Positions 1-64,000 of a stretch of 64,000 nucleotides of DNA are shown here, in pieces (position 1 is the first letter of the stretch; every line of letters starts with the position of its first letter). This DNA is from Pseudoduganella dura (GTDB lineage: Bacteria > Pseudomonadota > Gammaproteobacteria > Burkholderiales > Burkholderiaceae_D), in the NCBI RefSeq assembly GCF_009727155.1, contig NZ_WNWM01000002.1, positions 4,712,001-4,776,000 of the forward strand, written 5' to 3'. The notes under the pieces were generated by a model. It worked only from the letters and a program-made list of their open reading frames with translations, ran no database searches and was not told the DNA's origin. Both the position numbers and the translations under genes were made by a program.

Positions 1-231
1 CTTGATCGGTACGCCGTTGGCGTTGCCGCGCGCCGTCAGCGTGATGCCGAGGATGCGCGAAGCCTTTTCGGCGTCGTCGAAAAACAGCTCGTAGAAGTCG
101 CCCATGCGGTAGAAGACCAGCATCGTCGGGTGTTCGCCCTTGATGCGCAGGTATTGCTGCATCATCGGCGTGACTTTTTCGGCGGGGCCGTTCTTGACGG
201 CGGCGGCGTTGATTTCTGCGGGGACGTTCAT
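1..231 (-). CDS. mutS: DNA mismatch repair protein MutS, N-terminal part (runs off left edge)
   Basis: MutS recognises mismatches and small loops in newly replicated DNA and recruits MutL. Only the first 77 codons are in the window. The translation carries the mismatch-recognition domain signature [14 protein letters not shown] at residues 41-54; Phe46 and Glu48 correspond to the Phe-x-Glu pair that stacks on the mismatched base in the family. The ATG at 231-229 is chosen because the family's conserved block (MMQQYLRIK, residues 23-31) lies shortly downstream. The gene is followed on its upstream side by a low-GC island, so whatever normally lies divergent to mutS may have been displaced. Identity is secure; the remaining domains cannot be seen. 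Confidence 0.96.
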
Positions 232-452
232 GGATTCGGTACGGCTGAGAAGCGAGGCGGTTGGGTGGGCATTTTACCCGGTTTAGGCGGGGCATCGTGG
301 TTGGCCACGGCGCAAAGGGCGGTTGGCGAGAATCAGTGACAAGCCGAGTATGTTGTAACGCGATGCAGTACTCCGTTTGTAGCCAGGAGGAAGGACCGGG
401 GTATGATGGCTGCGCTACAGACCCCGATGGGAATTGACAGCGTCAAGAAGCC
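232..452. other. mutS upstream region and island edge, no gene seen
   Basis: This 221-base stretch between mutS and the putative immunity gene holds no convincing coding frame. A short plus-strand reading beginning near 403 (ATGATGGCTGCG) looks like the start of a protein but runs into the low-GC sequence, so it may be the stump of a gene cut by the island insertion. No repeat or attachment site could be recognised. Confidence 0.3.
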
Positions 453-827
453 TCAACAGCTAGCAGTCGCCGTACTTTTACCCGTCCGAAGGTCAATGCC
501 TATCCAGCATTGATAGCCTTTGGTGCCCCTGCGAGCAGCATAGGTGCATTGCACACCCTGTTTTTCACGGTCGCGGCCCCCTTTTTCTTGGCTACAGCTC
601 GAGGGCATATCTGGCCCAATCGAGTCAAAAATCTCCTTGGCAGCCTGACCATCGACGAGTATAGCGAGCTTTCGATCTGTTGGCGTCGGTGCGTCTCGAT
701 CGCCCAACGTATGGCCGGAGAAAATAGTATAGCGAACCTGAAGTGGTCGCCAAGCGTCTAATGGAATAGCGTTAGCGAGAGAGAAAGTGGCCGTTGCAGC
801 GAACATAATTCCCAGCAATTTTCTCAT
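453..827 (-). CDS. putative periplasmic immunity protein of a type VI effector pair
   Basis: A 124-residue protein with a clear Sec signal peptide (MRKLLGIMFAATATFSLANA, residues 1-20) and a small exported domain with four cysteines in its second half (SSCSQ, VQCTY, YQCWI, TASC), suggesting disulfide bonds. The family was not recognised by name. Its start codon sits one base after the stop of the murein endopeptidase-like gene, so the two are translationally coupled. Periplasmic immunity proteins of peptidoglycan-cleaving type VI effectors are typically small, exported and encoded directly downstream of the effector, which is the basis for the role assigned here. Base composition is visibly lower in G+C than the flanking chromosome. 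The export prediction is strong; the immunity role is inference from position. Confidence 0.6.
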   Translation of the reverse strand: MRKLLGIMFAATATFSLANAIPLDAWRPLQVRYTIFSGHTLGDRDAPTPTDRKLAILVDGQAAKEIFDSIGPDMPSSCSQEKGGRDREKQGVQCTYAARRGTKGYQCWIGIDLRTGKSTATASC

Positions 828-828
828 C

Positions 829-1302
829 TTAACCCCACACAGTCACATGGAAGTGATCGTCATGATGCGGCCACCGGACAACAAAGGGAATTCTTGCATC
901 ATTAAAGTACAGAACTTTCACATTCGCGTAAGCGTGGAATAGTTCGATCAGTTTCGCTGTCGCCTCGAAGTCATATTCATTGTCGTGCCAGCTGACAGGC
1001 TTATGTTGACCATCTTTCCGTATGGGGCGTAGATCAACGTCGAGGCCGCTCTCATGTGATCCATGATCGGGGTGATCAATGCCACCAGCCAGACTGATGT
1101 CTCCAATCCCGAATTTACGGTCGTCGATATGGCTCCACTCTCTTTCGACGCGCAATATGGCAGTCATCAAAGATGGATAGGCGTATTGGGAGGCGCCTTT
1201 GCTTGGAATGCCCTTGAGTCTGCCGTAGACGTAATAGCCGGCGTCTTCCGGGGCCTGCGGCAGCATGAAGTAACTGCGAGAATCCATGGGTTGGAATTGC
1301 AT
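829..1302 (-). CDS. MepA/M15-like murein endopeptidase, probable type VI secretion effector
   Basis: A 157-residue protein without a signal peptide. It shows the zinc-ligand pattern of the LAS (MepA/M15) metallopeptidases: His83-x6-Asp90 in HESGLDVD and the C-terminal HDDHFHV block (His150, His152). Those enzymes cut peptide bonds in peptidoglycan cross-links. The absence of an export signal, an upstream hcp gene twelve bases away and a downstream signal-peptide protein fit a type VI effector that is loaded in the Hcp tube and acts in the target periplasm. A GGAGGA ribosome site lies seven bases before the ATG at 1302. The region is about half G+C (30 of 60 bases at 841-900), against about 73% in a host sample (5041-5100). 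The catalytic fold is well supported; the delivery route is inferred. Confidence 0.78.
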   Translation of the reverse strand: MQFQPMDSRSYFMLPQAPEDAGYYVYGRLKGIPSKGASQYAYPSLMTAILRVEREWSHIDDRKFGIGDISLAGGIDHPDHGSHESGLDVDLRPIRKDGQHKPVSWHDNEYDFEATAKLIELFHAYANVKVLYFNDARIPFVVRWPHHDDHFHVTVWG

Positions 1303-1314
1303 AAGTATCCTCCA

Positions 1315-1804
1315 TCAAGCACACTTATTGCCTGCGAGATCCCATCCTCCGGCGGTATTGCCTCCACTTCCGCCGCTGATTTTTTGCTGGGAGTATTTCC
1401 ATTTAATCTTTGAAAACTTGAGACCAACCGAGTCATCCAGGATCGAACCTTCACGCACGGCTTGATCCATATTGGCAATGATCACATTTTCCATTTCGAC
1501 TTCATAGTATCGGACTGGCACGCCTTGCCCATCCGCCCGCATGAATTCGAGCTTCACTTTCGGTATTGTTTTGCCAGCAGAGCAGGTCTGTAGCAAAAGA
1601 GGAGAGGCCATGTCCGCAAGTTTTGTAAAGGAGAGTGTCCGGTGATCGCAGCGCTCGGCTGTGTGGCCCCCGCCAGTCGATGCAGTCGCGCTTCTAGGTT
1701 GTGTTACGCCCGAGTGAGCAGCCGTAACCTCAATCCAGCCTTGGTGCAGAATTGGCTGATTCACCTTTGATTCCATCAATATGAAGATAAACATCAATCG
1801 CCAT
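1315..1804 (-). pseudogene. hcp: Hcp-family type VI secretion tube protein, frameshifted near N-terminus
   Basis: Hcp forms stacked hexameric rings of the type VI inner tube and chaperones small effectors. Reading from the ATG at 1804, placed six bases after AGGAG, gives the classical start MAIDVYLHIDGIKGES, but this frame stops after about 24 codons. The remaining sequence (HQGWIEV, STGGGHTAERCDH, AGKTIPKVKLEF, KIKWKYSQQKI, GGWDLAGNK) continues in another frame from about position 1746. Family alignment from memory expects about four residues between GES and HQGW, which fits loss of two bases at 1746-1748. An alternative start at 1809 keeps the second frame open, but its ATG is one base from the AGGAG and the N-terminus would be unlike Hcp. 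Either the gene is broken or the assembly has an error here. Confidence 0.82.
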
Positions 1805-1935
1805 GTCATTCTCCTAAGAAATATGCGTACTTGGAATGCTATCCAGCTCTAGGCAGGCCTTGTTGGGGATACTCAACAGAATGAGAGCTTGGAAGTCTTG
1901 CGATGGAGGCATGCACTAGGGAATGTTGTTGGTAA

Positions 1936-2189
1936 GCTATCCGGGACATGGTCTTCAATATCCTGGTGGGCAATGGCGACTATCATCTGCGCAACCATCC
2001 GCTGCTGATGAATTCGCCCAGGCGATAGGTGCTGTCCCCGGGCGGTTCCTTCTGACACGGGGAGAAGCCAGCGAGATAGTGGAAGCAGTCAGGGAAGCAG
2101 TGGCGGGATGGAAGCAGGTTTTTGCCGAAGCGGACGTTAGCCGCACCGATCTCGGCATCCCGGCCAAGGGCATCGCCGCCGGCTGGTAG
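1936..2189 (+). pseudogene. hipA: degenerate remnant of a HipA-family kinase toxin
   Basis: Two short pieces of a HipA-like serine/threonine kinase survive in different frames. The first (1936-2025) reads MVFNILVGNGDYHLRNH, matching the HipA catalytic loop (N-I-L-V-x-N-x-D-x-H-x-x-N-H), and is bounded by a TAA at 1933 and a TAG at 2026. The second overlaps it in another frame and runs to 2189 with GRFLLTRGEASEIVEAV and VAGWKQVFAEADVS, resembling the C-terminal helix of HipA. The N-terminal lobe, the linking segment and any HipB antitoxin are absent. It is a deletion remnant, not a functional toxin, and marks past mobile or accessory DNA beside the type VI module. Confidence 0.6.
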
Positions 2190-2262
2190 GCCCTGCTGCT
2201 GCCAGCAAGATCCGCCAATCCCCCTTAAACTCTTCCCTTCAACCATTGCAAAAGGACCACTC

Positions 2263-2553
2263 GTGACCCAACTCCTCACCGTCATCGCCACCATCACCGC
2301 CAAGCCGGGCGCCGAAGCCGTCGTGCGCCAGGCCCTCGAACAGGTCGTGCCGCCCAGCCGCGCCGAAGCGGGCTGCCGCCGCTACGAACTGCATGTCGAC
2401 AACAGCGCTCCCGAGAAATTCGTGATGCTGGAAGAGTGGACCGGCGCCGCCGCGCTGGCCGAGCACGAAGCCACGCAGCACTTCCTGGCGCTGGCGGCGG
2501 CGATCGGCGGGCAGGCCGACGTGCGGATCAAGAAGCTGACGAAGCTGGCGTGA
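2263..2553 (+). CDS. antibiotic biosynthesis monooxygenase (ABM)-fold quinol monooxygenase-like protein
   Basis: A 96-residue ferredoxin-like-fold protein of the ABM family (YgiN-like). The order matches the family: an opening strand (LLTVIATITAKPGAEA), the central CRRYELHVDNSAPEKFV, then LEEWTGAAALAEHEATQHF and a C-terminal strand. Family members work as dimers and oxidise quinol-type compounds without cofactors, or act in stress responses; the substrate here is unknown. The GTG at 2263 follows AAAGGA at 2251-2256 and gives the normal family length; longer upstream readings enter the hipA remnant. This is the first gene of normal high-GC composition to the right of the island. Confidence 0.85.
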   Translation: MTQLLTVIATITAKPGAEAVVRQALEQVVPPSRAEAGCRRYELHVDNSAPEKFVMLEEWTGAAALAEHEATQHFLALAAAIGGQADVRIKKLTKLA

Positions 2554-2632
2554 GCGCCCGGCATGCGTGGCCACCCGAAAAGCTCCGCGCGCGCCTAGCG
2601 GGGTACGGGCCGGAACAGGTATAGTTCAGCCC

Positions 2633-3469
2633 ATGGAAAAGCTCAAAGACTTCGCTCAAATCGTTTCCGAAGCCCAGCGGGGCGAACTGGTGTTTCCCAC
2701 CAGCGTGAATGCCGCGCTGTCGCTGCAGATGACGCTGGCCGATCCGGATTGCCGCGACGAGGACGTGATGCGCAAGCTGCTGGCCGAGCCGATCCTGGCG
2801 GCGCGCGCGGTGGCGCTCGCCAATTCGGCGGTGTTCCGCTCCAACGGGGCGGCGCTGGCCACGGGCGTGCGCACCGCCGTGATGCGGCTGGGCTACCGCA
2901 ACCTGTATTCGCTGGCCGCGGCGATGGTGGTGCGCCAGTTCGGTGCCCGCATCCGCGATCCGCGCTTGCGCGAGCAGGCCGAGCAATTGTGGAAGTACTC
3001 CGCCCACGTGGCCGCGCTGGCTTATGTGATCGCGGCCCGGATCACGCGCATCGAAGCCGATACCGCGCTGTTCGCCGGCATCATGCACGAGGTGAGCGGC
3101 TTTTACCTGCTGGGCCGGGCCGATGCGATTCCCGGCCTGCTGGACGATCCGGAAGACTGGATGGGCGCCGCGCAGGAAATCATCGCGCGCGAGATCATGA
3201 AGAAACTGCAGGTGCCGGAACCGGTGGCGCTGGCGATCGTGTCGCTGCGTGGCGCGGCCGTCGGCATTCCGCCCGAAGGCCTGCGCGATACGCTGCTGGT
3301 GGCGCGCCACCTGTGCCCGGTGCCCTCGCCGCTGCCGCAGGCGCAGGACCCCATGCTGGGCCGCACCGCGGCGCTGGCCGGCTACCTGGAGCAGCACCCG
3401 CACGTGGCCGCGCTGCTGGACGAGGCGGCCGTGCAGGCCAAGTCGATGAGCGCCGCCTTGCTCGTCTGA
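2633..3469 (+). CDS. HDOD domain-containing protein
   Basis: A 278-residue protein spanned by an HDOD domain, a non-catalytic relative of HD phosphohydrolases often linked to signalling and cell-cycle or motility control. Typical blocks are FPTSVNAALSLQMTLADPD near residues 21-39, LLAEPILAARAVALANSA, the VMRLGYRNL motif and YSAHVAALAYVIAARI followed by FAGIMHEVSGFYLL. The initiating ATG is at 2633; an upstream in-frame start would add residues unlike the family. No partner domain (GGDEF, EAL, HisKA) is fused. It lies between the ABM protein and the opposing Msr gene, so transcription is probably monocistronic. The function beyond HDOD membership cannot be stated. Confidence 0.85.
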   Translation: MEKLKDFAQIVSEAQRGELVFPTSVNAALSLQMTLADPDCRDEDVMRKLLAEPILAARAVALANSAVFRSNGAALATGVRTAVMRLGYRNLYSLAAAMVVRQFGARIRDPRLREQAEQLWKYSAHVAALAYVIAARITRIEADTALFAGIMHEVSGFYLLGRADAIPGLLDDPEDWMGAAQEIIAREIMKKLQVPEPVALAIVSLRGAAVGIPPEGLRDTLLVARHLCPVPSPLPQAQDPMLGRTAALAGYLEQHPHVAALLDEAAVQAKSMSAALLV

Positions 3470-3564
3470 GGCTGCCTGCCTGATTTACCTGGCCGATCCG
3501 GGCAGCCGGATCGCGCCGGGCTGGCTCGGCCGGCCCGATTCCAGCGCCCCGGCGCAACGGCCGC

Positions 3565-4071
3565 TCAGGCGCGCGTCTGTTCCAGGATCTTCACCAGCGA
3601 TTCGATGCCGCGCGCGTCGACGTCGTCGAACCGGTTCGGCAGCGGGCTGTCCAGGTCGAACACGCCGGCGATCTGGCCGCCGACGAACACCGGCACCACC
3701 AGCTCCGAGCGGGAATTGACATCGCAGGCGATGTGGCCGGGGAATGCATGCACGTCGGGCACCACGATCGACTCGCCTTTTTCCACGGTGCCGCCGCACA
3801 CGCCGCGGCCGCGCTTGATGCGGATGCAGGCCGGCTTGCCCTGGAACGGGCCCAGCACCAGTTCTTCCGGCGTCTGCAGGAAGTAGAAGCCGGCCCAGTT
3901 CAGGTCCGGCATGGTGTTGAACACCAGGGAGCTGAAATTGGCCGTGTTCGCGATCCAGTCCGTTTCACCGTGCAGCAGTCCCGTCAGCTGCGAGCGCAGG
4001 TCGGCGTACATGGTTTCCTTGGCTTCGGGGCTGTCGGTACGGTAGGCGGTATCGGAAAGGGAAAAGGTCAT
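3565..4071 (-). CDS. msrC: free methionine-(R)-sulfoxide reductase, GAF-domain type (fRMsr)
   Basis: fRMsr reduces free L-methionine-(R)-S-oxide in the cytoplasm using thioredoxin. The 168-residue product is essentially one GAF domain with the three conserved cysteines of the family: Cys82 (KPACIRIKRGRG), Cys92 (GVCGGTVEKGES) and Cys116 (HIACDVNSRSELVVP). The substrate-pocket sequences NWAGFY, LGPFQGKPA and DLDSP are also present. The ATG at 4071 is chosen because it gives the usual length and because sequence upstream is not conserved-looking. The gene is divergent from the response regulator-kinase gene, sharing about 240 bases of upstream DNA. Confidence is high because all active-site cysteines are present. 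Confidence 0.92.
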   Translation of the reverse strand: MTFSLSDTAYRTDSPEAKETMYADLRSQLTGLLHGETDWIANTANFSSLVFNTMPDLNWAGFYFLQTPEELVLGPFQGKPACIRIKRGRGVCGGTVEKGESIVVPDVHAFPGHIACDVNSRSELVVPVFVGGQIAGVFDLDSPLPNRFDDVDARGIESLVKILEQTRA

Positions 4072-4312
4072 CGTGCGATCCTGTCGGCAAAGCGCGCATT
4101 TTACCGCTTTGCCGCATTTGCCGCGGCGCCGCCGGCCAGTCCCCCGGGCGGCCTGGGCCGCCGGCGTTGTCGTTTCAACCATGCGCTGTCATTTTGGCAA
4201 ATATTGTAGCATCATGGCTAATATCACGACATGTGACTATTGCCGCAAGCGCCGGGGCCACCCGCCCGGGCGACTGCCCAGAAGACCAGAAACAGGAACC
4301 ACGCAGAAACCC

Positions 4313-5446
4313 GTGAGCGCACCGATCAACATCCTCGTCGTCGACGACATCCCGCAAAACCTGATCGCCATTGAAGCCCTGCTCTCCCGGCCGGGGCTGG
4401 CCCTGCTGAAGGCCGCTTCCGGCGCCGAAGCGCTGGAACTGCTGCTGGCGCACGAGGTGGCGCTGGCGCTGGTCGACGTGCAGATGCCGGACATGGACGG
4501 TTTCGAGTTGGCCGAGCTGATGCGCGGCAGCGAGCGTACCCGCGCCATTCCGCTGATCTTCCTCACCGCCGCGTCGCGCGAGACCAACTACGGCTTCCGC
4601 GGCTACGAGGCCGGCGCGGTGGATTTCATGTACAAGCCGATCGATGCGCAGGCACTGATCAGCAAGGTCAATGTCTTCGTCGAGATGTACCAGCAGCGCC
4701 AGCAGCTGTCGCACCGGCTCGAGGAGCTGCAGCGCGCGCTGCACATGAACGAAATGTTCATGGCCGTGCTGGGGCACGACCTGCGCACGCCGCTGTCGGT
4801 GGTCATGAACGGCGCGATGCTGTTGCCGCTGATGACCGATCACCCGAAGGTGGCGGTGACGGCGCAGCGCATCGGCGGCAGCGCCAAGCGCATGGCGCAG
4901 ATGGTCGACCAGCTGCTCGACCTGGCGCGCATCCGTTCCGGCGACATGCAGCTGAAAACGGCCCGCCGCGACCTGGCCGAGCTGTGCCGGGCGATCGCCG
5001 ACGAGTTCGGTGCGCCGGACAGGCCGTCGCGCGTGCTGGTCGAGGCGAGCGGCGATCCGGCGGCGCAGGTGGACGCCGGCATCTTCTCCCAGGTGATGGC
5101 AAACCTGGTCGGCAATGCACTCCAGCATGGCGAACCGGATCACGCCGTGCGGGTTCACGTCGACGGCACCGCGGCGCATCAGCTGCGCCTCACCGTGAGC
5201 AACCGCGGCGTGATCCCGGCCGCGCGGCTGGCCGGCATCTTCGAGCCTTACCAGCACCGCGACGATGCGCGCAAGGCCGGCCAGGGCCTGGGGCTGGGCC
5301 TGTACACCGCCAGCACGTTCGTGCATGCGCACGGCGGGCAGCTCGACATCGCTTCCGACGCGGCGCTGGGCACCACGATCGCCACGGTGACGCTGCCGCG
5401 CCATGGCGGCGCCGGGGGTGTCCATTCCGCGCGGGCCGCCGCATGA
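4313..5446 (+). CDS. response regulator receiver-histidine kinase hybrid (REC-HisKA-HATPase)
   Basis: A 377-residue cytoplasmic two-component protein with the receiver first. REC spans about residues 5-125, with DD at 11-12, phospho-acceptor Asp55 in ALVDVQMPDMDG and the conserved Lys in YKPID. HisKA has His155 in VLGHDLRTPLS, and the ATPase domain has the N box (NLVGNALQHG) and the G box GQGLGLGLYTAS. There is no membrane segment, so input probably comes by phosphotransfer or protein contact. Its stop overlaps the start of the large PAS kinase (ATGA), implying one operon and a likely shared pathway. The GTG at 4313 is preferred by homology; an in-frame ATG at 4214 would add 33 residues unlike a receiver domain. 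No DNA-binding output domain is present in either gene. Confidence 0.87.
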   Translation: MSAPINILVVDDIPQNLIAIEALLSRPGLALLKAASGAEALELLLAHEVALALVDVQMPDMDGFELAELMRGSERTRAIPLIFLTAASRETNYGFRGYEAGAVDFMYKPIDAQALISKVNVFVEMYQQRQQLSHRLEELQRALHMNEMFMAVLGHDLRTPLSVVMNGAMLLPLMTDHPKVAVTAQRIGGSAKRMAQMVDQLLDLARIRSGDMQLKTARRDLAELCRAIADEFGAPDRPSRVLVEASGDPAAQVDAGIFSQVMANLVGNALQHGEPDHAVRVHVDGTAAHQLRLTVSNRGVIPAARLAGIFEPYQHRDDARKAGQGLGLGLYTASTFVHAHGGQLDIASDAALGTTIATVTLPRHGGAGGVHSARAAA

Positions 5447-8400
5447 CGGCCGGCAGCGCGGCGATGGCCCACGGCGACGGCTACCGGCCGCATGGCGGCG
5501 GCGCGGTGGGTGCCCTGGTGCGGGCCTTCGACTGGGCCGCCACGGCACTGGGCGACCCGGGCGGGTGGACGCCGGCGCTGCGGACCAGCGTCGATATCGT
5601 GCTCAATTCGCCGATCGCGATGGTGCTGATGTGGGGCCCGCGCCACGTGATGATCTATAACGACGGTTATGTGGAAATCGCCGGTGCGCGGCACCCGGCG
5701 GCGCTGGGCGGCACGGTGCCCGATACGTGGCCGGAGGTCTGGGACTGGAACCGCGCGATCCTGGATGCGGGCTTTCGCGGCGAGACGCAGCGGCATCCGG
5801 CCACGCCCCTGACATTGCTGCGCAACGGCGTGCCCGAGGACGTGTTCTTCGACCTGTTCTATACCCCCGTATACGACACCGGCGGCGCCGTGGGCGGCGT
5901 GCTGTGCACTGTGGTGGACGTGACCGAGCGCGTGCTGATGGAACGCGAGCGCGAACGCGATCGCCTGGAACTGAACCGGCAGAACCGCCGCCTGCGCGAG
6001 GAAACCGGCCTTCTGCGCGAGCTGTTCGAGCAGGCGCCCAGCTTCATGGCCGTGCTGCGCGGCCCGGCACACGTGTTCGAGCTGGCGAACCGGCCTTACC
6101 TGCGGCTCGTCGGCGGGCGCGACGTGATCGGCAAGACGGTGGGCGAGGCGGTGCCGGAAGTGCGCGACCAGGGCTTCGTCGACCTGCTCGATCACGTGTA
6201 TGCCAGCGGCGAACCGTACGTGGGGAGGCAACTGAAGGTCGACCTGCTGGGCGACGACGGTCATCTGGAGCCGCGCTATCTCGATTTCGTCTTCCAGCCG
6301 CTGCGCGCGCGGGACGGGAGCGTGAGCGGCGTGTTCGTCGAGGGCGTCGACGTCACCGATCATATCCTCACCGAGGAGCGGCTGCGGATGGCGCAGCAGG
6401 CCGGCGGCATCGGCAGCTTCGAATGGTTTCCCGCCACCGGCAAGCTGGTGGTATCGCCCGAATACCGGCGCGTGTGGGGCCTGGGGCCGGACGTGGACGT
6501 GACGGAAGCGCTGCTGGTCTCGCTGGTCGATCCGCGCGACCGCGGCCGCGTGGGGCCCGAACGCCTCGGCGCGGACGACAATCCGCTGGCCTATACCGAA
6601 TACCGCATCCGGCGCGTGGATACCGGCGAAGTGCGCTGGCTGGCGCGCCAGGGCGAGGCGGTCGAAGGCGCCACGCCGGCCCATCGCCGTTACGTGGGCG
6701 TGGCGTTCGACATCACCCGGCGCAAGGAGATCGAGCAGCAGCTGCGCACCAGCCAGGACCGGCTGGCCGCCATTTTCGGCCAGGCCTCGGTGGGATTGTC
6801 CGAACTGTCGCTCGAAGGGCGCTACACGCGCGTCAACGGCGCGTTGTGCCAGATGCTGGGCCGCGCCGAGGAAGCCTTGCTGGGCATGCACATGGAAGAC
6901 CTGATCCATCCGGACGACCTGGCGGAAAACCGCGACCGGGTCGCCCGGCTGAAGGCAACCGGCACGCCGTTTACGCTCGAGAAGCGCTATGCGCGGCCGG
7001 ATGGCGAATGGGTGTGGATCGCCAGCAGCATGAGCCGGCTGGACGACGAGGCCGGCCAGCCGGTGGCGCTGATCGCGGTGAAGACCGATATCACCGAGCG
7101 CCGCCGCATCGAGGTGGCGCTGCGCGACCTGAACGACACGCTGGAGCAGCGCGTGAGCCGCGAGGTGGCCGAACGCGGCAAGGCCGAGGAGGCGCTGCGC
7201 CAGGCACAGAAGATGGAGGCGGTAGGCCAGCTGACAGGCGGCGTGGCGCACGACTTCAACAACGTGCTGCAGATCATTTCCGGCAACCTGCACCTGCTGG
7301 CCCAGCACCTGGCCGGGGACGCGGCGGCACAGCGCCGGCTGGCCATGGCGATCGGCGCCGTCGAACGGGGTGCCAAGCTGTCGTCGCAGCTGCTGGCCTT
7401 CGCGCGGCGCCAGCCGTTGCAGCCGGTCGTCACCGATCTCGGCCGCCTGGTGTCGAACATGGACGAGCTGCTGCGCCGCGCGCTGGGCGAGGCGGTGGAA
7501 CTGGTGACCGTGGTCGGCAGCGGCCTGTGGAACACGCTGGTGGACCCGGGACAGATCGAGAACGTGATCCTGAACCTGGCGATCAACGCCCGCGATGCGA
7601 TGCAGGGCGCGGGCCGGCTGACCATCGAACTGGGCAACGCGGTGCTGGACGATCACTATGTCAGCAACCTGGCCGACGTGCCGGCCGGGCCGTATGTGAT
7701 GCTGTCGGTGACCGATACCGGCAGCGGCATGACGCCCGAGGTGCTGCAGCGCGCGTTCGAACCGTTCTTCACCACCAAGCCGGAAGGCGAGGGCACCGGG
7801 CTGGGGCTGTCGATGACCTATGGCTTCGTCAAGCAGAGCCGCGGCCACATCCGCATCTACAGCGAACCGGGGCAGGGCACCAGCATCAAGATCTACCTGC
7901 CGCGCACGATGATGGCCGAGAGCGTAGAGCCGGTGCCGGACACCGGGCCCATCACCGGCGGCAGCGAAACCATCCTCGCGGTCGAGGATGACGAAGGCGT
8001 GCGCATCGTGGTGCTGGACATGCTCAGGGCACTGGGCTATCGCGTGCTGGCCGCAGAGAACGGCGAACAGGCGCTGCGCATCATCGAATCGGGCGAGCAC
8101 GTGGACCTGCTGTTCACCGACGTGGTCATGCCCGGCCCGCTGCGCAGCCCCGAGCTGGCGCGCATCGCGCAGCAGGTGCTGCCGAACCTGGCGGTGCTGT
8201 TCACCTCCGGCTATCCGCAGGATGCGATCGTGCACGGCGGCCGGCTGGATGCGGGGCTGGAGCTGCTCAGCAAGCCGTACCGGCGCGAAGACCTGGCGCG
8301 CAAGCTGCGCCACGTGCTGAACAACCGGCGGCACCAGCTGCAGGCGCGTGAGCGCCAGCACGTGCCACGGCACAACCTGCTGGAACCGCAGCCGCAGCAT

Positions 8401-8757
8401 CCGCGCCACGCATCCCTGCGCGTGCTGGTGGTGGAGGACAACGAGGATTCGCTGCAGATGGTGTGCGAACTGGTGGGCATGCTGGGCCACACGGTATCCG
8501 GCGTGCCGGACGGCGAGCAGGCCTGGCAACTGACGCACAGCCAGGAATTCGACGTGCTGTTCACCGATGTCAGCCTGCCCGGCATGTCCGGCATCGAGCT
8601 GGCGCGCCAGGTCGCGGCAACCAGGCCGGCAATGCGCATCATCTTCTCCACCGGATACGGCAAGGAAGCACTGGACCACCTGGAATTCGCGGCCGCGTGC
8701 CTGCGCAAGCCGTACGACCTGATGGAACTGCAGGCTGCACTCGATAATGTTGACTGA
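5443..8757 (+). CDS. multi-PAS hybrid sensor histidine kinase with two receiver domains
   Basis: An 1104-residue soluble hybrid kinase. In order it has about four PAS/PAC modules (ending at [34 protein letters not shown] and [11 protein letters not shown]), a coiled segment, a HisKA domain with phosphorylatable His603 in [12 protein letters not shown], and a HATPase domain ([32 protein letters not shown]). Two receivers follow ([11 protein letters not shown] with [10 protein letters not shown], and [10 protein letters not shown] with [12 protein letters not shown]). The first receiver has an unusual [10 protein letters not shown] in place of the common MPGMSG. No transmembrane segment is evident, so it should sense a cytoplasmic signal. 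It overlaps the upstream kinase by four bases. The ligand is unknown. Confidence 0.9.
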
Positions 8758-8774
8758 CGACGGAGGAAGCGCAC

Positions 8775-9173
8775 ATGAGCACCGAACTGGTTTTGCTGGG
8801 CTGGACCCTGGTACTGGCGATCGTGCAGATCCTGTTGCACTCGACGGCGCGCACGCGTGAGACGGGCACCGCCTACAATGCGAGCGCGCGCGACGGCGAG
8901 GCGCCGCCGCCCGGCAAGGTCACGGCGCGGCTCGAACGGGCCAAGCTGAACCTGTTCGAAACGCTGCCGCTGTTCATCGGCGCCGTGCTGGCCGCGCACG
9001 TGGCCGGCGCCGAAGGCACGCTCACATGGTGGGGCTGCTGGCTGTATTTCGGCGCCCGCGTCGCCTATGTGCCGCTGTATGCGCTGGGCGTGCCGGTGGT
9101 GCGTTCGCTGGTGTGGCTGGTGTCCATGGCCGGACTCGGAATGGTGCTCTACGCGCTGCTCGGCAATTCCTGA
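8775..9173 (+). CDS. MAPEG family membrane protein
   Basis: A 132-residue integral membrane protein with four hydrophobic segments (about residues 3-22, 57-78, 82-103 and 108-129) and the MAPEG family pattern: the loop NASARDG, then RLERAKLNLFETLPLFI and ARVAYVPLYALGVPVVRSL. Eukaryotic relatives use glutathione to modify lipids and xenobiotics; most bacterial members have no assigned substrate. A GGAGG site lies ten bases ahead of the ATG at 8775, only 17 bases after the hybrid kinase stop, so it may be the distal gene of that operon. Family assignment is secure, catalytic role unknown. Confidence 0.88.
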   Translation: MSTELVLLGWTLVLAIVQILLHSTARTRETGTAYNASARDGEAPPPGKVTARLERAKLNLFETLPLFIGAVLAAHVAGAEGTLTWWGCWLYFGARVAYVPLYALGVPVVRSLVWLVSMAGLGMVLYALLGNS

Positions 9174-9191
9174 AATTGGCCGGAAAGCACT

Positions 9192-9208
9192 CCTACAGGG
9201 AGAGTAGG
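9192..9208. promoter_or_regulatory. inverted repeat CCTAC-N7-GTAGG upstream of recQ
   Basis: A five-base inverted repeat with a seven-base centre, 87 bases before the recQ start and just after the MAPEG stop. It uses the same half-sites as the GTAGG-N6-CCTAC palindromes at 17110 and 26498 but in the opposite order. It could be a regulator site or a small hairpin; which of these cannot be told from sequence. Confidence 0.3.
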
Positions 9209-9294
9209 CCGCGTCCTATGGCAACTGTCGGGCAAGACACCTATCGTGATTACACGATGGCGCACATGTCGTGTGCCACTTTCCCCTCACATAC

Positions 9295-11001
9295 ATGGTC
9301 ACCAGAAACCTCAGCGCCACCGAATTGCGCGGCACCCAGCGGGCAGGCAAGGCACGCACCGCGTTGATCCGCAACCTGCTGCACAATGTGTTCGGCGTCG
9401 ATGCCTTGCGCGCCGGGCAGCAGCGCGTCATCGACAGCGTGCTCGAAGGACACGACACCCTGGCCATCATGCCCACCGGCGGCGGCAAGTCGCTGTGCTA
9501 CCAGATTCCCGCGTCGATCTTCAAGGGCACCACGGTCGTCGTGTCGCCGCTGATCTCGCTGATGAAGGACCAGCTGGAAAAGCTGGAGGAAATCGGCATC
9601 GGCGCCGCACAGCTCAACAGCAGCCTGTCGCGCCAGGAGGAAGTCGATGCGCTGGACAGCATCCGCAACAACCTCAGTCGCATCATCTTCTGCACACCCG
9701 AGCGGCTGGTCAACCCCGAGTTCCTCGCGGTGCTGCAGGACATCCATATTTCGCTGCTGGTGGTCGACGAGGCGCATTGCATCTCCCAGTGGGGACACGA
9801 CTTCCGTCCCGCCTACCTGGAAATCGGCGCGGCGTTGCGTGCGCTGGGCCAGCCGCCCGTGCTGGCGCTGACCGCCACCGCCACCGAGGATGTGATCAAG
9901 GACATCTCGCAGCAGCTCGGCGCGCGCAGGATGAACGTGATCAATACGGGCGTCTACCGTCCCAACCTGCACTACAGCGTATTCCAGGTTACCAATCCCG
10001 CCGAAAAAACGGCGCAGGCGCTGCGGCTCGTGCGTGAAACCGAAGGCGTGGGCATCATCTATGCCGCCACGGTAAAGGCGGCCGAGGAACTGCATGCGGC
10101 GCTGGAGCAGGCCGGCGAAAGCGTGGCGCTGTACCACGGCCGCCTGCCGGCCCGGGAGCGCAAGGAAAACCAGGACCTGTTCATGAACGGCGAGCGCCGC
10201 GTGATGGTGGCCACCAACGCGTTCGGCATGGGCATCGACAAGAGCGATACGCGGTTCGTGATCCACCTGCAGGTGCCGGCCAACCTGGAAGCGTATTACC
10301 AGGAATCGGGCCGCGCCGGCCGCGATGGCGAGCCGGCCCGGTGCACGCTGCTGTACTTCCAGGACGACAAGCGGCTGCAGCAGTTTTTCCTCGTCAAGCA
10401 TTATCCTACCGCGCAGGAACTGCGCGATGTGTACGAGGCCGCGGCGGCGCGGGTGCCCTGCCCGGCGGACGTGATCTGCGATGCGGTGCCCGATCTGCCG
10501 GACAGCCAGCTGAAGGTCTGCCTCAAGCTGCTGAAAGACGGCAAGCTGTTGCGGCAGAACCGCAAGCTCGACTGGCTGTTGACGAACCGCGACGCCAAGG
10601 CCGCCGATTTCACCCGGCTGGCCGCGATCTACGAACAGAAGCAGGAGCGCGACCAGCAGGCGCTGGAACAGATGGTGGCCTATGCGCAGAGTGGCTATTG
10701 CCGCTGGAAGCAGCTCCTGGATTACTTCGGCGACGATTCGGCCGGCATCAAGTCGTGCGGCTGCTGCGACAACTGCGTGTCGCCGCCGGCCGTGCAGCCG
10801 ATCGAGGACGAAGAGCCGCTGTTCGAGCCGTTGCCGGAACCGGCCGTGCCACAGATCCCGTCCTTTGTCATCGGCAGCCAGGTAAAGGTGCCGAAATTCG
10901 ACATCGGCACCGTGCTGTCGGTGGCTGGCGACCAGATCACGATCGAGTTCCCGGAAAACACCACCAAGACTTTCATGGCGGAGTTCGTGCAGCCGGTCTA
11001 A
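9295..11001 (+). CDS. recQ: ATP-dependent DNA helicase RecQ
   Basis: RecQ is a 3'-5' superfamily 2 helicase acting in recombination and fork repair. The 568-residue product has motif I (MPTGGGKSLCYQIPA), the DEAH box (LLVVDEAHCISQWGHDF), motif III (LALTATAT), and motifs V-VI (NAFGMGIDKSDTRFVIH, YYQESGRAGRDGE). The RQC zinc cysteines are in GYCRWKQLLDYFG and CGCCDNC. The usual HRDC domain is missing; instead the last about 55 residues (GSQVKVPKFDIGTVLS to FMAEFVQPV) look like a small beta-barrel. The ATG at 9295 is used; another in-frame ATG at 9271 would add eight residues. It lies 87 bases before the ligase-associated repair operon. Confidence 0.95.
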   Translation: MVTRNLSATELRGTQRAGKARTALIRNLLHNVFGVDALRAGQQRVIDSVLEGHDTLAIMPTGGGKSLCYQIPASIFKGTTVVVSPLISLMKDQLEKLEEIGIGAAQLNSSLSRQEEVDALDSIRNNLSRIIFCTPERLVNPEFLAVLQDIHISLLVVDEAHCISQWGHDFRPAYLEIGAALRALGQPPVLALTATATEDVIKDISQQLGARRMNVINTGVYRPNLHYSVFQVTNPAEKTAQALRLVRETEGVGIIYAATVKAAEELHAALEQAGESVALYHGRLPARERKENQDLFMNGERRVMVATNAFGMGIDKSDTRFVIHLQVPANLEAYYQESGRAGRDGEPARCTLLYFQDDKRLQQFFLVKHYPTAQELRDVYEAAAARVPCPADVICDAVPDLPDSQLKVCLKLLKDGKLLRQNRKLDWLLTNRDAKAADFTRLAAIYEQKQERDQQALEQMVAYAQSGYCRWKQLLDYFGDDSAGIKSCGCCDNCVSPPAVQPIEDEEPLFEPLPEPAVPQIPSFVIGSQVKVPKFDIGTVLSVAGDQITIEFPENTTKTFMAEFVQPV

Positions 11002-11088
11002 GACTGGTACTTCAGAATCTTGCTTTGTGCGCTGCCGGACAGAGCGTACCCCTCGTGCGGGCTAAACTGGCCTGAACGAGGAGGATTT

Positions 11089-12276
11089 ATGGCCGGAGAC
11101 ATGGTCGTGGTGCGCAGGGAAGGCTTGTACTGCGTGCCCGGAGGGTTCTATATCGATCCGTGGCGGCCCGTCGAGCGGGCCGTCATCACGCACGGCCATG
11201 GCGACCATGCGCGCGTGGGCCACGGGCACTACCTGGCGGCCGCGCCGGGCATCGGCATCCTGAAGTCGCGCCTTGGCGACATCACCGTGCAAAGCCTGGA
11301 ATACGGCGAAACGATCGAGCACAACGGCGTGCGTATCTCGCTGCACCCGGCCGGCCATGTGCTGGGCTCGGCACAAGTGCGCATGGAATACGGCGGCGAA
11401 GTCTGGGTCGCTTCCGGCGACTACAAGGTGGAAGCGGATGCCACCTGCGCACCGTTCGAACCGGTGCGCTGCCATACCTTCATCACCGAATCCACGTTCG
11501 GCCTGCCGATCTACCGCTGGGAACCGCAGCAGCAGACCTTCGACGACATCAACGCCTGGTGGCGCCGCAATGCGGAACAGGGCCGCGCCAGCCTGATGCT
11601 CAGCTACGCGTTCGGCAAGGCACAGCGCATCCTGTCCGGCCTCGATCCCGCGATCGGGCCGATCGTCTGCCACGGCGCCGTGGAGCCGCTGAACCGCGTG
11701 TACCGCGAGGCCGGCGTGGCGCTGCCGCCCACGCGGATGGTGAGCGAGGTGGACAAGGCCGACCTGAAAAGCGCGCTGATCATCGCACCGCCCTCGGCCG
11801 GCGGCTCGCCATGGGTACGGCGCTTCGGCGACTATTCCGATGCGTTCGCCAGCGGCTGGATGCTGCTGCGCGGCGCGCGGCGCCGCCGCGGGGTCGACCG
11901 CGGCTTCGTGCTGTCCGACCACGCCGACTGGCCGGGGCTGATGTCCGCCATCAAGGCCACCGGCGCCGAGCGGGTGGTCGTCACCCATGGCTCGATCCCG
12001 ATCATGGTGCGCTGGCTGTGCCAGAACGGCTACGATGCCAAGGGCTTCGATACCGAATACGGCGACGACGAGGCCGAGGACGCCGCCGCGGCCGGGGCCG
12101 CGGCGGAGGGCGCGACGGGCGACCGCGCGGCGGAGAACCCGGCGGCGCCGGAGCTGGACGCGGTGGCAAAACGCTGGGCCGTGCCGGACAAGGCCGATGC
12201 CGCGCGGGCGGCCGGCACCGCGGCGGCCCGGCCCGGCGACGACGAAGGAAATAGCGAAGGAAAAGGCGATGCGTGA
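11089..12276 (+). CDS. ligase-associated DNA exonuclease (metallo-beta-lactamase/beta-CASP fold)
   Basis: First gene of the bacterial ligase-associated repair operon. The 395-residue protein has the MBL motif HGHGDHARVGHG (about residue 39), a second His in HPAGHVLGSAQV, Asp in ASGDYK, the ITESTFGLP segment, and the beta-CASP closing motifs LSDHADWPG and VVVTHGS. Relatives (SNM1/Pso2-like) are metal-dependent 5'-end nucleases thought to trim damaged DNA ends for the ligase. The AGGAGGAT at 11079-11086 places the start at 11089. The C-terminal about 60 residues are low-complexity, rich in Ala, Asp and Glu, and unlike the core. The gene overlaps the ligase gene by eight bases. Confidence 0.93.
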   Translation: MAGDMVVVRREGLYCVPGGFYIDPWRPVERAVITHGHGDHARVGHGHYLAAAPGIGILKSRLGDITVQSLEYGETIEHNGVRISLHPAGHVLGSAQVRMEYGGEVWVASGDYKVEADATCAPFEPVRCHTFITESTFGLPIYRWEPQQQTFDDINAWWRRNAEQGRASLMLSYAFGKAQRILSGLDPAIGPIVCHGAVEPLNRVYREAGVALPPTRMVSEVDKADLKSALIIAPPSAGGSPWVRRFGDYSDAFASGWMLLRGARRRRGVDRGFVLSDHADWPGLMSAIKATGAERVVVTHGSIPIMVRWLCQNGYDAKGFDTEYGDDEAEDAAAAGAAAEGATGDRAAENPAAPELDAVAKRWAVPDKADAARAAGTAAARPGDDEGNSEGKGDA

Positions 12277-13915
12277 GTTCGCCCGCCTGTACGCGGAACT
12301 CGACGAGACCACCGCCACCAACCGCAAGCTCGATGCGCTGAAGGCCTACTTCGGCAGCGCATCGCCGGAAAACGCCGCGTGGGCCGTCTACTTCCTGGCC
12401 GGCGGCAAGCCGCGCCAGGCCGTGCCCGTGAAATTGCTGCGGCAATACGCGACCGAATACGCGATGCTCGACGAATGGCTGTTCGACGAGTGCTACCACG
12501 CGGTCGGCGACCTGGCCGAGACCATTGCCCACATCCTGCCGGAACCGAAGCACCGCAGCGACGTGGGCCTGGCCGAATGGATCGAGGGGCGCATCGCGCC
12601 GTTGCGGGGCGCGGCGCCGGAGACCATCCGCGCCGCGCTGTTTTCGTACTGGGACGAACTGGAAACGCGCGAGCGCTTCCTGCTGGTCAAGCTGATCGGC
12701 GGGGGCTTCCGGGTCGGCGTATCGAAGCTGCTGGTGACGCGGGCGCTATCGGGCATCGCCGCCGTGGATGCCAAGCTGATCGCGCAGCGCCTGATGGGGT
12801 GGACCGACGGCAGCGTGCGCCCCACGGCGAAGGGTTTCCTGCAATTGATCGCGCTGGAATCGCCGGATGAACACGCGCAGCGCGGCGGCCAGCCATTCCC
12901 GTTCTTTCTCGCCCACCAGCTCAATGCCGATCCGGCCGCGCTGGGCGAGCTCGACAGCTGGCAGGTCGAGTGGAAATACGACGGCATGCGTGCGCAGATC
13001 GTCTCGCGCGGCAGCAACTGGATCTGGTCGCGCGGCGAAGACCTGATCACGGAGCGCTTTCCCGAACTGGCCGCGCTCCGGCTGCCCGACAACACCGTGG
13101 TCGACGGCGAGATCCTGGTCTGGCGCGAGGGTGGGGAAACGCGGGACGCGCCGGCCCCGTTCGCCGACCTGCAGAAACGCATCGGCCGCAAATCCCTGTC
13201 GCCGAAATTCCTGGCCGAGTACCCGGCCGTGCTGGTGGCCTACGACCTGCTCGAACGCGATGGCGTCGACCTGCGCAAGCTGCCGCAATGCGAGCGCCGC
13301 ACGCTGCTCGAGCAGCTGGTGGCTGAAATGAACGTGCCGCAGCTGCGCATCTCGCCGCTGGTGCACGCCGACAGCTGGCAGGCGCTGGCGGCCATCCGGC
13401 AGGAATCGCGCATGCGCGGCGTCGAGGGCATGATGCTCAAGGCGAAGGATGCGCAGTATGGCGTGGGCCGCACGAAGGATGTGGGCACATGGTGGAAGTG
13501 GAAGGTCGATCCGTACAGCGTGGACGCGGTGCTGATCTACGCGCAGGCCGGCCACGGCCGCCGCGCCTCGCTGTACACGGATTACACGTTCGCCGTGTGG
13601 GACGGCGACGGCAACGGCGGCCGCCAGCTGGTGCCGTTCGCCAAGGCCTATTCCGGCCTGACGGATGCCGAGATCGCGCAGGTGGACAACGCGGTGCGCC
13701 GTACCACGATCGAGCGCTTCGGCCCGGTGCGCAGCGTGCGGCCGACGATGGTGTTCGAGATCGGTTTCGAAGGCATCCAGGCGTCGCCCCGCCACAAGTC
13801 CGGCATCGCGGTGCGCTTCCCCCGCATCCTGCGCCGGCGCGACGACAAGGCCGTGGACGACGCCGATACGCTCGACATGCTGAAGGGCTTGCTGGCGGGG
13901 GCATCCGGCGCATGA
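12269..13915 (+). CDS. ATP-dependent DNA ligase of the ligase-associated operon
   Basis: A 548-residue ATP-dependent DNA ligase, distinct from the NAD-dependent replicative LigA. It has an N-terminal helical DNA-binding domain (about 1-200), then the adenylation domain with nucleotidyl Lys236 in [12 protein letters not shown] (motif I, KxDG). Motif III-like VDGEILVW, motif [14 protein letters not shown] and motif V-like WWKWKVDP follow, and a C-terminal OB fold ends in IRFEG-type sequence ([14 protein letters not shown]). It seals nicks after end processing by its operon partners. The start lies inside the 3' end of the exonuclease gene (overlap of eight bases) and the stop overlaps the helicase start (ATGA), implying translational coupling. 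Confidence 0.94.
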
Positions 13916-16374
13916 CGAAAGCCGTCGACGACTGGTTCGCCGCCCGTGGCTGGAAGGTGTTTCCGTTCCAGCGCGCCGTGTGGAAGGCGGCGCGTGCCGG
14001 CCAGTCGGGCATGCTGCATGCCACCACCGGTTCGGGCAAGACCTACGCCGTATGGTTCGCGGCGCTGCAGCGGGCCATGGCGGCGCCGCCGAGGCGCAAG
14101 GCCGGGCTGCGCGTGTTGTGGCTGACGCCGATGCGCGCGCTGGCCGCCGATACGCTGCGCGCGCTGTCCGACTCGGCGGCCGACCTGATGCCGGGCTGGA
14201 CCATCGACGCGCGCACCGGCGACACGTCGTCGAGCGCCCGCGCGCGGCAGGCCAGGCGGTTGCCCGATGCGCTGGTGACGACACCGGAAAGCCTGTCGCT
14301 GATGCTGTCGAAGGCCGATGCGCATGAGCAGTTCGCGCTGCTGGACATGGTGATCGTCGACGAATGGCACGAACTGATGGGCAACAAGCGCGGCGTGCAG
14401 GCGCAGCTGGCGCTGGCCCGGCTGCGGCAGTGGAACCCCGGCGTGGTGGTGTGGGGGCTGTCGGCCACGCTGGGCAACCTGCAGCGGGCCCAGGAAGCGC
14501 TGCTCGGGCCGGATCGCGACGGCCAGGCGGCGGGCACGGTCGTCGAAGGCAGCGTGCGCAAGGATATCGTGATCGATACGCTGATCCCGGCCAACCCGTC
14601 GCGCTTTCCGTGGGCCGGCCACCTGGGCATCCAGATGCTGCAGCCGGTGATTGCCGAGATCGAACGGCACGCCACCTCGCTGGTATTCTGCAATACCCGC
14701 TCGCAGGCCGAGCTGTGGTACCAGAACATGCTGGAAGCGCGGCCCGACTGGGCCGGGCTGATCGCGCTGCACCACGGCTCGCTGGACCGGGAGGTGCGCG
14801 ACTGGGTCGAGCTGGGGCTCAAGAAGGGCACGTTGAAAGCGGTGGTGTGCACGTCCAGCCTGGACCTGGGCGTCGATTTCCTGCCCGTCGAAAGGGTGCT
14901 GCAGATCGGCAGCGCCAAGGGCATCGCCCGGCTGCTGCAGCGTGCCGGCCGCTCCGGCCACGCGCCGGGCCGGGTATCGCGGGTGACGCTGGTGCCCACG
15001 CAAAGCCTGGAACTGCTGGAAGCGGCCGCGGCGGTGCAAGCCGTGAAGGACCGCGACATCGAATCGCGCCCGGTGCCGGACAAGCCGCTCGACGTGCTGG
15101 TGCAGCATCTGGTCACGGTGGCGCTGGGCGGCGGCTTCCGCCCGGAGGCGCTGTACGAGGAGGTGCGCACGGCCTGGTCGTACCGCGACCTGACGAAGCA
15201 GGAGTGGCAGTGGGCGCTCGATTTCGTGGCGCGCGGCGGCCAGAGCCTCACGGTGTATCCGGAATACCGGCGCGTGCTGCCGGACGAGGAGGGCGTCTAC
15301 CGCGTGCCGGACGCGGCGATCGGCCGGCGACACCGGATGGGCATCGGCACCATCGTGTCGGAAGCGATGATCCGGGTGCAGTTCCAGAGCGGCGGCCGGA
15401 TCGGCACCGTCGAGGAAGGGTTCATCGCACGACTGAACAAGGGCGACCATTTCCTGTTCGGCGGGCGCATCCTTGAATTCGTGCGCGTGCACGAGATGAC
15501 GGCCTACGTGAAGAGGGCCACCGGCGCGAAAGGCGCCGTGCCCCGCTGGCAGGGCGGCAAGATGCCGATGTCGTCGGAGCTGGCCCATGCCGCGCTGGAA
15601 CAGATGCGGCTGGCGACCGAAGGGATCTACCGGGGTCCCGAAATGGCGGCGGTGCGGCCGCTGCTGGACATCCAGGCGCGCTGGTCGGCACTGCCGACGC
15701 CGCAGCGCACCGTGATCGAAAGCGTGCACAGCCGCGAAGGGCACCACCTGTTCATGTATCCGTTCGCCGGACGGTCGGTGCACATCGGGCTCGCTTCGCT
15801 GCTGTCGTACCGGATAGGGCGGATGCGGCCGGCCACGTTTTCGATCGCCGTCAACGATTACGGCTTTGAACTGCTGGCGGCCGAGGAAGTGCCGTGGCCG
15901 GAGGTGTTCGCGGCCAGCCACGGCCGCGACGTGGACCTGTTCACCACGGACGGACTGCTCGAAGACGTGCTGGCCAGCCTGAACGCCACCGAACTGTCGC
16001 AGCGGCGCTTCCGCGAAATCGCCCGGATCGCCGGGCTGATCTTCCAGGGCTATCCGGGGCAGCCGAAAAGCAACCGCCAGCTGCAGGCATCGTCGTCGCT
16101 GTTCTTCGAGGTGTTTCGCAAGCATGACACGGGCAACCTGCTGCTGACCCAGGCGCAGCGCGAAGTGCTGGAACAGGAGCTGGAACTGAAGCGGCTGCGC
16201 GCCACGCTGGAAGCGCTGCAGGCGCGCACCGTGAGCTACCACGAAACGAAGCGCGCCACGCCGTTCGGCTTCGCGCTGATGGTGGAACGGTTCCGCGAAA
16301 AACTCAGCACCGAAAAACTGTCCGACCGCGTGGCACGGGTGCTGCGCGAACTGGAGAAGGCGGCGGGGCCATGA
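13912..16374 (+). CDS. ligase-associated DEXH-box helicase (Lhr-like)
   Basis: An 820-residue superfamily 2 helicase of the Lhr group. Walker A is [13 protein letters not shown] (about residues 36-48); motif Ia is [13 protein letters not shown]; the DEXH box reads [12 protein letters not shown]; motif III is GLSATLGN; and motifs IV-VI include [24 protein letters not shown] and [14 protein letters not shown]. The large C-terminal region carries the winged-helix and beta-barrel parts typical of Lhr-type enzymes. It is thought to unwind damaged duplexes for the ligase-exonuclease pair. Start and stop both overlap neighbours by four bases, showing tight operon packing. Confidence 0.94.
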
Positions 16375-17102
16375 CCGGGGCCGGCGTCATTGCAGGCGGC
16401 AGCGCGAACGGTGCGGGCGGAGAGCGCCCCGCGCATGGCGGCACGGCGATCGAGCTGGCCGGCGAGCCGGTACTGCTGCTGCCGCAAAAGGCGCTAGTGT
16501 GGCCGCGCGCGCGGATGCTGGTCGTGGCCGATATCCACTTCGGCAAGGCGGCCTCGTTCCGTGCGCTCGGCGTGCCGGTACCGCGCGGGACCACCACCGA
16601 AAACCTGGCCGGCCTGGATGCGCTGCTGGCCGCCCACGATATCGGCCACATCCTGTTCCTGGGCGATTTCCTGCATGCGAAGGCCGCGCACGCCAGCGCC
16701 ACGCTGCAGGCAATGCTGGCGTGGCGCGAGCGGCACCCCTTGCTGGCGCTGACGCTGGTGCGCGGCAACCACGACAGGCATGCCGGCGATCCGTCGCGGC
16801 TGCTGCGAATCGACCTGGTCGACGAGCCGCACCGGATCGGCCCGTTTGCGTTCTGCCACCACCCGGACCTGGCGCCCGGGCAGGTGCACGGTGGCTACGT
16901 GCTGGCCGGCCACGTGCATCCCGTGTATTGCCTCGCGGGCCGGCGGGAGAGACTGCGCCTGCCTTGTTTCGTGATCGGCGAGCGCCATGCGATCCTGCCT
17001 TCGTTCGGGGCGTTCACGGGCGGCCATCCGGTGGAACCGGCGTTGGACGAACGGCTTTACCTGGTGGCCGACGATTGCTTATATCCCCTCAATAGTCGAT
17101 AA
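16371..17102 (+). CDS. pdeM: ligase-associated DNA damage response endonuclease PdeM
   Basis: A 243-residue calcineurin-like metallophosphoesterase, last gene of the ligase-associated operon. Metal-binding motifs are [10 protein letters not shown] (D-x-H), FLGDFLHAK (G-D), [12 protein letters not shown] (G-N-H-D) and LAGHVHPV (G-H-x-H). It is expected to be a manganese-dependent single-strand endonuclease or phosphodiesterase acting with the helicase, ligase and exonuclease. The ATG overlaps the helicase stop (ATGA). The first about 25 residues (Gly/Ala-rich) precede the usual domain start, so initiation could be slightly downstream. No terminator was seen immediately after it. Confidence 0.92.
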
Positions 17103-17109
17103 GTCTTTA

Positions 17110-17125
17110 GTAGGCATTCTCCTAC
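17110..17125. promoter_or_regulatory. palindrome GTAGG-N6-CCTAC upstream of KGG stress protein gene
   Basis: GTAGGCATTCTCCTAC, a perfect five-base inverted repeat with a six-base spacer, lies 180 bases before the KGG-protein start and just after pdeM. An identical half-site architecture occurs at 26498-26513. It is a plausible regulator binding site of unknown owner. Confidence 0.4.
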
Positions 17126-17304
17126 ATTAATACATGTAGCAGTCCTATATTTGCTGTTCAGTGCTTCCACTACCATGAAGTCTCCTGTTGCCCGAACGTT
17201 ATTACAAAGATCGTCGCTGGTCGGTATCCCGTTCGGGCGCGGGATCCCTCCTCACTGCACCCACGTCAACGTTCCCCCAATGCGTCACTTCAGGAGAATC
17301 CATC

Positions 17305-17622
17305 ATGGCTTCAAATCAGGGTAACAATCGAGGCACTCGACAAGGCGAAGCACAAGGCAACAAGCAAAGCAGCACACGCAACCGCGGTTTCGCATCGATG
17401 GATCCACAGCGCCAGCGTGAGATCGCCTCCGAAGGCGGCCGTGCCGCGCATGCCAAGGGCACAGCGCACGAGTTCACTTCGGAAGAAGCACGCCGTGCCG
17501 GGGCCATGAGCCACAAGAACGGCAACCGCCAGAGCGCCGCGCGCGCCAGCAGCAGCGCCGAAAGCGACCAGGGCAACCTGGCCGGACCATCCGACGGCCG
17601 CAACGACAACCGCCAGGGCTGA
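17305..17622 (+). CDS. KGG-repeat general stress protein (YciG-like)
   Basis: A 105-residue, very hydrophilic, probably disordered protein rich in Asn, Gln, Ser, Arg and Gly. It contains the KGG/stress-induced repeat: RGFASMDPQRQREIASEGG followed by RAAHAKGTAHEFTSEEARRAG. Such proteins accumulate in stationary phase or osmotic stress; their molecular role is unclear. An AGGAGA site at 17291-17296 supports the ATG at 17305. A GTAGG-N6-CCTAC palindrome lies 180 bases upstream. A second small hydrophilic gene follows after 54 bases and may be cotranscribed. Confidence 0.88.
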   Translation: MASNQGNNRGTRQGEAQGNKQSSTRNRGFASMDPQRQREIASEGGRAAHAKGTAHEFTSEEARRAGAMSHKNGNRQSAARASSSAESDQGNLAGPSDGRNDNRQG

Positions 17623-17676
17623 TCACACTCCCCCCCCGCGGCAGCATCAGGATAAGACTGGGCCCAGGAGATTCGC

Positions 17677-17934
17677 ATGACTCCCCCCGACAAATCCCGC
17701 AAGAACAAAAACAGTGAAGATACGTTCGTTCTGGTAGATACGGAACATCCGGGCATCGGCAATGTCGATGTACCCGAGACGGAAGTACGCCGCCTGGACA
17801 AGCCTATTCCCGGTAACCGCCAGGGCGCGGATCCGGGTTCCCGCCAGAGCGGCGGCCAACCTTCCCGTCAGGGTGGGGAACCCCCGGGCACCGAAGGCGG
17901 TGCTCCAGGGCCGGAATCGAGTTCCGGCGTATGA
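17677..17934 (+). CDS. small hydrophilic hypothetical protein
   Basis: An 85-residue protein that I do not recognise. It opens with a charged segment (MTPPDKSRKNKNSED), has a short ordered-looking middle (TFVLVDTEHPGIGNVDVPE) and ends in a Gly/Pro/Gln/Ser-rich disordered tail. CAGGAG lies eight bases before the ATG at 17677, and a strong hairpin terminator begins six bases after the stop; both support a real gene. Pairing with the KGG stress gene suggests a role under the same conditions, but this is only positional. Confidence 0.65.
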   Translation: MTPPDKSRKNKNSEDTFVLVDTEHPGIGNVDVPETEVRRLDKPIPGNRQGADPGSRQSGGQPSRQGGEPPGTEGGAPGPESSSGV

Positions 17935-17939
17935 CGACA

Positions 17940-17967
17940 CCCCGGCCGCGTGCCGGGGTTTTCGTTT
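17940..17967 (+). terminator. rho-independent terminator
   Basis: Seven-base stem CCCCGGC/GCCGGGG with a CGCGT loop followed by TTTTCGTTT. It closes the KGG-hypothetical transcription unit. Confidence 0.85.
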
Positions 17968-18026
17968 CTGCCCGGCCAGGACCGGATGGTGCCGGGCCGC
18001 CGTGGCGGCCTGGCACCATGCCGTCA

Positions 18027-18524
18027 TCAACTGCCCAGGTGACGGTGCTCGCCCACGTTGGTCGGCGGCTTGCCGGTGATGGCGGCCTTGGCCAGCGCGA
18101 ACAGCGTGACCATCTTGCTGTTGGCGGTATCCCAGTACTCGGCCGATTGCAGCTCCACGCGCAGCAGGGCCAGGTGCGGGTCGTCGAGGCCTTGCGGGAA
18201 CCATGCCTTGACGGCCGGGTTCCATAATTCTTCCGCCTTGGCACGATCGCGCAGCAATGCGGCGCGCCCCGATACCGATACATACAGATGGTCGTCGACA
18301 TCCGCGAACGACACGTTCACCGATGGGTGGCCGAGCAGTTCGCCCGTGAACGCTTCCTGGTCGGAGACGAAGAACCAGATATTGCCTTCGTTATCGAGTT
18401 GCTGGAGCGTCAGCGGGCGACTCGTCAGTGCGCCGGTGGCGTCCTGCGTGGTAAACATGCCGAATTTCACATCCTTGACGCGATCCCGCAGGTCATGCAG
18501 TTCAGTCGTGGTAAACACAGCCAT
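18027..18524 (-). CDS. pyridoxamine 5'-phosphate oxidase-fold protein (general stress protein 26-like)
   Basis: A 165-residue split-barrel flavin-binding-fold protein. The family signs are VKFGMFTTQDATGALTSRPLTLQQ (flavin phosphate region), IWFFVSDQEAF, VNVSFADVDDHLYVSVSGRAALLRDR and ELWNPAVKAWFPQG, as in the stress proteins related to pyridoxamine oxidase. It is unlikely to be PdxH; these relatives bind FMN, FAD or F420 and their reactions are mostly unknown. It reads opposite to the KGG pair and diverges from the Fur-controlled operon, with about 220 bases between the two starts. GGAGGC lies upstream of the ATG at 18524. Confidence 0.87.
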   Translation of the reverse strand: MAVFTTTELHDLRDRVKDVKFGMFTTQDATGALTSRPLTLQQLDNEGNIWFFVSDQEAFTGELLGHPSVNVSFADVDDHLYVSVSGRAALLRDRAKAEELWNPAVKAWFPQGLDDPHLALLRVELQSAEYWDTANSKMVTLFALAKAAITGKPPTNVGEHRHLGS

Positions 18525-18676
18525 GGTGCCTCCTTTTCAGTTTGTCCTGTACAAGCTTGCAGGATAACCCGGCCTGTTCCATGTCTCTGTACGCTGGCGT
18601 ACATGCACCTTTGTTGTGGGGACACGAGGGAGAATTGTTTCGTATGTAACAGGGACTCGGCCGTTGGTTGACGGCG

Positions 18677-18699
18677 CAAATGATAATCATTATCATTTG
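18677..18699. promoter_or_regulatory. Fur box ahead of the PepSY-DUF2271-DUF4198-apbE operon
   Basis: A perfect 23-base palindrome with a single-base centre, built on the core TGATAATCATTATCA (18681-18695), nearly identical to the Fur consensus of three GATAAT-type hexamers. It ends 45 bases before the GTG start of the first operon gene, where bound Fur-Fe would block transcription. Iron-limited induction of the operon is therefore expected. Confidence 0.92.
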
Positions 18700-18744
18700 T
18701 TGATTATTACAAGCATCTCATCGAAAAAAAGTGGGCGGGAAAAA

Positions 18745-19395
18745 GTGAGCAACAGGGAATCACAAGGCGCGGCAAAGCATGCCGGCCGGGCCGTCTGGCT
18801 GAAGCAACTGCACCAGTGGCACTGGATCAGTTCCGCACTGTGCCTGCTCGGCATGTTCCTGTTCAGCATCACCGGCATCACGTTGAACCATGCTTCCCAG
18901 ATCGAAGCCAAGCCCACTGTCGTGCGCAAGCAGGCCGAGGCGCCCGCCGCACTGGTGGCGCAACTGAAGGCGCTCGGCGAGGAGCGCGACGGCGAAAAGG
19001 CGCCGCTGCCCGAGGCGGCGGAGCGCTGGCTGCGCGAGACCTGGTCGGTGAAGGCCGGCGGACGCGAAGCCGAATGGTCGGCCGACGAAGTGTACCTGCC
19101 GATGCCGAAAGCGGGCGGCGATGCCTGGGTGCGCATCGGCTTCGACGACGGCGCCGCCGAATTCGAGAATACCGACCGCGGCTGGATCTCGTGGCTGAAC
19201 GATGTCCACAAGGGCCGCAATACCGGCACGGCATGGAACTGGTTCATCGACATCTTCGCCGTGATGTGCCTGGTGTTCTGCATTACCGGTTTATTGATCC
19301 TGAAATTCCACGCGGCCAACCGGCCGTTCACCTGGCCGATGGTCGGGCTGGGGATGCTGATTCCGATCGTCATTGCTCTGTTGTTCATCCATTAA
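18745..19395 (+). CDS. PepSY-associated transmembrane protein, iron-regulated
   Basis: A 216-residue inner-membrane protein of the PepSY-TM family. It has an N-terminal membrane helix (WISSALCLLGMFLFSITGIT, about residues 29-48), a periplasmic domain with WLRETW and DRGWISWLNDVHKGRNTG, a second helix (FIDIFAVMCLVFCITGLLIL) and a third at the C-terminus. The HQWHW and LNDVHKGRNTG histidines resemble heme-ligand positions of PepSY-TM ferric reductases. GTG at 18745 is chosen because it follows the GGCGGGA stretch and removes an unconserved leader; a longer reading would run through the Fur box. It probably passes electrons across the membrane for the DUF2271, ApbE and flavoreductase partners downstream. 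Confidence 0.85.
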   Translation: MSNRESQGAAKHAGRAVWLKQLHQWHWISSALCLLGMFLFSITGITLNHASQIEAKPTVVRKQAEAPAALVAQLKALGEERDGEKAPLPEAAERWLRETWSVKAGGREAEWSADEVYLPMPKAGGDAWVRIGFDDGAAEFENTDRGWISWLNDVHKGRNTGTAWNWFIDIFAVMCLVFCITGLLILKFHAANRPFTWPMVGLGMLIPIVIALLFIH

Positions 19396-19410
19396 TAAAA
19401 AAGGCTTACC

Positions 19411-19926
19411 ATGAAATTACGCTACTCCATCGCGCTCAGCATTCCGCTGGTCAGTGCGCAGGCGATGGCGGCCGACCTGGCCCTGAAACTCGATATTCCG
19501 CAGCTGAACGTGGCCGAATACCACAAGCCGTACATCGCCGCGTGGGTGGAAAACGCGGACCAGAAGGTGGTGACGAACCTGGCGGTGCTGTACGACATGA
19601 AGAAGAAGGATAACGCCGGCACGAAGTGGCTGAAGGACATGCGCCAGTGGTGGCGCAAGACTGGCCGCGACCTGGAAATGCCGGTCGACGGCGTTTCCGG
19701 CGCAACGCGCGCACCGGGCGAGCACACGCTGACATTCCCGGGCGCCAAGGATGCGCTGGGCAAGCTGCCGGCCGGCCAGTACACGGTGGTGGTCGAGGCC
19801 TCGCGCGAAGCGGGCGGCCGCGAACTGGTGAAGGTGCCGGTGGCATGGCCGCCGAAGGGCGCCAAGGAATTCGCGGCAAAAGGCAAGGAAGAGCTGGGCA
19901 ACGTGGTCGTTCAGGTCAAGCCATAA
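19411..19926 (+). CDS. DUF2271 periplasmic protein with ApbE-type flavinylation motif
   Basis: A 171-residue exported protein: signal peptide MKLRYSIALSIPLVSAQAMA (1-20), then a beta-rich domain of the DUF2271 family with KPYIAAWVENADQ and TKWLKDMRQWWRKTGRD. At residues 93-99 it reads D-G-V-S-G-A-T, matching the D-g-x-s/t-g/s-A-T site where ApbE attaches FMN to Thr in NqrC/RnfG-type proteins. Thr99 is the predicted acceptor, and the ApbE gene lies two genes downstream. This suggests a covalent FMN redox carrier in the periplasm that takes electrons from the PepSY membrane protein. The family match is firm; the flavinylation is inferred from motif plus operon. Confidence 0.87.
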   Translation: MKLRYSIALSIPLVSAQAMAADLALKLDIPQLNVAEYHKPYIAAWVENADQKVVTNLAVLYDMKKKDNAGTKWLKDMRQWWRKTGRDLEMPVDGVSGATRAPGEHTLTFPGAKDALGKLPAGQYTVVVEASREAGGRELVKVPVAWPPKGAKEFAAKGKEELGNVVVQVKP

Positions 19927-19935
19927 GGAGACATC

Positions 19936-20766
19936 ATGAAAATTCAAAAAACCCTGATCGCGCTGGCACTGGCCGGTGCCGCGTTCGGCGCCCAGGCGCA
20001 CAAGCCCTGGATGCTGCCGTCGTCCACCTTCGTCGAGAACGACCGGGAAGCATGGGTGACGGTCGACGCCGCCATCTCGGAAGGCCTGTTCGACATCGAC
20101 CACGTGCCGCTGAAACTGGACGGCCTGACGATCATCGGCCCGGACGGCGCCACGCTGCAGCCTGAAAACGTGGCCAACGGCAAGCTGCGCAATTCGTTCG
20201 ACGTGAAGATGGCCAAGAACGGTACCTACAAGATCGCGCTGGTGAACCAGAACGTGATGGCGAGCTGGAAGGTCAACGGTGAAACGAAGCGCTGGCGCGG
20301 CATCGAAGCGAACATGGCCAAGGAAGTGCCGGCCGATGCCCAGGAACTGAAGGTGACGCGTACCAGCAGCCGCATCGAAACGTTCGTCACGGCCAACGAG
20401 GCCAGCGACGCGGTACTGAAACCGACCGGCAGCGGGCTGGAACTGGTGCCGGTGACCAACCCGACCGAGCTGCGCGCCGGCGAGAAAGCCACGTGGCGCT
20501 TCCTGGTCGACGGCAAGCCGGCCGCGAACCTGCCGTTCAGCCTGATTCCGGGCGGCGTGCGCTACCGCGGCACGCTGAACGAAGTGCGCTTCAATACCGA
20601 TGCCAAGGGCGAGATCACGTTCACGATCCCGGCCGCCGGCATGTACGTGGCGACGGCCAGCTGGCCGGCGGCCCAGGCGCCGGGCGGCCAGCAGGGCGGC
20701 CAGCCGCAGCAGCCGCCGGCGCGCCGCGTGACCTACTCGGGCACGGTGGAAGTGCTGCCCGAGTAA
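19936..20766 (+). CDS. DUF4198 domain-containing periplasmic protein
   Basis: A 276-residue exported protein with signal peptide MKIQKTLIALALAGAAFGAQA followed by HKPWMLPSSTFVEN, the His-containing N-terminus typical of DUF4198 (NikK/CbiK-like metal-associated proteins). The middle has ELVPVTNPTELRAGEKATWRF and the C-terminal beta-sandwich has GVRYRGT and EITFTIPAAGMYVATA. The tail is rich in Gly, Gln and Pro (QAPGGQQGGQPQQPPA). Members are linked to metal uptake; here the context is iron. The gene is nine bases after DUF2271, and its TAA overlaps the apbE ATG (TAATG). Confidence 0.86.
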   Translation: MKIQKTLIALALAGAAFGAQAHKPWMLPSSTFVENDREAWVTVDAAISEGLFDIDHVPLKLDGLTIIGPDGATLQPENVANGKLRNSFDVKMAKNGTYKIALVNQNVMASWKVNGETKRWRGIEANMAKEVPADAQELKVTRTSSRIETFVTANEASDAVLKPTGSGLELVPVTNPTELRAGEKATWRFLVDGKPAANLPFSLIPGGVRYRGTLNEVRFNTDAKGEITFTIPAAGMYVATASWPAAQAPGGQQGGQPQQPPARRVTYSGTVEVLPE

Positions 20767-21779
20767 TGCGCCGGGTTCTGCTGCCGCACGCGATTTCGCC
20801 CGGGCCGGCGCCGTCCGGTTCGGGCGTGCACGACTATCGCGGCCTCAGCATGGGCACGAGCTGGTCGGCGCGGGTGGCGCACGCCGGCGCCGCGCCGCAC
20901 TTGCCGGATGACCTGCACGCCGGCCTGCAGGCCCGGCTGGACGACGTGGTGGCGCAGATGAGCCACTGGGAGCCCGGCTCGGACCTGGGCCGTTTCAACC
21001 GCGCGCCGGCCGGCACCTGGCAGGTGCTGCCGCCGGCGTTCTTCCATGTACTGGCCTATGCGCTCGATGTCTGGCGCGATACGGCCGGCGCATGCGATCC
21101 GTGCGCCGGCGCGCTGGTGAACCTGTGGGGCTTCGGCCCCGTCAACCGTTACGATGAGCCGGGCTTCACGGTGCCGACGGCGGAGCAGGCGCAAGCCGCG
21201 CTGCCGGTCGCGCGCGTGCGGCTCGACCCCGTCAGCCGCAGCGCGCTGCAGCCGGGCGGCGTGCAGCTGGACCTGTCCGCGGTGGCCAAGGGCTACGGTG
21301 TCGACTGCCTGGCACGCTGGCTGGAAGAGCAGGGCGTGCGCGACTACCTGGTGGAAGTGGGCGGCGAACTGCGCGGCGCCGGCCTCAAGCCGGATGGCCA
21401 GCCGTGGTGGGTGGCGCTGGAGGGCGTGGACGATGCCCCGGCCGGCGGTGACGGCATCGTCGCCGCGCTGCATGGCCTGGCGGTCGCCACGTCCGGCGAC
21501 TATCGCCGCTACTTCCTGCACGACGGGCAGCGCCGGCCGCACACGATCGATCCGCGCAGCGGCATGCCGATCGACAACGGCCTGGCGTCCGTGACCGTGG
21601 TCGACGGCAGTTGCATGGCTTGCGACGCCTGGTCGACCGCGCTGACCGTGCTGGGCCTGGAGGATGGCCTGGCGCTGGCGGAGCGGCGCGGCATCGCGGC
21701 CCGCTTCGTGGTGCGCACCGACCGCGGACCCGTTGAACACCTGAGCTCGCACATGCGGGCGATGCTGGAGCAGGCATGA
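20766..21779 (+). CDS. apbE: FAD:protein FMN transferase ApbE
   Basis: ApbE splits FAD and links FMN to a Thr of exported proteins. The 337-residue product has the start motif YRGLSMGTSWSARV (about residues 26-39), CDPCAGALVNLWGFGP, LDLSAVAKGYGVDCLARWL, the metal-binding EVGGELRGAG, and the C-terminal HTIDPRSGMPIDN with DAWSTALTVLG. No clear lipobox or Sec signal is seen at the chosen ATG, which overlaps the preceding stop by one base; the enzyme may therefore be exported differently or start elsewhere. Its most likely client is the DUF2271 protein, which carries the acceptor motif. Confidence 0.92.
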   Translation: MRRVLLPHAISPGPAPSGSGVHDYRGLSMGTSWSARVAHAGAAPHLPDDLHAGLQARLDDVVAQMSHWEPGSDLGRFNRAPAGTWQVLPPAFFHVLAYALDVWRDTAGACDPCAGALVNLWGFGPVNRYDEPGFTVPTAEQAQAALPVARVRLDPVSRSALQPGGVQLDLSAVAKGYGVDCLARWLEEQGVRDYLVEVGGELRGAGLKPDGQPWWVALEGVDDAPAGGDGIVAALHGLAVATSGDYRRYFLHDGQRRPHTIDPRSGMPIDNGLASVTVVDGSCMACDAWSTALTVLGLEDGLALAERRGIAARFVVRTDRGPVEHLSSHMRAMLEQA

Positions 21780-21845
21780 AGGGGCAGGCACGAAGGCGCC
21801 GGCATCCATGCTCGAGCATGAATAATCCAGCATGAACATTTCCGC

Positions 21846-23198
21846 ATGATTTTGACGAACGATACGGCCCGGCTGGCGCTGACCGCCGCCTGCTTCGCCG
21901 CGTATGGCGTCACCTGTTTCCTGCCATGGCTGCGCACGCGCCGCAAGCGTGCCGCCATGGCCGCCGCAGGCGATGCTGCCGGATGGATCGTCGCCTATGC
22001 AAGCCAGACCGGCAACGGCGAGGAACTCGCGCAGCAGACCGCGGCCACGCTGCGGCTGGCCGGTATCGGCGTGCGGGTGATCGAGCTGGGCGATGTGACC
22101 GCCGCCGCGCTGCAGGGTGCGGAACGGGCGCTGTTCATCGCCAGCACGTACGGCGAAGGCGATGCGCCCGATGGCGGCGCCGCATTCGCCGGCAAGCTGA
22201 TGACACGCCCGTTGCCGCTGCCGCGGCTGCATTACGGCGTGCTGGCGCTCGGCGACAGCAGCTATGCGCATTTCTGCGGGTTCGGCCGCGCGCTGGACGC
22301 TTGGCTGAGCGCCCAAGGCGCGCAGCCGCTGTTTCCCCGCGTGGAAGTGGACCGCGGCGCGACGGCCGACCTGGCGCCGTGGCGCCAGCACCTGTCGCAC
22401 CTGGCCGGCACCAGCGATGCGCCGGACTGGGAAGCGCCGGCGTTCACGCCGTGGCGCCTGGCGGAGCGGCGGCTGATGAATCCGGGCAGCGCCGGCGGCG
22501 CCGTCTTCCATATCGAACTGGAACCCGTTGCCGGTGCGTTGCCGGCCTGGCAGTCGGGCGACCTGGTGCAGGTGGCGCCGCCGGCGCAGCCGGACCGGCC
22601 GCGCGAGTACTCGATCGCGTCGGTGCCGGGCGATGGCCGGGTCCACCTGCTGGTGCGCTTGCACCAGCACGCCGACGGCAGCGCCGGCATCGCTTCCGGC
22701 TGGCTGTGCGGCGAGGCCGCCGTCGGCGAACCCGTGCCGCTGCGGCTGCGCCAGCACCGCCGCTTCCGGCTCGAAGGCAATGCGGCGCGGCCACTGATCC
22801 TGATCGGCAACGGCAGCGGCCTCGCCGGGTTGCGCGGCCACTTGCGCGCGCGCGCTGCCGCCGGGCAGGGCCGCAACTGGCTGCTGTTCGGCGAACGCCA
22901 GCGCGCCCACGACCTGCACTATGGCGACGAGCTGGCAACGTGGCAGGAACAGGGGCGGCTCGAACGGCTCGACCTGGCCTTCTCGCGCGATGGCGGCGAG
23001 CGCATGTACGTGCAGGACCTGCTGCCGCCCGCCGCGGGCACGCTGCGCGCGTGGATCGCCGACGGCGCCGCGATCTATGTCTGCGGCAGCCTGGAAGGCA
23101 TGGCCGGCGGCGTCGACCGCGCGCTGCGCGAGATCCTCGGCGACGGCACCGTCGATGCGCTGGCGACCGAAGGCCGCTACCGGCGCGACGTGTACTGA
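21846..23198 (+). CDS. membrane-anchored flavodoxin/NADPH reductase (sulfite reductase flavoprotein-like)
   Basis: A 450-residue diflavin reductase. An N-terminal membrane helix (about residues 8-29) and the positive RTRRKRAA precede a flavodoxin domain (YASQTGNGEELA, STYGEGDAPDGG, ALGDSSYAHFCG). A ferredoxin-NADP reductase module follows (REYSIASVPGDG for FAD, GNGSGLAGLRGHL and FGERQRAHDLHYGDEL for NADPH, YVCGSLEGM). It should move electrons from NADPH via FAD and FMN towards the membrane, supplying the PepSY/DUF2271 branch. No good Shine-Dalgarno precedes the ATG at 21846; a 14-base palindrome (CATGCTCGAGCATG, 21807-21820) lies just upstream. Last gene of the Fur-controlled operon. Confidence 0.88.
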   Translation: MILTNDTARLALTAACFAAYGVTCFLPWLRTRRKRAAMAAAGDAAGWIVAYASQTGNGEELAQQTAATLRLAGIGVRVIELGDVTAAALQGAERALFIASTYGEGDAPDGGAAFAGKLMTRPLPLPRLHYGVLALGDSSYAHFCGFGRALDAWLSAQGAQPLFPRVEVDRGATADLAPWRQHLSHLAGTSDAPDWEAPAFTPWRLAERRLMNPGSAGGAVFHIELEPVAGALPAWQSGDLVQVAPPAQPDRPREYSIASVPGDGRVHLLVRLHQHADGSAGIASGWLCGEAAVGEPVPLRLRQHRRFRLEGNAARPLILIGNGSGLAGLRGHLRARAAAGQGRNWLLFGERQRAHDLHYGDELATWQEQGRLERLDLAFSRDGGERMYVQDLLPPAAGTLRAWIADGAAIYVCGSLEGMAGGVDRALREILGDGTVDALATEGRYRRDVY

Positions 23199-23234
23199 GC
23201 CAGCTACAAGCCCAGGCGCCAGACGCAGCAAGGT

Positions 23235-23346
23235 GTAGCAAATCCACAACGGGACAGTCCGGATCGCCGGACCGCCCAACTTTTTACAACGCAGCAAATC
23301 CACAACAGGGACAGCCGGATCGCCGGACCGCCCCATTTTATACAAC
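23235..23346. repeat. two tandem copies of a 56-base intergenic repeat with internal hairpin
   Basis: Copy one is 23235-23290 and copy two 23291-23346. Each begins G-T/C-AGCAAATCCACAAC, contains a hairpin formed by CCGG-ATCG-CCGG and ends in a T-rich stretch plus ACAAC. The copies differ at a few positions and by compensating one-base indels. The hairpin plus T run may help terminate the flavoreductase transcript. Origin unknown; no coding capacity. Confidence 0.75.
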
Positions 23347-23359
23347 GCTTCCGCTGGGC

Positions 23360-23385
23360 AAAAAAAGCCCCGCGCGAGGCGGGGC
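23360..23385 (-). terminator. rho-independent terminator of the hemP-DUF2325 unit
   Basis: On the minus strand a GCCCCGC/GCGGGGC stem with a five-base loop is followed by seven T. It lies 33 bases after the DUF2325 stop. Confidence 0.88.
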
Positions 23386-23417
23386 CGGGAAATTCCGCGA
23401 GGAGGCGGATGAGAGGT

Positions 23418-24602
23418 TCAGGGCGTCAGTTCCTCGAGCCCGCGCTGCAGGCTGGAGATGCTGGGGTTTTCGATGAACACGCATTGCTTGCCGGTGCGCT
23501 TGCAGAAATCCTTGACGCGCCAGTAGGCGCTGTGGCTGATGCAGCCCGTCTGGCAGATCACCAGGTCGGCCGCGGCGAGGCTGGCCTCGAGCTTGCCCGC
23601 GTTGTCTTCCAGGCCGCCGTCGTGGTGGGCGAACTGGGCACCGGCCCGTTCGATCAGCGTGCGGTAGGAAGCCACGTTGCCGCTGCGTCCGCCCACGCAC
23701 AGGATGCTGCGTTCGGCCAGCCGGATCGGCATCCGGACCACGTGCTCGACCACCTTGGCGGCCTGCATGGGTTCGTCGTCGCGCACCGGACTTTGTGCCT
23801 GCGCCTGCGCCTGGGCTTGCGCAAGTTCACGCCGCAGTTCGGCCACCTGTTCGCGCAGCAGCCGCTCGCGCTCGTCGCTTTGGGCGAGCCGCTGCGTCAG
23901 CCGCTCGCGCGACGGCAGATCCGGGATGGCTTCGCGCAACCCCTCCAGTTCCAGGCGCAGCGCATCGATCGTGCTGTCGCGGTTGACCAGCTGGGCGCGC
24001 AATTGCATCAGCATGCCGGCATGGCGTTCCTGTTCGGCCGTGCGCTCGAGCTGCACGGCGGCACTGCGGTGCTGCACCTTCGCCAGTTCGCGCGCCAGTT
24101 GTCCGTTTTCCTCGACCACCGCGTTGAAGCGGGTGATGTCGGCCCGCACGCAGGCACCGGCCTGGTGCTGGATCATGTGCAGGTCGCGGCACATGCGTTC
24201 TTCCAGCTCGGGCGCGCAGCGGGGATGCGTCAGGCCGGCCCAGAATGCGCCGGCCACGTCGCCACCGGCGACCGCGGCCTGCCACAGCTCGGCCACGCCG
24301 TCCGTCGTGCGCGCGGCGCGGAAGCGCCCGATCACCACCGCATAGCGGCGTTCGAGTTCCTTCTGCAGGCTTTCGGATAACCGGTTGCGCGTGCCGCATT
24401 CGCTGACCGCGCCGACGTGGATCTCGTAATCGTCCGCGATCACCTTGCCGCCGGTAACCTTGCCGACCAGCTTGCGCAACGTGCCGATGGGCAGCGATAC
24501 GCCCACCAGCGGGCAGTGGCAGGTATGGCCCAGTTCCCAGATGCGGCGCCGGCGCGATGCCTGCGCTTCCTGCGGCGGCGTGGCCGCGTGCTTGTCGCAC
24601 AT
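23418..24602 (-). CDS. DUF2325 domain-containing protein
   Basis: A 394-residue cytoplasmic protein. The N-terminal part has a CxC-containing segment (GHTCHCPLVGVSLP) and a helical region to about residue 150; the middle is a long coiled coil (about 155-270, rich in Leu, Glu, Gln and Arg). The C-terminal DUF2325 domain reads SILCVGGRSGNVASYR, HDGGLEDN, ADLVICQTGCISHSAYW and CVFIENPSISSL. The molecular role of the family is unknown to me; the conserved Cys and His could bind metal. It is in one unit with hemP and a small gene behind a Fur-like site. A GTG two codons upstream (24608) overlaps the previous stop and is an alternative start. Confidence 0.82.
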   Translation of the reverse strand: MCDKHAATPPQEAQASRRRRIWELGHTCHCPLVGVSLPIGTLRKLVGKVTGGKVIADDYEIHVGAVSECGTRNRLSESLQKELERRYAVVIGRFRAARTTDGVAELWQAAVAGGDVAGAFWAGLTHPRCAPELEERMCRDLHMIQHQAGACVRADITRFNAVVEENGQLARELAKVQHRSAAVQLERTAEQERHAGMLMQLRAQLVNRDSTIDALRLELEGLREAIPDLPSRERLTQRLAQSDERERLLREQVAELRRELAQAQAQAQAQSPVRDDEPMQAAKVVEHVVRMPIRLAERSILCVGGRSGNVASYRTLIERAGAQFAHHDGGLEDNAGKLEASLAAADLVICQTGCISHSAYWRVKDFCKRTGKQCVFIENPSISSLQRGLEELTP

Positions 24603-24604
24603 GG

Positions 24605-24931
24605 TCACACCGCCTGCGGTGCGGGACGGCCGCGCGCCATCAGCCGCGCCAGGAAACCGTCATCCTTCTTTGGCGGCGGCAGCGTGCGCTCGACAACGCC
24701 GGCCCATTGCTCGGACAACTGCTGGCAGGTGGCCGCCAGCACGGGCGACAGGCCCGGCAGGGCAGCCAGCGCCTTCAGGTGGCGCTCGATGACGGAGGCC
24801 AGCTTCACGCAGCCCTTGCCTTCGGCCGTGTAGTGGGACATCAGGTGCAGCACGGCGGACAGCATCAGCTCGGGCTGCTGGCTGCCGGCGGCGGGCGCCA
24901 GGCAGATCGGATCGGTATGGTCGATGGCCAT
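24605..24931 (-). CDS. conserved hypothetical protein between hemP and DUF2325 gene
   Basis: A 108-residue soluble, mainly helical protein, not recognised. It contains ELMLSAVLHLMSHYTAEGKG and a Cys at CVKLASVIERHLKALAALPG, then CQQLSEQWAGVVERTLPPPKK. GGAGAG precedes the ATG at 24931. Its stop overlaps the alternative GTG start of the DUF2325 gene, implying coupled translation. Placement after hemP suggests an iron- or heme-related role, but nothing in the sequence proves it. Confidence 0.68.
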   Translation of the reverse strand: MAIDHTDPICLAPAAGSQQPELMLSAVLHLMSHYTAEGKGCVKLASVIERHLKALAALPGLSPVLAATCQQLSEQWAGVVERTLPPPKKDDGFLARLMARGRPAPQAV

Positions 24932-24979
24932 CGGACTCTCCTCGAAAACGATGCAGCTGGCGGCGGCTGGCTGAAATGA

Positions 24980-25162
24980 TTAGGCGGTGAGGATCAGCTT
25001 GTTCAGCTGCGTGATGCGGAGGCGGTAGATGCGCCCCGCATGCTCGATTTCCACCTCACGCTGATCCTGCATCAGGCCGGTGGTGGTGAGGCGTTTCACG
25101 GGAACGGGCTGCCGGGCAGGAGACACGGGCTTGTTTTGATTGGCTTGGGTCTGCATGGTCAT
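24980..25162 (-). CDS. hemP: hemin uptake protein HemP
   Basis: A 60-residue protein of the HemP family. The diagnostic C-terminal half reads REVEIEHAGRIYRLRITQLN followed by KLILTA, matching the family pattern (REV-I-H-G-Y-LR-T-KLILTK). The N-terminal half is Gln/Pro-rich and variable. Family members are small cytoplasmic proteins needed for normal heme uptake or its regulation, usually Fur-controlled; a Fur-like site lies ten bases upstream of the start. Unlike many genomes, no TonB heme receptor follows; the next genes are a hypothetical and a DUF2325 gene. AAGGCG precedes the ATG at 25162. Confidence 0.88.
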   Translation of the reverse strand: MTMQTQANQNKPVSPARQPVPVKRLTTTGLMQDQREVEIEHAGRIYRLRITQLNKLILTA

Positions 25163-25171
25163 TTCGCCTTA

Positions 25172-25190
25172 AATAAGAATGATTCGCATT
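25172..25190. promoter_or_regulatory. Fur-like box upstream of hemP
   Basis: AATAAGAATGATTCGCATT is an imperfect 19-base palindrome (seven of nine paired positions) resembling the Fur consensus. It is immediately upstream of the hemP ribosome site, so binding would repress the hemP unit when iron is plentiful. Confidence 0.72.
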
Positions 25191-25282
25191 TGCATTATTG
25201 GCTACCACTGCCATAAATGCAAGCGTTTTCTAGCGGCTGTTTGCAGCAACGAAGAAACCCTGCAGATGCCGGGAGCAGGCGC

Positions 25283-25307
25283 AAAAAAAGGCCCGCCGAA
25301 GCGGGCC
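25283..25307 (-). terminator. rho-independent terminator after the Crp/Fnr gene
   Basis: Minus-strand stem GGCCCGC/GCGGGCC with a TTCG tetraloop followed by seven T, 32 bases beyond the stop of the regulator gene. Confidence 0.9.
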
Positions 25308-25338
25308 CAAGCTGGGTGAGGTAAGAATTGGGCGGCGG

Positions 25339-26202
25339 TCAGACAGTGGCCACCAGTTGCACCGGCGGCACAGGCGCGGCTTCGGCGGCGGCCTTGGCGC
25401 GGGCAGCGGTCGCCTTGCTGCGGGAACGCGAGGGCGGCAGGCGGCGCAGGGTTTTCAGCGCGTCCGGGTCCTTGATGCCGATCGTGCGCTGGTCGACGGT
25501 AATCAAGCCGATTTCGTTGAAGGCCGACAGCGTGCGGCTCACCGTTTCCAGTGTGAGGCCCAGGTAGCTGCCGATTTCATGACGCGTCATGCGCAGGTTG
25601 AACAGCTTGCTCGAATAACCCATCTGGGCGAAACGGTCGGCCAGCGACACGAGGAAGCGCGCCACGCGGGCTTCGGCACTGAGCGCGCCCAGCATGCCGA
25701 TCATTGCCTGTTCGCGCACCAGTTCGCGGCTCATCACGCCATACATCATGTGTTCCAGTTCCACGTGCACGCGGCCCAGGGCGGTCAGCTTCTTGAACGG
25801 CAGCAGGATCAGGTCGCAGTCGGACAGCGCGACCGCTTCGGACGAGTAATGCCGGCTGTGGATGCCATCGACGCCCAGCATGTCGCCTTTCATCGGGAAG
25901 CTCAGCACCTGCTCGTTGCCGAATTCATCGATCAGTACGGTTTTCAGGAAGCCGGAATTCACGATATACAGCGTATCGAACGGCTGGCCGATGGTGTGGA
26001 TGCGCTGGCCGGTCTTGAATTGCACATGCTGGAACAGGAGTTCCTCGGCATTGACGGAGCAGGCCGCCGGAATGTGCAGGAGGTCGCAGACTTCCTTCAG
26101 GTTCGACCAGAGACGGCCCTGGCGCTGGCGCCCTGCCTCCATGGCAGGCGATTGGCCAGCGGGTGCGGCGACTCGGGTTTCGGACATTTGCGTAGGGAGC
26201 AT
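25339..26202 (-). CDS. Crp/Fnr family transcriptional regulator
   Basis: A 287-residue regulator. A cyclic-nucleotide-binding-type beta barrel (about 60-150; FKTGQRIHTIGQPFDTLYIV, GDMLGVDGIHS) is followed by the dimer helix and an Fnr-type winged helix with MTRHEIGSYLGLTLETVSR. The E-x-x-S-R recognition motif is that of FNR, which reads TTGAT-N4-ATCAA. Cysteines near CDLLHIPAAC and at SDCDLILLPF occupy FNR-like positions, but the full four-cysteine iron-sulfur set is not seen, so oxygen sensing is uncertain. The C-terminal about 30 residues are basic then Ala-rich. The upstream region (26203-26568) carries repeated motifs that may be operator sites. An FNR-like site lies before the nearby universal stress gene. 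Confidence 0.88.
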   Translation of the reverse strand: MLPTQMSETRVAAPAGQSPAMEAGRQRQGRLWSNLKEVCDLLHIPAACSVNAEELLFQHVQFKTGQRIHTIGQPFDTLYIVNSGFLKTVLIDEFGNEQVLSFPMKGDMLGVDGIHSRHYSSEAVALSDCDLILLPFKKLTALGRVHVELEHMMYGVMSRELVREQAMIGMLGALSAEARVARFLVSLADRFAQMGYSSKLFNLRMTRHEIGSYLGLTLETVSRTLSAFNEIGLITVDQRTIGIKDPDALKTLRRLPPSRSRSKATAARAKAAAEAAPVPPVQLVATV

Positions 26203-26348
26203 GCTGATCTCCTGGTTTCAGGTCATGTATGTTCGGATTTAAAAGTGGCGATTTATCGCTGTTTTAAGGCTCGGCATTCGAAAACGTTTTAACTTTGGAC
26301 TGTCAGTTCTTTTTTGGTTGTCGCCGTGCTCTGTCGGACATTCTCTCG

Positions 26349-26396
26349 AAATTCACTTGAGAATTCAGGTGAGGATTCAAGTAAGCATCCGAGTGG
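26349..26396. repeat. four degenerate 12-base direct repeats
   Basis: Units AAATTCACTTGA, GAATTCAGGTGA, GGATTCAAGTAA and GCATCCGAGTGG follow each other without gaps, sharing the A/G-x-ATTCA-x-x-T-x-A pattern that fades to the right. They lie 147-194 bases upstream of the Crp/Fnr start. They could be clustered regulator sites or a decaying tandem duplication. Confidence 0.55.
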
Positions 26397-26477
26397 ATTT
26401 GCGGCAACTCGCTTTTGAATGGTTTCAGTATGCCAACCGAGGGGGGGTATGGATATCGGTATGCGCTGAATATGCCC

Positions 26478-26513
26478 GTAGGAGCCAGCTACAACCTGTA
26501 GGAATACTCCTAC
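26478..26513. promoter_or_regulatory. paired GTAGGA-type palindromes
   Basis: GTAGGAGCCAGCTAC (26478-26492) and GTAGGAATACTCCTAC (26498-26513) begin 20 bases apart, about two helical turns, as expected for two protein dimers on one DNA face. The second matches the GTAGG-N6-CCTAC site at 17110. The binding protein is unknown. Confidence 0.45.
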
Positions 26514-26568
26514 TGACCAAGATGGTGTTTCAGAGTGAGAGCGGGGGAGCGCGCGCGAACGCGGCGGG

Positions 26569-27213
26569 TCAGGATTTGAACGGCGACAGCAGCTTATGCG
26601 CAACAGCGTATTGAACCATTTCCGACAATGAACTCATTCCCATTTTCTGCATGATGCGGGTTTTGTGAGTACTGACGGTTTTTACCGACAGGTGCAGGCT
26701 GTTGGCGATTTCGGTAATCGACTTGCCTGAAACAAGTAATGAGAAAACTTCGAACTCGCGGTCGGACAGCTGTTTATGCAGCAGGCTTTCATTGGGCATC
26801 ATGATATTCAGTGCCAGCTGCTCCGCGACTTCCGTACTGATATAAGGCCGGCCCGATGCCACCTTGCGAATGGCGCCCACCAGCTGGGTGCCGGCGCTTT
26901 CCTTCGTCAGGTAACCCTGGGCGCCGGCGCGGATCGCGCGCACCGCGTATTGCTCCTCTTCGTGCATCGTGAGGATCAGCACGTTGAGCTTGGGGGCTTC
27001 GCTGCGGATCTGGCGGATCAGGTCGACGCCGCTGCGGCCCGGCATCGACAGGTCGAGCAGCAGCAGGTCGAAGCCACCCTGGCGCACATGGCGCAGCACC
27101 TCGAATCCATCGACGGCTTCACCGACGATATCGATGTCCGGCGCGCCGTCGAGGATGCGCTTGAGGCCTTCGCGCATGATGGTGTGGTCGTCTGCTATGA
27201 CTATTCTGATCAT
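26569..27213 (-). CDS. NarL/FixJ-type (LuxR) response regulator
   Basis: A 214-residue response regulator with a receiver domain (IADDHTIMREGLKRIL, phospho-acceptor Asp54 in LLLLDLSMPGRSG, Thr in ILTMHEEEQ, Lys in YLTKES) and a C-terminal LuxR helix-turn-helix (LSDREFEVFSLLVSGKSITE, then SVKTVSTHKTRIMQKMG). No histidine kinase is adjacent, so it is an orphan locally. The ATG at 27213 is chosen because the receiver's first strand (MIRIVIADDH) starts there; the frame stays open further upstream without receiver sequence. It lies between the Crp/Fnr regulator and a universal stress gene, all on the minus strand, suggesting a small stress/redox regulatory cluster. Confidence 0.92.
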   Translation of the reverse strand: MIRIVIADDHTIMREGLKRILDGAPDIDIVGEAVDGFEVLRHVRQGGFDLLLLDLSMPGRSGVDLIRQIRSEAPKLNVLILTMHEEEQYAVRAIRAGAQGYLTKESAGTQLVGAIRKVASGRPYISTEVAEQLALNIMMPNESLLHKQLSDREFEVFSLLVSGKSITEIANSLHLSVKTVSTHKTRIMQKMGMSSLSEMVQYAVAHKLLSPFKS

Positions 27214-27322
27214 GGGTGGTTCGGTGAAACTGCGGTGATGCCTTCGTTGCCAATGGCCCGACGATGCACAGGACTTTGCACCGGACACTGCGGCAGCATG
27301 GCGTGGGGCAGGCGATGCGTGA

Positions 27323-27790
27323 TCATTCCGGCACGGGTTCCTTCAGCAGCCGGTGCACGAGCACGGGTATTTTCGAATGCGACAGTACCTTGTTGGTGAC
27401 GCTGCCCAGCAACAACTGGCCCCAGCCGCTGCGGCCGTGGGAGCCGATGAAGATCAGGTCGCAGCCCGCCTTTTCGGCGATCTCGACGATCTTCAATGCC
27501 GCGCTTTCGGAAAACGCCGTCATGCTTTCGCACCGCAGGCCCTTCCTGGCGCACGAATCGACGATCGACTGCACATGATCGCGGCCGGCGCGGGCCATTG
27601 CGGCACGGTACTCTTCCTCGCTCGGGTAGCTGGGCGGAATGATCTCGACATAGATCGGATATTGGTATTCCGGCGCGACGAACAGCGCAAGCACCTCGGC
27701 GCCGAGCTGGTGGGCAAACGAGACGCCGGCGCAGGCGGTCATGCGGGATACGGCGGAACCGTCGGTGGTAATCAGAATTTTCCGGTACAT
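27323..27790 (-). CDS. universal stress protein (UspA family)
   Basis: A 155-residue UspA-fold protein. The opening strand MYRKILITTDGSAVS and the ATP-binding pattern G-x2-G-x9-G-S (GSHGRSGWGQLLLGS) followed by IPVLVHR are present, indicating a nucleotide-binding type. AGGGAG precedes the ATG at 27790. About 70 bases upstream is an FNR-like site (27861-27874), and TACAAT on the minus strand at 27826-27821 could be its -10 element. This fits low-oxygen control, as known for Usp genes under FNR/ANR in other proteobacteria. The exact stress it serves is unknown. Confidence 0.9.
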   Translation of the reverse strand: MYRKILITTDGSAVSRMTACAGVSFAHQLGAEVLALFVAPEYQYPIYVEIIPPSYPSEEEYRAAMARAGRDHVQSIVDSCARKGLRCESMTAFSESAALKIVEIAEKAGCDLIFIGSHGRSGWGQLLLGSVTNKVLSHSKIPVLVHRLLKEPVPE

Positions 27791-27860
27791 ACCAGCTCCC
27801 TGGAAGACATGCGCTCTTGCATTGTAGTCTCGAATGGCGCTCTTGTCTGGATGTAAAGAC

Positions 27861-27874
27861 TTGATCTTTCTCAA
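27861..27874. promoter_or_regulatory. FNR-like box upstream of the universal stress gene
   Basis: TTGATCTTTCTCAA matches the FNR consensus TTGAT-N4-ATCAA at nine of ten half-site bases. Its centre is about 44 bases from the candidate usp -10 hexamer, which is not an ideal class II spacing, so this is a moderate call. Confidence 0.5.
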
Positions 27875-28132
27875 TAGAGAGATGAGCTTGGTACAAGCTT
27901 GCCGGGCTCGCCATATTTGTATATGACAAACACCCGCGCCGTCCGGCGACCCAAATACAACAGAAAAACCGGCTTTTTCAGTTGCCGCACAGGATTGATC
28001 CGGCCAGGATTGAACAAGCGGACGGCCCCCTGCTACACTCGCGGAAGTGCGTTAATATTGCCGAGCGTCATCAAGACGGACCCACAGGCAGTTGATACGA
28101 AAGCATTTTTTGATTATGGAGAAGCAGGGATT

Positions 28133-28987
28133 ATGACCGACGCCGCTGATGATTTCGACGCATTGTTCGAGGAAGTGTCCGCGCAGCGCGCCAGTGCCGC
28201 CCCGGCACCGGCACCGGCCCCCGCGCCGGCCGCCGCCACCGCTGACGACGACCTGGAAAGTCTGTTCGACGAGATCGCGTCGACTCGTCCCCCGGCGCCT
28301 GCCGCCGCGGCCGCTGCCGCCGCCGCCGCCGCGGTTGCCGTGCCGGCCGGCGATGCGCCAGCCGCCGACGATGGCCAGCAGGATGGCACCATGTTTGAAC
28401 GGCTGGGCGGCATTGTCCGCCTGTTGCACGACTCGTTGCGCGAACTGGGCTACGACAAGGCGCTGACCGAGGCCTCGACCCAGATCGTCGATGCGCAGGA
28501 CCGCCTGGAATACGTGGCCTCGCTGACCGAGCAGGCCGCCAACAAGGTATTGAACACGCTCGACGACGGCATGCCGGCACAGGATGTGCTGTCGAAGAAG
28601 TCGAAGCAAATGGAAGAACGCTGGGCCGCGCTGTTCGACGGCAAGCTCAGCATTGAAGAATTCAAGACGCTGGCGGGCGATTCGCGTTCGTTCGCGCAGG
28701 CCGTGTCGGAAGCCACCGAGGCGGAGAAGGCCCGCCTGCTGGAAATCATGATGGCGCAGGACTTCCAGGACATCACCGGCCAGCTGATCAAGAAGGTGGT
28801 CATCATCACCAAGACCGTCGAGTCGGAACTGGCCCAGCTGCTGAAAGATAATGCGCCGCCGGACAAGCGCGAGCTGATTGCGCAGAAAGAGGCCCTGGAA
28901 GTGTCGTTGATGAGTGGCCCGTCGGCCCCGTCCGTGGCACTGAACCAGGACAATGTGGACGATCTGCTTGCCGACCTGGGGTTCTGA
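28133..28987 (+). CDS. cheZ: chemotaxis protein phosphatase CheZ
   Basis: CheZ dephosphorylates CheY-P. The 284-residue product has an N-terminal region with two acidic DDFDALFEE / DDDLESLFDE segments separated by Ala/Pro runs, then the long helical hairpin. The catalytic segment MMAQDFQDITGQLIKKVV contains the Asp and Gln that position water in E. coli CheZ, and the C-terminal CheY-binding peptide reads NVDDLLADLGF. The length exceeds E. coli CheZ (about 214) because of the Ala-rich insert. Its TGA overlaps the cheA ATG, so the two are coupled. About 260 bases upstream hold no gene; no sigma-28 promoter was identified. Confidence 0.93.
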   Translation: MTDAADDFDALFEEVSAQRASAAPAPAPAPAPAAATADDDLESLFDEIASTRPPAPAAAAAAAAAAAVAVPAGDAPAADDGQQDGTMFERLGGIVRLLHDSLRELGYDKALTEASTQIVDAQDRLEYVASLTEQAANKVLNTLDDGMPAQDVLSKKSKQMEERWAALFDGKLSIEEFKTLAGDSRSFAQAVSEATEAEKARLLEIMMAQDFQDITGQLIKKVVIITKTVESELAQLLKDNAPPDKRELIAQKEALEVSLMSGPSAPSVALNQDNVDDLLADLGF

Positions 28988-30897
28988 TGGACGATATGCT
29001 CAAGGAGTTCGTCGTCGAGGCGATGGACCTGGCGGTCAATGTCGAGGAGCACCTGCTGCGCCTCGAACGCGATCCGCAGAACAAGGAAACGCTGAACGCC
29101 GTGTTTCGCTCGTTCCACACGATCAAGGGTGGCGCGGGTTTCATGAACCTCGGCGCGCTCGTATCGGCCTGCCACCTGACCGAAAACCTGTTCGACGCGT
29201 TGCGTACCGGTGCCGCGCCGGTCACGCCGCTGTCGATCGAGGCGGCCCTGCAGGCGTCCGGCTTCGTGGCCGACCAGCTGGCCGAACTGAATAACGGTGC
29301 CTCGCCGGAAAGCATGGGGCCGATGCCGGCCGACCTGGAAGCGATCCTGAACCAGGCGATCGAAGGCAAGGAAAGCTCGGCCAAGCCGGTTGCCAAGGCC
29401 GCTCCCGCACCGGCTGCCGCGCCAGCGCCTGTGTCCGCGGCGCCTGCCCCGGCACGCGCGCCATCGGCCGACGGTCTCGACTGGGAGTCGATGTACGAAG
29501 CGGTCGTGCCGCCGGGTACCTACAGCCGCCCGGCCGGCGCGCCCGCTCCCGTGGCCGTGCCCGCCGCCCCTGTCGCAGCCGCTGCCGCCACCGCAGCTGC
29601 ACCGGCGGTGCAAGCGCCCGCCGCGGCCGCACCGGCCGCCGATACGGCGCCCGGCGGCAAGAAATGGGACGGCGTCGAGCGCCGTGACGAAAAGGCCGCC
29701 CATGCCGCGCCCGCCAAGGAAGAAAGCATCCGCATCGATGCGGTCAAGCTCGATGCGCTGCTGGAAGTGGCCGGCGAATCGGTGCAGGCCGCCAACCAGG
29801 CCGCCGTGCTGCTGGAACGCCTGCAGCAGTTCAAGTTCGAAGGCCAGGCCGCCACGCTGATGTCGGCGCTGACCGAAACGCTGGAACGCGCGTCGCGCTA
29901 TTCGACGGAGCTGCAGCGCGCCACGCTGGCGACCCGCATGCAGCCGGTCGGCCGCCTGTTCCAGAAATTCCCGCGCCTGGTGCGCGAGCTGGCGAAGGAC
30001 CTGGGCAAGGAAGTCGAGCTGGTCATCGAAGGCGCGGAAACGGAAGTGGACCGCGTGGTCGTCGACAGCCTGTACGATCCGCTGGTGCACATGCTGCGCA
30101 ATGCGCTCGACCACGGGGTCGAAGGGCCGGATTCCCGTATTGCCGCCGGCAAGAATCCAAAGTCCACCATCCTGCTGAAGGCGTGGCAGGAAGCCAACAG
30201 CGTGATGATCGTGCTGCAGGACGACGGCAAGGGCATGGACCCGATCGCGCTGCGCCGCAAGGCGGGCGAGAAGGGCCTGATCTCGCCGACCGCGAACATG
30301 ACGGACGAAGAGTCGTACCAGCTGGTGTTCCTGCCGGGCTTCTCGACCAAGGAAGTGGCATCGTCGGTGTCCGGCCGCGGGGTGGGCATGGACGTGGTCA
30401 AGACCGCCGTCGAGAAGAACCGTGGCGCGATCCACATCGAATCCGCGCTCGGCAAGGGCACGAAATTCGCGATCCGCCTGCCGATCGAACTGTCGATCGT
30501 GCCGACGATGCTGGTGTCGACCTCCGGCGCGCTGCTGGCGCTGCCGATGGCCGTCGTCGAGCGCGTGGTGGAATTGCCGGAAAACTTCTCCGAAGTGGGC
30601 GGTGCGCCGGTACTGAAGGACCAGGGCCGGCCGCTGCCGGTGCGTTCGCTGGCCAGCGCGCTCGGTTACGAGCTGTCGGCCGAACGCGTGGGCATCGTCA
30701 TCAACGCGCCGCAGCCGTACATCCTCGCCGTGGGCGCCGTCGACGGTACCGCCGACCTGGTGATCAAGCCGATGACGGCGCTCACCGTGGAAGGGGTCAC
30801 CGGCACCGCGCGTTCGGCCGAAGGCGATCTGGTGCTGGTCGTGGGCCTATCGTTCCTGATGGATGGTTGCAGGAGCAGCGTGCGCATGGCAGCATAA
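28987..30897 (+). CDS. cheA: chemotaxis histidine kinase CheA, apparently lacking a P2 domain
   Basis: A 636-residue CheA. The HPt (P1) domain has phospho-acceptor His44 in RSFHTIKGGAGFM. Residues about 130-245 are an Ala/Pro-rich linker where the CheY-docking P2 domain would be expected. Then come the P3 dimerisation helices (about 248-315), the P4 ATPase with N box HMLRNALDHG (369-378), DDGKGMD and GRGVGMD, and the P5 CheW-like domain to the end. It is translationally coupled to cheZ, and a strong terminator follows. No cheW, cheY or receptor genes are adjacent, so the other components must lie elsewhere or this is a separate pathway. Confidence 0.92.
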   Translation: MDDMLKEFVVEAMDLAVNVEEHLLRLERDPQNKETLNAVFRSFHTIKGGAGFMNLGALVSACHLTENLFDALRTGAAPVTPLSIEAALQASGFVADQLAELNNGASPESMGPMPADLEAILNQAIEGKESSAKPVAKAAPAPAAAPAPVSAAPAPARAPSADGLDWESMYEAVVPPGTYSRPAGAPAPVAVPAAPVAAAAATAAAPAVQAPAAAAPAADTAPGGKKWDGVERRDEKAAHAAPAKEESIRIDAVKLDALLEVAGESVQAANQAAVLLERLQQFKFEGQAATLMSALTETLERASRYSTELQRATLATRMQPVGRLFQKFPRLVRELAKDLGKEVELVIEGAETEVDRVVVDSLYDPLVHMLRNALDHGVEGPDSRIAAGKNPKSTILLKAWQEANSVMIVLQDDGKGMDPIALRRKAGEKGLISPTANMTDEESYQLVFLPGFSTKEVASSVSGRGVGMDVVKTAVEKNRGAIHIESALGKGTKFAIRLPIELSIVPTMLVSTSGALLALPMAVVERVVELPENFSEVGGAPVLKDQGRPLPVRSLASALGYELSAERVGIVINAPQPYILAVGAVDGTADLVIKPMTALTVEGVTGTARSAEGDLVLVVGLSFLMDGCRSSVRMAA

Positions 30898-30924
30898 CAA
30901 GTTCGCCAAGCAAGTCACCTGAAA

Positions 30925-30954
30925 AAGCCTGCGACGCCATCGCAGGCTTTTTTT
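30925..30954 (+). terminator. rho-independent terminator after cheA
   Basis: Ten-base stem AAGCCTGCGA/TCGCAGGCTT with a five-base loop followed by further T, 27 bases after the cheA stop. Confidence 0.93.
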
Positions 30955-31156
30955 ACGACTAAAATATTGCCTTTACGGCGGCGATCCGGCGATCCGGCGG
31001 ATCCCCGGCTTACATTTTTGAAATCTTGCCGAAAACGGTGGGCGGCCCGCCGGAGCGTTCCAAGCACTGTTTTCAGCAGCATTTTTGCAACACCGGCGCC
31101 CTAGGCGCGCAGCACGAGAATGCAAGGGACAGCGGCCCAAAAGGCGGAAAGTCGGC

Positions 31157-31187
31157 TTGTTTTGCAGCGCACAAACTGTGGCATAAT
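31157..31187 (+). promoter_or_regulatory. candidate leuC promoter
   Basis: TTGTTT (31157-31162) and CATAAT (31182-31187) are separated by 19 bases, a little long for a sigma-70 promoter, 40 bases before the leuC ATG. The rest of the 330-base gap after cheA (30898-31227) shows only the cheA terminator and no gene; no leader peptide rich in Leu codons was recognised. Confidence 0.4.
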
Positions 31188-31227
31188 CAAAATGGAACTT
31201 TCACCACACAGGCAGCAAGCAGCAATC

Positions 31228-32628
31228 ATGAAGACGCTTTACGACAAACTCTGGGAATCGCATGTGGTGCGCACGGAGGAAGACGGCACCGCCATCCTGT
31301 ACATCGACCGCCACCTCGTGCACGAAGTCACCAGCCCGCAGGCCTTTGACGGCCTGCGCGCCGCCCATCGCCCGCTGTGGCGCCTGTCCGCCAACCTGGC
31401 CGTGGCCGACCACAACGTGCCCACCACCGACCGCTCGCACGGCATCGAGGATCCCATCTCGCGCCTGCAGGTCGAAACGCTGGACAGCAACACCAAGGAG
31501 TACGGTGTCACGTACTTCAACATGAACGACAAGCGCCAGGGCATCGTGCACGTGATCGGCCCCGAGCAGGGCGCCACGCTGCCCGGCATGACGGTGGTCT
31601 GCGGCGACTCGCACACCTCCACCCATGGCGCATTCGGCGCGCTGGCGCACGGCATCGGCACCTCGGAAGTCGAGCACGTGCTGGCCACGCAGACCCTGCT
31701 GGCGAAGAAATCGAAAGCGATGCTGGTGCAGGTCGACGGCCCGTTGCTGCCCGGCGTGACCGCGAAGGATATCGTGCTGGCCGTGATCGGCAAGATCGGC
31801 ACGGCCGGCGGTACCGGCTATGCGATCGAGTTCGGCGGCTCCACGATCCGCGCGCTGTCGATGGAAGGCCGGATGACGGTCTGCAACATGGCGATCGAAG
31901 CGGGCGCCCGCGCCGGCATGATCGGCGTCGACGACACAACGATCGATTATGTGAAGGGCCGCCCGTTCGCACCGGTGGGCCCCCACTGGGACCGCGCGGT
32001 CGAATACTGGCGCACGCTGCACACCGAGCCGGGCGCGAAGTTCGACCTGGTCGTCACGCTGAACGCGGCGGACATCAGGCCGCAGGTCACCTGGGGCACG
32101 TCGCCCGAGATGGTGGTGGCGATCGATGGCCGCGTGCCCGATCCCGACCAGGAGCACGATGCCGTCAAGCGCGATGCGATGGAAAAGGCGCTGGTCTACA
32201 TGAACCTGAAGCCGAACACGCCGATCGAGGATATCCGCATCGACAAGGTGTTCATCGGCTCGTGCACCAACTCGCGCATCGAGGATCTGCGCGCCGCCGC
32301 CGCCGTGGTGCGCGGCAAGCAGCGCGCCTCGAACGTGAAGCTGGCGCTGGTGGTGCCCGGTTCCGGCCTGGTCAAGGAACAGGCCGAGCGCGAGGGGCTG
32401 GACACGATCTTCAGGGCCGCCGGCTTCGAATGGCGCGAGCCGGGCTGCTCGATGTGCCTGGCGATGAATGCCGACCGCCTCGAACCGGGCGAACGCTGCG
32501 CCTCGACGTCGAACCGCAATTTCGAAGGCCGCCAGGGCCAGGGCGGGCGTACCCACCTGGTATCGCCCGCGATGGCGGCCGCGGCCGGTATTGCCGGCCA
32601 CTTCGTCGACGTTCGCGCGATCCGCTAA
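31228..32628 (+). CDS. leuC: 3-isopropylmalate dehydratase large subunit LeuC
   Basis: LeuC with LeuD isomerises 2- to 3-isopropylmalate in leucine synthesis. The 466-residue product has aconitase-family signatures ([20 protein letters not shown], then GTSEVEHV) and the 4Fe-4S cysteines in FIGSCTNSR and GCSMCLAMN. The ATG at 31228 matches the family N-terminus ([14 protein letters not shown]). The order leuC-entericidin-leuD-leuB follows, all on the plus strand with short gaps, so one transcript is likely. Confidence 0.97.
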
Positions 32629-32712
32629 GTCGATGTTCCGGGGCTGCGCGCACCGCGCGCCCCGAGGCAGCAATACATTCATCCAAGACGCATCAGCCAG
32701 AGCCTACGAATC

Positions 32713-32835
32713 ATGAAAACCCTGTTCGCCATCGCCATCGCCACCATCGTCCTCACCGGCTGCAACACCGTTGCCGGCTTCGGCAAGGACGTGCAGAAGG
32801 TGGGCCAGGCCGTCGAAGGCGCCGGCAGAAAATAA
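32713..32835 (+). CDS. entericidin A/B-type small lipoprotein
   Basis: A 40-residue lipoprotein precursor. A signal peptide ends in the lipobox LTGC (Cys17), followed by [19 protein letters not shown], typical of the entericidin family, whose E. coli members are bacteriolytic lipoproteins linked to stationary-phase death. It lies between leuC and leuD, 84 bases after leuC and 44 before leuD, on the same strand. Only one copy is seen, with no separate antidote gene. The family match is good although the protein is very short. Confidence 0.82.
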
Positions 32836-32879
32836 CACGCCGCACGGCACATGCCGCCGTGCGCAACCGAAAGAGCAGC

Positions 32880-33527
32880 ATGGAAAAATTTACGATCTAC
32901 GAGGGCCTGGTGGCCCCGCTCGACCGCGCCAACGTCGATACCGACGCGATCATTCCGAAGCAGTTCCTGAAGTCGATCCGCCGCACGGGCTTCGGCCCCA
33001 ACCTGTTCGACGAGTGGCGCTACCTGGACCACGGCGAGCCCGGCATGGACAACGAGCGCCGTCCGCTGAACCCGGATTTCGTGCTGAACCAGCCGCGCTA
33101 CCAGGGCGCGTCGATCCTCCTGACCCGCAAGAATTTCGGCTGCGGCTCGTCGCGCGAACACGCGCCATGGGCCCTGGAGCAGTATGGCTTCCGCGCGGTG
33201 CTCGCGCCGAGCTTTGCCGATATCTTCTTTAACAACTGTTTCAAGAACGGCGTGCTGCCGGTCGTATTAACCGAAGCGCAGATCGATCATCTGTTCGACG
33301 AAGTCAAGGCATTTCCGGGCTACCGCCTGGTGGTTGACCTTGAGCAACAAGTCATCCGCTCCCAGGACGGCAAGATCTCCTATCCATTCCAGGTCGACGC
33401 CTTCCGCAAATACTGCCTGATGAACGGCCTCGACGATATCGGCCTCACGCTGCGCCATGCGGACACCATCCGCGCGTTCGAAGAGCGTCATCTGGCAAGC
33501 CAGCCCTGGCTGGCCAACTCGATCTGA
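32880..33527 (+). CDS. leuD: 3-isopropylmalate dehydratase small subunit LeuD
   Basis: The 215-residue swivelling-domain subunit that completes the LeuC active site. Conserved segments are [31 protein letters not shown] (the substrate-phosphate/serine loop) and [16 protein letters not shown]. The ATG at 32880 follows GAAAGAGCAGC. It is 11 bases upstream of leuB. Normal length and intact motifs. Confidence 0.97.
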
Positions 33528-33538
33528 AGAACAAGACC

Positions 33539-34612
33539 ATGAAAATCGCAATCCTGCCGGGCGACGGCATCGGCCCGGAGATCGTCGCCCAGGCTGTCAA
33601 GGTGCTGAACGCACTCGACGAAAAATTCGAACTGGAAACCGCCCCGGTCGGCGGCGCCGGCTACGAAGCCGCCGGCCACCCGCTGCCGGAAGCCACGCTG
33701 GCGCTGGCGAAGGCGGCCGATGCCGTGCTGTTCGGCGCCGTCGGCGACTGGAAGTACGACACGCTGGACCGCCCGCTGCGCCCGGAACAGGCGATCCTCG
33801 GCCTGCGCAAGAACCTGGGCCTGTTCGCCAACCTGCGCCCGGCGATCCTGTACCCGGAACTGGCCGGCGCCTCCACGCTCAAGCCCGAAGTGGTGTCGGG
33901 CCTCGACATCCTGATCATCCGCGAATTGACTGGCGACATCTATTTCGGCCAGCCGCGCGGCGTGCGCGAATGCCCGGACGGCCCGTTCAAGGGCCAGCGC
34001 GAAGGCTTCGACACGATGCGCTATGCCGAAGGCGAAATCCGCCGCATCGCCCACGTGGCGTTCCAGGCCGCGCAAAAGCGCGGCAAGCGCCTGACCAGCG
34101 TGGACAAGGCCAATGTGCTGGAAACCTTCCAGTTCTGGAAGGACATCGTCACCGACGTGCACAAGGAATACCCGGACGTGGCGCTGGACCACATGTACGT
34201 GGACAACGCCGCGATGCAGCTGGTGCGCGCGCCGAAGAAGTTCGACGTGATCGTCACAGGCAACATGTTCGGCGATATCCTGTCCGACGCGGCGGCGATG
34301 CTGACCGGCTCCATCGGCATGCTGCCTTCGGCCTCGCTGGACGCGAACAACAAGGGCCTGTACGAACCGTCGCACGGCTCGGCGCCCGATATCGCCGGCA
34401 AGGGCGTGGCCAATCCGCTGGCCACGATCCTGTCCGCCGCGATGATGCTGCGCTATTCGCTGGGCCGTGCCGAACAGGCCGAGCGCATCGAGAACGCCGT
34501 CAAGGCCGTGCTGGCGCAGGGCCTGCGCACGCCGGACATCCACGAGGCCGGCACGACGAAGGTGGGCACCGAGCAGATGGGCGACGCGGTCGTGAAAGCG
34601 CTGGCTTCCTGA
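33539..34612 (+). CDS. leuB: 3-isopropylmalate dehydrogenase LeuB
   Basis: LeuB oxidatively decarboxylates 3-isopropylmalate using NAD. The 357-residue product opens with [20 protein letters not shown] and shows the substrate Arg-rich segment [25 protein letters not shown], the metal-binding [19 protein letters not shown], and the NAD-binding [14 protein letters not shown]. It directly follows leuD and precedes asd by 69 bases. Intact. Confidence 0.97.
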
Positions 34613-34681
34613 ACATCATGTACACCGGACGCGCCGCTGGCGCGTCCGGACAAGACATCCAAAACATCCGAGGGTAATAAA

Positions 34682-35809
34682 ATGAAATTAGTAGGTCTGG
34701 TAGGCTGGCGCGGCATGGTGGGCTCGGTCCTGATGCAGCGCATGCAGGAAGAGGGCGATTTCAATCACATCGAACCGGTGTTCTTCTCGACGTCCAACAC
34801 GGGCGGCGCGGCGCCGAGCTTCGCGAAGAATGAAACCACGCTGAAGGACGCCACCGATATCGACGAACTGAAGCGCTGCGAGATCATCATCTCGTGCCAG
34901 GGCGGCGACTACACGAGCGACGTGTTCCCGAAACTGCGCGCGGCCGGCTGGAACGGCTACTGGATCGACGCGGCCTCCACGCTGCGCATGGACAAGGATG
35001 CGGTCATCGTGCTGGACCCGGTCAACCTGAACGTCATCAAGGATGCGATGACGAAGGGCGTGAAGAACTTCATCGGCGGCAACTGCACCGTGTCGTGCAT
35101 GCTGATGGGCCTGGGCGGCCTGTTCAAGGCCAACCTGGTGGACTGGATGACGTCGATGACGTACCAGGCCGCATCGGGCGGCGGCGCGCAGCACATGCGC
35201 GAACTGCTGACCCAGTTCGGCACCATCAACGCGTCGGTGAAACCGCTGCTGGACAATCCGGCCGCCGCGATCCTGGAAATCGACCGCCAGGTGCTGGCAA
35301 CCCAGCATGGCCTGTCGGCCGAGGATACGAAGCAGTTCGGCGTGCCGCTGGCCGGCAACCTGATCCCGTGGATCGACAAGGACCTGAACAACGGCCAGTC
35401 GAAGGAAGAGTGGAAGGCCGGCGCCGAGACCAACAAGATCCTCGGCCTGGGCGAAGCGTTCGGCTCGAAGGAAATTCCGGTGGACGGCCTGTGCGTGCGC
35501 ATCGGCGCCATGCGCTGCCACTCGCAGGCACTGACGATCAAGCTGAACAAGGACGTGCCGCTGGACGAGATCAACGACATCATCGCCAACGACAACCAGT
35601 GGGTGAAGTTCGTGCCGAACACGCGCGAAGCATCGGTGCGCGACCTGACTCCGGCGGCCGTCACCGGCAGCCTGACGATCCCGGTCGGCCGCGTGCGCAA
35701 GCTGTCGATGGGCCCGGAATACATTTCCGCGTTCACCGTCGGCGACCAGCTGCTGTGGGGCGCCGCCGAGCCGCTGCGCCGCATGCTGCGCATCGTGCTG
35801 GACAAGTGA
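34682..35809 (+). CDS. asd: aspartate-semialdehyde dehydrogenase Asd
   Basis: Asd makes aspartate semialdehyde from aspartyl phosphate for lysine, methionine, threonine and diaminopimelate. The 375-residue protein begins [21 protein letters not shown] (NADP-binding GxxGxxG). The catalytic Cys lies in [29 protein letters not shown] and [16 protein letters not shown] complete the active site. It follows leuB in the same direction and ends at a strong terminator, so it may be read through from the leu genes. Conserved leuB-asd-fimV-truA-trpF order is common in betaproteobacteria. Confidence 0.97.
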
Positions 35810-35859
35810 TCACGCGGCATTGCGCGACGCGGGTTGCCTTCCCCGGATCGTGAAACAGG

Positions 35860-35890
35860 AAAACCGGCCTCCAGCGAGGCCGGTTTTTTT
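35860..35890 (+). terminator. rho-independent terminator after asd
   Basis: Stem AAACCGGCCT/AGGCCGGTTT with a six-base loop and a T tract, about 50 bases after the asd stop. The A-rich left side makes it potentially bidirectional. Confidence 0.92.
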
Positions 35891-36163
35891 ACGCCCGCGC
35901 GATGGGCATGGGATAATTCGTTGCATTGTGGATACAACTGGCAATCCGCCAGCGGTGCCGGCGGTGGCCGGAAATCCCATGTGGCGCGAAATTTTACACA
36001 TTGACGAAGCAGCGTCCCATAGAGGGGCGTCGCTTGCATGCTCCGGGGCATGATGTTATGTTGAGACGTCCGGGAGTGCCTTCGTGCCGCCCGCTGCCAC
36101 GTCGCCATCGCTACGATATTGCTACGATTTTGCTACGATTTTGTTAATCAAACACTAGAAAAT
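35891..36163. other. fimV upstream region
   Basis: No gene was recognised in this stretch, which together with the asd terminator makes a gap of about 350 bases. Its right end carries three tandem 11-base units (separate entry). No convincing -10/-35 pair was found. Confidence 0.35.
36110..36142. repeat. three tandem 11-base repeats before fimV
   Basis: GCTACGATATT, GCTACGATTTT and GCTACGATTTT follow one another directly and end 21 bases before the fimV ATG, overlapping the expected promoter/ribosome-site region. Copy-number change could alter spacing and expression. Confidence 0.7.
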
Positions 36164-39052
36164 ATGCCCGTACAAAAACGCTCCAGGGTCGCTTCATTCG
36201 CGTTGTCCGCATTGGCCAGCGCCATCATCGGCGCGGCCGCTCTCCCGACGGCCCATGCGGCAGGGCTCGGCAAGCTCACCGTGCTTTCCGCCCTGGGGCA
36301 GCCGCTGCGCGCCGAGATCGAACTGACGGCCGTGACGCCGGCCGAGGCGGCCGGCCTGGCGGTGAAGCTGGCGCCGCCCGAAGCCTTCCGGACCGCCAAT
36401 ATCGAGTTCAACCCGGCGCTGCTGAACCTGCGCTTCGACATCGAGCAGCGCGAAGGGCGCCGCTTCATCCGCGTGACGTCGGCGCAGCCGGTCAACGAGC
36501 CGTTCGTCGACATGCTGCTCGAGCTGTCGTGGGCCAACGGGCGCCTGGTGCGCGAATACACGTTCCTGCTGGACCCTGCCGAGATGCGCAATGCGCAGTC
36601 GCCGCAAGTGGCCGCGCCGGTGGAAGTGAACCGCGCCGTCGCGCAGGCCGGCGCGCCGCAAGCTGCCGCGCCATCCGCACCGCCGGCCGCTGCGCCGCCT
36701 GCATCGCCGCCCGCGCCGGCAAACGGGCGGCCTGCCGGGCGCGTGGAAAGCGACGATGTCCGCGTGAAACGGGGCGATACGCTGTCCGGCATCGCGAAGG
36801 AGGTCAAGCCGGTCGACGTGTCGCTCGACATGATGCTGGTGGCGCTGTACCGCGCCAACCCCGAGGCGTTCAGTGGCAACAACATGAACCGCCTGAAGTC
36901 GGGCAAGATCCTGTCGGTACCGGATGCCGACGCCGTGCGGGCCACCGGGCAAACCGAGGCGCGCCGCATCGTCGTGGCGCACGCGGCGGACTTCAACGCC
37001 TACCGTAACCGGCTGGCCGGCCAGGTCGAGGCGGCAACGCCGGCCCAGGCGTCCGAGCCGCAGCAAAGCGCGGGCGGCAAGATCACCACCAAGGTCGAGG
37101 AACGGCCGAATGCCGTCAACGAAGCCCGGGACCAGCTGAAGCTGTCGAAGGCCGGCGAAGCTGCCGGCAAGGCCGGGCAGGGCAGTGCGACCGAGGACAA
37201 GATCGCCAAGGACCAGCAGGTGGCCGACGCCGCCGCGCGCGTCAAGGAACTCGAAAAGAACGTCAGCGATCTCGAGAACCTGGTGGCGGTGAAGAGCCAG
37301 GCCGGCGCCGAGGCGCAGAAAGCCAGCGGCGTGCAGGAACTGGACAACCAGGGCAAACCCGTCGCGGCCGCGCCGCAGCCGGTGGCGCCGGCGGCGGCCC
37401 CGGCCAGGCCGGCGGCAACGCCGCCCGCTCCGGCGCCCGTTCCTGCCCCCGCGGACATGGAACCGGGCATCATGGATGCCGTGAAGGACAATATCCAGGC
37501 GTTCGGCATCGCGCTGGCCGCTATCCTGGCCGGCACGGCACTGATCCTGGCGCGGCGCCGCAAGTCGGGCGGCACCGCCGTGGCGCAGCGCGCACCGGTC
37601 GTCGCGCCGGTCGAACCCGGTACCCAGGCGCAGCCGCTGTATGCCGAGGCGGGCGGCCAGAGCGTCGATACCAGCAACAGCGTGTTCAATTCGAACTTCG
37701 CACCGTCCGCCAGCCAGCTCGACATGAACGAAGTCGATCCGGTGGCCGAGGCGGACGTCTATATCGCCTACGGCCGCGATGCGCAGGCCGAGGAAATCCT
37801 CAAGGAAGCGCTGCGCACCCATCCGGAACGCCACGCGGCGCGCCTGAAGCTGATGGAAATCTACGCGAACCGCAAGGATCTTCGCGCGTTCGAGGCGCAG
37901 GCCAGGGAACTGCATGCGCTGACGAAGGGGCAGGGCGACGAGTGGGCGCAAGCCGCCGCGCTGGGCCGTTCGATCGATGCGGGCAATGGCCTGTACGCGG
38001 CGCAGGATGGCGCCGGGCCGCTGGCCGGCACGGCGGTGGCTGCCGGTGCCGCTGCGCTGGCGGCCGACGCCGCGTTCGCCGCCGACGCCGCGCAGCCCGC
38101 CACGTCTTCCCCGGGCTTTGCCGCCGTGCTGGACGACGCCGCGCGCAGCCGCGCCATCGCGCCCGAGGCACATGAAGGCCTCGACCTGGACCTGAGCCAG
38201 GAACCGGCACCCGAAGCCGCCGTCCATGCGCTCGACTTCGATTTCGCCGAGACGCCCGCACCCGCGCCGGCACCGGCCGACCCGCTGGCGGACTTCGATT
38301 TCAGCGACGCCACCGCGCTCCCGGCCGACGCCCCCGCAACTGCGCCGGCAACCGCGTCCGCACAGCCGAAAGTGGCGGACGCCGGCGACGCCGAACACTT
38401 CCTCGACTTCGACCTGGGCGGCCTGAATTTCGAGCCGTCGCCGCCGGCGGCGGAGAAGGCGGCTCCGGCTGCCGCGGACGCCACGGCCGATCCATTCGAC
38501 CTGGCATTCGATGTGCCGCCCGAGGACGAGGCGCAGTTGGCCCCGTCCCCGTCCGAGCCAGCCATGGATTTCGACCTGGACCTGCCCGATGACGGCAGGG
38601 CGGCGCCTGCCGCCGCGGCGCCCGGCGCCGATCCGCTGGCCGAACTGGACCTGATGGACTTCGACGTGGCGCCGCCATCCGGCGCCCGGGCGGACGCCGC
38701 GCAGCCAGCCGGCAGCGCCGCGCCTGCCACCGATGAATCGGACTTTGCCGTGCCGGACCTGCCGGAGACCCCCGGCGCGGCACCGCCGCCGCCGGAATTC
38801 GACCTGTCGGGCATCGACCTCGACCTGGACGAGACGGCCACGCCCCAGCCCGAGGCAGCCACGCCGCCGGCCGCCGCAGCCGCGCCGCTGACACCGCTGC
38901 AAATGGAGATGGACACCAAGCTGGACCTGGCGGTCGCCTACCAGGAAATCGGCGACAAGGAAGGCGCGCGCGAATTGCTGGACGAAGTGCTGCGCGGCGG
39001 CAGCGACGACCAGGTGGCACGCGCCAACCAGATGCTGGCGCAGCTGGGCTGA
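36164..39052 (+). CDS. fimV: FimV/HubP-type polar peptidoglycan-binding protein
   Basis: FimV proteins mark the cell pole and organise type IV pili and chemotaxis arrays. The 962-residue product has a signal peptide (to about AAALPTAHA, residue 30), the FimV N-terminal domain (AGLGKLTVLSALGQPLRAEI), a LysM module (VRVKRGDTLSGIAKEV), a coiled coil (ADAAARVKELEKNVSDLENL) and a membrane helix (FGIALAAILAGTALILARRR, about 449-468). A TPR-like AEADVYIAYGRDAQAEEIL segment, a long acidic Ala/Pro/Asp region with repeated LDFDF-type motifs, and the FimV C-terminal domain (KLDLAVAYQEIGDKEGAREL) follow. ATG 36164 begins the signal peptide. Confidence 0.94.
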   Translation: MPVQKRSRVASFALSALASAIIGAAALPTAHAAGLGKLTVLSALGQPLRAEIELTAVTPAEAAGLAVKLAPPEAFRTANIEFNPALLNLRFDIEQREGRRFIRVTSAQPVNEPFVDMLLELSWANGRLVREYTFLLDPAEMRNAQSPQVAAPVEVNRAVAQAGAPQAAAPSAPPAAAPPASPPAPANGRPAGRVESDDVRVKRGDTLSGIAKEVKPVDVSLDMMLVALYRANPEAFSGNNMNRLKSGKILSVPDADAVRATGQTEARRIVVAHAADFNAYRNRLAGQVEAATPAQASEPQQSAGGKITTKVEERPNAVNEARDQLKLSKAGEAAGKAGQGSATEDKIAKDQQVADAAARVKELEKNVSDLENLVAVKSQAGAEAQKASGVQELDNQGKPVAAAPQPVAPAAAPARPAATPPAPAPVPAPADMEPGIMDAVKDNIQAFGIALAAILAGTALILARRRKSGGTAVAQRAPVVAPVEPGTQAQPLYAEAGGQSVDTSNSVFNSNFAPSASQLDMNEVDPVAEADVYIAYGRDAQAEEILKEALRTHPERHAARLKLMEIYANRKDLRAFEAQARELHALTKGQGDEWAQAAALGRSIDAGNGLYAAQDGAGPLAGTAVAAGAAALAADAAFAADAAQPATSSPGFAAVLDDAARSRAIAPEAHEGLDLDLSQEPAPEAAVHALDFDFAETPAPAPAPADPLADFDFSDATALPADAPATAPATASAQPKVADAGDAEHFLDFDLGGLNFEPSPPAAEKAAPAAADATADPFDLAFDVPPEDEAQLAPSPSEPAMDFDLDLPDDGRAAPAAAAPGADPLAELDLMDFDVAPPSGARADAAQPAGSAAPATDESDFAVPDLPETPGAAPPPPEFDLSGIDLDLDETATPQPEAATPPAAAAAPLTPLQMEMDTKLDLAVAYQEIGDKEGARELLDEVLRGGSDDQVARANQMLAQLG

Positions 39053-39088
39053 TGCATTCCGGCCCCATGCCGGCACAGCCCATGCTTG

Positions 39089-39094
39089 TATAAT
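39089..39094 (+). promoter_or_regulatory. possible -10 element upstream of truA
   Basis: A TATAAT hexamer lies 31 bases before the TTG start of truA, but no good -35 hexamer is present at 16-18 bases. Low-confidence promoter. Confidence 0.3.
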
Positions 39095-39124
39095 TCCGGC
39101 TCTTTCTTCAGGATTGGGCAGGCA

Positions 39125-39949
39125 TTGAAACGCATCGCATTGGGCGTCCAGTATGACGGCGCCGGCTGGCAGGGGTACCAGGTCCAGCCGCACGGCCAGA
39201 CCGTGCAGGACAAGCTGGAGGCGGCGATCGAGCGCTTTGCCCGTGTCCATATCGGCACCACCTGTGCCGGCCGCACCGATGCCGGTGTGCATGCGCTGGG
39301 GCAGGTCGTGCATTTCGATACCGACCTGCAGCGCGAGACGCATGCCTGGGTGCGCGGCATCAACGCCTTCCTGCCCGAGTCGATCGGCGTGCGCTGGGCC
39401 AAGGAGCTGCATGAGGTCATTCCCTATGGCGATGCCGAATTCCAGTCCGACCAGGACTTCCATGCCCGTTTCTCGGCGCGCTCCCGTACCTATCACTACC
39501 TGCTGTACAACAACGCGGTGCGCGCGCCGTTGCTGGCCGGCCGCGCCGGCTTCTCGCACCGCCCGCTGGATGTGGAACGGATGCGGACCGCCGTGCGCCC
39601 GCTGCTGGGCCGGCACGATTTCTCGGCATTCCGTGCCGCCGGCTGCCAGGCGAAAACGCCGGTCAAGGAAATGTACGAACTCGACATCGAGCGGCACGGC
39701 GACATGATCCTCTTCACGCTGCGCGCCAGCGCCTTCCTGCACCACATGGTGCGCAACCTGGTCGGCGCGCTGGTCTACGTGGGCCAGGGCCGCGAAAACA
39801 CGGACTGGCTGGGCGAACTGCTGGCGAGCGGCAACCGCACGCTGGCCGCGCCCACGTTCATGCCCGACGGGCTGTACCTGGCGCAGATCGAATACGACGG
39901 CAGGTGGGGCCTGCCGCAGGAAACCCCGCGCATCCTGCCGGCTTTTTGA
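39125..39949 (+). CDS. truA: tRNA pseudouridine(38-40) synthase TruA
   Basis: TruA isomerises uridines 38-40 in the tRNA anticodon arm. The 274-residue product has [20 protein letters not shown], the catalytic Asp in [27 protein letters not shown] and [19 protein letters not shown]. The start is taken as TTG at 39125, giving the usual MKRIALG-type N-terminus; another in-frame TTG at 39086 overlaps a TATAAT and would add 13 residues not typical of the family. It precedes trpF by 15 bases. Confidence 0.95.
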
Positions 39950-39964
39950 CGATTGATCGAGAAA

Positions 39965-40645
39965 ATGAGCATGCACCGTACCCGCATCAAGATCTGCGGC
40001 CTGACCCGCGAAGAAGACGTGGCCGCCGCCGTGGCCGCCGGGGCCGACGCGATCGGCTTCGTGTTCTACCCGAAGAGCCCGCGCTACGTGACGCCGCAGC
40101 GCGCGGCCGAACTGATCGCGATCCTGCCGCCGTTCGTCACCGCGGTCGGCCTGTTCGTCAATGCTTCAGCGCAAGAGGTGGCGGAAATCGTCCGCGTGGC
40201 GCCGGTCGGCCTGCTGCAGTTCCATGGCGACGAAACGGCGGACGATTGCGCGCGGGCCGCCGCCGCGGCGAACCGGCCGTTCCTCCGCGTCTTCCGGGTA
40301 AAACCATCCACGACCGGCACCGAGCTGCTAGAATACGAAGCACAAAGCCGCGCCTCCTCGTCCCTGTTCACCGGAGTGCTGCTCGATACGTTTGTCGATG
40401 CCTATGGCGGCGCAGGAAAGGTTTTCGATTGGTCTCTCATTCCAGAAGAACTCGCGCATCGGGCCGTTTTGAGTGGTGGCTTGAGCGTGCAAAATGCGAC
40501 TGGCGCGGTGGCGCAGGTTCGCCCGTTCGCGGTTGACGTCAGCAGTGGCGTCGAAGCCGCGAAGGGCATCAAGGATGCCGGCCTGATCGCGCAATTCATT
40601 GCCGCGGTCCAGGCCGGCGATGCCACCCCCCGGAACGCCGGCTGA
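39965..40645 (+). CDS. trpF: phosphoribosylanthranilate isomerase TrpF
   Basis: TrpF catalyses the Amadori rearrangement in tryptophan synthesis. The 226-residue TIM barrel shows RIKICGLTREEDVAAAV (catalytic Cys), ADAIGFVFYPKSPRYV, LLQFHGDET, the catalytic Asp in VLLDTFVDAYGGAGKVFDW and VDVSSGVEAAKGIKD. ATG 39965 is used; a TTG at 39953 would add four residues. The gap to trpB is 57 bases. Normal length and motifs. Confidence 0.95.
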   Translation: MSMHRTRIKICGLTREEDVAAAVAAGADAIGFVFYPKSPRYVTPQRAAELIAILPPFVTAVGLFVNASAQEVAEIVRVAPVGLLQFHGDETADDCARAAAAANRPFLRVFRVKPSTTGTELLEYEAQSRASSSLFTGVLLDTFVDAYGGAGKVFDWSLIPEELAHRAVLSGGLSVQNATGAVAQVRPFAVDVSSGVEAAKGIKDAGLIAQFIAAVQAGDATPRNAG

Positions 40646-40702
40646 GCTTCGTACAATAATTTTTGTGCAGCAACGGCGTTCCAGCTTCCAGAGAACGCCA
40701 TC

Positions 40703-41956
40703 ATGACTTTCGCCTCCGATTACACGTCGTCCCTTGCATCGCCGCTGTTCCATGCCACCGATTACCAGCTGCCCGACGCCACCGGCCACTTCGGCCCGTA
40801 TGGCGGCTCGTTCGTCGCCGAAACGCTGACCTACGCGCTGGCCGAGCTGAACGAAGCCTACGCACGCTACAGCCAGGATCCCGAGTTTCTCGAAGAGTTC
40901 CGCTACGAACTGAAGCACTTCGTCGGCCGCCCGTCGCCGATCTATCACGCCAAGCGCTGGTCCGAGATCGCCGGCGGCGCGCAGATCTACTTCAAGCGCG
41001 AAGACCTGAACCATACCGGCGCGCACAAGATCAACAACGTCATCGGCCAGGCGCTGCTGGCGAAACGCATGGGCAAGCCGCGCATCATCGCCGAAACCGG
41101 CGCCGGCCAGCACGGCGTGGCCACCGCCACGATCTGCGCCCGCTTCGGCCTCGAATGCGTGGTCTACATGGGTTCCGAGGACGTCAAGCGCCAGGCGCAG
41201 AACGTCTACCGGATGAAGCTGCTGGGCGCCACCGTCGTGCCTGTCGAATCCGGTTCGAAGACCCTGAAGGATGCGCTGAACGAAGCGATGCGCGACTGGG
41301 TCACCAACATCGAAAACACGTTCTACATCATCGGCACCGTGGCCGGCCCGCACCCGTACCCGATGCTGGTGCGCGACTTCCAGTCCGTGATCGGCGAGGA
41401 ATGCCTGGTGCAGATGCCCGAAATGACCGGCCGCCAGCCCGACTACGTGCTGGCCTGCATCGGCGGCGGTTCGAACGCGATGGGTATTTTCTACCCGTAC
41501 ATCGACCAGAAGGAAACGCAGCTGATCGGTGTGGAAGCGGCGGGCGAGGGCCTCGACACCAGCAAGCACGCGGCCTCGCTGACGAAGGGGTATCCGGGTG
41601 TGCTGCACGGCAACCGTACCTACCTGCTGCAGAGCGAAGACGGCCAGATCATCGAAACGCATTCGGTTTCCGCCGGCCTCGACTACCCGGGCGTGGGTCC
41701 GGAACACGCCTGGCTGAAGGATTCGGGTCGCGCGCAATATGTGTCGATCACCGACGAGGAAGCTTTGAGCGCGTTCCACGACTGCTGCCACATCGAGGGC
41801 ATCATCCCCGCGCTGGAATCGTCGCATGCGCTGGCCTATGCGGCCAAGCTGGCCGCCACGCTGCCCAAGGACAAGATCGTGCTGGCCAACCTGTCCGGCC
41901 GCGGCGACAAGGACATGCACACCGTGGCCGAGCGGATGGGACTGAAATTCGGCTAG
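40703..41956 (+). CDS. trpB: tryptophan synthase beta chain TrpB
   Basis: TrpB condenses indole with serine using PLP. In the 417-residue product the PLP Lys is Lys109 ([10 protein letters not shown]). Other motifs are [33 protein letters not shown], the glycine-rich [15 protein letters not shown] (phosphate cup) and [17 protein letters not shown]. The ATG at 40703 gives the usual N-terminus. It pairs with TrpA encoded 120 bases downstream. Confidence 0.97.
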
Positions 41957-42076
41957 GCAGTTGCCGCCAAGGCGCCCGTTGGCGCCTGCTTCCTCCCCAG
42001 TGCATACCCTGGGGCAGGTCCGTCGGGTTCGACCTCGGCTCCTGTCTCCGGGGGTTATCCAGATGAAAGAGAATCC

Positions 42077-42874
42077 ATGTCCCGTATCGCCCAGACCTTC
42101 ACCGCGCTGAAAGCGCAAGACAAAACCGGTCTCGTGACCTTCATCACCGCCGGCGATCCGTCGCCGGCCAGCACGGTGCCGCTGCTGCACGCCCTGGTGG
42201 CGGGCGGCGCCGATGTGCTGGAAATCGGCGTGCCGTTTTCCGACCCGATGGCCGAAGGCCCCGTCATCCAGCGTGCCTGCGAGCGCGCGCTGGTGCATGG
42301 CGTGGGCATCCGCCACGTGTTCGAGTACGTGCGCGAATTCCGCAAGACCAACCAGCACACGCCGGTGGTGCTGATGGGCTACGCCAACCCGATCGAGCGC
42401 ATCGGCGTCGATGCCTTTGTCGAGCAATCGCGCGAGGCGGGCGCGGACGGCGCGATCGTCGTCGATTATCCGCCCGAGGAATGCGAGGAGTTCGCCGCGA
42501 AGATGCGTGCGGCCGGGCTTGACCTGATCTTCCTGCTGGCGCCCACGTCGACCGCGGCGCGCATCGCCCAGGTCGCCAAGGTGGGCAGCGGTTTCTCGTA
42601 CTACGTGTCGCTGAAAGGCGTGACGGGCGCCGGCAACATCGACACCGCCCAGGTGGCCGAGCGGATCGCCGAGATCCGCAAGCACGTCAGCCTGCCGATC
42701 GGCGTGGGCTTCGGCATCCGCGATGCCGCCACCGCGAAGGCGCTGGCCGGCGTGGCCGATGCCGTCGTCATCGGCAGCCGGATCATCCAGGAAATCGAGG
42801 CCAGCGAGCCGGAGCAGGCCCCGGCCGCCGTGCAGGCGTTCGTGGCCGGCATCCGCCAGGCGCTCGACGAATAA
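42077..42874 (+). CDS. trpA: tryptophan synthase alpha chain TrpA
   Basis: TrpA cleaves indole-3-glycerol phosphate and channels indole to TrpB. The 265-residue barrel has the catalytic Glu in [19 protein letters not shown], the second catalytic Asp in [29 protein letters not shown] and [14 protein letters not shown]. It starts at ATG 42077 ([11 protein letters not shown]). A perfect 51-base palindrome follows eight bases after the stop. Confidence 0.97.
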
Positions 42875-42881
42875 GCTCACT

Positions 42882-42932
42882 GCCGAGTCCGTGTCACATT
42901 GGTGCCTGGCACCAATGTGACACGGACTCGGC
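42882..42932. repeat. perfect 25-base-arm palindrome downstream of trpA
   Basis: Arms 42882-42906 and 42908-42932 are exact reverse complements separated by one T; the left arm starts GCCGAGTCCGTGTCACATTG. The RNA would form a very stable hairpin and could end the trp transcript, although no T tract follows. Its length and symmetry also fit a dispersed REP-like intergenic element; no second copy occurs in the window. Confidence 0.85.
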
Positions 42933-43057
42933 CATTCTCCCCGTTGTATGCCGCATGAAATCTCACGGGCGTGCGGAAAATTGCCAAAGTTGAATGTTCG
43001 ACACGACTGGCGGAAACGGCTACACTTCGCCCCTAAGTTAGAGCAACAGGAGAAAAT

Positions 43058-43930
43058 ATGAGCTGGTTGGAAAAACTGCTTCCCCCCCGTATCCAGCGCT
43101 CGGACGCGGCCGCCCGCAAGACGATGCCGGAAGGACTGTGGGTCAAGTGCCCCTCCTGCGAGGCCGTCCTGTATCGTACCGACCTCGAGTCGAACCTGCA
43201 TGTCTGCCCGAAGTGCGACCACCATATGCGCATCCGCGCGCGCGAGCGTCTCGACTCGCTGCTCGACGCCGGCGGCCGCTATGAAATCGGCCAGGAAACG
43301 CTGCCGGTCGACTCGCTGAAGTTCAAGGACAGCAAGAAATATCCCGACCGCCTGAAGCAGGCGATGGAAGCCACTGGCGAGACCGATGCGATGGTATGTC
43401 TGGGCGGTTCGATCATGAGCCTGCCGGTAGTGGTCGCGTGCTTCGAGTTCGAATTCATGGGTGGCTCGATGGGGTCCGTGGTCGGCGAGCGTTTCGCCCG
43501 CGCTGCCCAGGTGGCGCTGGAGCAGAAGGTGCCGTTCATCTGCATTACCGCCACCGGCGGCGCGCGCATGCAGGAAGGCTTGCTGTCGCTGATGCAGATG
43601 GCCAAGACCACGTCGATGCTGACCAAGCTGGCCGAGAAAAAGCTGCCGTTCATCAGCGTGCTGACCGATCCCACGATGGGTGGCGTGTCCGCCTCGTTCG
43701 CCTTCATGGGCGACGTGGTGATGGCCGAGCCGAAGGCGCTGATCGGCTTTGCCGGCCCGCGCGTGATCGAGAACACGGTGCGCGAGAAGCTGCCGGAAGG
43801 CTTCCAGCGTTCCGAATTCCTGCTCACCAAAGGCGCGATCGACATGATCGTCGACCGGCGCAAGATGCGCGAAGAAATCGCCCGCCTGCTGGCGCTGCTG
43901 CAAAACCAGGCTGCCGAAGTGCTGGCATAA
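43058..43930 (+). CDS. accD: acetyl-CoA carboxylase carboxyltransferase subunit beta AccD
   Basis: AccD with AccA transfers carboxyl from biotin to acetyl-CoA, the first step of fatty acid synthesis. The 290-residue product has the N-terminal four-cysteine zinc ribbon ([11 protein letters not shown] and CPKCDHHMR) and the crotonase-like core with [38 protein letters not shown] and [20 protein letters not shown]. It lies between trpA and folC, a common betaproteobacterial order. AGGAG precedes the ATG at 43058. Confidence 0.97.
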
Positions 43931-43950
43931 GCGGCATTGCCAGCAGCCCG

Positions 43951-43985
43951 AACGGGGCCGGGTCCGGAAAGGACCCGGCCCCGTT
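43951..43985 (+). terminator. strong hairpin after accD
   Basis: A perfect 15-base stem (AACGGGGCCGGGTCC and its complement) with loop GGAAA, 21 bases after accD. A long T tract is missing, so termination efficiency is uncertain. Confidence 0.6.
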
Positions 43986-44034
43986 GTGCATGGTGCGATA
44001 GAATCACGTCTTTCCGCTTTGTCTTCCGAGATTT

Positions 44035-45321
44035 ATGTCCAACCCGACCACCTTGCCCGAATGGCTCGCGCTGCTGGAATCGCGCCACGCCGAAACCGTC
44101 ATCAACATGGGCCTCGACCGCGTGCGCGCCGTCAAGGAGCGGCTGCAGCTGCAGTTCGCCTGCCCGGTGATCATGGTGGCCGGCACCAACGGCAAGGGGT
44201 CCACCTGCGCGATGCTGGAATCGATCCTGCTGCGCGCGGGCTACCGCGTCGGCCTGTACATCAAGCCGCACTTCCTCGATTTCAACGAGCGCGCACGCGT
44301 CAACGGTGACCTGGCTTCCGATGCGATGCTGGTCGAGGCCTTCGATGCCGTCGAGGCCGTGCGCGGCGACACGCCGCTGACCTATTTCGAGTTCACCACG
44401 CTGGCGATCATGCACCTGATGAGCAAGTCGTCGCTCGACGTGGCGATCCTCGAAGTGGGCCTGGGCGGCCGGCTCGACGCCGTCAACATCGTCGATGCCG
44501 ACGTGTCGATCGTGACCAGCGTGGACATCGACCATGTCGATTACCTGGGCGGCACGCGCGAACAGATCGGCTTTGAAAAGGCCGGCATCTTCCGGCCGGG
44601 CAAGGCGGCGATCTGCAGCGACCCGGTGCCGCCGCAGGCGCTGGTCGACCACGCCGCCGCGATCGGCGCCGACCTGTGGCTGATGGGCCGCGACTTCAAT
44701 TATTCGGGCGACAAGCAGCAGTGGAACTATGGCGGCCGTGCGCAGCGCCGCAACGCGCTGGCCTATCCGAGCCTGCGCGGCGCGAACCAGCTGCTCAATG
44801 CCTCGGCCGCGCTGGCCGCGCTCGAGGTGCTGAAGAGCGAACTGCCGGTCGGCGCGCAGGAAGTGCGGCATGGCCTGGTGACGGTCGAGCTGCCGGGGCG
44901 CTTCCAGGTGCTGCCGGGCCGCCCCAGCGTGATCCTCGACGTGGCGCACAATCCGCACGCGGCATCCGCGCTGAACCAGAACCTGGGCAACATGGGCTAT
45001 CACCCGTACACGTTCGCCGTGTTCGGCTCGATGCACGACAAGGATATCGACGGCGTCATCAAGGCCATCGGCGGGTCGATCGATCACTGGTGCGTGGCCA
45101 CGCTGCCGTCGCCGCGCGCCGCCACCGCTTCCGAACTGGCCGCGAAAGTGCAGGCCAGCGTGCCCGACCTGCACGAAAAAACCGTCAATGTGTTCGATTC
45201 GCCGGCACAAGCTTTTGCAAATGCAATCAGCCGGGCGGGCGAGAATGATAGAATTGTGGTCTTTGGCTCGTTCCTGACGGTGGCTGGCGTCATGGCCGCC
45301 CGAAAATCCTCTCTTCACTGA
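44035..45321 (+). CDS. folC: bifunctional folylpolyglutamate/dihydrofolate synthase FolC
   Basis: FolC makes dihydrofolate from dihydropteroate and glutamate and adds further glutamates. The 428-residue Mur-ligase-type enzyme has the P-loop VAGTNGKGSTCAMLESIL, IKPHFLDFNERARVNG, VAILEVGLGGRLDAVN and VILDVAHNPHAASALNQNL. The start is ATG 44035. The SPOR-domain gene begins eight bases after its stop, as in other proteobacteria where folC-dedD-cvpA-purF form a unit. Confidence 0.96.
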   Translation: MSNPTTLPEWLALLESRHAETVINMGLDRVRAVKERLQLQFACPVIMVAGTNGKGSTCAMLESILLRAGYRVGLYIKPHFLDFNERARVNGDLASDAMLVEAFDAVEAVRGDTPLTYFEFTTLAIMHLMSKSSLDVAILEVGLGGRLDAVNIVDADVSIVTSVDIDHVDYLGGTREQIGFEKAGIFRPGKAAICSDPVPPQALVDHAAAIGADLWLMGRDFNYSGDKQQWNYGGRAQRRNALAYPSLRGANQLLNASAALAALEVLKSELPVGAQEVRHGLVTVELPGRFQVLPGRPSVILDVAHNPHAASALNQNLGNMGYHPYTFAVFGSMHDKDIDGVIKAIGGSIDHWCVATLPSPRAATASELAAKVQASVPDLHEKTVNVFDSPAQAFANAISRAGENDRIVVFGSFLTVAGVMAARKSSLH

Positions 45322-45329
45322 TATCACGC

Positions 45330-46337
45330 ATGGGCTTGTTCTCGAAATTCGGCAAAAACAAGCAGCAGTCCCCAGAAGACAGCGGCTATTACCGCGCCGC
45401 GGACGACCGCGCGATCACGGAGCGGGCACGCTCCAAGCGCGCCTCGTCCGCCGATGCCGGCGCCACTCCCACCCGCGGGCGCGGCCGCAAGGAAGCTCCC
45501 GACCCCGTGCTGCCCGAGAAGAAGCGCGCGCGCCGCCGCCTGGTCGGCGCCATCGCGCTGGCGCTCGCCGTGGCGATCGGTCTGCCGATGGTGCTCGACT
45601 CGGAGCCGAAACCGCTGGCGAACGACATCGCGATCCAGATTCCGCCCCGCGACAAGCCCGACAGCGGCAAGCCCGCCGGCGATGGCCCGGATGCCGGCAC
45701 CGCGGCCAACGACAAGGCGGTGGCCGCCGCGGTCGACAGCAAGACGGCGCAGGCCGAAGCGCTGGACCAGAGCGAGGAAATCGTCGAGCCGGAAGACAAT
45801 ACGCCGGTGGTCGCCGCGCCGCCGCGGCCGTTGCGCAAGCCCGAATCGAAGCCCGAACCGGTGAAGGCCGAGCCGCCGAAGCTGGCCGCGCACAAGCCGG
45901 AACCGAAAGTAGCCGAGCACAAGCCGGAACCGAAAGTGGCCGAGCACAAGAGCGAGCCGAAGCCGGAGCCGAAGAAAGTTGCCGAGGCGAAGCCGGAACC
46001 GAAGAAGCCGGAAGTCAAGCCCGAGCCGAAGCATGAAGCCAAGCCGACGCCGAAGACCGACGATGCCGCGCGCGCGCTGGCTCTGCTTGAAGGCAAGGCC
46101 ACGCCGGCCGATTCCGGCCGCTTCGTGATCCAGGTGGCCGCGCTGGCCGCGAAGGACAAGGTCGAGGAACTGCAGGGCAGGCTGCGCGAGGCGGGTATCA
46201 AGTCGTTCACGCAAAAGTCGCCTTCCGGCGAACTGACGCGCGTGAAGGTGGGGCCGTTCGGCAGCCGCGAGGAGGCGGAAAAGGCCAAGGCCAGGCTGCA
46301 GAAGATCGGCCTGTCCGGTAGCCTGAGCCCGGCTTGA
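45330..46337 (+). CDS. SPOR-domain cell division-associated protein (DedD-like)
   Basis: A 335-residue bitopic membrane protein: cytoplasmic N-terminus (1-68), one membrane helix (LVGAIALALAVAIGLPMVL, about 71-89), a long periplasmic linker rich in Lys, Pro, Glu and Ala with repeated HKPEPKVAE-type units (about 175-245), and a C-terminal SPOR domain (FVIQVAALAAKDKVEELQGR, VKVGPFGSREEAEKAKARL). SPOR domains bind denuded septal peptidoglycan, so it should localise to the division site. Position between folC and cvpA matches DedD. The linker repeats vary in number between relatives. Confidence 0.92.
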   Translation: MGLFSKFGKNKQQSPEDSGYYRAADDRAITERARSKRASSADAGATPTRGRGRKEAPDPVLPEKKRARRRLVGAIALALAVAIGLPMVLDSEPKPLANDIAIQIPPRDKPDSGKPAGDGPDAGTAANDKAVAAAVDSKTAQAEALDQSEEIVEPEDNTPVVAAPPRPLRKPESKPEPVKAEPPKLAAHKPEPKVAEHKPEPKVAEHKSEPKPEPKKVAEAKPEPKKPEVKPEPKHEAKPTPKTDDAARALALLEGKATPADSGRFVIQVAALAAKDKVEELQGRLREAGIKSFTQKSPSGELTRVKVGPFGSREEAEKAKARLQKIGLSGSLSPA

Positions 46338-46438
46338 GCGTGCCGGCAGCTGCGAAGACCCCGTTTGCGCGACTCATATGCGTAACTCGTCCGGCTAACT
46401 CATTTGCATAACCCTCTTGCGTACCTTATTGCGTGGCC

Positions 46439-46891
46439 ATGCCGGCGTTGACCATCTTCGATTACCTGGTGCTGTTCGTGCTGGCCACTTCCGTGATCGT
46501 CAGCATGCTGCGCGGCCTGGTGAGGGAAATGCTGTCGCTGCTGGGCTGGATCGTGGGGTTCGTGGTCGCCAATGCGTACGGCGCCGAACTGGCGGCCATG
46601 CTGCCGGCCGCGATCCCCGGCGAGGTGGTGCGCCTGATCGTGGCGTTCGTGGCGCTGTTCATCGGCGTGCGCATCCTGATGGGTTTGCTGTCGATGGCCG
46701 TGTCGGCATTGGTCGAGGCTGGCGGCATGACACTGGCGGACCGCGGCCTGGGCGGCCTGTTCGGCCTGGGGCGTGGCCTTGTAATCGTGCTGGCGGGCGT
46801 CATATTGTGCGGCATGACGTCGATTCCCCAGCAGGACTTCTGGCGCGAAGCGCTGTTCTCCCCATCGCGGAAACCGGTGTGCGGACCGTGA
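46439..46891 (+). CDS. cvpA: CvpA family membrane protein, C-terminus apparently frameshifted
   Basis: CvpA is an inner-membrane protein with about four hydrophobic segments (ALTIFDYLVLFVLATSVIVS; LLGWIVGFVVANAYG; VVRLIVAFVALFIGVRILMG; GLVIVLAGVILCGMT). The reading frame ends at 46891 with FSPSRKPVCGP, but shifting one base at the CCCC run at 46860-46863 restores a typical ending (IAETGVRTVKPFLPAA, then VAQHVQF) terminating at 46935. One C therefore appears missing, by mutation or by sequencing error. A GTG at 46433 is an alternative start. The next gene is purF, the usual CvpA neighbour. Confidence 0.85.
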   Translation: MPALTIFDYLVLFVLATSVIVSMLRGLVREMLSLLGWIVGFVVANAYGAELAAMLPAAIPGEVVRLIVAFVALFIGVRILMGLLSMAVSALVEAGGMTLADRGLGGLFGLGRGLVIVLAGVILCGMTSIPQQDFWREALFSPSRKPVCGP

Positions 46892-46977
46892 AACCCTTCC
46901 TGCCAGCTGCCGTTGCGCAGCACGTGCAATTTTAGATTTTCTTACATCAAGTAGCACCCTGTTTAGGAGCACAGCTT

Positions 46978-48498
46978 ATGTGTGGCATCGTCGGCGTCGT
47001 TTCCCATCAACCTGTCAACCAGCTGCTGTATGACGCGCTGCTGTTGTTGCAACACCGCGGCCAGGACGCGGCCGGTATTGCAACCAATCACAGCAGCATG
47101 TTTTCGATGCACAAGGCCAACGGCCTCGTGCGTGACGTATTCCGCACCCGGAACATGCGTTCGCTGATGGGCAATTCGGGTATCGGCCACTGCCGTTATC
47201 CAACGGCGGGTTCGTCGTCGGAAGAGGAAGCGCAACCGTTTTACGTCAACGCGCCGTTCGGCATCACGCTGGCGCACAACGGCAATCTCACGAACTGGGA
47301 CCAGCTCAAGAGCGATATGTTCAAGAACGATCGCCGCCACATCAACACCGATTCCGACTCGGAAATCCTGCTGAACGTGCTGGCGCATGAAATCCAGAAG
47401 GCGACCACCGGCTATTCGCTCGATCCCGGCACGCTGTTCGATGCCGTGACGGTGCTGATCCGCCGGGTGAAGGGGGGCTATGCGGCCGTGGCGCAGATCG
47501 CCAACGTGGGCCTGCTGGGCTTCCGCGATCCACACGGCATCCGCCCGCTGTGCCTCGGCATCGTCGAGACTGAAAGCGGTACCGAGTACATGCTGGCGTC
47601 CGAATCGGTGGCGCTGGAAGGCGCCGGATTCCGCTTCGTGCGCGATGTGTTGCCGGGCGAGGCCGTGTTCATCGATGCCGACCACAAGCTGCACAGCCGC
47701 ATCTGCGCCGACAACCCGTCGCTGAACCCGTGCGTGTTCGAATACGTGTACCTGGCGCGGCCCGATTCCGTGATCGACGGCGCGTCCGTCTACAGCACCC
47801 GCCTGAAGATGGGCGAATACCTGGCCGACAAGATCAAGCGCGAAGGCCTGGCGGACGACATCGATGTCGTGATGCCGATCCCCGATTCGTCGCGTCCGGC
47901 GGCAATCCAGCTGGCGTTGCGCCTTGGCAAGGAGTACCGCGAAGGCTTCATCAAGAACCGCTACATCGGCCGCACCTTCATCATGCCGGGCCAGGCGCTG
48001 CGCAAGAAATCGGTGCGCCAGAAGCTGAACGCGATCGGCGACGAGTTCAAGGGCAAGAACGTGCTGCTGGTCGACGATTCGATCGTGCGCGGCACCACCA
48101 GCCGCGAGATCGTGCAGATGGCGCGCGATTCGGGCGCGAAGAAGGTGATCTTCGCTTCCGCCGCGCCGCCGGTGCTGTACCCGAACGTGTACGGCATCGA
48201 CATGCCGACCCGCGACGAACTGATCGCCCACGGCCGCACCGTCGACGAAGTGTGCAAGGAAATCACGGCCGATGCGCTGGTGTACCAGGACCTGGACGAC
48301 CTGAAGCGGGCAATTTCCGACGTCAATCCGGCACTGACGAGCTTCGAGGCATCCTGCTTCGACGGCAAGTACATCACCGGCGATGTGTCGGCGGATTACC
48401 TGGACCGCATCGAGCATGCGCGCCACAATCCCAAGGCGAAAGTCGAGGATGCCGCGCGCACCCAGCTGAACCTGAACGCGGCCACGACCGAAGCGTGA
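46978..48498 (+). CDS. purF: amidophosphoribosyltransferase PurF
   Basis: PurF makes phosphoribosylamine from PRPP and glutamine, the first step of purine synthesis. The 506-residue product starts MCGIVGVVSH; Cys2 is the N-terminal nucleophile of the glutaminase domain. HCRYPTAGSSSEEEAQPF and LAHNGNLTNWD are further glutaminase motifs, and the phosphoribosyl-binding loop is VLLVDDSIVRGTTSREIVQM. AGGAG lies before the ATG at 46978. A strong terminator begins six bases after the stop. Confidence 0.97.
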   Translation: MCGIVGVVSHQPVNQLLYDALLLLQHRGQDAAGIATNHSSMFSMHKANGLVRDVFRTRNMRSLMGNSGIGHCRYPTAGSSSEEEAQPFYVNAPFGITLAHNGNLTNWDQLKSDMFKNDRRHINTDSDSEILLNVLAHEIQKATTGYSLDPGTLFDAVTVLIRRVKGGYAAVAQIANVGLLGFRDPHGIRPLCLGIVETESGTEYMLASESVALEGAGFRFVRDVLPGEAVFIDADHKLHSRICADNPSLNPCVFEYVYLARPDSVIDGASVYSTRLKMGEYLADKIKREGLADDIDVVMPIPDSSRPAAIQLALRLGKEYREGFIKNRYIGRTFIMPGQALRKKSVRQKLNAIGDEFKGKNVLLVDDSIVRGTTSREIVQMARDSGAKKVIFASAAPPVLYPNVYGIDMPTRDELIAHGRTVDEVCKEITADALVYQDLDDLKRAISDVNPALTSFEASCFDGKYITGDVSADYLDRIEHARHNPKAKVEDAARTQLNLNAATTEA

Positions 48499-48503
48499 AT
48501 CTC

Positions 48504-48529
48504 GGGCTCCTCGCGGAGCCCTTTTTTTT
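48504..48529 (+). terminator. rho-independent terminator after purF
   Basis: Stem GGGCTCC/GGAGCCC, loop TCGC, then eight T. Confidence 0.95.
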
Positions 48530-48539
48530 CTGTGACCAA

Positions 48540-49781
48540 ATGAACGACAAGAAAAACTACGGTTTCACCACCACGATCCTGCATGGCGACCGCCAGAAGA
48601 CCATCGAGCAGGGATCGCTGCACAAGCCCGTCCATACGTCCGTTGCGTTCGGCTATACCGATGCGCGCCAGCTGGCCTCGGTATTCCAGGGCCGCGAGCC
48701 GGGCTTCCGTTACGGCCGCCAGGGCAACCCCACGGTGTCGGCGCTGGAAGAAAAAGTGAACAAGATGGAAGGCGGAGTGGCCACCCTGTGCTTCGCCACC
48801 GGCATGGCGGCGATCGGCGCCGTGTTCCAGTCGCTGTTGCGCGCCGGGGACCACGTGGTGTCGTCGTCGTTCCTGTTCGGGAACACGAATTCGCTGTGGC
48901 AGACGGTGGCCGGGCAGGGCGTGGGCGTCGATTTCGTCGATGCGACCGATGTCGCCAACGTGGCCGCCGCCATCCGCGACAACACGCGCATCGTGTTCGT
49001 CGAGACCATCGCCAATCCGCGCACGCAGATCGCCGACCTGCGGCGCATCGGCGAGCTCTGCGCCGAAAAGGGCATCCTGTACATCGTCGACAACACGATG
49101 ACCACGCCTTACCTGTTCCTCCCGAAAGCGGTGGGCGCGGGCATCGTCATCAATTCGCTGACGAAATCGATCGCCGGCCACGGCAACGCGCTGGGTGGCA
49201 GCCTGACCGATACCGGCGCCTACGACTGGGGCCGCTTCCCGAACATCTTCGAGAATTACAAGAAGGCCGCGCCCGCGATGTGGGGCATCACGCAGATCCG
49301 CGCCAAGGGGCTGCGCGACTTCGGCGCCTCGCTCGGCCCGGAGGCGGCGCACCACATTGCCGTGGGCGCCGAGACGCTGGCGCTGCGCATGGAGCGCACC
49401 TGCGCCAACGCCCGCGCGCTGGCCGAGATGCTGGCGGCCGATCCGCGCGTGGCCGCCGTGCACTATCCGGGCCTGCCGTCGCACCCGCAGCATGCCATCG
49501 CAACGGACCTGTTCAAAGCCTACGGCTCGCTGTTCAGCTTCGAGCTGCGCGACGGCATCGACTGCTTCGACTACCTCAACCGCCTGAAGGTCGCCGTGCC
49601 GGCATCGAACCTGGGCGATACGCGCACGCTGGTGATTCCCGTCGCGCACACGATCTTCTACGAGATGGGTGCCGAGCGCCGCGCATCGATGGGTATCGCC
49701 GAATCGCTGATCCGCGTGTCGGTGGGCATCGAGGATACCCTCGATCTGGTCGACGATTTCCGGCAGGCGCTGGACGCATGA
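48540..49781 (+). CDS. Cys/Met metabolism PLP-dependent enzyme (cystathionine gamma-synthase/sulfhydrylase family)
   Basis: A 413-residue trans-sulfuration-family enzyme. Family features are FRYGRQGNPTVSALEEKVNKM, ATGMAAIGAV, the PLP-stacking region HVVSSSFLFGNTNSL, VDNTMTTPYL, PLP Lys209 in INSLTKSIAGHGNALGGSL, and SVGIEDTLDLVDDF. It probably makes homocysteine or cystathionine from an activated homoserine, but the substrate cannot be chosen by eye. SIAGHGNALGG differs from the usual YIGGHGD pattern. It starts only eleven bases after the purF terminator. The ATG of the next gene overlaps its stop. Confidence 0.9.
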   Translation: MNDKKNYGFTTTILHGDRQKTIEQGSLHKPVHTSVAFGYTDARQLASVFQGREPGFRYGRQGNPTVSALEEKVNKMEGGVATLCFATGMAAIGAVFQSLLRAGDHVVSSSFLFGNTNSLWQTVAGQGVGVDFVDATDVANVAAAIRDNTRIVFVETIANPRTQIADLRRIGELCAEKGILYIVDNTMTTPYLFLPKAVGAGIVINSLTKSIAGHGNALGGSLTDTGAYDWGRFPNIFENYKKAAPAMWGITQIRAKGLRDFGASLGPEAAHHIAVGAETLALRMERTCANARALAEMLAADPRVAAVHYPGLPSHPQHAIATDLFKAYGSLFSFELRDGIDCFDYLNRLKVAVPASNLGDTRTLVIPVAHTIFYEMGAERRASMGIAESLIRVSVGIEDTLDLVDDFRQALDA

Positions 49782-50650
49782 TGCACCGCTGCCGCGGTGC
49801 GGCGGTCTTGCTGGCCGCCGCATCGCTGTGCACCGCTGCGCATGCCGGGGTATCGGTGCCGCTGGCCCTGGAAAAGGGCATCCCGGTCGCGCAGCTGACG
49901 ATCGACGGCGCCACGTTCCCGTTCACGTTCGACATCGGATCGAGCCGCACCGTGCACCTGACGCGCGACGTGATGGCGAAGATCCCCGGCCTGCGGCTTA
50001 CCGGGCGCAAGCAGCGCAGCGCCGACCTGGCCGGCAAGGTGCGCGAGGAAGAAGAGTTCGTGATTCCCGACCTCGTCATCAACGGCGTGGCGTTCGGCGA
50101 GGTGACCGGCGTATCGTATGAGGCGTGGGGCCTGAACATCGGCAAGGAGGCGGGCCCGCCGCCGCATTCGGTAATCGGCCTGGGCCTGTTCGCGCAGCAG
50201 CCGTTCGTCTACGACCAGTCGGCGCGCACGCTGCGCTTCGGCGCGCCGCTCGACGCGGGACCGGGCTGGCAGGCGCTGCCCCATGAGAAGGTCCACGAGG
50301 GTATCGTCACGACATTGTCGAACGGCCGGGCGAGCTACCGGCTGGTGTTCGATTCGGCCGCCAGCATCTCGCTGGTCAAGCCGCAATCGGTGCAGGCACA
50401 GAAGGACGACACGGCGCCATGCGACCTGTTCGGGCCAGGAAAGCCTTGCCGGACAGTGTCGCTGGCGCTGCCGGGAGGAGGTGCGGTCAAGCCCTACCTG
50501 ATGCCGCTGCCGGAATTCTTCCAGCCGGATGGCATCGTGGGCGCGGACTTTTTCGGACAGCGTGCCGTGTACGTGGACCTGGCCAACGGCAAGGTGGCGG
50601 TGCGGCCCACGGGGCAGGCAGGCGCGCAAGAGGAGAGCAGGGGCCGCTGA
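49778..50650 (+). CDS. secreted aspartyl-protease-like protein
   Basis: A 290-residue exported protein with signal peptide MMHRCRGAAVLLAAASLCTAAHA. Two aspartic-protease-like loops are seen: FTFDIGSSRTVHL (D-I-G-S, about residues 47-59) and LVFDSAASISLV later, as in retropepsin/pepsin-fold proteins with D-T-G-S/A. The hydrophobic-hydrophobic-Gly that follows in true proteases is present as VIGLGLF and GIVGADFF. Whether it is catalytic is uncertain because the central D-T/S-G triads are altered. Two Cys (CDLFGPGKPC) may pair. It overlaps the PLP enzyme stop by four bases. Not assigned to a named family. Confidence 0.72.
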   Translation: MMHRCRGAAVLLAAASLCTAAHAGVSVPLALEKGIPVAQLTIDGATFPFTFDIGSSRTVHLTRDVMAKIPGLRLTGRKQRSADLAGKVREEEEFVIPDLVINGVAFGEVTGVSYEAWGLNIGKEAGPPPHSVIGLGLFAQQPFVYDQSARTLRFGAPLDAGPGWQALPHEKVHEGIVTTLSNGRASYRLVFDSAASISLVKPQSVQAQKDDTAPCDLFGPGKPCRTVSLALPGGGAVKPYLMPLPEFFQPDGIVGADFFGQRAVYVDLANGKVAVRPTGQAGAQEESRGR

Positions 50651-50741
50651 GCACCCGGCAGGCAGTGCCTGGTGCTCAGTACCGGATTCTCAGACCTGAT
50701 TCCCGGTGCCAGCTTCCCGGCGCCGGGTACCTGGCAGGTAC
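50648..50741. other. palindrome-rich convergent intergenic region
   Basis: Between the convergent protease-like gene and lexA there are several inverted repeats: TGAGCACC...GGTGCTCA (50648-50678, with an inner GGCA/TGCC), CCCGGCGCCGGG (50716-50727) and GTACCTGGCAGGTAC (50728-50742). They probably act together as a bidirectional terminator; there is no T tract. The repeated GGTGC/GGCAG words suggest a decayed repetitive element. Confidence 0.5.
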
Positions 50742-51422
50742 TCAGTGCCAGGTGCGCAGCAGGCCGACCGCCAGGCCTTCGAGCGCGAACTCATCGTCCG
50801 GGTTCACCGTGATGATCTTGAAATCCGGGTTTTCGGGCAGCAGCTCGATCGTTGAACCGGTGCGGCGATAGCGCTTCACCGTCACCTCGTTGCCGATGCG
50901 GGCGACCACGATCTGGCCGTTCTTCGCGCTGTCCACCTTCTTCACGGCCAGCAGGTCGCCGTCCATGATGCCGACATCGCGCATCGACTCGCCGCGCACC
51001 TTCAGCAGGAAATCGGGCTTCGCGGAGAACAGCGCGGGATCGACGCTGTAGCTCTTTTCCAGGTTTTCCTGTGCCAGCATCGGCGAACCGGCGGCCACGC
51101 GGCCGATCAGCGGCAGTTGCATCAGCAATGCCGCCGGCACGTGCGGCAGGGAATCGGACATAGGCGCGGACATGGGCGCGGACATGGCGGGCGCGGCCGG
51201 CGCCGCGCGCTCCCCCAGCAGGCGGATGCCGCGCGACGTGCCGGCGGTGATCTCGATCGCGCCTTTGCGCGCCAGCGCCTTCAGGTGTTCCTCGGCCGCA
51301 TTGGCCGATTTGAAGCCCAACTCGGCGGCGATTTCCGCACGGGTCGGCGGGAAGCCGGTGGTGGTGATGGCATCCCTGATCAGATTGAGAATTTGTTCCT
51401 GCCTTGCAGTGAGCTTGATCAT
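50742..51422 (-). CDS. lexA: SOS repressor LexA
   Basis: LexA represses SOS genes and cleaves itself when RecA filaments form. The 226-residue product has a winged-helix DNA-binding domain ([40 protein letters not shown]). A linker with repeated MSAP follows, then the autoprotease: cleavage bond Ala111-Gly112 in GRVAAGSP, Ser146 in [11 protein letters not shown] and Lys183 in EVTVKRY, with the same spacings as E. coli LexA. ATG 51422 is used because the family N-terminus starts there. Two adjacent LexA boxes lie 11 bases upstream, indicating autoregulation. Confidence 0.97.
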
Positions 51423-51432
51423 GATGCGATAG

Positions 51433-51448
51433 CTGTGGATATAGACAG
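51433..51448. promoter_or_regulatory. LexA box 1 upstream of lexA
   Basis: CTGTGGATATAGACAG fits the CTGT-N8-ACAG SOS box exactly, 11 bases upstream of the lexA start. Confidence 0.85.
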
Positions 51449-51449
51449 T

Positions 51450-51465
51450 CTGTATTTTTGTACAG
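51450..51465. promoter_or_regulatory. LexA box 2 upstream of lexA
   Basis: CTGTATTTTTGTACAG is a second perfect CTGT-N8-ACAG box, one base from the first. Side-by-side boxes are typical of tightly autoregulated lexA genes. Confidence 0.92.
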
Positions 51466-51701
51466 TACTCGCGCGAATGCAAGGGTAAACCGTGCTTTCG
51501 CCGAAATATTTCTTTAAAGGCGGCGTTTAGCCTGGTTTTGAAGCAACATTGCCGGCGGGGGGCAGCTGCGACGGCCAGCCGGGATGGCCAGGCGGTAACT
51601 AGCAATTGTCCAAAATCCCTGCTATGCTAGCGGGCTTACCTCTTCCCACACCCGTCTTGACGCCGGGGTGGGCTATCAACACAGTCCTTAAGGGAGTTTG
51701 C

Positions 51702-52088
51702 ATGCGTCACTACGAAATCGTATTTATCGTCCATCCGGACCAAAGCGAGCAAGTGCCCGCGATGATCGAACGTTACAAAGCCAGCGTGACCTCGCGCGGC
51801 GGTAATGTCCACCGCGTCGAAGATTGGGGCCGCCGTCAAATGGCTTACTCGATCCAGAAACTGGCCAAGGCACACTACATCTGCCTGAACATCGAGTGCG
51901 ACAACGACACTCTGGTGGAACTGGAAACCGCGTTCAAATTCAATGATGCCGTGCTGCGCCACCTGACCGTCAAGATGAAGAAAGCGGAAACCGCTCCTTC
52001 GCCAATGATGAAGTCGGTCCAGCGCGAAGACGCTGCCAAGAGCCACCGCGCCGAAGCTGCTGCGCCTGCCGCCGCCGCTGCCGCCTAA
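51702..52088 (+). CDS. rpsF: 30S ribosomal protein S6
   Basis: A 128-residue S6. The core reads [57 protein letters not shown] and [10 protein letters not shown], followed by an Ala-rich C-terminal extension. S6 binds S18 in the 30S platform; rpsR is two genes downstream. AAGGGAG precedes the ATG at 51702. The 279 bases to lexA hold the divergent promoters; the rpsF promoter itself is not clear. Confidence 0.97.
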
Positions 52089-52106
52089 ATTCGTTTCGGA
52101 ATTCCG

Positions 52107-52427
52107 CTGAACCAGCTCCAGTTTGTCGGCCTCATCACCGAACGGGAAGTGATTCGTTTCACCCCGGCCGGCATGCCGATTGTGAATGCAGTATTGCAGC
52201 ACAGTTCGCAGCAGATGGAGGCGGGCATTGCCCGACTGACCGAGTTCGAAATCTCCGCGGTTGCCGCGGGCGAGATTTCCGGCCGGTTCAGCCAGGCGCC
52301 ACTGGGAGCCGTGTACGAGTTCACGGGGTTCCTCGCGAAGAGAAGCCGCAACAGCAAGAGCCTGGTATTTCACATCATTGATTTTCGTGCCGCTCCAGCG
52401 ACACAACATTTAGATACAGGAGCCTAA
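52107..52427 (+). CDS. priB: primosomal replication protein PriB, probable CTG start
   Basis: PriB is a small OB-fold single-strand DNA-binding protein used in PriA-dependent replication restart. The frame reads [24 protein letters not shown]-type [28 protein letters not shown] and [20 protein letters not shown] with FHIIDF. The conserved N-terminus (NQLQFVG) lies upstream of the first standard start (GTG 52149). Between that GTG and the rpsF stop in the same frame there is no ATG, GTG or TTG; CTG at 52107, six bases after CGGA, is the best initiator. Starting at GTG would delete the first strand of the OB fold. It ends one base before rpsR. Confidence 0.85.
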
Positions 52428-52428
52428 A

Positions 52429-52719
52429 ATGGCATTCGGTAAAAAGTTCGACAAAAACAAAGCCAAGCTGAAAGAAAAGCGCAAACAGCAGAACCCGCTG
52501 TTCAAGCGCAAGAAGTTCTGCCGCTTCACCGCCGCCGGCGTTGAACAAGTCGATTACAAAGACGTCGACACCCTGAAAGATTTCGTCCAGGAAAACGGCA
52601 AGATCATGCCGGCACGCCTGACCGGCACCAAGGCGCACTACCAGCGTCAAGTGGATACCGCGATCAAGCGCGCTCGCTACCTGGCCCTGCTGCCTTACAC
52701 CGACCTGCACCACGCTTAA
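52429..52719 (+). CDS. rpsR: 30S ribosomal protein S18
   Basis: A 96-residue S18. The signature reads [40 protein letters not shown] and [20 protein letters not shown]. The basic N-terminal extension ([17 protein letters not shown]) is usual in betaproteobacteria. AGGAG lies seven bases ahead of the ATG at 52429. Confidence 0.97.
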
Positions 52720-52752
52720 TCGGCGGCAGTACAGATAGAACTGGAGAATATT

Positions 52753-53205
52753 ATGCAAATCATTCTGCTTGAAAAAGTTATCAACGTCGGCAACCTGGGC
52801 GACGTGGTGAAGGTCAAGGACGGCTACGCACGTAACTTCCTGATCCCGCAAAAGCTGGCACGCCGCGCTACCACGGCTGCCGTGGCCGAGTTCGAAGCCA
52901 AGCGCGCCGAACTGGAAAAAGCCGCCGCTGAAAAGCTGGCAGCCGCACAGGGCCAGGGCGAAAAGCTGAACGGCATGACCGTCAACGTGTCGCAAAAAGC
53001 TGGTGTCGATGGCCGCCTGTTCGGCTCCGTCACCAACTACGACATCGCCGAAGCCCTGACCAAAGCCGGCTTCGCCGTGGAAAAAGCTGCCGTGCGCCTG
53101 CCGAACGGTCCGCTGAAGACCACCGGCGAGCACGCGGTATCGGTGGCACTGCACACCGACGTCGTGGTCGATGTGACCGTCGCCGTCGTTGGCGAAGCTG
53201 CCTAA
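52753..53205 (+). CDS. rplI: 50S ribosomal protein L9
   Basis: A 150-residue L9: N-terminal domain [21 protein letters not shown], then [14 protein letters not shown], a long connecting helix ([20 protein letters not shown]) and the C-terminal domain with [19 protein letters not shown]. It closes the rpsF-priB-rpsR-rplI unit, with a terminator 45 bases after the stop. Confidence 0.97.
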
Positions 53206-53250
53206 GCCTGCCGGGAACCTGTTCCTCGACAGACTGTCGCACCAATGAAG

Positions 53251-53275
53251 AAGCCGGGTTCGCCCGGCTTTTTTT
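53251..53275 (+). terminator. rho-independent terminator after rplI
   Basis: Stem AAGCCGGG/CCCGGCTT with a TTCG tetraloop and a T tract. Confidence 0.95.
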
Positions 53276-53537
53276 ATGGCGCGGCCGAACCGCATATCGC
53301 GGGATCGCAGTCCACCGTTACCAGGCCGACATGCGTTGCAGGGCGCCGCGCCGGTGGTGGCAATCCGGCGCGCCGGGGTTGCAACAGTGCCGCGACAGCG
53401 CGGCGACAAGCCCGCGGTTTGGCTGTTATAACTGACAGTCGCGGGGCGGTTGCAAGCCTGCGAATCCCCCGCAAGCGGCGTGGCGCTCCTGCCACCAAAC
53501 TTGCCAACCATTATGAACTCTGACCTGCGTATGCAGG
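53276..53537. other. rplI-dnaB intergenic region, no gene seen
   Basis: About 260 bases between the rplI terminator and the dnaB promoter region, GC-rich with several CGCG-type runs. No start codon with a plausible frame, RNA gene or regulator site was recognised. Confidence 0.4.
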
Positions 53538-53543
53538 TATAAT
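53538..53543 (+). promoter_or_regulatory. -10 hexamer directly before dnaB
   Basis: A perfect TATAAT ends seven bases before the dnaB ATG at 53551, so transcription would begin at or next to the start codon. No Shine-Dalgarno sequence lies between. No good -35 was found at the normal distance, so this is tentative. Confidence 0.4.
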
Positions 53544-53550
53544 GCGCGCC

Positions 53551-54936
53551 ATGAATGCCCCATCCGACCCGCAAGTCGATTCCCTCCGCATCCCGCCGCA
53601 CTCGATCGAAGCCGAGCAATCGGTCATCGGCGGCCTGCTGCGCGATAACGCCGCGTGGGACCGTATCGCCGACTTCATGCACGCGGAGGATTTCTACCGC
53701 TACGACCACCGCATCATCTTCGAACAGATGGTCCGGCTGATCAACGCCGGCAAGCCGGCGGACGTCATCACCGTGTTCGAAGCGCTGACGATGCTCGGCA
53801 AGGCCGATGAAGTCGGCGGCCTGCAATACCTGAACGCGATGGCGCAGAACACGCCGTCGGCCGCCAACATCCGCCGTTACGCCGAGATCGTGCGCGACCG
53901 CGGCGTGCTGCGCAAGCTGATCACCGTGGCCGATGAAATCTCCGGTACCGCGTTCAGCCCGCAGGGCAAGGAAGTCAAGCAGATGCTCGACGAAGCCGAG
54001 TCCAAGATCTTTGCGATCGCCGAGCAGGGTGCGCGCGGCTCGCAGGGCTGGACCGCGGTGCAGCCGCTGCTGACGCAGGTCGTCGAGCGCATCGATGAAC
54101 TGTACAGCCGCGACAGCGGCAGCGAGATCACCGGCGTGCCGACCGGTTTCGCCGACCTCGACAAGATGACGTCCGGCCTGCAGGCGGGCGACCTGGTCAT
54201 CGTGGCCGGCCGCCCGTCGATGGGCAAGACGGCATTTTCCGTCAATATCGGCGAAAACGTCGCGATCGAAGCCGGTCTTCCCGTCGCCGTGTTCTCGATG
54301 GAGATGGGCGGCGCGCAGCTGGCGATGCGTATGCTGGGCTCCGTTGGCCAGCTCGACCAGCACCGCCTGCGTACCGGCAAGCTGAACGACGAAGACTGGC
54401 CACGGCTGACGCACGCCATCCAGAAAATGAACGAAGCGCAGCTGTACATCGACGAAACGCCGGCGCTGAACCCGATCGAGATGCGCGCCCGCGCGCGCCG
54501 CCTGGCGCGCCAGTGCGGCAAGCTCGGCCTGATCATCGTCGACTACCTGCAGCTGATGACGGGTTCGCAGCCCGGCGACAACCGCGCCGCCGAGATTTCC
54601 GAGATTTCCCGTTCGCTGAAGGGCCTGGCGAAGGAACTGCACTGCCCCGTGATCGCGCTGTCGCAGCTGAACCGCTCGCTGGAACAGCGGCCCAACAAGC
54701 GCCCCGTGATGTCCGACCTGCGCGAATCCGGCGCTATCGAGCAGGATGCGGACGTGATCATCTTCCTGTACCGCGACGAGGTCTACAACCCCGATTCGCC
54801 GGACAAGGGCACCGCCGAGATCATCATCGGCAAGCAGCGTAACGGTCCCATCGGCGCCATCCGCCTCACCTGGATGGGCATGTACACCAAATTCGGTAAC
54901 TACACCGGTAATCTGTCGATCTACCAGGGCGACTGA
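53551..54936 (+). CDS. dnaB: replicative DNA helicase DnaB
   Basis: DnaB is the hexameric fork helicase. The 461-residue product has the N-terminal primase-interacting domain (PPHSIEAEQSVIGGLLRDN, FYRYDHRIIFEQM) and the RecA-like motor: Walker A in VAGRPSMGKTAFSVNIG, MEMGGAQLAMRML, Walker B LIIVDYLQLM, and LSQLNRSLEQR followed by DLRESGAIEQDADVI and FLYRDE. The ATG at 53551 gives the family N-terminus; the ATG at 53542 lies inside the TATAAT and would add three residues. No intein is present. Confidence 0.97.
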   Translation: MNAPSDPQVDSLRIPPHSIEAEQSVIGGLLRDNAAWDRIADFMHAEDFYRYDHRIIFEQMVRLINAGKPADVITVFEALTMLGKADEVGGLQYLNAMAQNTPSAANIRRYAEIVRDRGVLRKLITVADEISGTAFSPQGKEVKQMLDEAESKIFAIAEQGARGSQGWTAVQPLLTQVVERIDELYSRDSGSEITGVPTGFADLDKMTSGLQAGDLVIVAGRPSMGKTAFSVNIGENVAIEAGLPVAVFSMEMGGAQLAMRMLGSVGQLDQHRLRTGKLNDEDWPRLTHAIQKMNEAQLYIDETPALNPIEMRARARRLARQCGKLGLIIVDYLQLMTGSQPGDNRAAEISEISRSLKGLAKELHCPVIALSQLNRSLEQRPNKRPVMSDLRESGAIEQDADVIIFLYRDEVYNPDSPDKGTAEIIIGKQRNGPIGAIRLTWMGMYTKFGNYTGNLSIYQGD

Positions 54937-54944
54937 TGCAATGA

Positions 54945-54968
54945 GGGGCCGTCTTGAGCAACGGCCCC
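54945..54968 (+). terminator. possible terminator hairpin after dnaB
   Basis: GGGGCCGT/ACGGCCCC stem with an eight-base loop, starting nine bases after the dnaB stop. No T tract follows, so termination is uncertain. Confidence 0.45.
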
Positions 54969-55002
54969 GGCAGCACCCACGAATCAACCAACGGAGAATA
55001 AA

Positions 55003-55629
55003 ATGTTTGGACGCCTGATGCCCACCGAGGGCAAATTCTTTGACCTGTTCAACCAGCATGCTGAACTGTGCGTCAAGGGCGCGAAAGAAATGCTGGGTCT
55101 GATGACCAATTTCGACGACCTGGAAAACCGCGTGCATGCGATCGAAAGCATCGAAAAACAGGCCGACAAGATCACCTACACCACGGTGGATCTGCTGCAC
55201 AAGACGTTCATCACGCCGATCGACCGCGATGACATCCACAAGCTGATCACCAAGATGGACGACATCCTGGACATGATGGAAGACGCGGCCCAGACCGTGT
55301 CGCTGTACGACCTGCACGCCGTGACGCCGGAAGCCAAGCGCCTGGCCGAACTGGTGCTGGCCTGCTGCGAGAAGGTCAAGGAAGCCGTGGCGCTGCTGTC
55401 GAACATGGACAATGCCCGCGACATCGTCGGCATCTGCGAAGAGATCGATCGCCTGGAATCGGACGCCGACCACGTGATGCGCGCCGCGATGTCCAAGCTG
55501 TTCCGCGACGAGCCGGACGTGCGCAACCTGATCAAGATGAAGGCCATCTACGAGATCCTGGAAACCGTCACCGACCGCTGCGAAGACGTGGCCAACATCA
55601 TCGAAGGCATCATCGTCGAGAACGCGTAA
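55003..55629 (+). CDS. DUF47 (PhoU-like) Pit accessory protein
   Basis: A 208-residue all-helical protein of the DUF47 family, related to PhoU: MPTEGKFFDLFNQHAELCVK, ENRVHAIESIEKQADKITYT, FITPIDRDDIHKLITKMDDI and IYEILETVTDRCEDVANIIE. The acidic E/D-x-x-x-D pairs resemble the metal-binding sites of PhoU. The gene stands 24 bases before the pit phosphate transporter gene, and such pairs are linked to regulation of Pit activity. GGAGAA precedes the ATG at 55003. Confidence 0.93.
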   Translation: MFGRLMPTEGKFFDLFNQHAELCVKGAKEMLGLMTNFDDLENRVHAIESIEKQADKITYTTVDLLHKTFITPIDRDDIHKLITKMDDILDMMEDAAQTVSLYDLHAVTPEAKRLAELVLACCEKVKEAVALLSNMDNARDIVGICEEIDRLESDADHVMRAAMSKLFRDEPDVRNLIKMKAIYEILETVTDRCEDVANIIEGIIVENA

Positions 55630-55653
55630 GCGTCGCACGATCAAAACAAAAAC

Positions 55654-56661
55654 ATGCAGACTTTAGAAATCAGCATTTACGCGCTGGGGCTGCTGATCGC
55701 CCTGGCCCTGATCTTCGACTTCATGAACGGCTTCCACGACGCGGCGAATGCCATCGCGACCGTGGTGTCGACAGGCGTCCTGAAACCGCAGACCGCCGTG
55801 GCGATGGCGGCGTTCTTCAACTTCATCGCGATCTTCGTCGTCGGCCTGCACGTGGCGACCACGATCGGCAAGGGTACCATCGACCCGCATGTGGTCGACC
55901 ATTACGTGATCTTCGGCGCCCTGGTCGGCGCCATCGTGTGGAACCTGATCACGTGGTACTACGGCATTCCGTCGTCGTCGTCGCATGCGCTGATCGGCGG
56001 CCTGGTCGGCGCGGCGGTCGCCAAGTCGGGTACCGGCGCGCTGATCGCCGGCGGCCTGATCAAGACTGTGGTGTTCATCGTCGTGGCGCCGCTGCTGGGC
56101 TTCTTGCTCGGCACGCTGATCATGCTGATCGTGTCGTGGGTGTTCGTCAAATCCACACCGCGCCGCATCGACACGTGGTTCCGCCGCCTGCAGCTGGCTT
56201 CCGCCGCCTACAGCCTGGGCCACGGCGGCAACGATGCGCAGAAAACCATGGGCATCATCTGGATGCTGCTGATCGCCTCCGGCCACGTGGCCGCCGATGC
56301 GACCGCGCCGCCCACCTGGGTCATCGTTTCCTGCTACGGCATGATCAGCTTCGGCACGCTGTTCGGCGGCTGGCGCATCGTCCGGACGATGGGGCAGAAG
56401 ATCACCAAGCTGAAACCGGTCGGCGGCTTCTGCGCCGAAACCGGCGGCGCGATCACGCTGATCATGGCATCGATCTGGGGCGTGCCCGTATCGACCACGC
56501 ACACGATCACCGGCGCCATCGTCGGCGTCGGCTCGGCGCAGCGCCTGTCTGCGGTGCGCTGGGGCGTGGCCGGCAACATCGTGTGGGCCTGGGTCTTCAC
56601 CATCCCCGCATCGGCGTTCGTCGCCGCGATCTTCTGGTGGATCGGCACCAAGATCATGTAA
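55654..56661 (+). CDS. pit: inorganic phosphate transporter of the Pit family
   Basis: A 335-residue inner-membrane carrier with about ten helices. It takes up metal-phosphate with protons. Both family repeats are seen: FDFMNGFHDAANAIATVVST near residues 20-40 and its later counterpart AYSLGHGGNDAQKTMGII; also GIPSSSSHALIGGLVGAAVA and GVPVSTTHTITGAIVGVGSA, the paired substrate loops. It follows the DUF47 gene and ends at a bidirectional terminator. Shorter than E. coli PitA (499), as usual for this subgroup. Confidence 0.94.
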   Translation: MQTLEISIYALGLLIALALIFDFMNGFHDAANAIATVVSTGVLKPQTAVAMAAFFNFIAIFVVGLHVATTIGKGTIDPHVVDHYVIFGALVGAIVWNLITWYYGIPSSSSHALIGGLVGAAVAKSGTGALIAGGLIKTVVFIVVAPLLGFLLGTLIMLIVSWVFVKSTPRRIDTWFRRLQLASAAYSLGHGGNDAQKTMGIIWMLLIASGHVAADATAPPTWVIVSCYGMISFGTLFGGWRIVRTMGQKITKLKPVGGFCAETGGAITLIMASIWGVPVSTTHTITGAIVGVGSAQRLSAVRWGVAGNIVWAWVFTIPASAFVAAIFWWIGTKIM

Positions 56662-56686
56662 CGCGGCGGACCTGCCGGTCCTCACG

Positions 56687-56715
56687 AAAAAAAGGGAGCC
56701 GCGGCTCCCTTTTTT
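56687..56715. terminator. bidirectional-type terminator after pit
   Basis: AAAAAAGGGAGCC and its complement GGCTCCCTTTTTT form a near-perfect palindrome, with an A run on the left and a T run on the right. It ends pit transcription just before the BASS transporter gene. Confidence 0.92.
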
Positions 56716-56735
56716 CGATTGCGCTAGAATGCCGG

Positions 56736-57746
56736 ATGCCTTCCGTTCTTTCCTCCCTCGCCAAGTTCAAGCCCGACAATTTCACGCTGGTCCTGCTGGC
56801 CACCGTTGCCGTCGCCACCGTGTTGCCGTGTACCGGGCAGGTGGCCATGGTCCTCGGCGACATCACCACCGTCGTGATCGGCCTGCTGTTCTTCCTGCAC
56901 GGCGCCAAGCTGTCCCGACAGGCCGTCATCGCCGGCATGACGCACTGGCGCCTGCACCTGCTCGTGCTGTGCTCCACGTTCGTGCTGTTCCCGGTCCTGG
57001 GCCTTCTGTTCAAGCCCGTCGCGCTGCTGGTGCTCACGCCCGAGCTGTACATGGGCCTGCTGTTCCTGTGCATGCTGCCATCGACCGTGCAGTCGTCGAT
57101 CGCGCTGACCGCGCTGGGGCGCGGCAATGTGCCGGCGGCCGTCTGCAGCGCCTCGGCATCGAACTTTCTCGGCATCTTCATCACGCCGCTGCTGGTTTCC
57201 ACGTTCGTCGTGCAGGGCCATGCCGCGCGCTCCACCGGCGATGCGGTGCTGGCCATCGTGCTGCAGTTGCTGGTGCCGTTCATCGCCGGCCAGTTGCTGC
57301 GGCCCGTGATCGGCGCCTGGGTCGACCGCAACAAGCCGATGCTGAAGTATGTCGACCAGGGCTCGATCCTGCTGGTCGTCTACACCGCCTTCTCGGCGGC
57401 GGTCAGCGAGGGCCTGTGGCACAAGGTGTCGCCGGGCATGCTCGTCACGCTGGGCGTCGTCTGCTGCGTGCTGCTGGCGATCGTGCTGGCGCTCACGTTG
57501 TACGCGAGCCGCAAGCTGGGTTTCTCGCGCGAGGACGAAGTGACGATCGTGTTCTGCGGCTCGAAGAAGAGCCTGGCCTCCGGCGTGCCGATGGCGAAGG
57601 TGCTGTTCGCCACGTCGTCGCTGGGCATGATCATCCTGCCGGTGATGCTGTTCCACCAGATCCAGCTGATGGTGTGCGCCGTGCTGGCGCAGCGGTTCGC
57701 GCAGCGCCAGGCGGCGATGCCGGATGCCGCCCCTGTGGCGGAGTGA
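56736..57746 (+). CDS. bile acid:sodium symporter family (SBF-like) transporter
   Basis: A 336-residue inner-membrane protein with about ten hydrophobic segments, of the SBF-like (BASS/YfeH) group. Typical motifs are GLLFFLHGAKLSRQAVIAGM, MLPSTVQSSIALTALGRGNV (the P-S-T-V-Q-S-S-I crossing region), SASNFLGIFITPLL and VTIVFCGSKKSLASGVPMA. The transported substrate in bacteria is mostly unknown. ATG 56736 is used; no strong Shine-Dalgarno is seen. It converges on the hypothetical gene at 57793. Confidence 0.9.
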   Translation: MPSVLSSLAKFKPDNFTLVLLATVAVATVLPCTGQVAMVLGDITTVVIGLLFFLHGAKLSRQAVIAGMTHWRLHLLVLCSTFVLFPVLGLLFKPVALLVLTPELYMGLLFLCMLPSTVQSSIALTALGRGNVPAAVCSASASNFLGIFITPLLVSTFVVQGHAARSTGDAVLAIVLQLLVPFIAGQLLRPVIGAWVDRNKPMLKYVDQGSILLVVYTAFSAAVSEGLWHKVSPGMLVTLGVVCCVLLAIVLALTLYASRKLGFSREDEVTIVFCGSKKSLASGVPMAKVLFATSSLGMIILPVMLFHQIQLMVCAVLAQRFAQRQAAMPDAAPVAE

Positions 57747-57792
57747 ATCGCTGCCGGATCGCTACCTGGGACCGGATCGATCCCGGGTCCGG

Positions 57793-58185
57793 TCAAGCCT
57801 CCAGCGGCGCGTCCACCAGCGGTGCCGCGCGCAGCGCGCGGATGCGTGGATCGACGAAGTAGCCGCCGGCCTCCGTATAGCACAGCCATGCGCGGCCGCA
57901 GTTGCGGCAATGCGCCGCGTCGCACCGGTTGTACGGATACCAGCGCGGCGCGATCGGCGCGTCCGGGCTGTCGTAGCGCGTGCCGCCGGGGTGATATTCG
58001 GCGAACGTCGGCTCCACGAACGGGTCTTCCCGCAGCGTGCCCACCGGTACCAGCAGCGCGGGATCCAGCGTGGCCGGGCGGCTGATCCAGCCGTCGGCGC
58101 GATGGATCACGCATTCGCAGGGAATGTCGATCGTGTCGGATTGCGCGGCCAGCACCAGCAGCGCGTTGAAATCGAGGATGTTCAT
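57793..58185 (-). CDS. conserved hypothetical protein with Cys-rich motif
   Basis: A 130-residue soluble protein not assigned to a family. It has an N-terminal helix (NILDFNALLVLAAQSDTIDI) then CECVIHRADGWISRP, and a C-terminal segment with four clustered cysteines, CDAAHCRNCGRAWLC, that could bind zinc or be redox active. The YTEAGGYFVDPRIRAL ending looks structured. The ATG at 58185 gives this form; a longer reading enters the neighbouring VOC gene. The function is unknown. Confidence 0.65.
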   Translation of the reverse strand: MNILDFNALLVLAAQSDTIDIPCECVIHRADGWISRPATLDPALLVPVGTLREDPFVEPTFAEYHPGGTRYDSPDAPIAPRWYPYNRCDAAHCRNCGRAWLCYTEAGGYFVDPRIRALRAAPLVDAPLEA

Positions 58186-58252
58186 GCGGCGATTGTAGCG
58201 CGCCCGCTCGCACCTGTACCGGCGCGCGGTATCCGTATCCGCCCGCACCGCC

Positions 58253-58639
58253 TCAGGCGTGACAGCACACGCACAGCTTGTTGCCATCCGGATCGCGGAA
58301 GTACCCGCCGTAGTAATGCGCATGGTATTCCGGCCGCGGGCCGGGCGGGCCTTCGCAGCGGCCGCCATGGACCAGCGCGGCGGCATGCGCGCGGTCGACG
58401 GTGGCGCGGTCCGGCGCCAGCAGCGCCGTCATCGCGCCATTGCCGGTGGTGGCCGGCATGCCGTCGAACGGAGCGCCGATCAGCAGCAGCGGGCGCGGCG
58501 CGTCGTGCGGCATCCAGCCGGCCCATGGCCGGCTGTCGTCGCGAAATCGCAGCGGCTGGCCGAGCACCGCCATGACGGCCGAATAAAACGCGAAGGCGCG
58601 CTCGAAATCGGTCACGCCGATGAACACGTGGGACAGCAT
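58253..58639 (-). CDS. VOC-family (glyoxalase/dioxygenase-fold) protein
   Basis: A 128-residue vicinal-oxygen-chelate protein: MLSHVFIGVTDFERAFAFYS, PLLLIGAPFDG, HAAALVHGGRCEGPPGPRPE, and HAHYYGGYFRDPDGNKLCVC. The conserved start His4 and the C-terminal YFRDPDGNKL are family hallmarks. Substrates range from glyoxal adducts to aromatic compounds or antibiotics; none can be assigned. GGGGAGA places the start at ATG 58639 (spacing about eight) rather than ATG 58645. Confidence 0.88.
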   Translation of the reverse strand: MLSHVFIGVTDFERAFAFYSAVMAVLGQPLRFRDDSRPWAGWMPHDAPRPLLLIGAPFDGMPATTGNGAMTALLAPDRATVDRAHAAALVHGGRCEGPPGPRPEYHAHYYGGYFRDPDGNKLCVCCHA

Positions 58640-58709
58640 GGTCATTCTCCCCAACCGGTTTTTCCGTGAATCTCCCGTAAATCTTTTTCCCGCCGCGCTT
58701 CCAAATACT

Positions 58710-59135
58710 TCAGCGCTTGAGCATGACGATCGCCTGCATCACTTCCAGCGAACGCCACGCCATCGCCGCACCCAGCGCGACGAACGTGGCGCCGAACACC
58801 ACCGCGTAGGCGCCGCCCATCCATCCGCCCAGCCACAGCGCGGCCGCCACGACCAGGATCGTCACCAGCAGCCGCGTGGCCCAGCTTTCGTGCCCCTCGG
58901 CGCCGGTCGTGAGGTTGCGGTGCGCGTAGGCGGTAAACAGCTTGGCGCGGCGGCGGCCGACCACGAGCAGCTCCTGGCCCTCGGCGATGACGAGCGGCGC
59001 GGACGAGACGATCTTGACCAGTTGCCCGTCGAGCCGGAACACCGCCGCGTGCACGACGCTGGTGCCGGTCTTCGGGTTGTGCGAGACGGTTTTTCCGCGC
59101 CGTAGTTCCGTCACTGTTCCCCTGAGTTTTTCCAT
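58710..59135 (-). CDS. small membrane protein, last gene of the MBL/GAF-ATPase unit
   Basis: A 141-residue protein not recognised. The N-terminal about 70 residues form a beta-rich soluble segment (KLRGTVTELRRGKTVSHNPK, IVSSAPLVIAEGQELLVVGR), and two membrane helices follow (LLVTILVVAAALWLGGWMGG and AYAVVFGATFVALGAAMAW). It starts eight bases after the stop of the GAF/GspE-like gene and so belongs to the same transcript. It could anchor or partner that ATPase-like protein at the membrane, by position only. Confidence 0.68.
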   Translation of the reverse strand: MEKLRGTVTELRRGKTVSHNPKTGTSVVHAAVFRLDGQLVKIVSSAPLVIAEGQELLVVGRRRAKLFTAYAHRNLTTGAEGHESWATRLLVTILVVAAALWLGGWMGGAYAVVFGATFVALGAAMAWRSLEVMQAIVMLKR

Positions 59136-59143
59136 GTGTGCCC

Positions 59144-61099
59144 TTACCGCGCGCAGGCCGCGCGCACCATCCTGATATCCGTGATCCCGGCCAGCACCTT
59201 GCCGATGCCGTCCATCTTCAGCGTGCGCATGCCGTCCTCCAGCGCCGCCGACTTCAATTGTGCCGCGCCCGCACATCCGGCCAACAGCCGCGCGCTGCGC
59301 TCGCCGGCCATCATCAGCTCGAACAGGCCGGCACGGCCGCGATAGCCGCCGTGGCATTCGGCGCAGCCCGCCGCGCGGTACAGCGTGAAGCGGCCATCGG
59401 CGCCGGCGTGGCGCTCGCGCCAGCCGGCCAGAACGCGACCGCGCACCGCGCCCGTGTCGACGGCGATATGATCGGTGGAAGGCGCAGGCTGCAGCTCCTC
59501 GCAATACTCCGTCAGCAGCAGGTCCAGCTCCGCCGCACCGGGGTGATACGCCTGGCGGCACGCCGTGCACAGCCGCTTGACCAGCCGCTGCGCCAGCACG
59601 CCGAGCAGCGCATCGGCGGCGCCGAACGGGTCCAGCTCCAGCGCGAGCAGCCGCAGCGCCGCCTCCGGCGCGCCCCGCCCGGGCAAGGCCGCCAGCACCA
59701 GGCGGCCCTCGAGTGCCGCCTCCATCGCCAGGCCCGCCGTTTCCCGGTCGCGCAATGCGCCGACCATGATCACATCCGGGTCGGCATGGCGGAACGCGCG
59801 CAGCGCGCCGGCGAAATCGGGCCGCGCCGCGTGGCCGACCGGCACCTGGCGCAGGCCCGGCTGCACGATCGTCACCGTCTCCTCGGCGGTCCAGATCTTG
59901 CGCTCCGGGCTGTTCACCGATTCCAGCAGCGCATGCAGCGTGGTGGTCTTGCCGGCGTCCGCCGGGCCGGCCACGAGGAACAGGCCGCGGGCCCGGGCGA
60001 TGCCGCCGCGCAGCCGGGCGAGATCGTCCGGCGCGATGCCCAGTCGCGCGAGCGGCACCGGTCCGGCGGCCGGCGCGATGCGCAGCACCGCCTCTTCGCC
60101 GGCGGCCGATGCGAGCGCGGTCACGGCCAGCCGCATGTCCGGCAAGCCATGCTCGCCGCAGCGGATCGTGCCATGCCGCGCCATGCCCCTGGCGCCAACT
60201 TCGAGGCCGCCAAGGACCGCGATGTGCGCCAGCAGCGCGCAGGCATGGGCAACAGGCAGGCTGGCATACGGCACCAGCGTGCCGTCGCGGCGCAGGCGCA
60301 CCGCGCTGCCGGCACCGGACGCCGGTTCGATATGGATGGCCGAAGCGCCCAGCCGCCGCGCATCGGCGACGATGCGCGCGAACAGGCGCGGTGCGTCGCC
60401 GGCAGCCGGCACGGCCACCACGGCATGCGTGGCCGCGGGCCGGCCGGCCGGCTTGCCGACACCCTGCGCCGCCGGCGCGGGCGCGGGCGCGCTCGCGCGG
60501 CCCGGCCGTGCCGGCAGCAACGCCGCCATCGGCACGGCCAGGTGCGCGGCCAGCTGCGCGGCCGCATCGGCGGCCGCGGCGGGAAATGCCCGCCCGTCGC
60601 GCGTATTGACCAGCTGGATCACGCCGAGTACCGCTCGGTTGTCCGGCTCGAACACCGGCACGGCCAGCACCTGCCGCGTGCGGTAGCCGGTGCGCTGGTC
60701 CACGCCGCGCGGGAAGCGCAGCCCGGGCGCGATCCGCGCCAGCTCGCCGTCGTCGTAGGCGTCGGCGATGCTGGCCGTCCGGCGCGCCAGCGCCACGTGG
60801 CCGGCGATGCTGTGCGGCGTGATCGCCACCTTCACGTCGCGGCATGCGCCGGAGCCGGTCCTTACCCGGGAAACGAGGTAGTCGCGGTCGGCATCCACGG
60901 CATACAGCGTGAAGCGCTCGCAGGCGAACAGGGCGGCCAGCGCGCCGTCGGGGTCGAGCATGATCCCGTCCAGGCCGCCGGCATCGCGCAGCCTGGCCGC
61001 CACTGTCTCCATGGGCGTTCCGGTGAGTGTCGCGGCAGACGCCTGCGCGGGCTGCTGCGGGCGCGCCATCCGCGCGCCGCCATCGGCGATCGTGTTCAT
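59144..61099 (-). CDS. GAF-domain protein fused to a degenerate GspE/PilB-like ATPase
   Basis: A 651-residue protein. Residues about 30-190 form a GAF sensor domain. Residues about 235-640 match type II/IV secretion ATPases, with GASAIHIEP (usual Asp changed to Ala254), Walker A GPADAGKT (378-385), and PDVIMVGALRD (441-451), where the Walker B region normally reads VGEIRD, so Glu is Ala448. LAALPGRGAP replaces the catalytic TLHTND, so the His box is absent. Zinc-type cysteines Cys511, Cys514, Cys579 and Cys582 and the GYRGRAGLFELM ending remain. ATP binding is possible but hydrolysis looks impaired. Its start overlaps the MBL gene stop (ATGA). No pilin or secretin genes are near. Confidence 0.78.
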   Translation of the reverse strand: MNTIADGGARMARPQQPAQASAATLTGTPMETVAARLRDAGGLDGIMLDPDGALAALFACERFTLYAVDADRDYLVSRVRTGSGACRDVKVAITPHSIAGHVALARRTASIADAYDDGELARIAPGLRFPRGVDQRTGYRTRQVLAVPVFEPDNRAVLGVIQLVNTRDGRAFPAAAADAAAQLAAHLAVPMAALLPARPGRASAPAPAPAAQGVGKPAGRPAATHAVVAVPAAGDAPRLFARIVADARRLGASAIHIEPASGAGSAVRLRRDGTLVPYASLPVAHACALLAHIAVLGGLEVGARGMARHGTIRCGEHGLPDMRLAVTALASAAGEEAVLRIAPAAGPVPLARLGIAPDDLARLRGGIARARGLFLVAGPADAGKTTTLHALLESVNSPERKIWTAEETVTIVQPGLRQVPVGHAARPDFAGALRAFRHADPDVIMVGALRDRETAGLAMEAALEGRLVLAALPGRGAPEAALRLLALELDPFGAADALLGVLAQRLVKRLCTACRQAYHPGAAELDLLLTEYCEELQPAPSTDHIAVDTGAVRGRVLAGWRERHAGADGRFTLYRAAGCAECHGGYRGRAGLFELMMAGERSARLLAGCAGAAQLKSAALEDGMRTLKMDGIGKVLAGITDIRMVRAACAR

Positions 61100-61992
61100 C
61101 CCAGGTCGACTTCCAGGCCTTCGTAGGCGAGAAACACCCGCAGGCCGCCAGGCAGCGGCGCATGGCGCGCCATCACTTCGGCGAACACGGCTTCCAGCTC
61201 GTCGTCGCCGCGGGTGGGTTCGTGGTGCGTGCAATAGAGGCGTTTCGCGCCGGTGCGCGCCGCCATCGCCAGCGCGCCGTCGAACGTGCCGTGGCCCCAG
61301 CCCCGCTTCGACGGATATTCTTCCCGCGTGTACGAACAGTCGACGATCAGCGCGTCCACGCCGCGCGCCAGGTCGTCGATCGCGGCCGTGCGTCCCGCCA
61401 CGTGGCGCGCGAACGCCGCGTGTTCCGGCTGGTCCGGCGCGTACAGGTTGTACAGCGGCTCGTGGTCGCCCGTGAAGAACAGCGACTTGCCGTTGCAGTC
61501 GACCCGGTAGCCCAGGTCCGTCACCGGGTGGCTCATCACCACGTTGCGCACCACGGCGTCGCCCACCGGCAGCGCCTCGCCCACGGCCAGCGTGCGGTAC
61601 TCGATCGTCGCGGCCATCTGCGCCTCGCCCACGGGGAAGTAGCTGTTCTGCAGCTGCACGCCCATCACGTGCCCGATGCCGTTGCCCGTGGCCGGGTCGA
61701 TCGCGCCATGCAGGCGCACGGTGCTGCCCTCGATGAACAGCGGAGTGAAGAACGGCAGGCCGTGGATGTGGTCCCAGTGGCTGTGCGTGATGAAGATATT
61801 GGCCACGATGGGGCGCCGGGGCGAGGCCGCCAGCGACTGGGCAAGGCAGAACAGGCCGGTACCGCCGTCGAGCACGATCAGCGTGTCGTCGTCGCTGCGG
61901 ATCTCGATGCAGGTGGTGTTGCCGCCATACCGCACGGTGCGCGGTCCCGGCGAGGGGATCGAGCCGCGCACCCCCCAGAATTTGAATTTCAT
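61096..61992 (-). CDS. MBL-fold metallo-hydrolase (phosphodiesterase/RNase Z-like)
   Basis: A 298-residue metallo-beta-lactamase-fold enzyme, first gene of the three-gene unit. Metal ligands are seen in [15 protein letters not shown] (H-x-H-x-D-H), [17 protein letters not shown] (Asp) and [12 protein letters not shown]. The N-terminus [20 protein letters not shown] is typical of a subgroup annotated as cyclic-nucleotide or hypothetical phosphodiesterases. The substrate could be a cyclic nucleotide, which would suit the GAF sensor encoded next, but this is inference. It starts at ATG 61992; the stop overlaps the next start. Confidence 0.86.
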
Positions 61993-62155
61993 GCGTACAC
62001 CCCGTCGTTATCCTCTTTTGCCCGGCAGTGGCGGCAAGTCCTCACGGATGATAGCGGTTTTTTGCCCGTATTTGGCCAGTTTTGCCACCGCTTGTAGTTT
62101 TCCTGCAGGCAAAGTTATCCACGCTGGCGGGTCGTTGGCGCGGGCGCGAAATACG

Positions 62156-62186
62156 TTGACCTTCCCATCATGGGATACTCCATGCT
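62156..62186 (+). promoter_or_regulatory. possible CueR/MerR-type promoter of the copper ATPase
   Basis: TTGACC (62156-62161) as -35, followed by the dyad TCCCATCATGGGA (62163-62175), and a poor -10 (CATGCT, 62181-62186) after a 19-base spacer. Overlong spacers with a central dyad are the hallmark of MerR-family activated promoters such as that of copA. No cueR gene lies in the window. Confidence 0.5.
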
Positions 62187-62215
62187 GGCGACATCATGGC
62201 AGCAGGAGCATCACG

Positions 62216-64000
62216 ATGAATACCCATCTTTCCCACGACGTCCGCATCGGCGGCATGAGTTGCGCGGCGTGCGCCGGCCGTGTCGAGAAGGCCCTGGCCG
62301 CCGTGCCCGGCGTGCGCAGCGCCAGCGTCAACCTGGCGACCGAGACGGCGCGGGTCGAAACCGCGGCGCCGCTGGCGTTCGACGCGCTGCGCACCGCCGT
62401 CGAGAACGCCGGCTTCGAAGCCGCGCCGGTCGACACGGCGGCAGCGCCCGGGGCGGAGCCCCCGGACGATGCCGGAGGCACCGTGCACGACTGGCTGCGC
62501 GGCGCCAATCACGGGTTGCCGGTCGTGTTGTCGGCATTGCTGTCGCTGCCGCTGGCCGCGCCGATGCTGCTCGCGCCCCTCGGCGTGCACTGGATGGCCG
62601 CGCCGTGGCTGCAATGGCTGCTGGCCACGCCGGTGCAGTTCCTGTTCGGGGCGCGCTTTTACCGCGCCGGCTGGCACGCGGCGAGGGCAGGGGCCGGCAA
62701 CATGGACCTGCTGGTGGCGCTCGGCACCAGCGCCGCGTATGGCCTGTCGGTGTACCTGTTGCTGGCGGGGCATGCCGCGCACCTGTATTTCGAGGCATCG
62801 TCGGCCGTCATCACGCTGGTGCTGCTGGGCAAGTGGCTGGAAGCGCGCGGCAGGCGCCAGACCACCGCGGCGATCCGCGCGCTGCGCACGCTGCGCCCGG
62901 ACTCGGCGCGCGTGCGGCGCAACGGCATCGATGCGGATGTGCCGATCGCCAGCGTACGCCCGGGCGATGTCGTCGTGGTCCGCCCCGGCGAGCGCATCGC
63001 CGTGGATGGCGAAATCGCCGAAGGCGCCAGCGATGTCGACGAGGCGCTGATCACCGGCGAGAGCCTGCCGGTGGCGCGCGGCGCGGGCGACCGCGTGACG
63101 GGCGGCGCGATCAATGGCGCCGGCCTGCTGCTGGTGCGCACCACGGCCACCGGCGCCGAGACCACGCTCGAGCGCATCATCCGCCTGGTCGAGGATGCGC
63201 AGGCGGCCAAGGCGCCGGTGCAGCACCTGGTGGATCGCGTGAGCGCCGTGTTCGTGCCCGTCGTGCTGGCGATCGCCGGGCTGACGCTGGCCGGCTGGTG
63301 GTTCGCCTCGGGCAACCTGGAAACGGCCACGATCAACGCGGTGGCGGTGCTCGTCATCGCCTGCCCGTGCGCGCTGGGCCTGGCCACGCCGGCAGCCATC
63401 ATGGCCGGCACCGGCGTGGCGGCGCGCCACGGCATCCTGATCAAGGATGCGGCGGCGCTGGAAACGGCGCGCGGCATCACCGCCGTGGTGTTCGACAAGA
63501 CCGGCACGCTGACCCAGGGCCGTCCGGTGCTGGCGGTTCTGCGCCCGCACGGCATCGCCGCGGACGGGCTGCTGGCGCTGGCCGCGGCCGTGCAGCGCGG
63601 CAGCGAGCACTCGCTGGCGCGCGCCGTGCTGGATGCGGCGCACGACAGGAAAGTGGACGTGCCGGCGGCCCAGGCCGTGACGGCGCTGCCGGGCCGCGGC
63701 CTGGCGGCGGCGGTCGATGGCCGCGACCTGGTGCTGGGCAGCACGCGGCTGATGACCGAGCGCCGGATCGACCTGGCGCCGCTGCAGGGCGAGGCGGCGC
63801 GGCTCGAACAGTCCGGCCACACCGTGTCGTGGCTGGCCGATGCCGGCGCATGCCAGTTGCTGGGCCTGCTCGCCTTCAACGATCCGCCCAAGCCGACGGC
63901 GCGCGCGGCGGTGGCGCGGCTGCATGCGCAAGGCATCGCGACCACGATGCTGACGGGCGATAACGCCGGCAGTGCCCGGGCGGTGGCGGAGGCGACCGGC
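62216..64000 (+). CDS. copA: copper-translocating P1B-type ATPase CopA, N-terminal part (runs off right edge)
   Basis: The first 595 codons of a heavy-metal P-type ATPase. There is one N-terminal metal-binding domain ([18 protein letters not shown]-x-x-C), then membrane helices. The actuator motif is [12 protein letters not shown], the intramembrane metal site is [14 protein letters not shown] (C-P-C, copper/silver type), the phosphorylation site is [10 protein letters not shown] (Asp), and the nucleotide domain HP motif is [10 protein letters not shown], with MLTGDN near the edge. CopA exports Cu(I) from the cytoplasm. AGGAG lies upstream of the ATG at 62216. The C-terminus lies outside the window. 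Confidence 0.95.

Follow-up and report, generated by a model that had tools for sequence, protein, structure and literature searches.

A predicted Fur-repressed PepSY-type flavinylation operon in Pseudoduganella dura, with an ApbE lacking a leader and a putatively exported DUF2271 target

Described systems and the layout of the operon

Gene clusters that join flavinylated DUF2271 proteins to PepSY proteins have already been published (eLife 2021, PMC8238504). For the A. ursilacus DUF2271, covalent FMN on the motif Thr was shown, and a DUF2271 without its signal peptide was flavinylated when co-expressed with ApbE in E. coli, the modification being lost upon Thr to Ala exchange (PMC8238504). 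In Caulobacter, the operon CC_3059-3063 (CCNA_03155-03159) starts with a gene labelled as a transporter and continues, in the order found here, with genes for DUF2271, DUF4198, ApbE and a flavoprotein of the sulfite-reductase type (PMC3751524, PMC11870441); its promoter is Fur-bound and its expression iron-dependent (BMC Genomics 2013, PMC3751524), and insertions in it are harmful in EDTA, which lowers cell iron in that organism (PMC11870441, 2025). With metal binding by a DUF4198 protein (see below), these are the properties that others have documented in relatives and that may extend to the present operon by analogy; the proposal of the initial annotation is largely anticipated by PMC8238504, PMC3751524 and PMC11870441. 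A further point of comparison is the cytosolic ApbE of Klebsiella, which likewise has no signal peptide, although it acts on a soluble fumarate reductase and not on an exported protein (review PMC12052999).

The operon studied here lies in a 64-kb stretch of P. dura DNA (the window), in which the features are as follows.

18668-18696, + strand: sigma-70-like promoter, TTGACG-17-TATCAT (a consensus match only; the sole promoter-like site in 18500-23450)
18677-18699, no strand: perfect 23-bp palindrome (read by eye) holding a 15-base exact Fur box at 18681-18695 (pattern search)
18745-19395, + strand: PepSY_TM_like_2 membrane protein, GTG start (PF16357, E=2e-82)
19411-19926, + strand: putatively exported DUF2271 protein, signal-peptide-like start, proposed FMN acceptor Thr99 (PF10029, E=1e-50)
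19936-20766, + strand: putatively exported DUF4198 protein, proposed metal-binding partner (PF10670, E=2e-52)
20766-21779, + strand: ApbE flavin transferase without export signal, N-terminus MRRVLLP...MGTSW (PF02424, E=2e-77)
21846-23198, + strand: flavodoxin plus FNR (CysJ-like) diflavin reductase (PF00258 and PF00175), one N-terminal membrane anchor (by eye)

The apbE start overlaps the DUF4198 stop at position 20766, and the diflavin reductase reaches 238 bits with TIGR01931 (cysJ), under the cut-off of 668. These profile matches agree with the gene list of the initial annotation. The five-gene order was kept in all 35 loci fetched around strong DUF2271 matches (34 same-genus genomes and one further genome, G060) and in 73 of the 80 named loci, which are the top 80 among at least 561. 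In one locus (L069), a single 743-aa protein, encoded between DUF2271 and ApbE, fuses PepSY_TM, flavodoxin and FNR. PepSY-like flavinylation systems combine a PF03929 or PF16357 protein with a clustered ApbE, FMN-bind, DUF3570 or DUF2271 protein, and have at least one target gene whose product bears a signal peptide or a lipidation site; here a PF16357 protein is clustered with ApbE and DUF2271, and DUF2271 carries a predicted signal peptide (hydropathy and inspection by eye). Judged by its gene content, promoter with Fur site, conserved acceptor motif, ApbE without leader and DUF2271 and DUF4198 export signals, all read from the sequence, the operon is predicted to be a Fur-repressed PepSY-type flavinylation system, a member of an already known and widespread kind.

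It shares with the eLife 2021 clusters the domains (DUF2271, DUF4198, ApbE), the DUF2271 motif and an inferred role in iron reduction, and differs from them in the separate anchored diflavin reductase as donor and in the leaderless ApbE, of which we found no discussion in the accessible text of PMC8238504. The Caulobacter operon belongs to another class of bacteria, and its likeness is drawn from a published table rather than from sequence.

A Fur box over the promoter

The 7-1-7 Fur consensus served for the pattern search. The near-consensus Fur palindrome claimed in the initial annotation proved to be TGATAATCATTATCA at 18681-18695, an exact match embedded in a perfect 11-1-11 palindrome (18677-18699, by eye) that opens at the start given in the initial annotation. 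It is the sole match at up to three mismatches in the window (0.20 expected) and the sole perfect one across the 6.95-Mb genome, where sites with at most two mismatches number 11 versus 2 for a reversed control pattern. Among seven other Fur-like sites inspected, four adjoin genes for TonB receptors (three) or a siderophore-interacting protein (one). The -35/-10 pair, the only promoter-like site within 18500-23450 (0.3 expected), overlaps the box, as would befit a member of the Fur regulon. In the same-genus loci the box was perfect in 31 of 34 and carried two mismatches in the remaining three. Through its homologues in the literature, Fur control of the operon is well supported.

An exported flavin acceptor and an ApbE without leader

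The D-G-V-S-G-A-T stretch noted previously stands at residues 93-99 of the DUF2271 protein, with the [S/T]GA[S/T] acceptor motif as SGAT at residues 96-99, and is the sole match to a loose flavinylation pattern among the five operon proteins. Position 99 was Thr or Ser in 36 of 36 aligned rows, on which ground a chance motif was rejected; an extra list of divergent DUF2271s was chosen by motif and is no test of its conservation. That ApbE acts on another operon protein was rejected for want of a second motif match among the five. By analogy with the homologues described above, covalent FMN on Thr99 is well supported.

The start of the protein, MKLRYSIALSIPLVSAQAMA|AD, is signal-peptide-like according to hydropathy and inspection by eye (not SignalP). 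Export by Tat was rejected on one RR-like match in 115 with a strict pattern, which does not count the Cupriavidus rows that begin MRRLL. DUF2271 had a less hydrophobic signal peptide than DUF4198 in all 17 far clusters that include ApbE, versus 9 of 12 that do not (Mann-Whitney p 0.01, rows lacking either protein or an ATG start having been dropped). PDB sequence searches with the PepSY and DUF2271 proteins gave no match.

The operon ApbE has a full-length domain (PF02424 positions 1-265 of 266, 260.9 bits), and its N-terminus scores 0.81 against a leader cut of 2.0 in a hydropathy rule (not SignalP) by which E. coli Ftp, the positive control, scores 2.96; neither an export signal nor a lipobox of the exported ApbE/Ftp lipoprotein type was found. 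The second ApbE of the genome is leaderless too, and a genome search found no further ApbE and no FMN_bind protein. Of the initial annotation, which had treated the transferase as a routine NqrC/RnfG-type case, the presence of an ApbE thus stood and the routine character did not; the missing signal peptide had been overlooked.

We compared leaders in 79 ApbEs (86 loci, less eight with a late-starting Pfam match and L268 with an in-frame stop, plus L001 and L002), the loci being top-scoring matches per search rather than a random draw. None of the 17 operon-linked ApbEs passed the cut, versus 49 of the 58 others (Fisher p 1e-10, relatedness uncorrected); the remaining four are DUF3570-linked. 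Lowering the cut to 1.8 let through 0/17, 1/4 and 51/58, respectively. Three of the 17 (L267, L297, L308) were counted as operon-linked by their diflavin neighbour alone, L308 being the ApbE of the L069 cluster, which has DUF2271. In a tree of ApbEs the 17 fall in two groups. Among the nine others under the cut, four (L274, L275, L276, L282) resemble Tat leaders by eye. Beyond this sample, 74 of 77 ApbEs of the named loci (again the top 80 among at least 561) stayed below 2.0, and six of six checked ApbEs of divergent-class clusters had no leader; L334, at 1.92, lies just under the cut. Four operon-linked ApbEs exceed it (L115, L121 and L160 of the named loci, L344 of genome G186); these passes come from proline-containing stretches with no clear cleavage site by eye.

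Such a transferase might still reach the periplasm by a route invisible in sequence and modify DUF2271 there, as in standard periplasmic flavinylation, and one fusion of ApbE to DUF2271 (L223/L353) does begin in a signal-peptide-like manner and looks exported as one chain. We consider this distinctly unlikely, given the lack of leaders in the 17 operon-linked sample ApbEs by the hydropathy rule; moreover, several loci have an in-frame stop 1-4 codons before the conserved ApbE start, so that no hidden leader can precede it there. We lean instead towards a class of exported flavoproteins, comprising DUF2271 and perhaps DUF3570, onto which a leaderless ApbE would add FMN in the cytosol, the unfolded precursor then passing through Sec. 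A leaderless operon ApbE paired with an exported DUF2271 target was absent from the published accounts that our literature search returned, and this unexpected feature seems to be unpublished. In the methods of PMC8238504 the A. ursilacus apbE construct is called signal peptide-truncated, which suggests that that ApbE may be exported.

Cytosolic attachment is presumably not universal, for DUF2271 clusters without apbE are presumably served by an exported ApbE: an unlinked ApbE was present in 14 of 14 such genomes of the phylum set, above the leader cut in 13, with that of G185 scoring 1.84 and having a lipobox. (Divergent-class genomes of this set were covered by a separate search, which did not extend to G006, G019, G026, G033, G034 and G056 of the relatives search.) These clusters offer a natural control for cytosolic attachment. 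Conversely, of 20 genomes that carry the five-gene operon (those of the 19 five-gene-type clusters in the phylum set that include ApbE, and this genome), 18 had the operon ApbE as the sole ApbE found, and such lineages, in which the flavoprotein is putatively exported, are a direct test case. In G118 and G122 a leader-bearing ApbE exists alongside the leaderless one of the cluster, and the two forms are thus not simple replacements of each other. If cytosolic attachment is true, ApbE need not share a compartment with the working form of its target, contrary to the rule; flavin electron transfer in the periplasm would then be open to bacteria that export no FAD, and a protein with covalent flavin could pass the Sec channel.

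The proposed electron path and its metal

Taken as a whole, the data are best explained, with a probability of about 0.6, by a Fur-repressed flavinylation system with cytosolic FMN attachment, a PepSY relay and ferric reduction, which probably moves electrons from the cell interior to iron beyond the inner membrane. Under iron limitation, Fur would leave the promoter and the five proteins would be made. The leaderless ApbE would move FMN from cytosolic FAD onto Thr99 of the DUF2271 precursor, which Sec would export and which would fold in the periplasm; with attachment preceding export, FAD need not reach the periplasm. Electrons from NAD(P)H would enter the anchored diflavin reductase, pass its FAD and FMN and reach a histidine-ligated haem in the PepSY protein, then cross the membrane to the FMN on DUF2271 and go on to ferric iron or a ferric chelate, with DUF4198 binding metal near that last step. 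We infer the haem, this electron order, the timing of flavinylation and iron as final acceptor. The operon would then be a compact set of five genes that brings electrons to the periplasm when iron is scarce, and it raises the wider question of how exported proteins are loaded with FMN.

That electrons would run from the diflavin reductase by way of PepSY to DUF2271 had been put forward in the initial annotation; this route draws good support from published homologues, and the L069 fusion speaks for its diflavin-PepSY step. In a structure model (pLDDT 85) the PepSY protein shows three long helices plus a single periplasmic domain, with six conserved His (23, 26, 49, 155, 189 and 216, in 90, 108, 99, 109, 97 and 103 of 109 rows, respectively) near both membrane faces, and we propose it as a transmembrane haem relay. 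FoxB (7ABW) likewise is a PepSY protein with transmembrane His and a proposed haem relay to the periplasm, but its two PepSY domains and four TM helices (PMC8891985) set it apart from our model. Two bis-His haem sites mark the FoxB-type dihaem siderophore reductases. With Foldseek, 7abw_A ranked first but weakly (E 0.025, TM 0.26), and FoxB was not among the matches listed in a further search. A loss of His189 tracking loss of the diflavin gene holds only partly. Since a role as siderophore permeases has been proposed for PepSY_TM proteins of Alteromonas (PMC7190382), the protein could instead be an iron or siderophore permease; the natural fusion to flavodoxin and FNR, the His near both faces and the description of VciB (PMC8238504) and FoxB (PMC12424826) as reductases make this very improbable.

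More serious, if still unlikely, is the reading that the operon is merely iron-regulated and handles another metal (Cu, Ni or Zn chelates) or another periplasmic acceptor. Ni gave the strongest stabilisation of the I. sakaiensis DUF4198 protein (PMC12537917), Zcp entries holding Cu, Zn and Co are among the matches of our DUF4198 model, and the PepSY_TM protein CrpH has a supporting role for haem-copper oxidases (PMC13038864); structures of DUF4198-fold relatives hold Ni, Zn, Co or Cu, and metals other than iron are therefore possible. The Fur box here, Fur control in Caulobacter (PMC3751524) and the EDTA phenotype of its operon (PMC11870441) argue against it. Whichever the metal, DUF4198 is probably a metal-binding partner, its model fold matching metal-bound structures (9mhm_B, E 2e-13; 9gcb_A, E 1e-8). 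We do not claim a 2-His-1-Asp site, as precursor His56 occurs in 90 of 111 rows and is lacking in the other 21; the second His ligand of IsDUF4198 is His18. The mature protein should begin with His (AQA|HKPW), directly after the signal peptidase site as expected of metal-binding DUF4198 proteins, and this His occurs in 109 of 111 rows, the present protein included.

Operon layout, predicted Fur control and conservation

The named neighbours place this genome near Pseudoduganella/Duganella. Gene calls and family search give the following features:
18677-23198, one strand: Fur palindrome, then five genes
18677-23198, same strand, gene order: PepSY_TM_like_2, DUF2271, DUF4198, ApbE, anchored flavodoxin-FNR protein

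The Fur palindrome and five-gene set of the initial annotation were confirmed: the match to the Fur core is exact and overlaps the sole promoter-like pair detected in the operon region, and all five genes share a strand. By pattern scan this is the only perfect copy in the genome, where sites with up to two mismatches numbered 11, compared to 2 for a reversed control pattern. Seven of the 10 other Fur-like sites were inspected; TonB receptors adjoin three and a siderophore-interacting protein one, with family search covering those four adjoining genes only. An 870-aa antisense open frame over apbE and the reductase gene (20733-23345, minus strand) is probably an effect of high G+C.

Profile search detected DUF2271 in 35/36 same-genus relatives, one of which (genome G033) carries the divergent DUF2271 class only. 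All five genes stood in order in every one of the 35 loci fetched around strong DUF2271 matches (34 same-genus plus G060, from another family), with a box that was perfect in 31, had two mismatches in 3 and three in G060. The order was also kept in 73/80 named loci (the best 80 of at least 561), and DUF2271 exceeded its cut-off in 43/299 genomes of the phylum, this genome counted. The residue aligned with Thr99, the proposed FMN acceptor, was Thr or Ser in 36/36 rows (33 Thr, 3 Ser). In a Vogesella locus (L140:4239-5438), and likewise in L117 and L137, DUF2271, DUF4198, ApbE and reductase are kept, and the PepSY gene was unmatched within the retrieved stretches. In the divergent class (L068-L071, L073, L074, L224-L230) the DUF2271 motif is of the SGAS or TGAS type and the reductase frame is long, mostly with ApbE in the stretch (L229 without); some of its genomes also carry the five-gene type.

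The core of the finding is already known from earlier work. PepSY clusters with DUF2271 and DUF4198 were described and tied to iron, and A. ursilacus DUF2271 is flavinylated by its cognate ApbE, which Thr to Ala exchange abolishes (eLife 2021, PMC8238504). Caulobacter CC3059-63 showed an iron and Fur response by array and, at its promoter, by lacZ fusion and gel shift (BMC Genomics 2013, PMC3751524), and mutants of the Caulobacter operon genes have EDTA fitness defects (PMC11870441). Ideonella sakaiensis DUF4198 is secreted, has an N-terminal His and binds Ni (PMC12537917). The earlier interpretation is thus partly supported and largely published, and the conflict between ApbE and DUF2271 topology is the one new, testable twist.

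Proposed electron route and metal binding

By family search the fifth protein has flavodoxin and NAD-binding domains and is CysJ-like, yet falls below the CysJ family cut-off. In L069, a divergent-class locus, PepSY_TM, flavodoxin and NAD-binding domains are fused in a 743-aa protein between DUF2271 and ApbE, and therefore diflavin reductase and PepSY are directly linked; in further divergent-class loci the reductase is matched by a long open frame (family search on L069 only). PepSY is likely a haem relay, because histidines, the putative ligands, are conserved across rows (His26 in 108/109, His155 in 109/109, four more in 90 to 103 of 109). Set against FoxB, the predicted PepSY structure gave only a weak match.

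A His directly follows the predicted cleavage site in 109/111 DUF4198 rows, and the DUF4198 model (pLDDT 86.5) matches metal-bound Zcp entries and 9gcb. It is a fair inference that DUF4198 binds some metal near the reductase. PDB 9mhi-9mho, its closest solved relatives, bear the title Zcp, and some of them contain Cu, Zn or Co, but the molecule is named phosphoribosylglycinamide formyltransferase.

ApbE without a leader

The diflavin reductase-PepSY link of the earlier interpretation is supported by the L069 fusion; its treatment of ApbE as a routine NqrC/RnfG-type case does not hold, the enzyme being leaderless and its target exported. Leaders were scored as the best mean hydropathy over a charge-free 11-residue stretch (cut 2.0) within the first 32 residues (named loci) or 40 (ApbE sample, whole-genome check), from any in-frame start up to ~75 codons 5' of the MGT motif. 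The operon ApbE (MRRVLLP...MGTSW) lacks a hydrophobic leader and scored 0.81. Several relatives have an in-frame stop 1-4 codons 5' of the conserved start, and therefore no leader is hidden there. ApbE was found in 77/80 named loci (best 80 of at least 561), with 74/77 below the cut; L115, L121 and L160 exceeded it via a proline-containing VLVPLAI-type stretch. In the ApbE sample, 0/17 operon-linked, 0/4 DUF3570-linked (one at 1.85) and 49/58 other ApbEs were above the cut (Fisher p 1e-10 for the 17 versus the 58, among rows that share descent). In the tree, the 17 form two groups within one branch also holding leader-bearing relatives; the four DUF3570-linked enzymes lie in a branch apart, with three others and no clear leaders (L304 at 1.85).

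No second ApbE was found in 18/20 genomes with a five-gene-type operon. This genome has a leaderless one beside DUF3570 (L072:7918-8826, C2 ~5.81 Mb), and in G213 the match to a second ApbE starts late. Among these genomes a single operon ApbE, L344 of G186, exceeded the cut (2.13, with prolines); all others fell below it, L334 (1.92) coming closest. Profile search found no FMN_bind protein in this genome.

Proposed flavinylation of exported DUF2271

FMN appears to be attached to exported DUF2271 on either side of the membrane: a leaderless ApbE would act where the operon has its own, and a periplasmic ApbE would serve clusters that lack one. Fourteen clusters of the phylum set lacked apbE in the fetched stretch; all 14 genomes have ApbE elsewhere, in 13 above the cut, and that of G185 scored 1.84 with a lipobox. 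Cluster ApbEs of the divergent class lacked a leader in 6/6 checked. Among these genomes, G118 and G122 hold a leaderless cluster ApbE and a separate leader-bearing one, and thus the forms can coexist. In 17/17 far clusters with ApbE, and in 9/12 without, the DUF2271 signal peptide was less hydrophobic than its DUF4198 counterpart (p 0.01). This pattern, noticed post hoc among rows sharing descent, fits slower, post-translational export.

In its available part, a review (PMC12052999) gives cytosolic ApbEs solely for non-exported targets, terms FAD delivery obscure and mentions neither DUF nor PepSY. A leaderless operon ApbE with exported DUF2271 would be an exception to the localization-controlled specificity reported for Klebsiella in a paper cited there. 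The A. ursilacus ApbE construct was signal-truncated, according to the methods section (eLife 2021, PMC8238504), which argues against a leaderless ApbE in that species. In L223 (L353), ApbE and DUF2271 form one protein (L223:1488-2963) followed by PepSY_TM_like_2; its start resembles a signal peptide, and therefore both parts would be exported together there.
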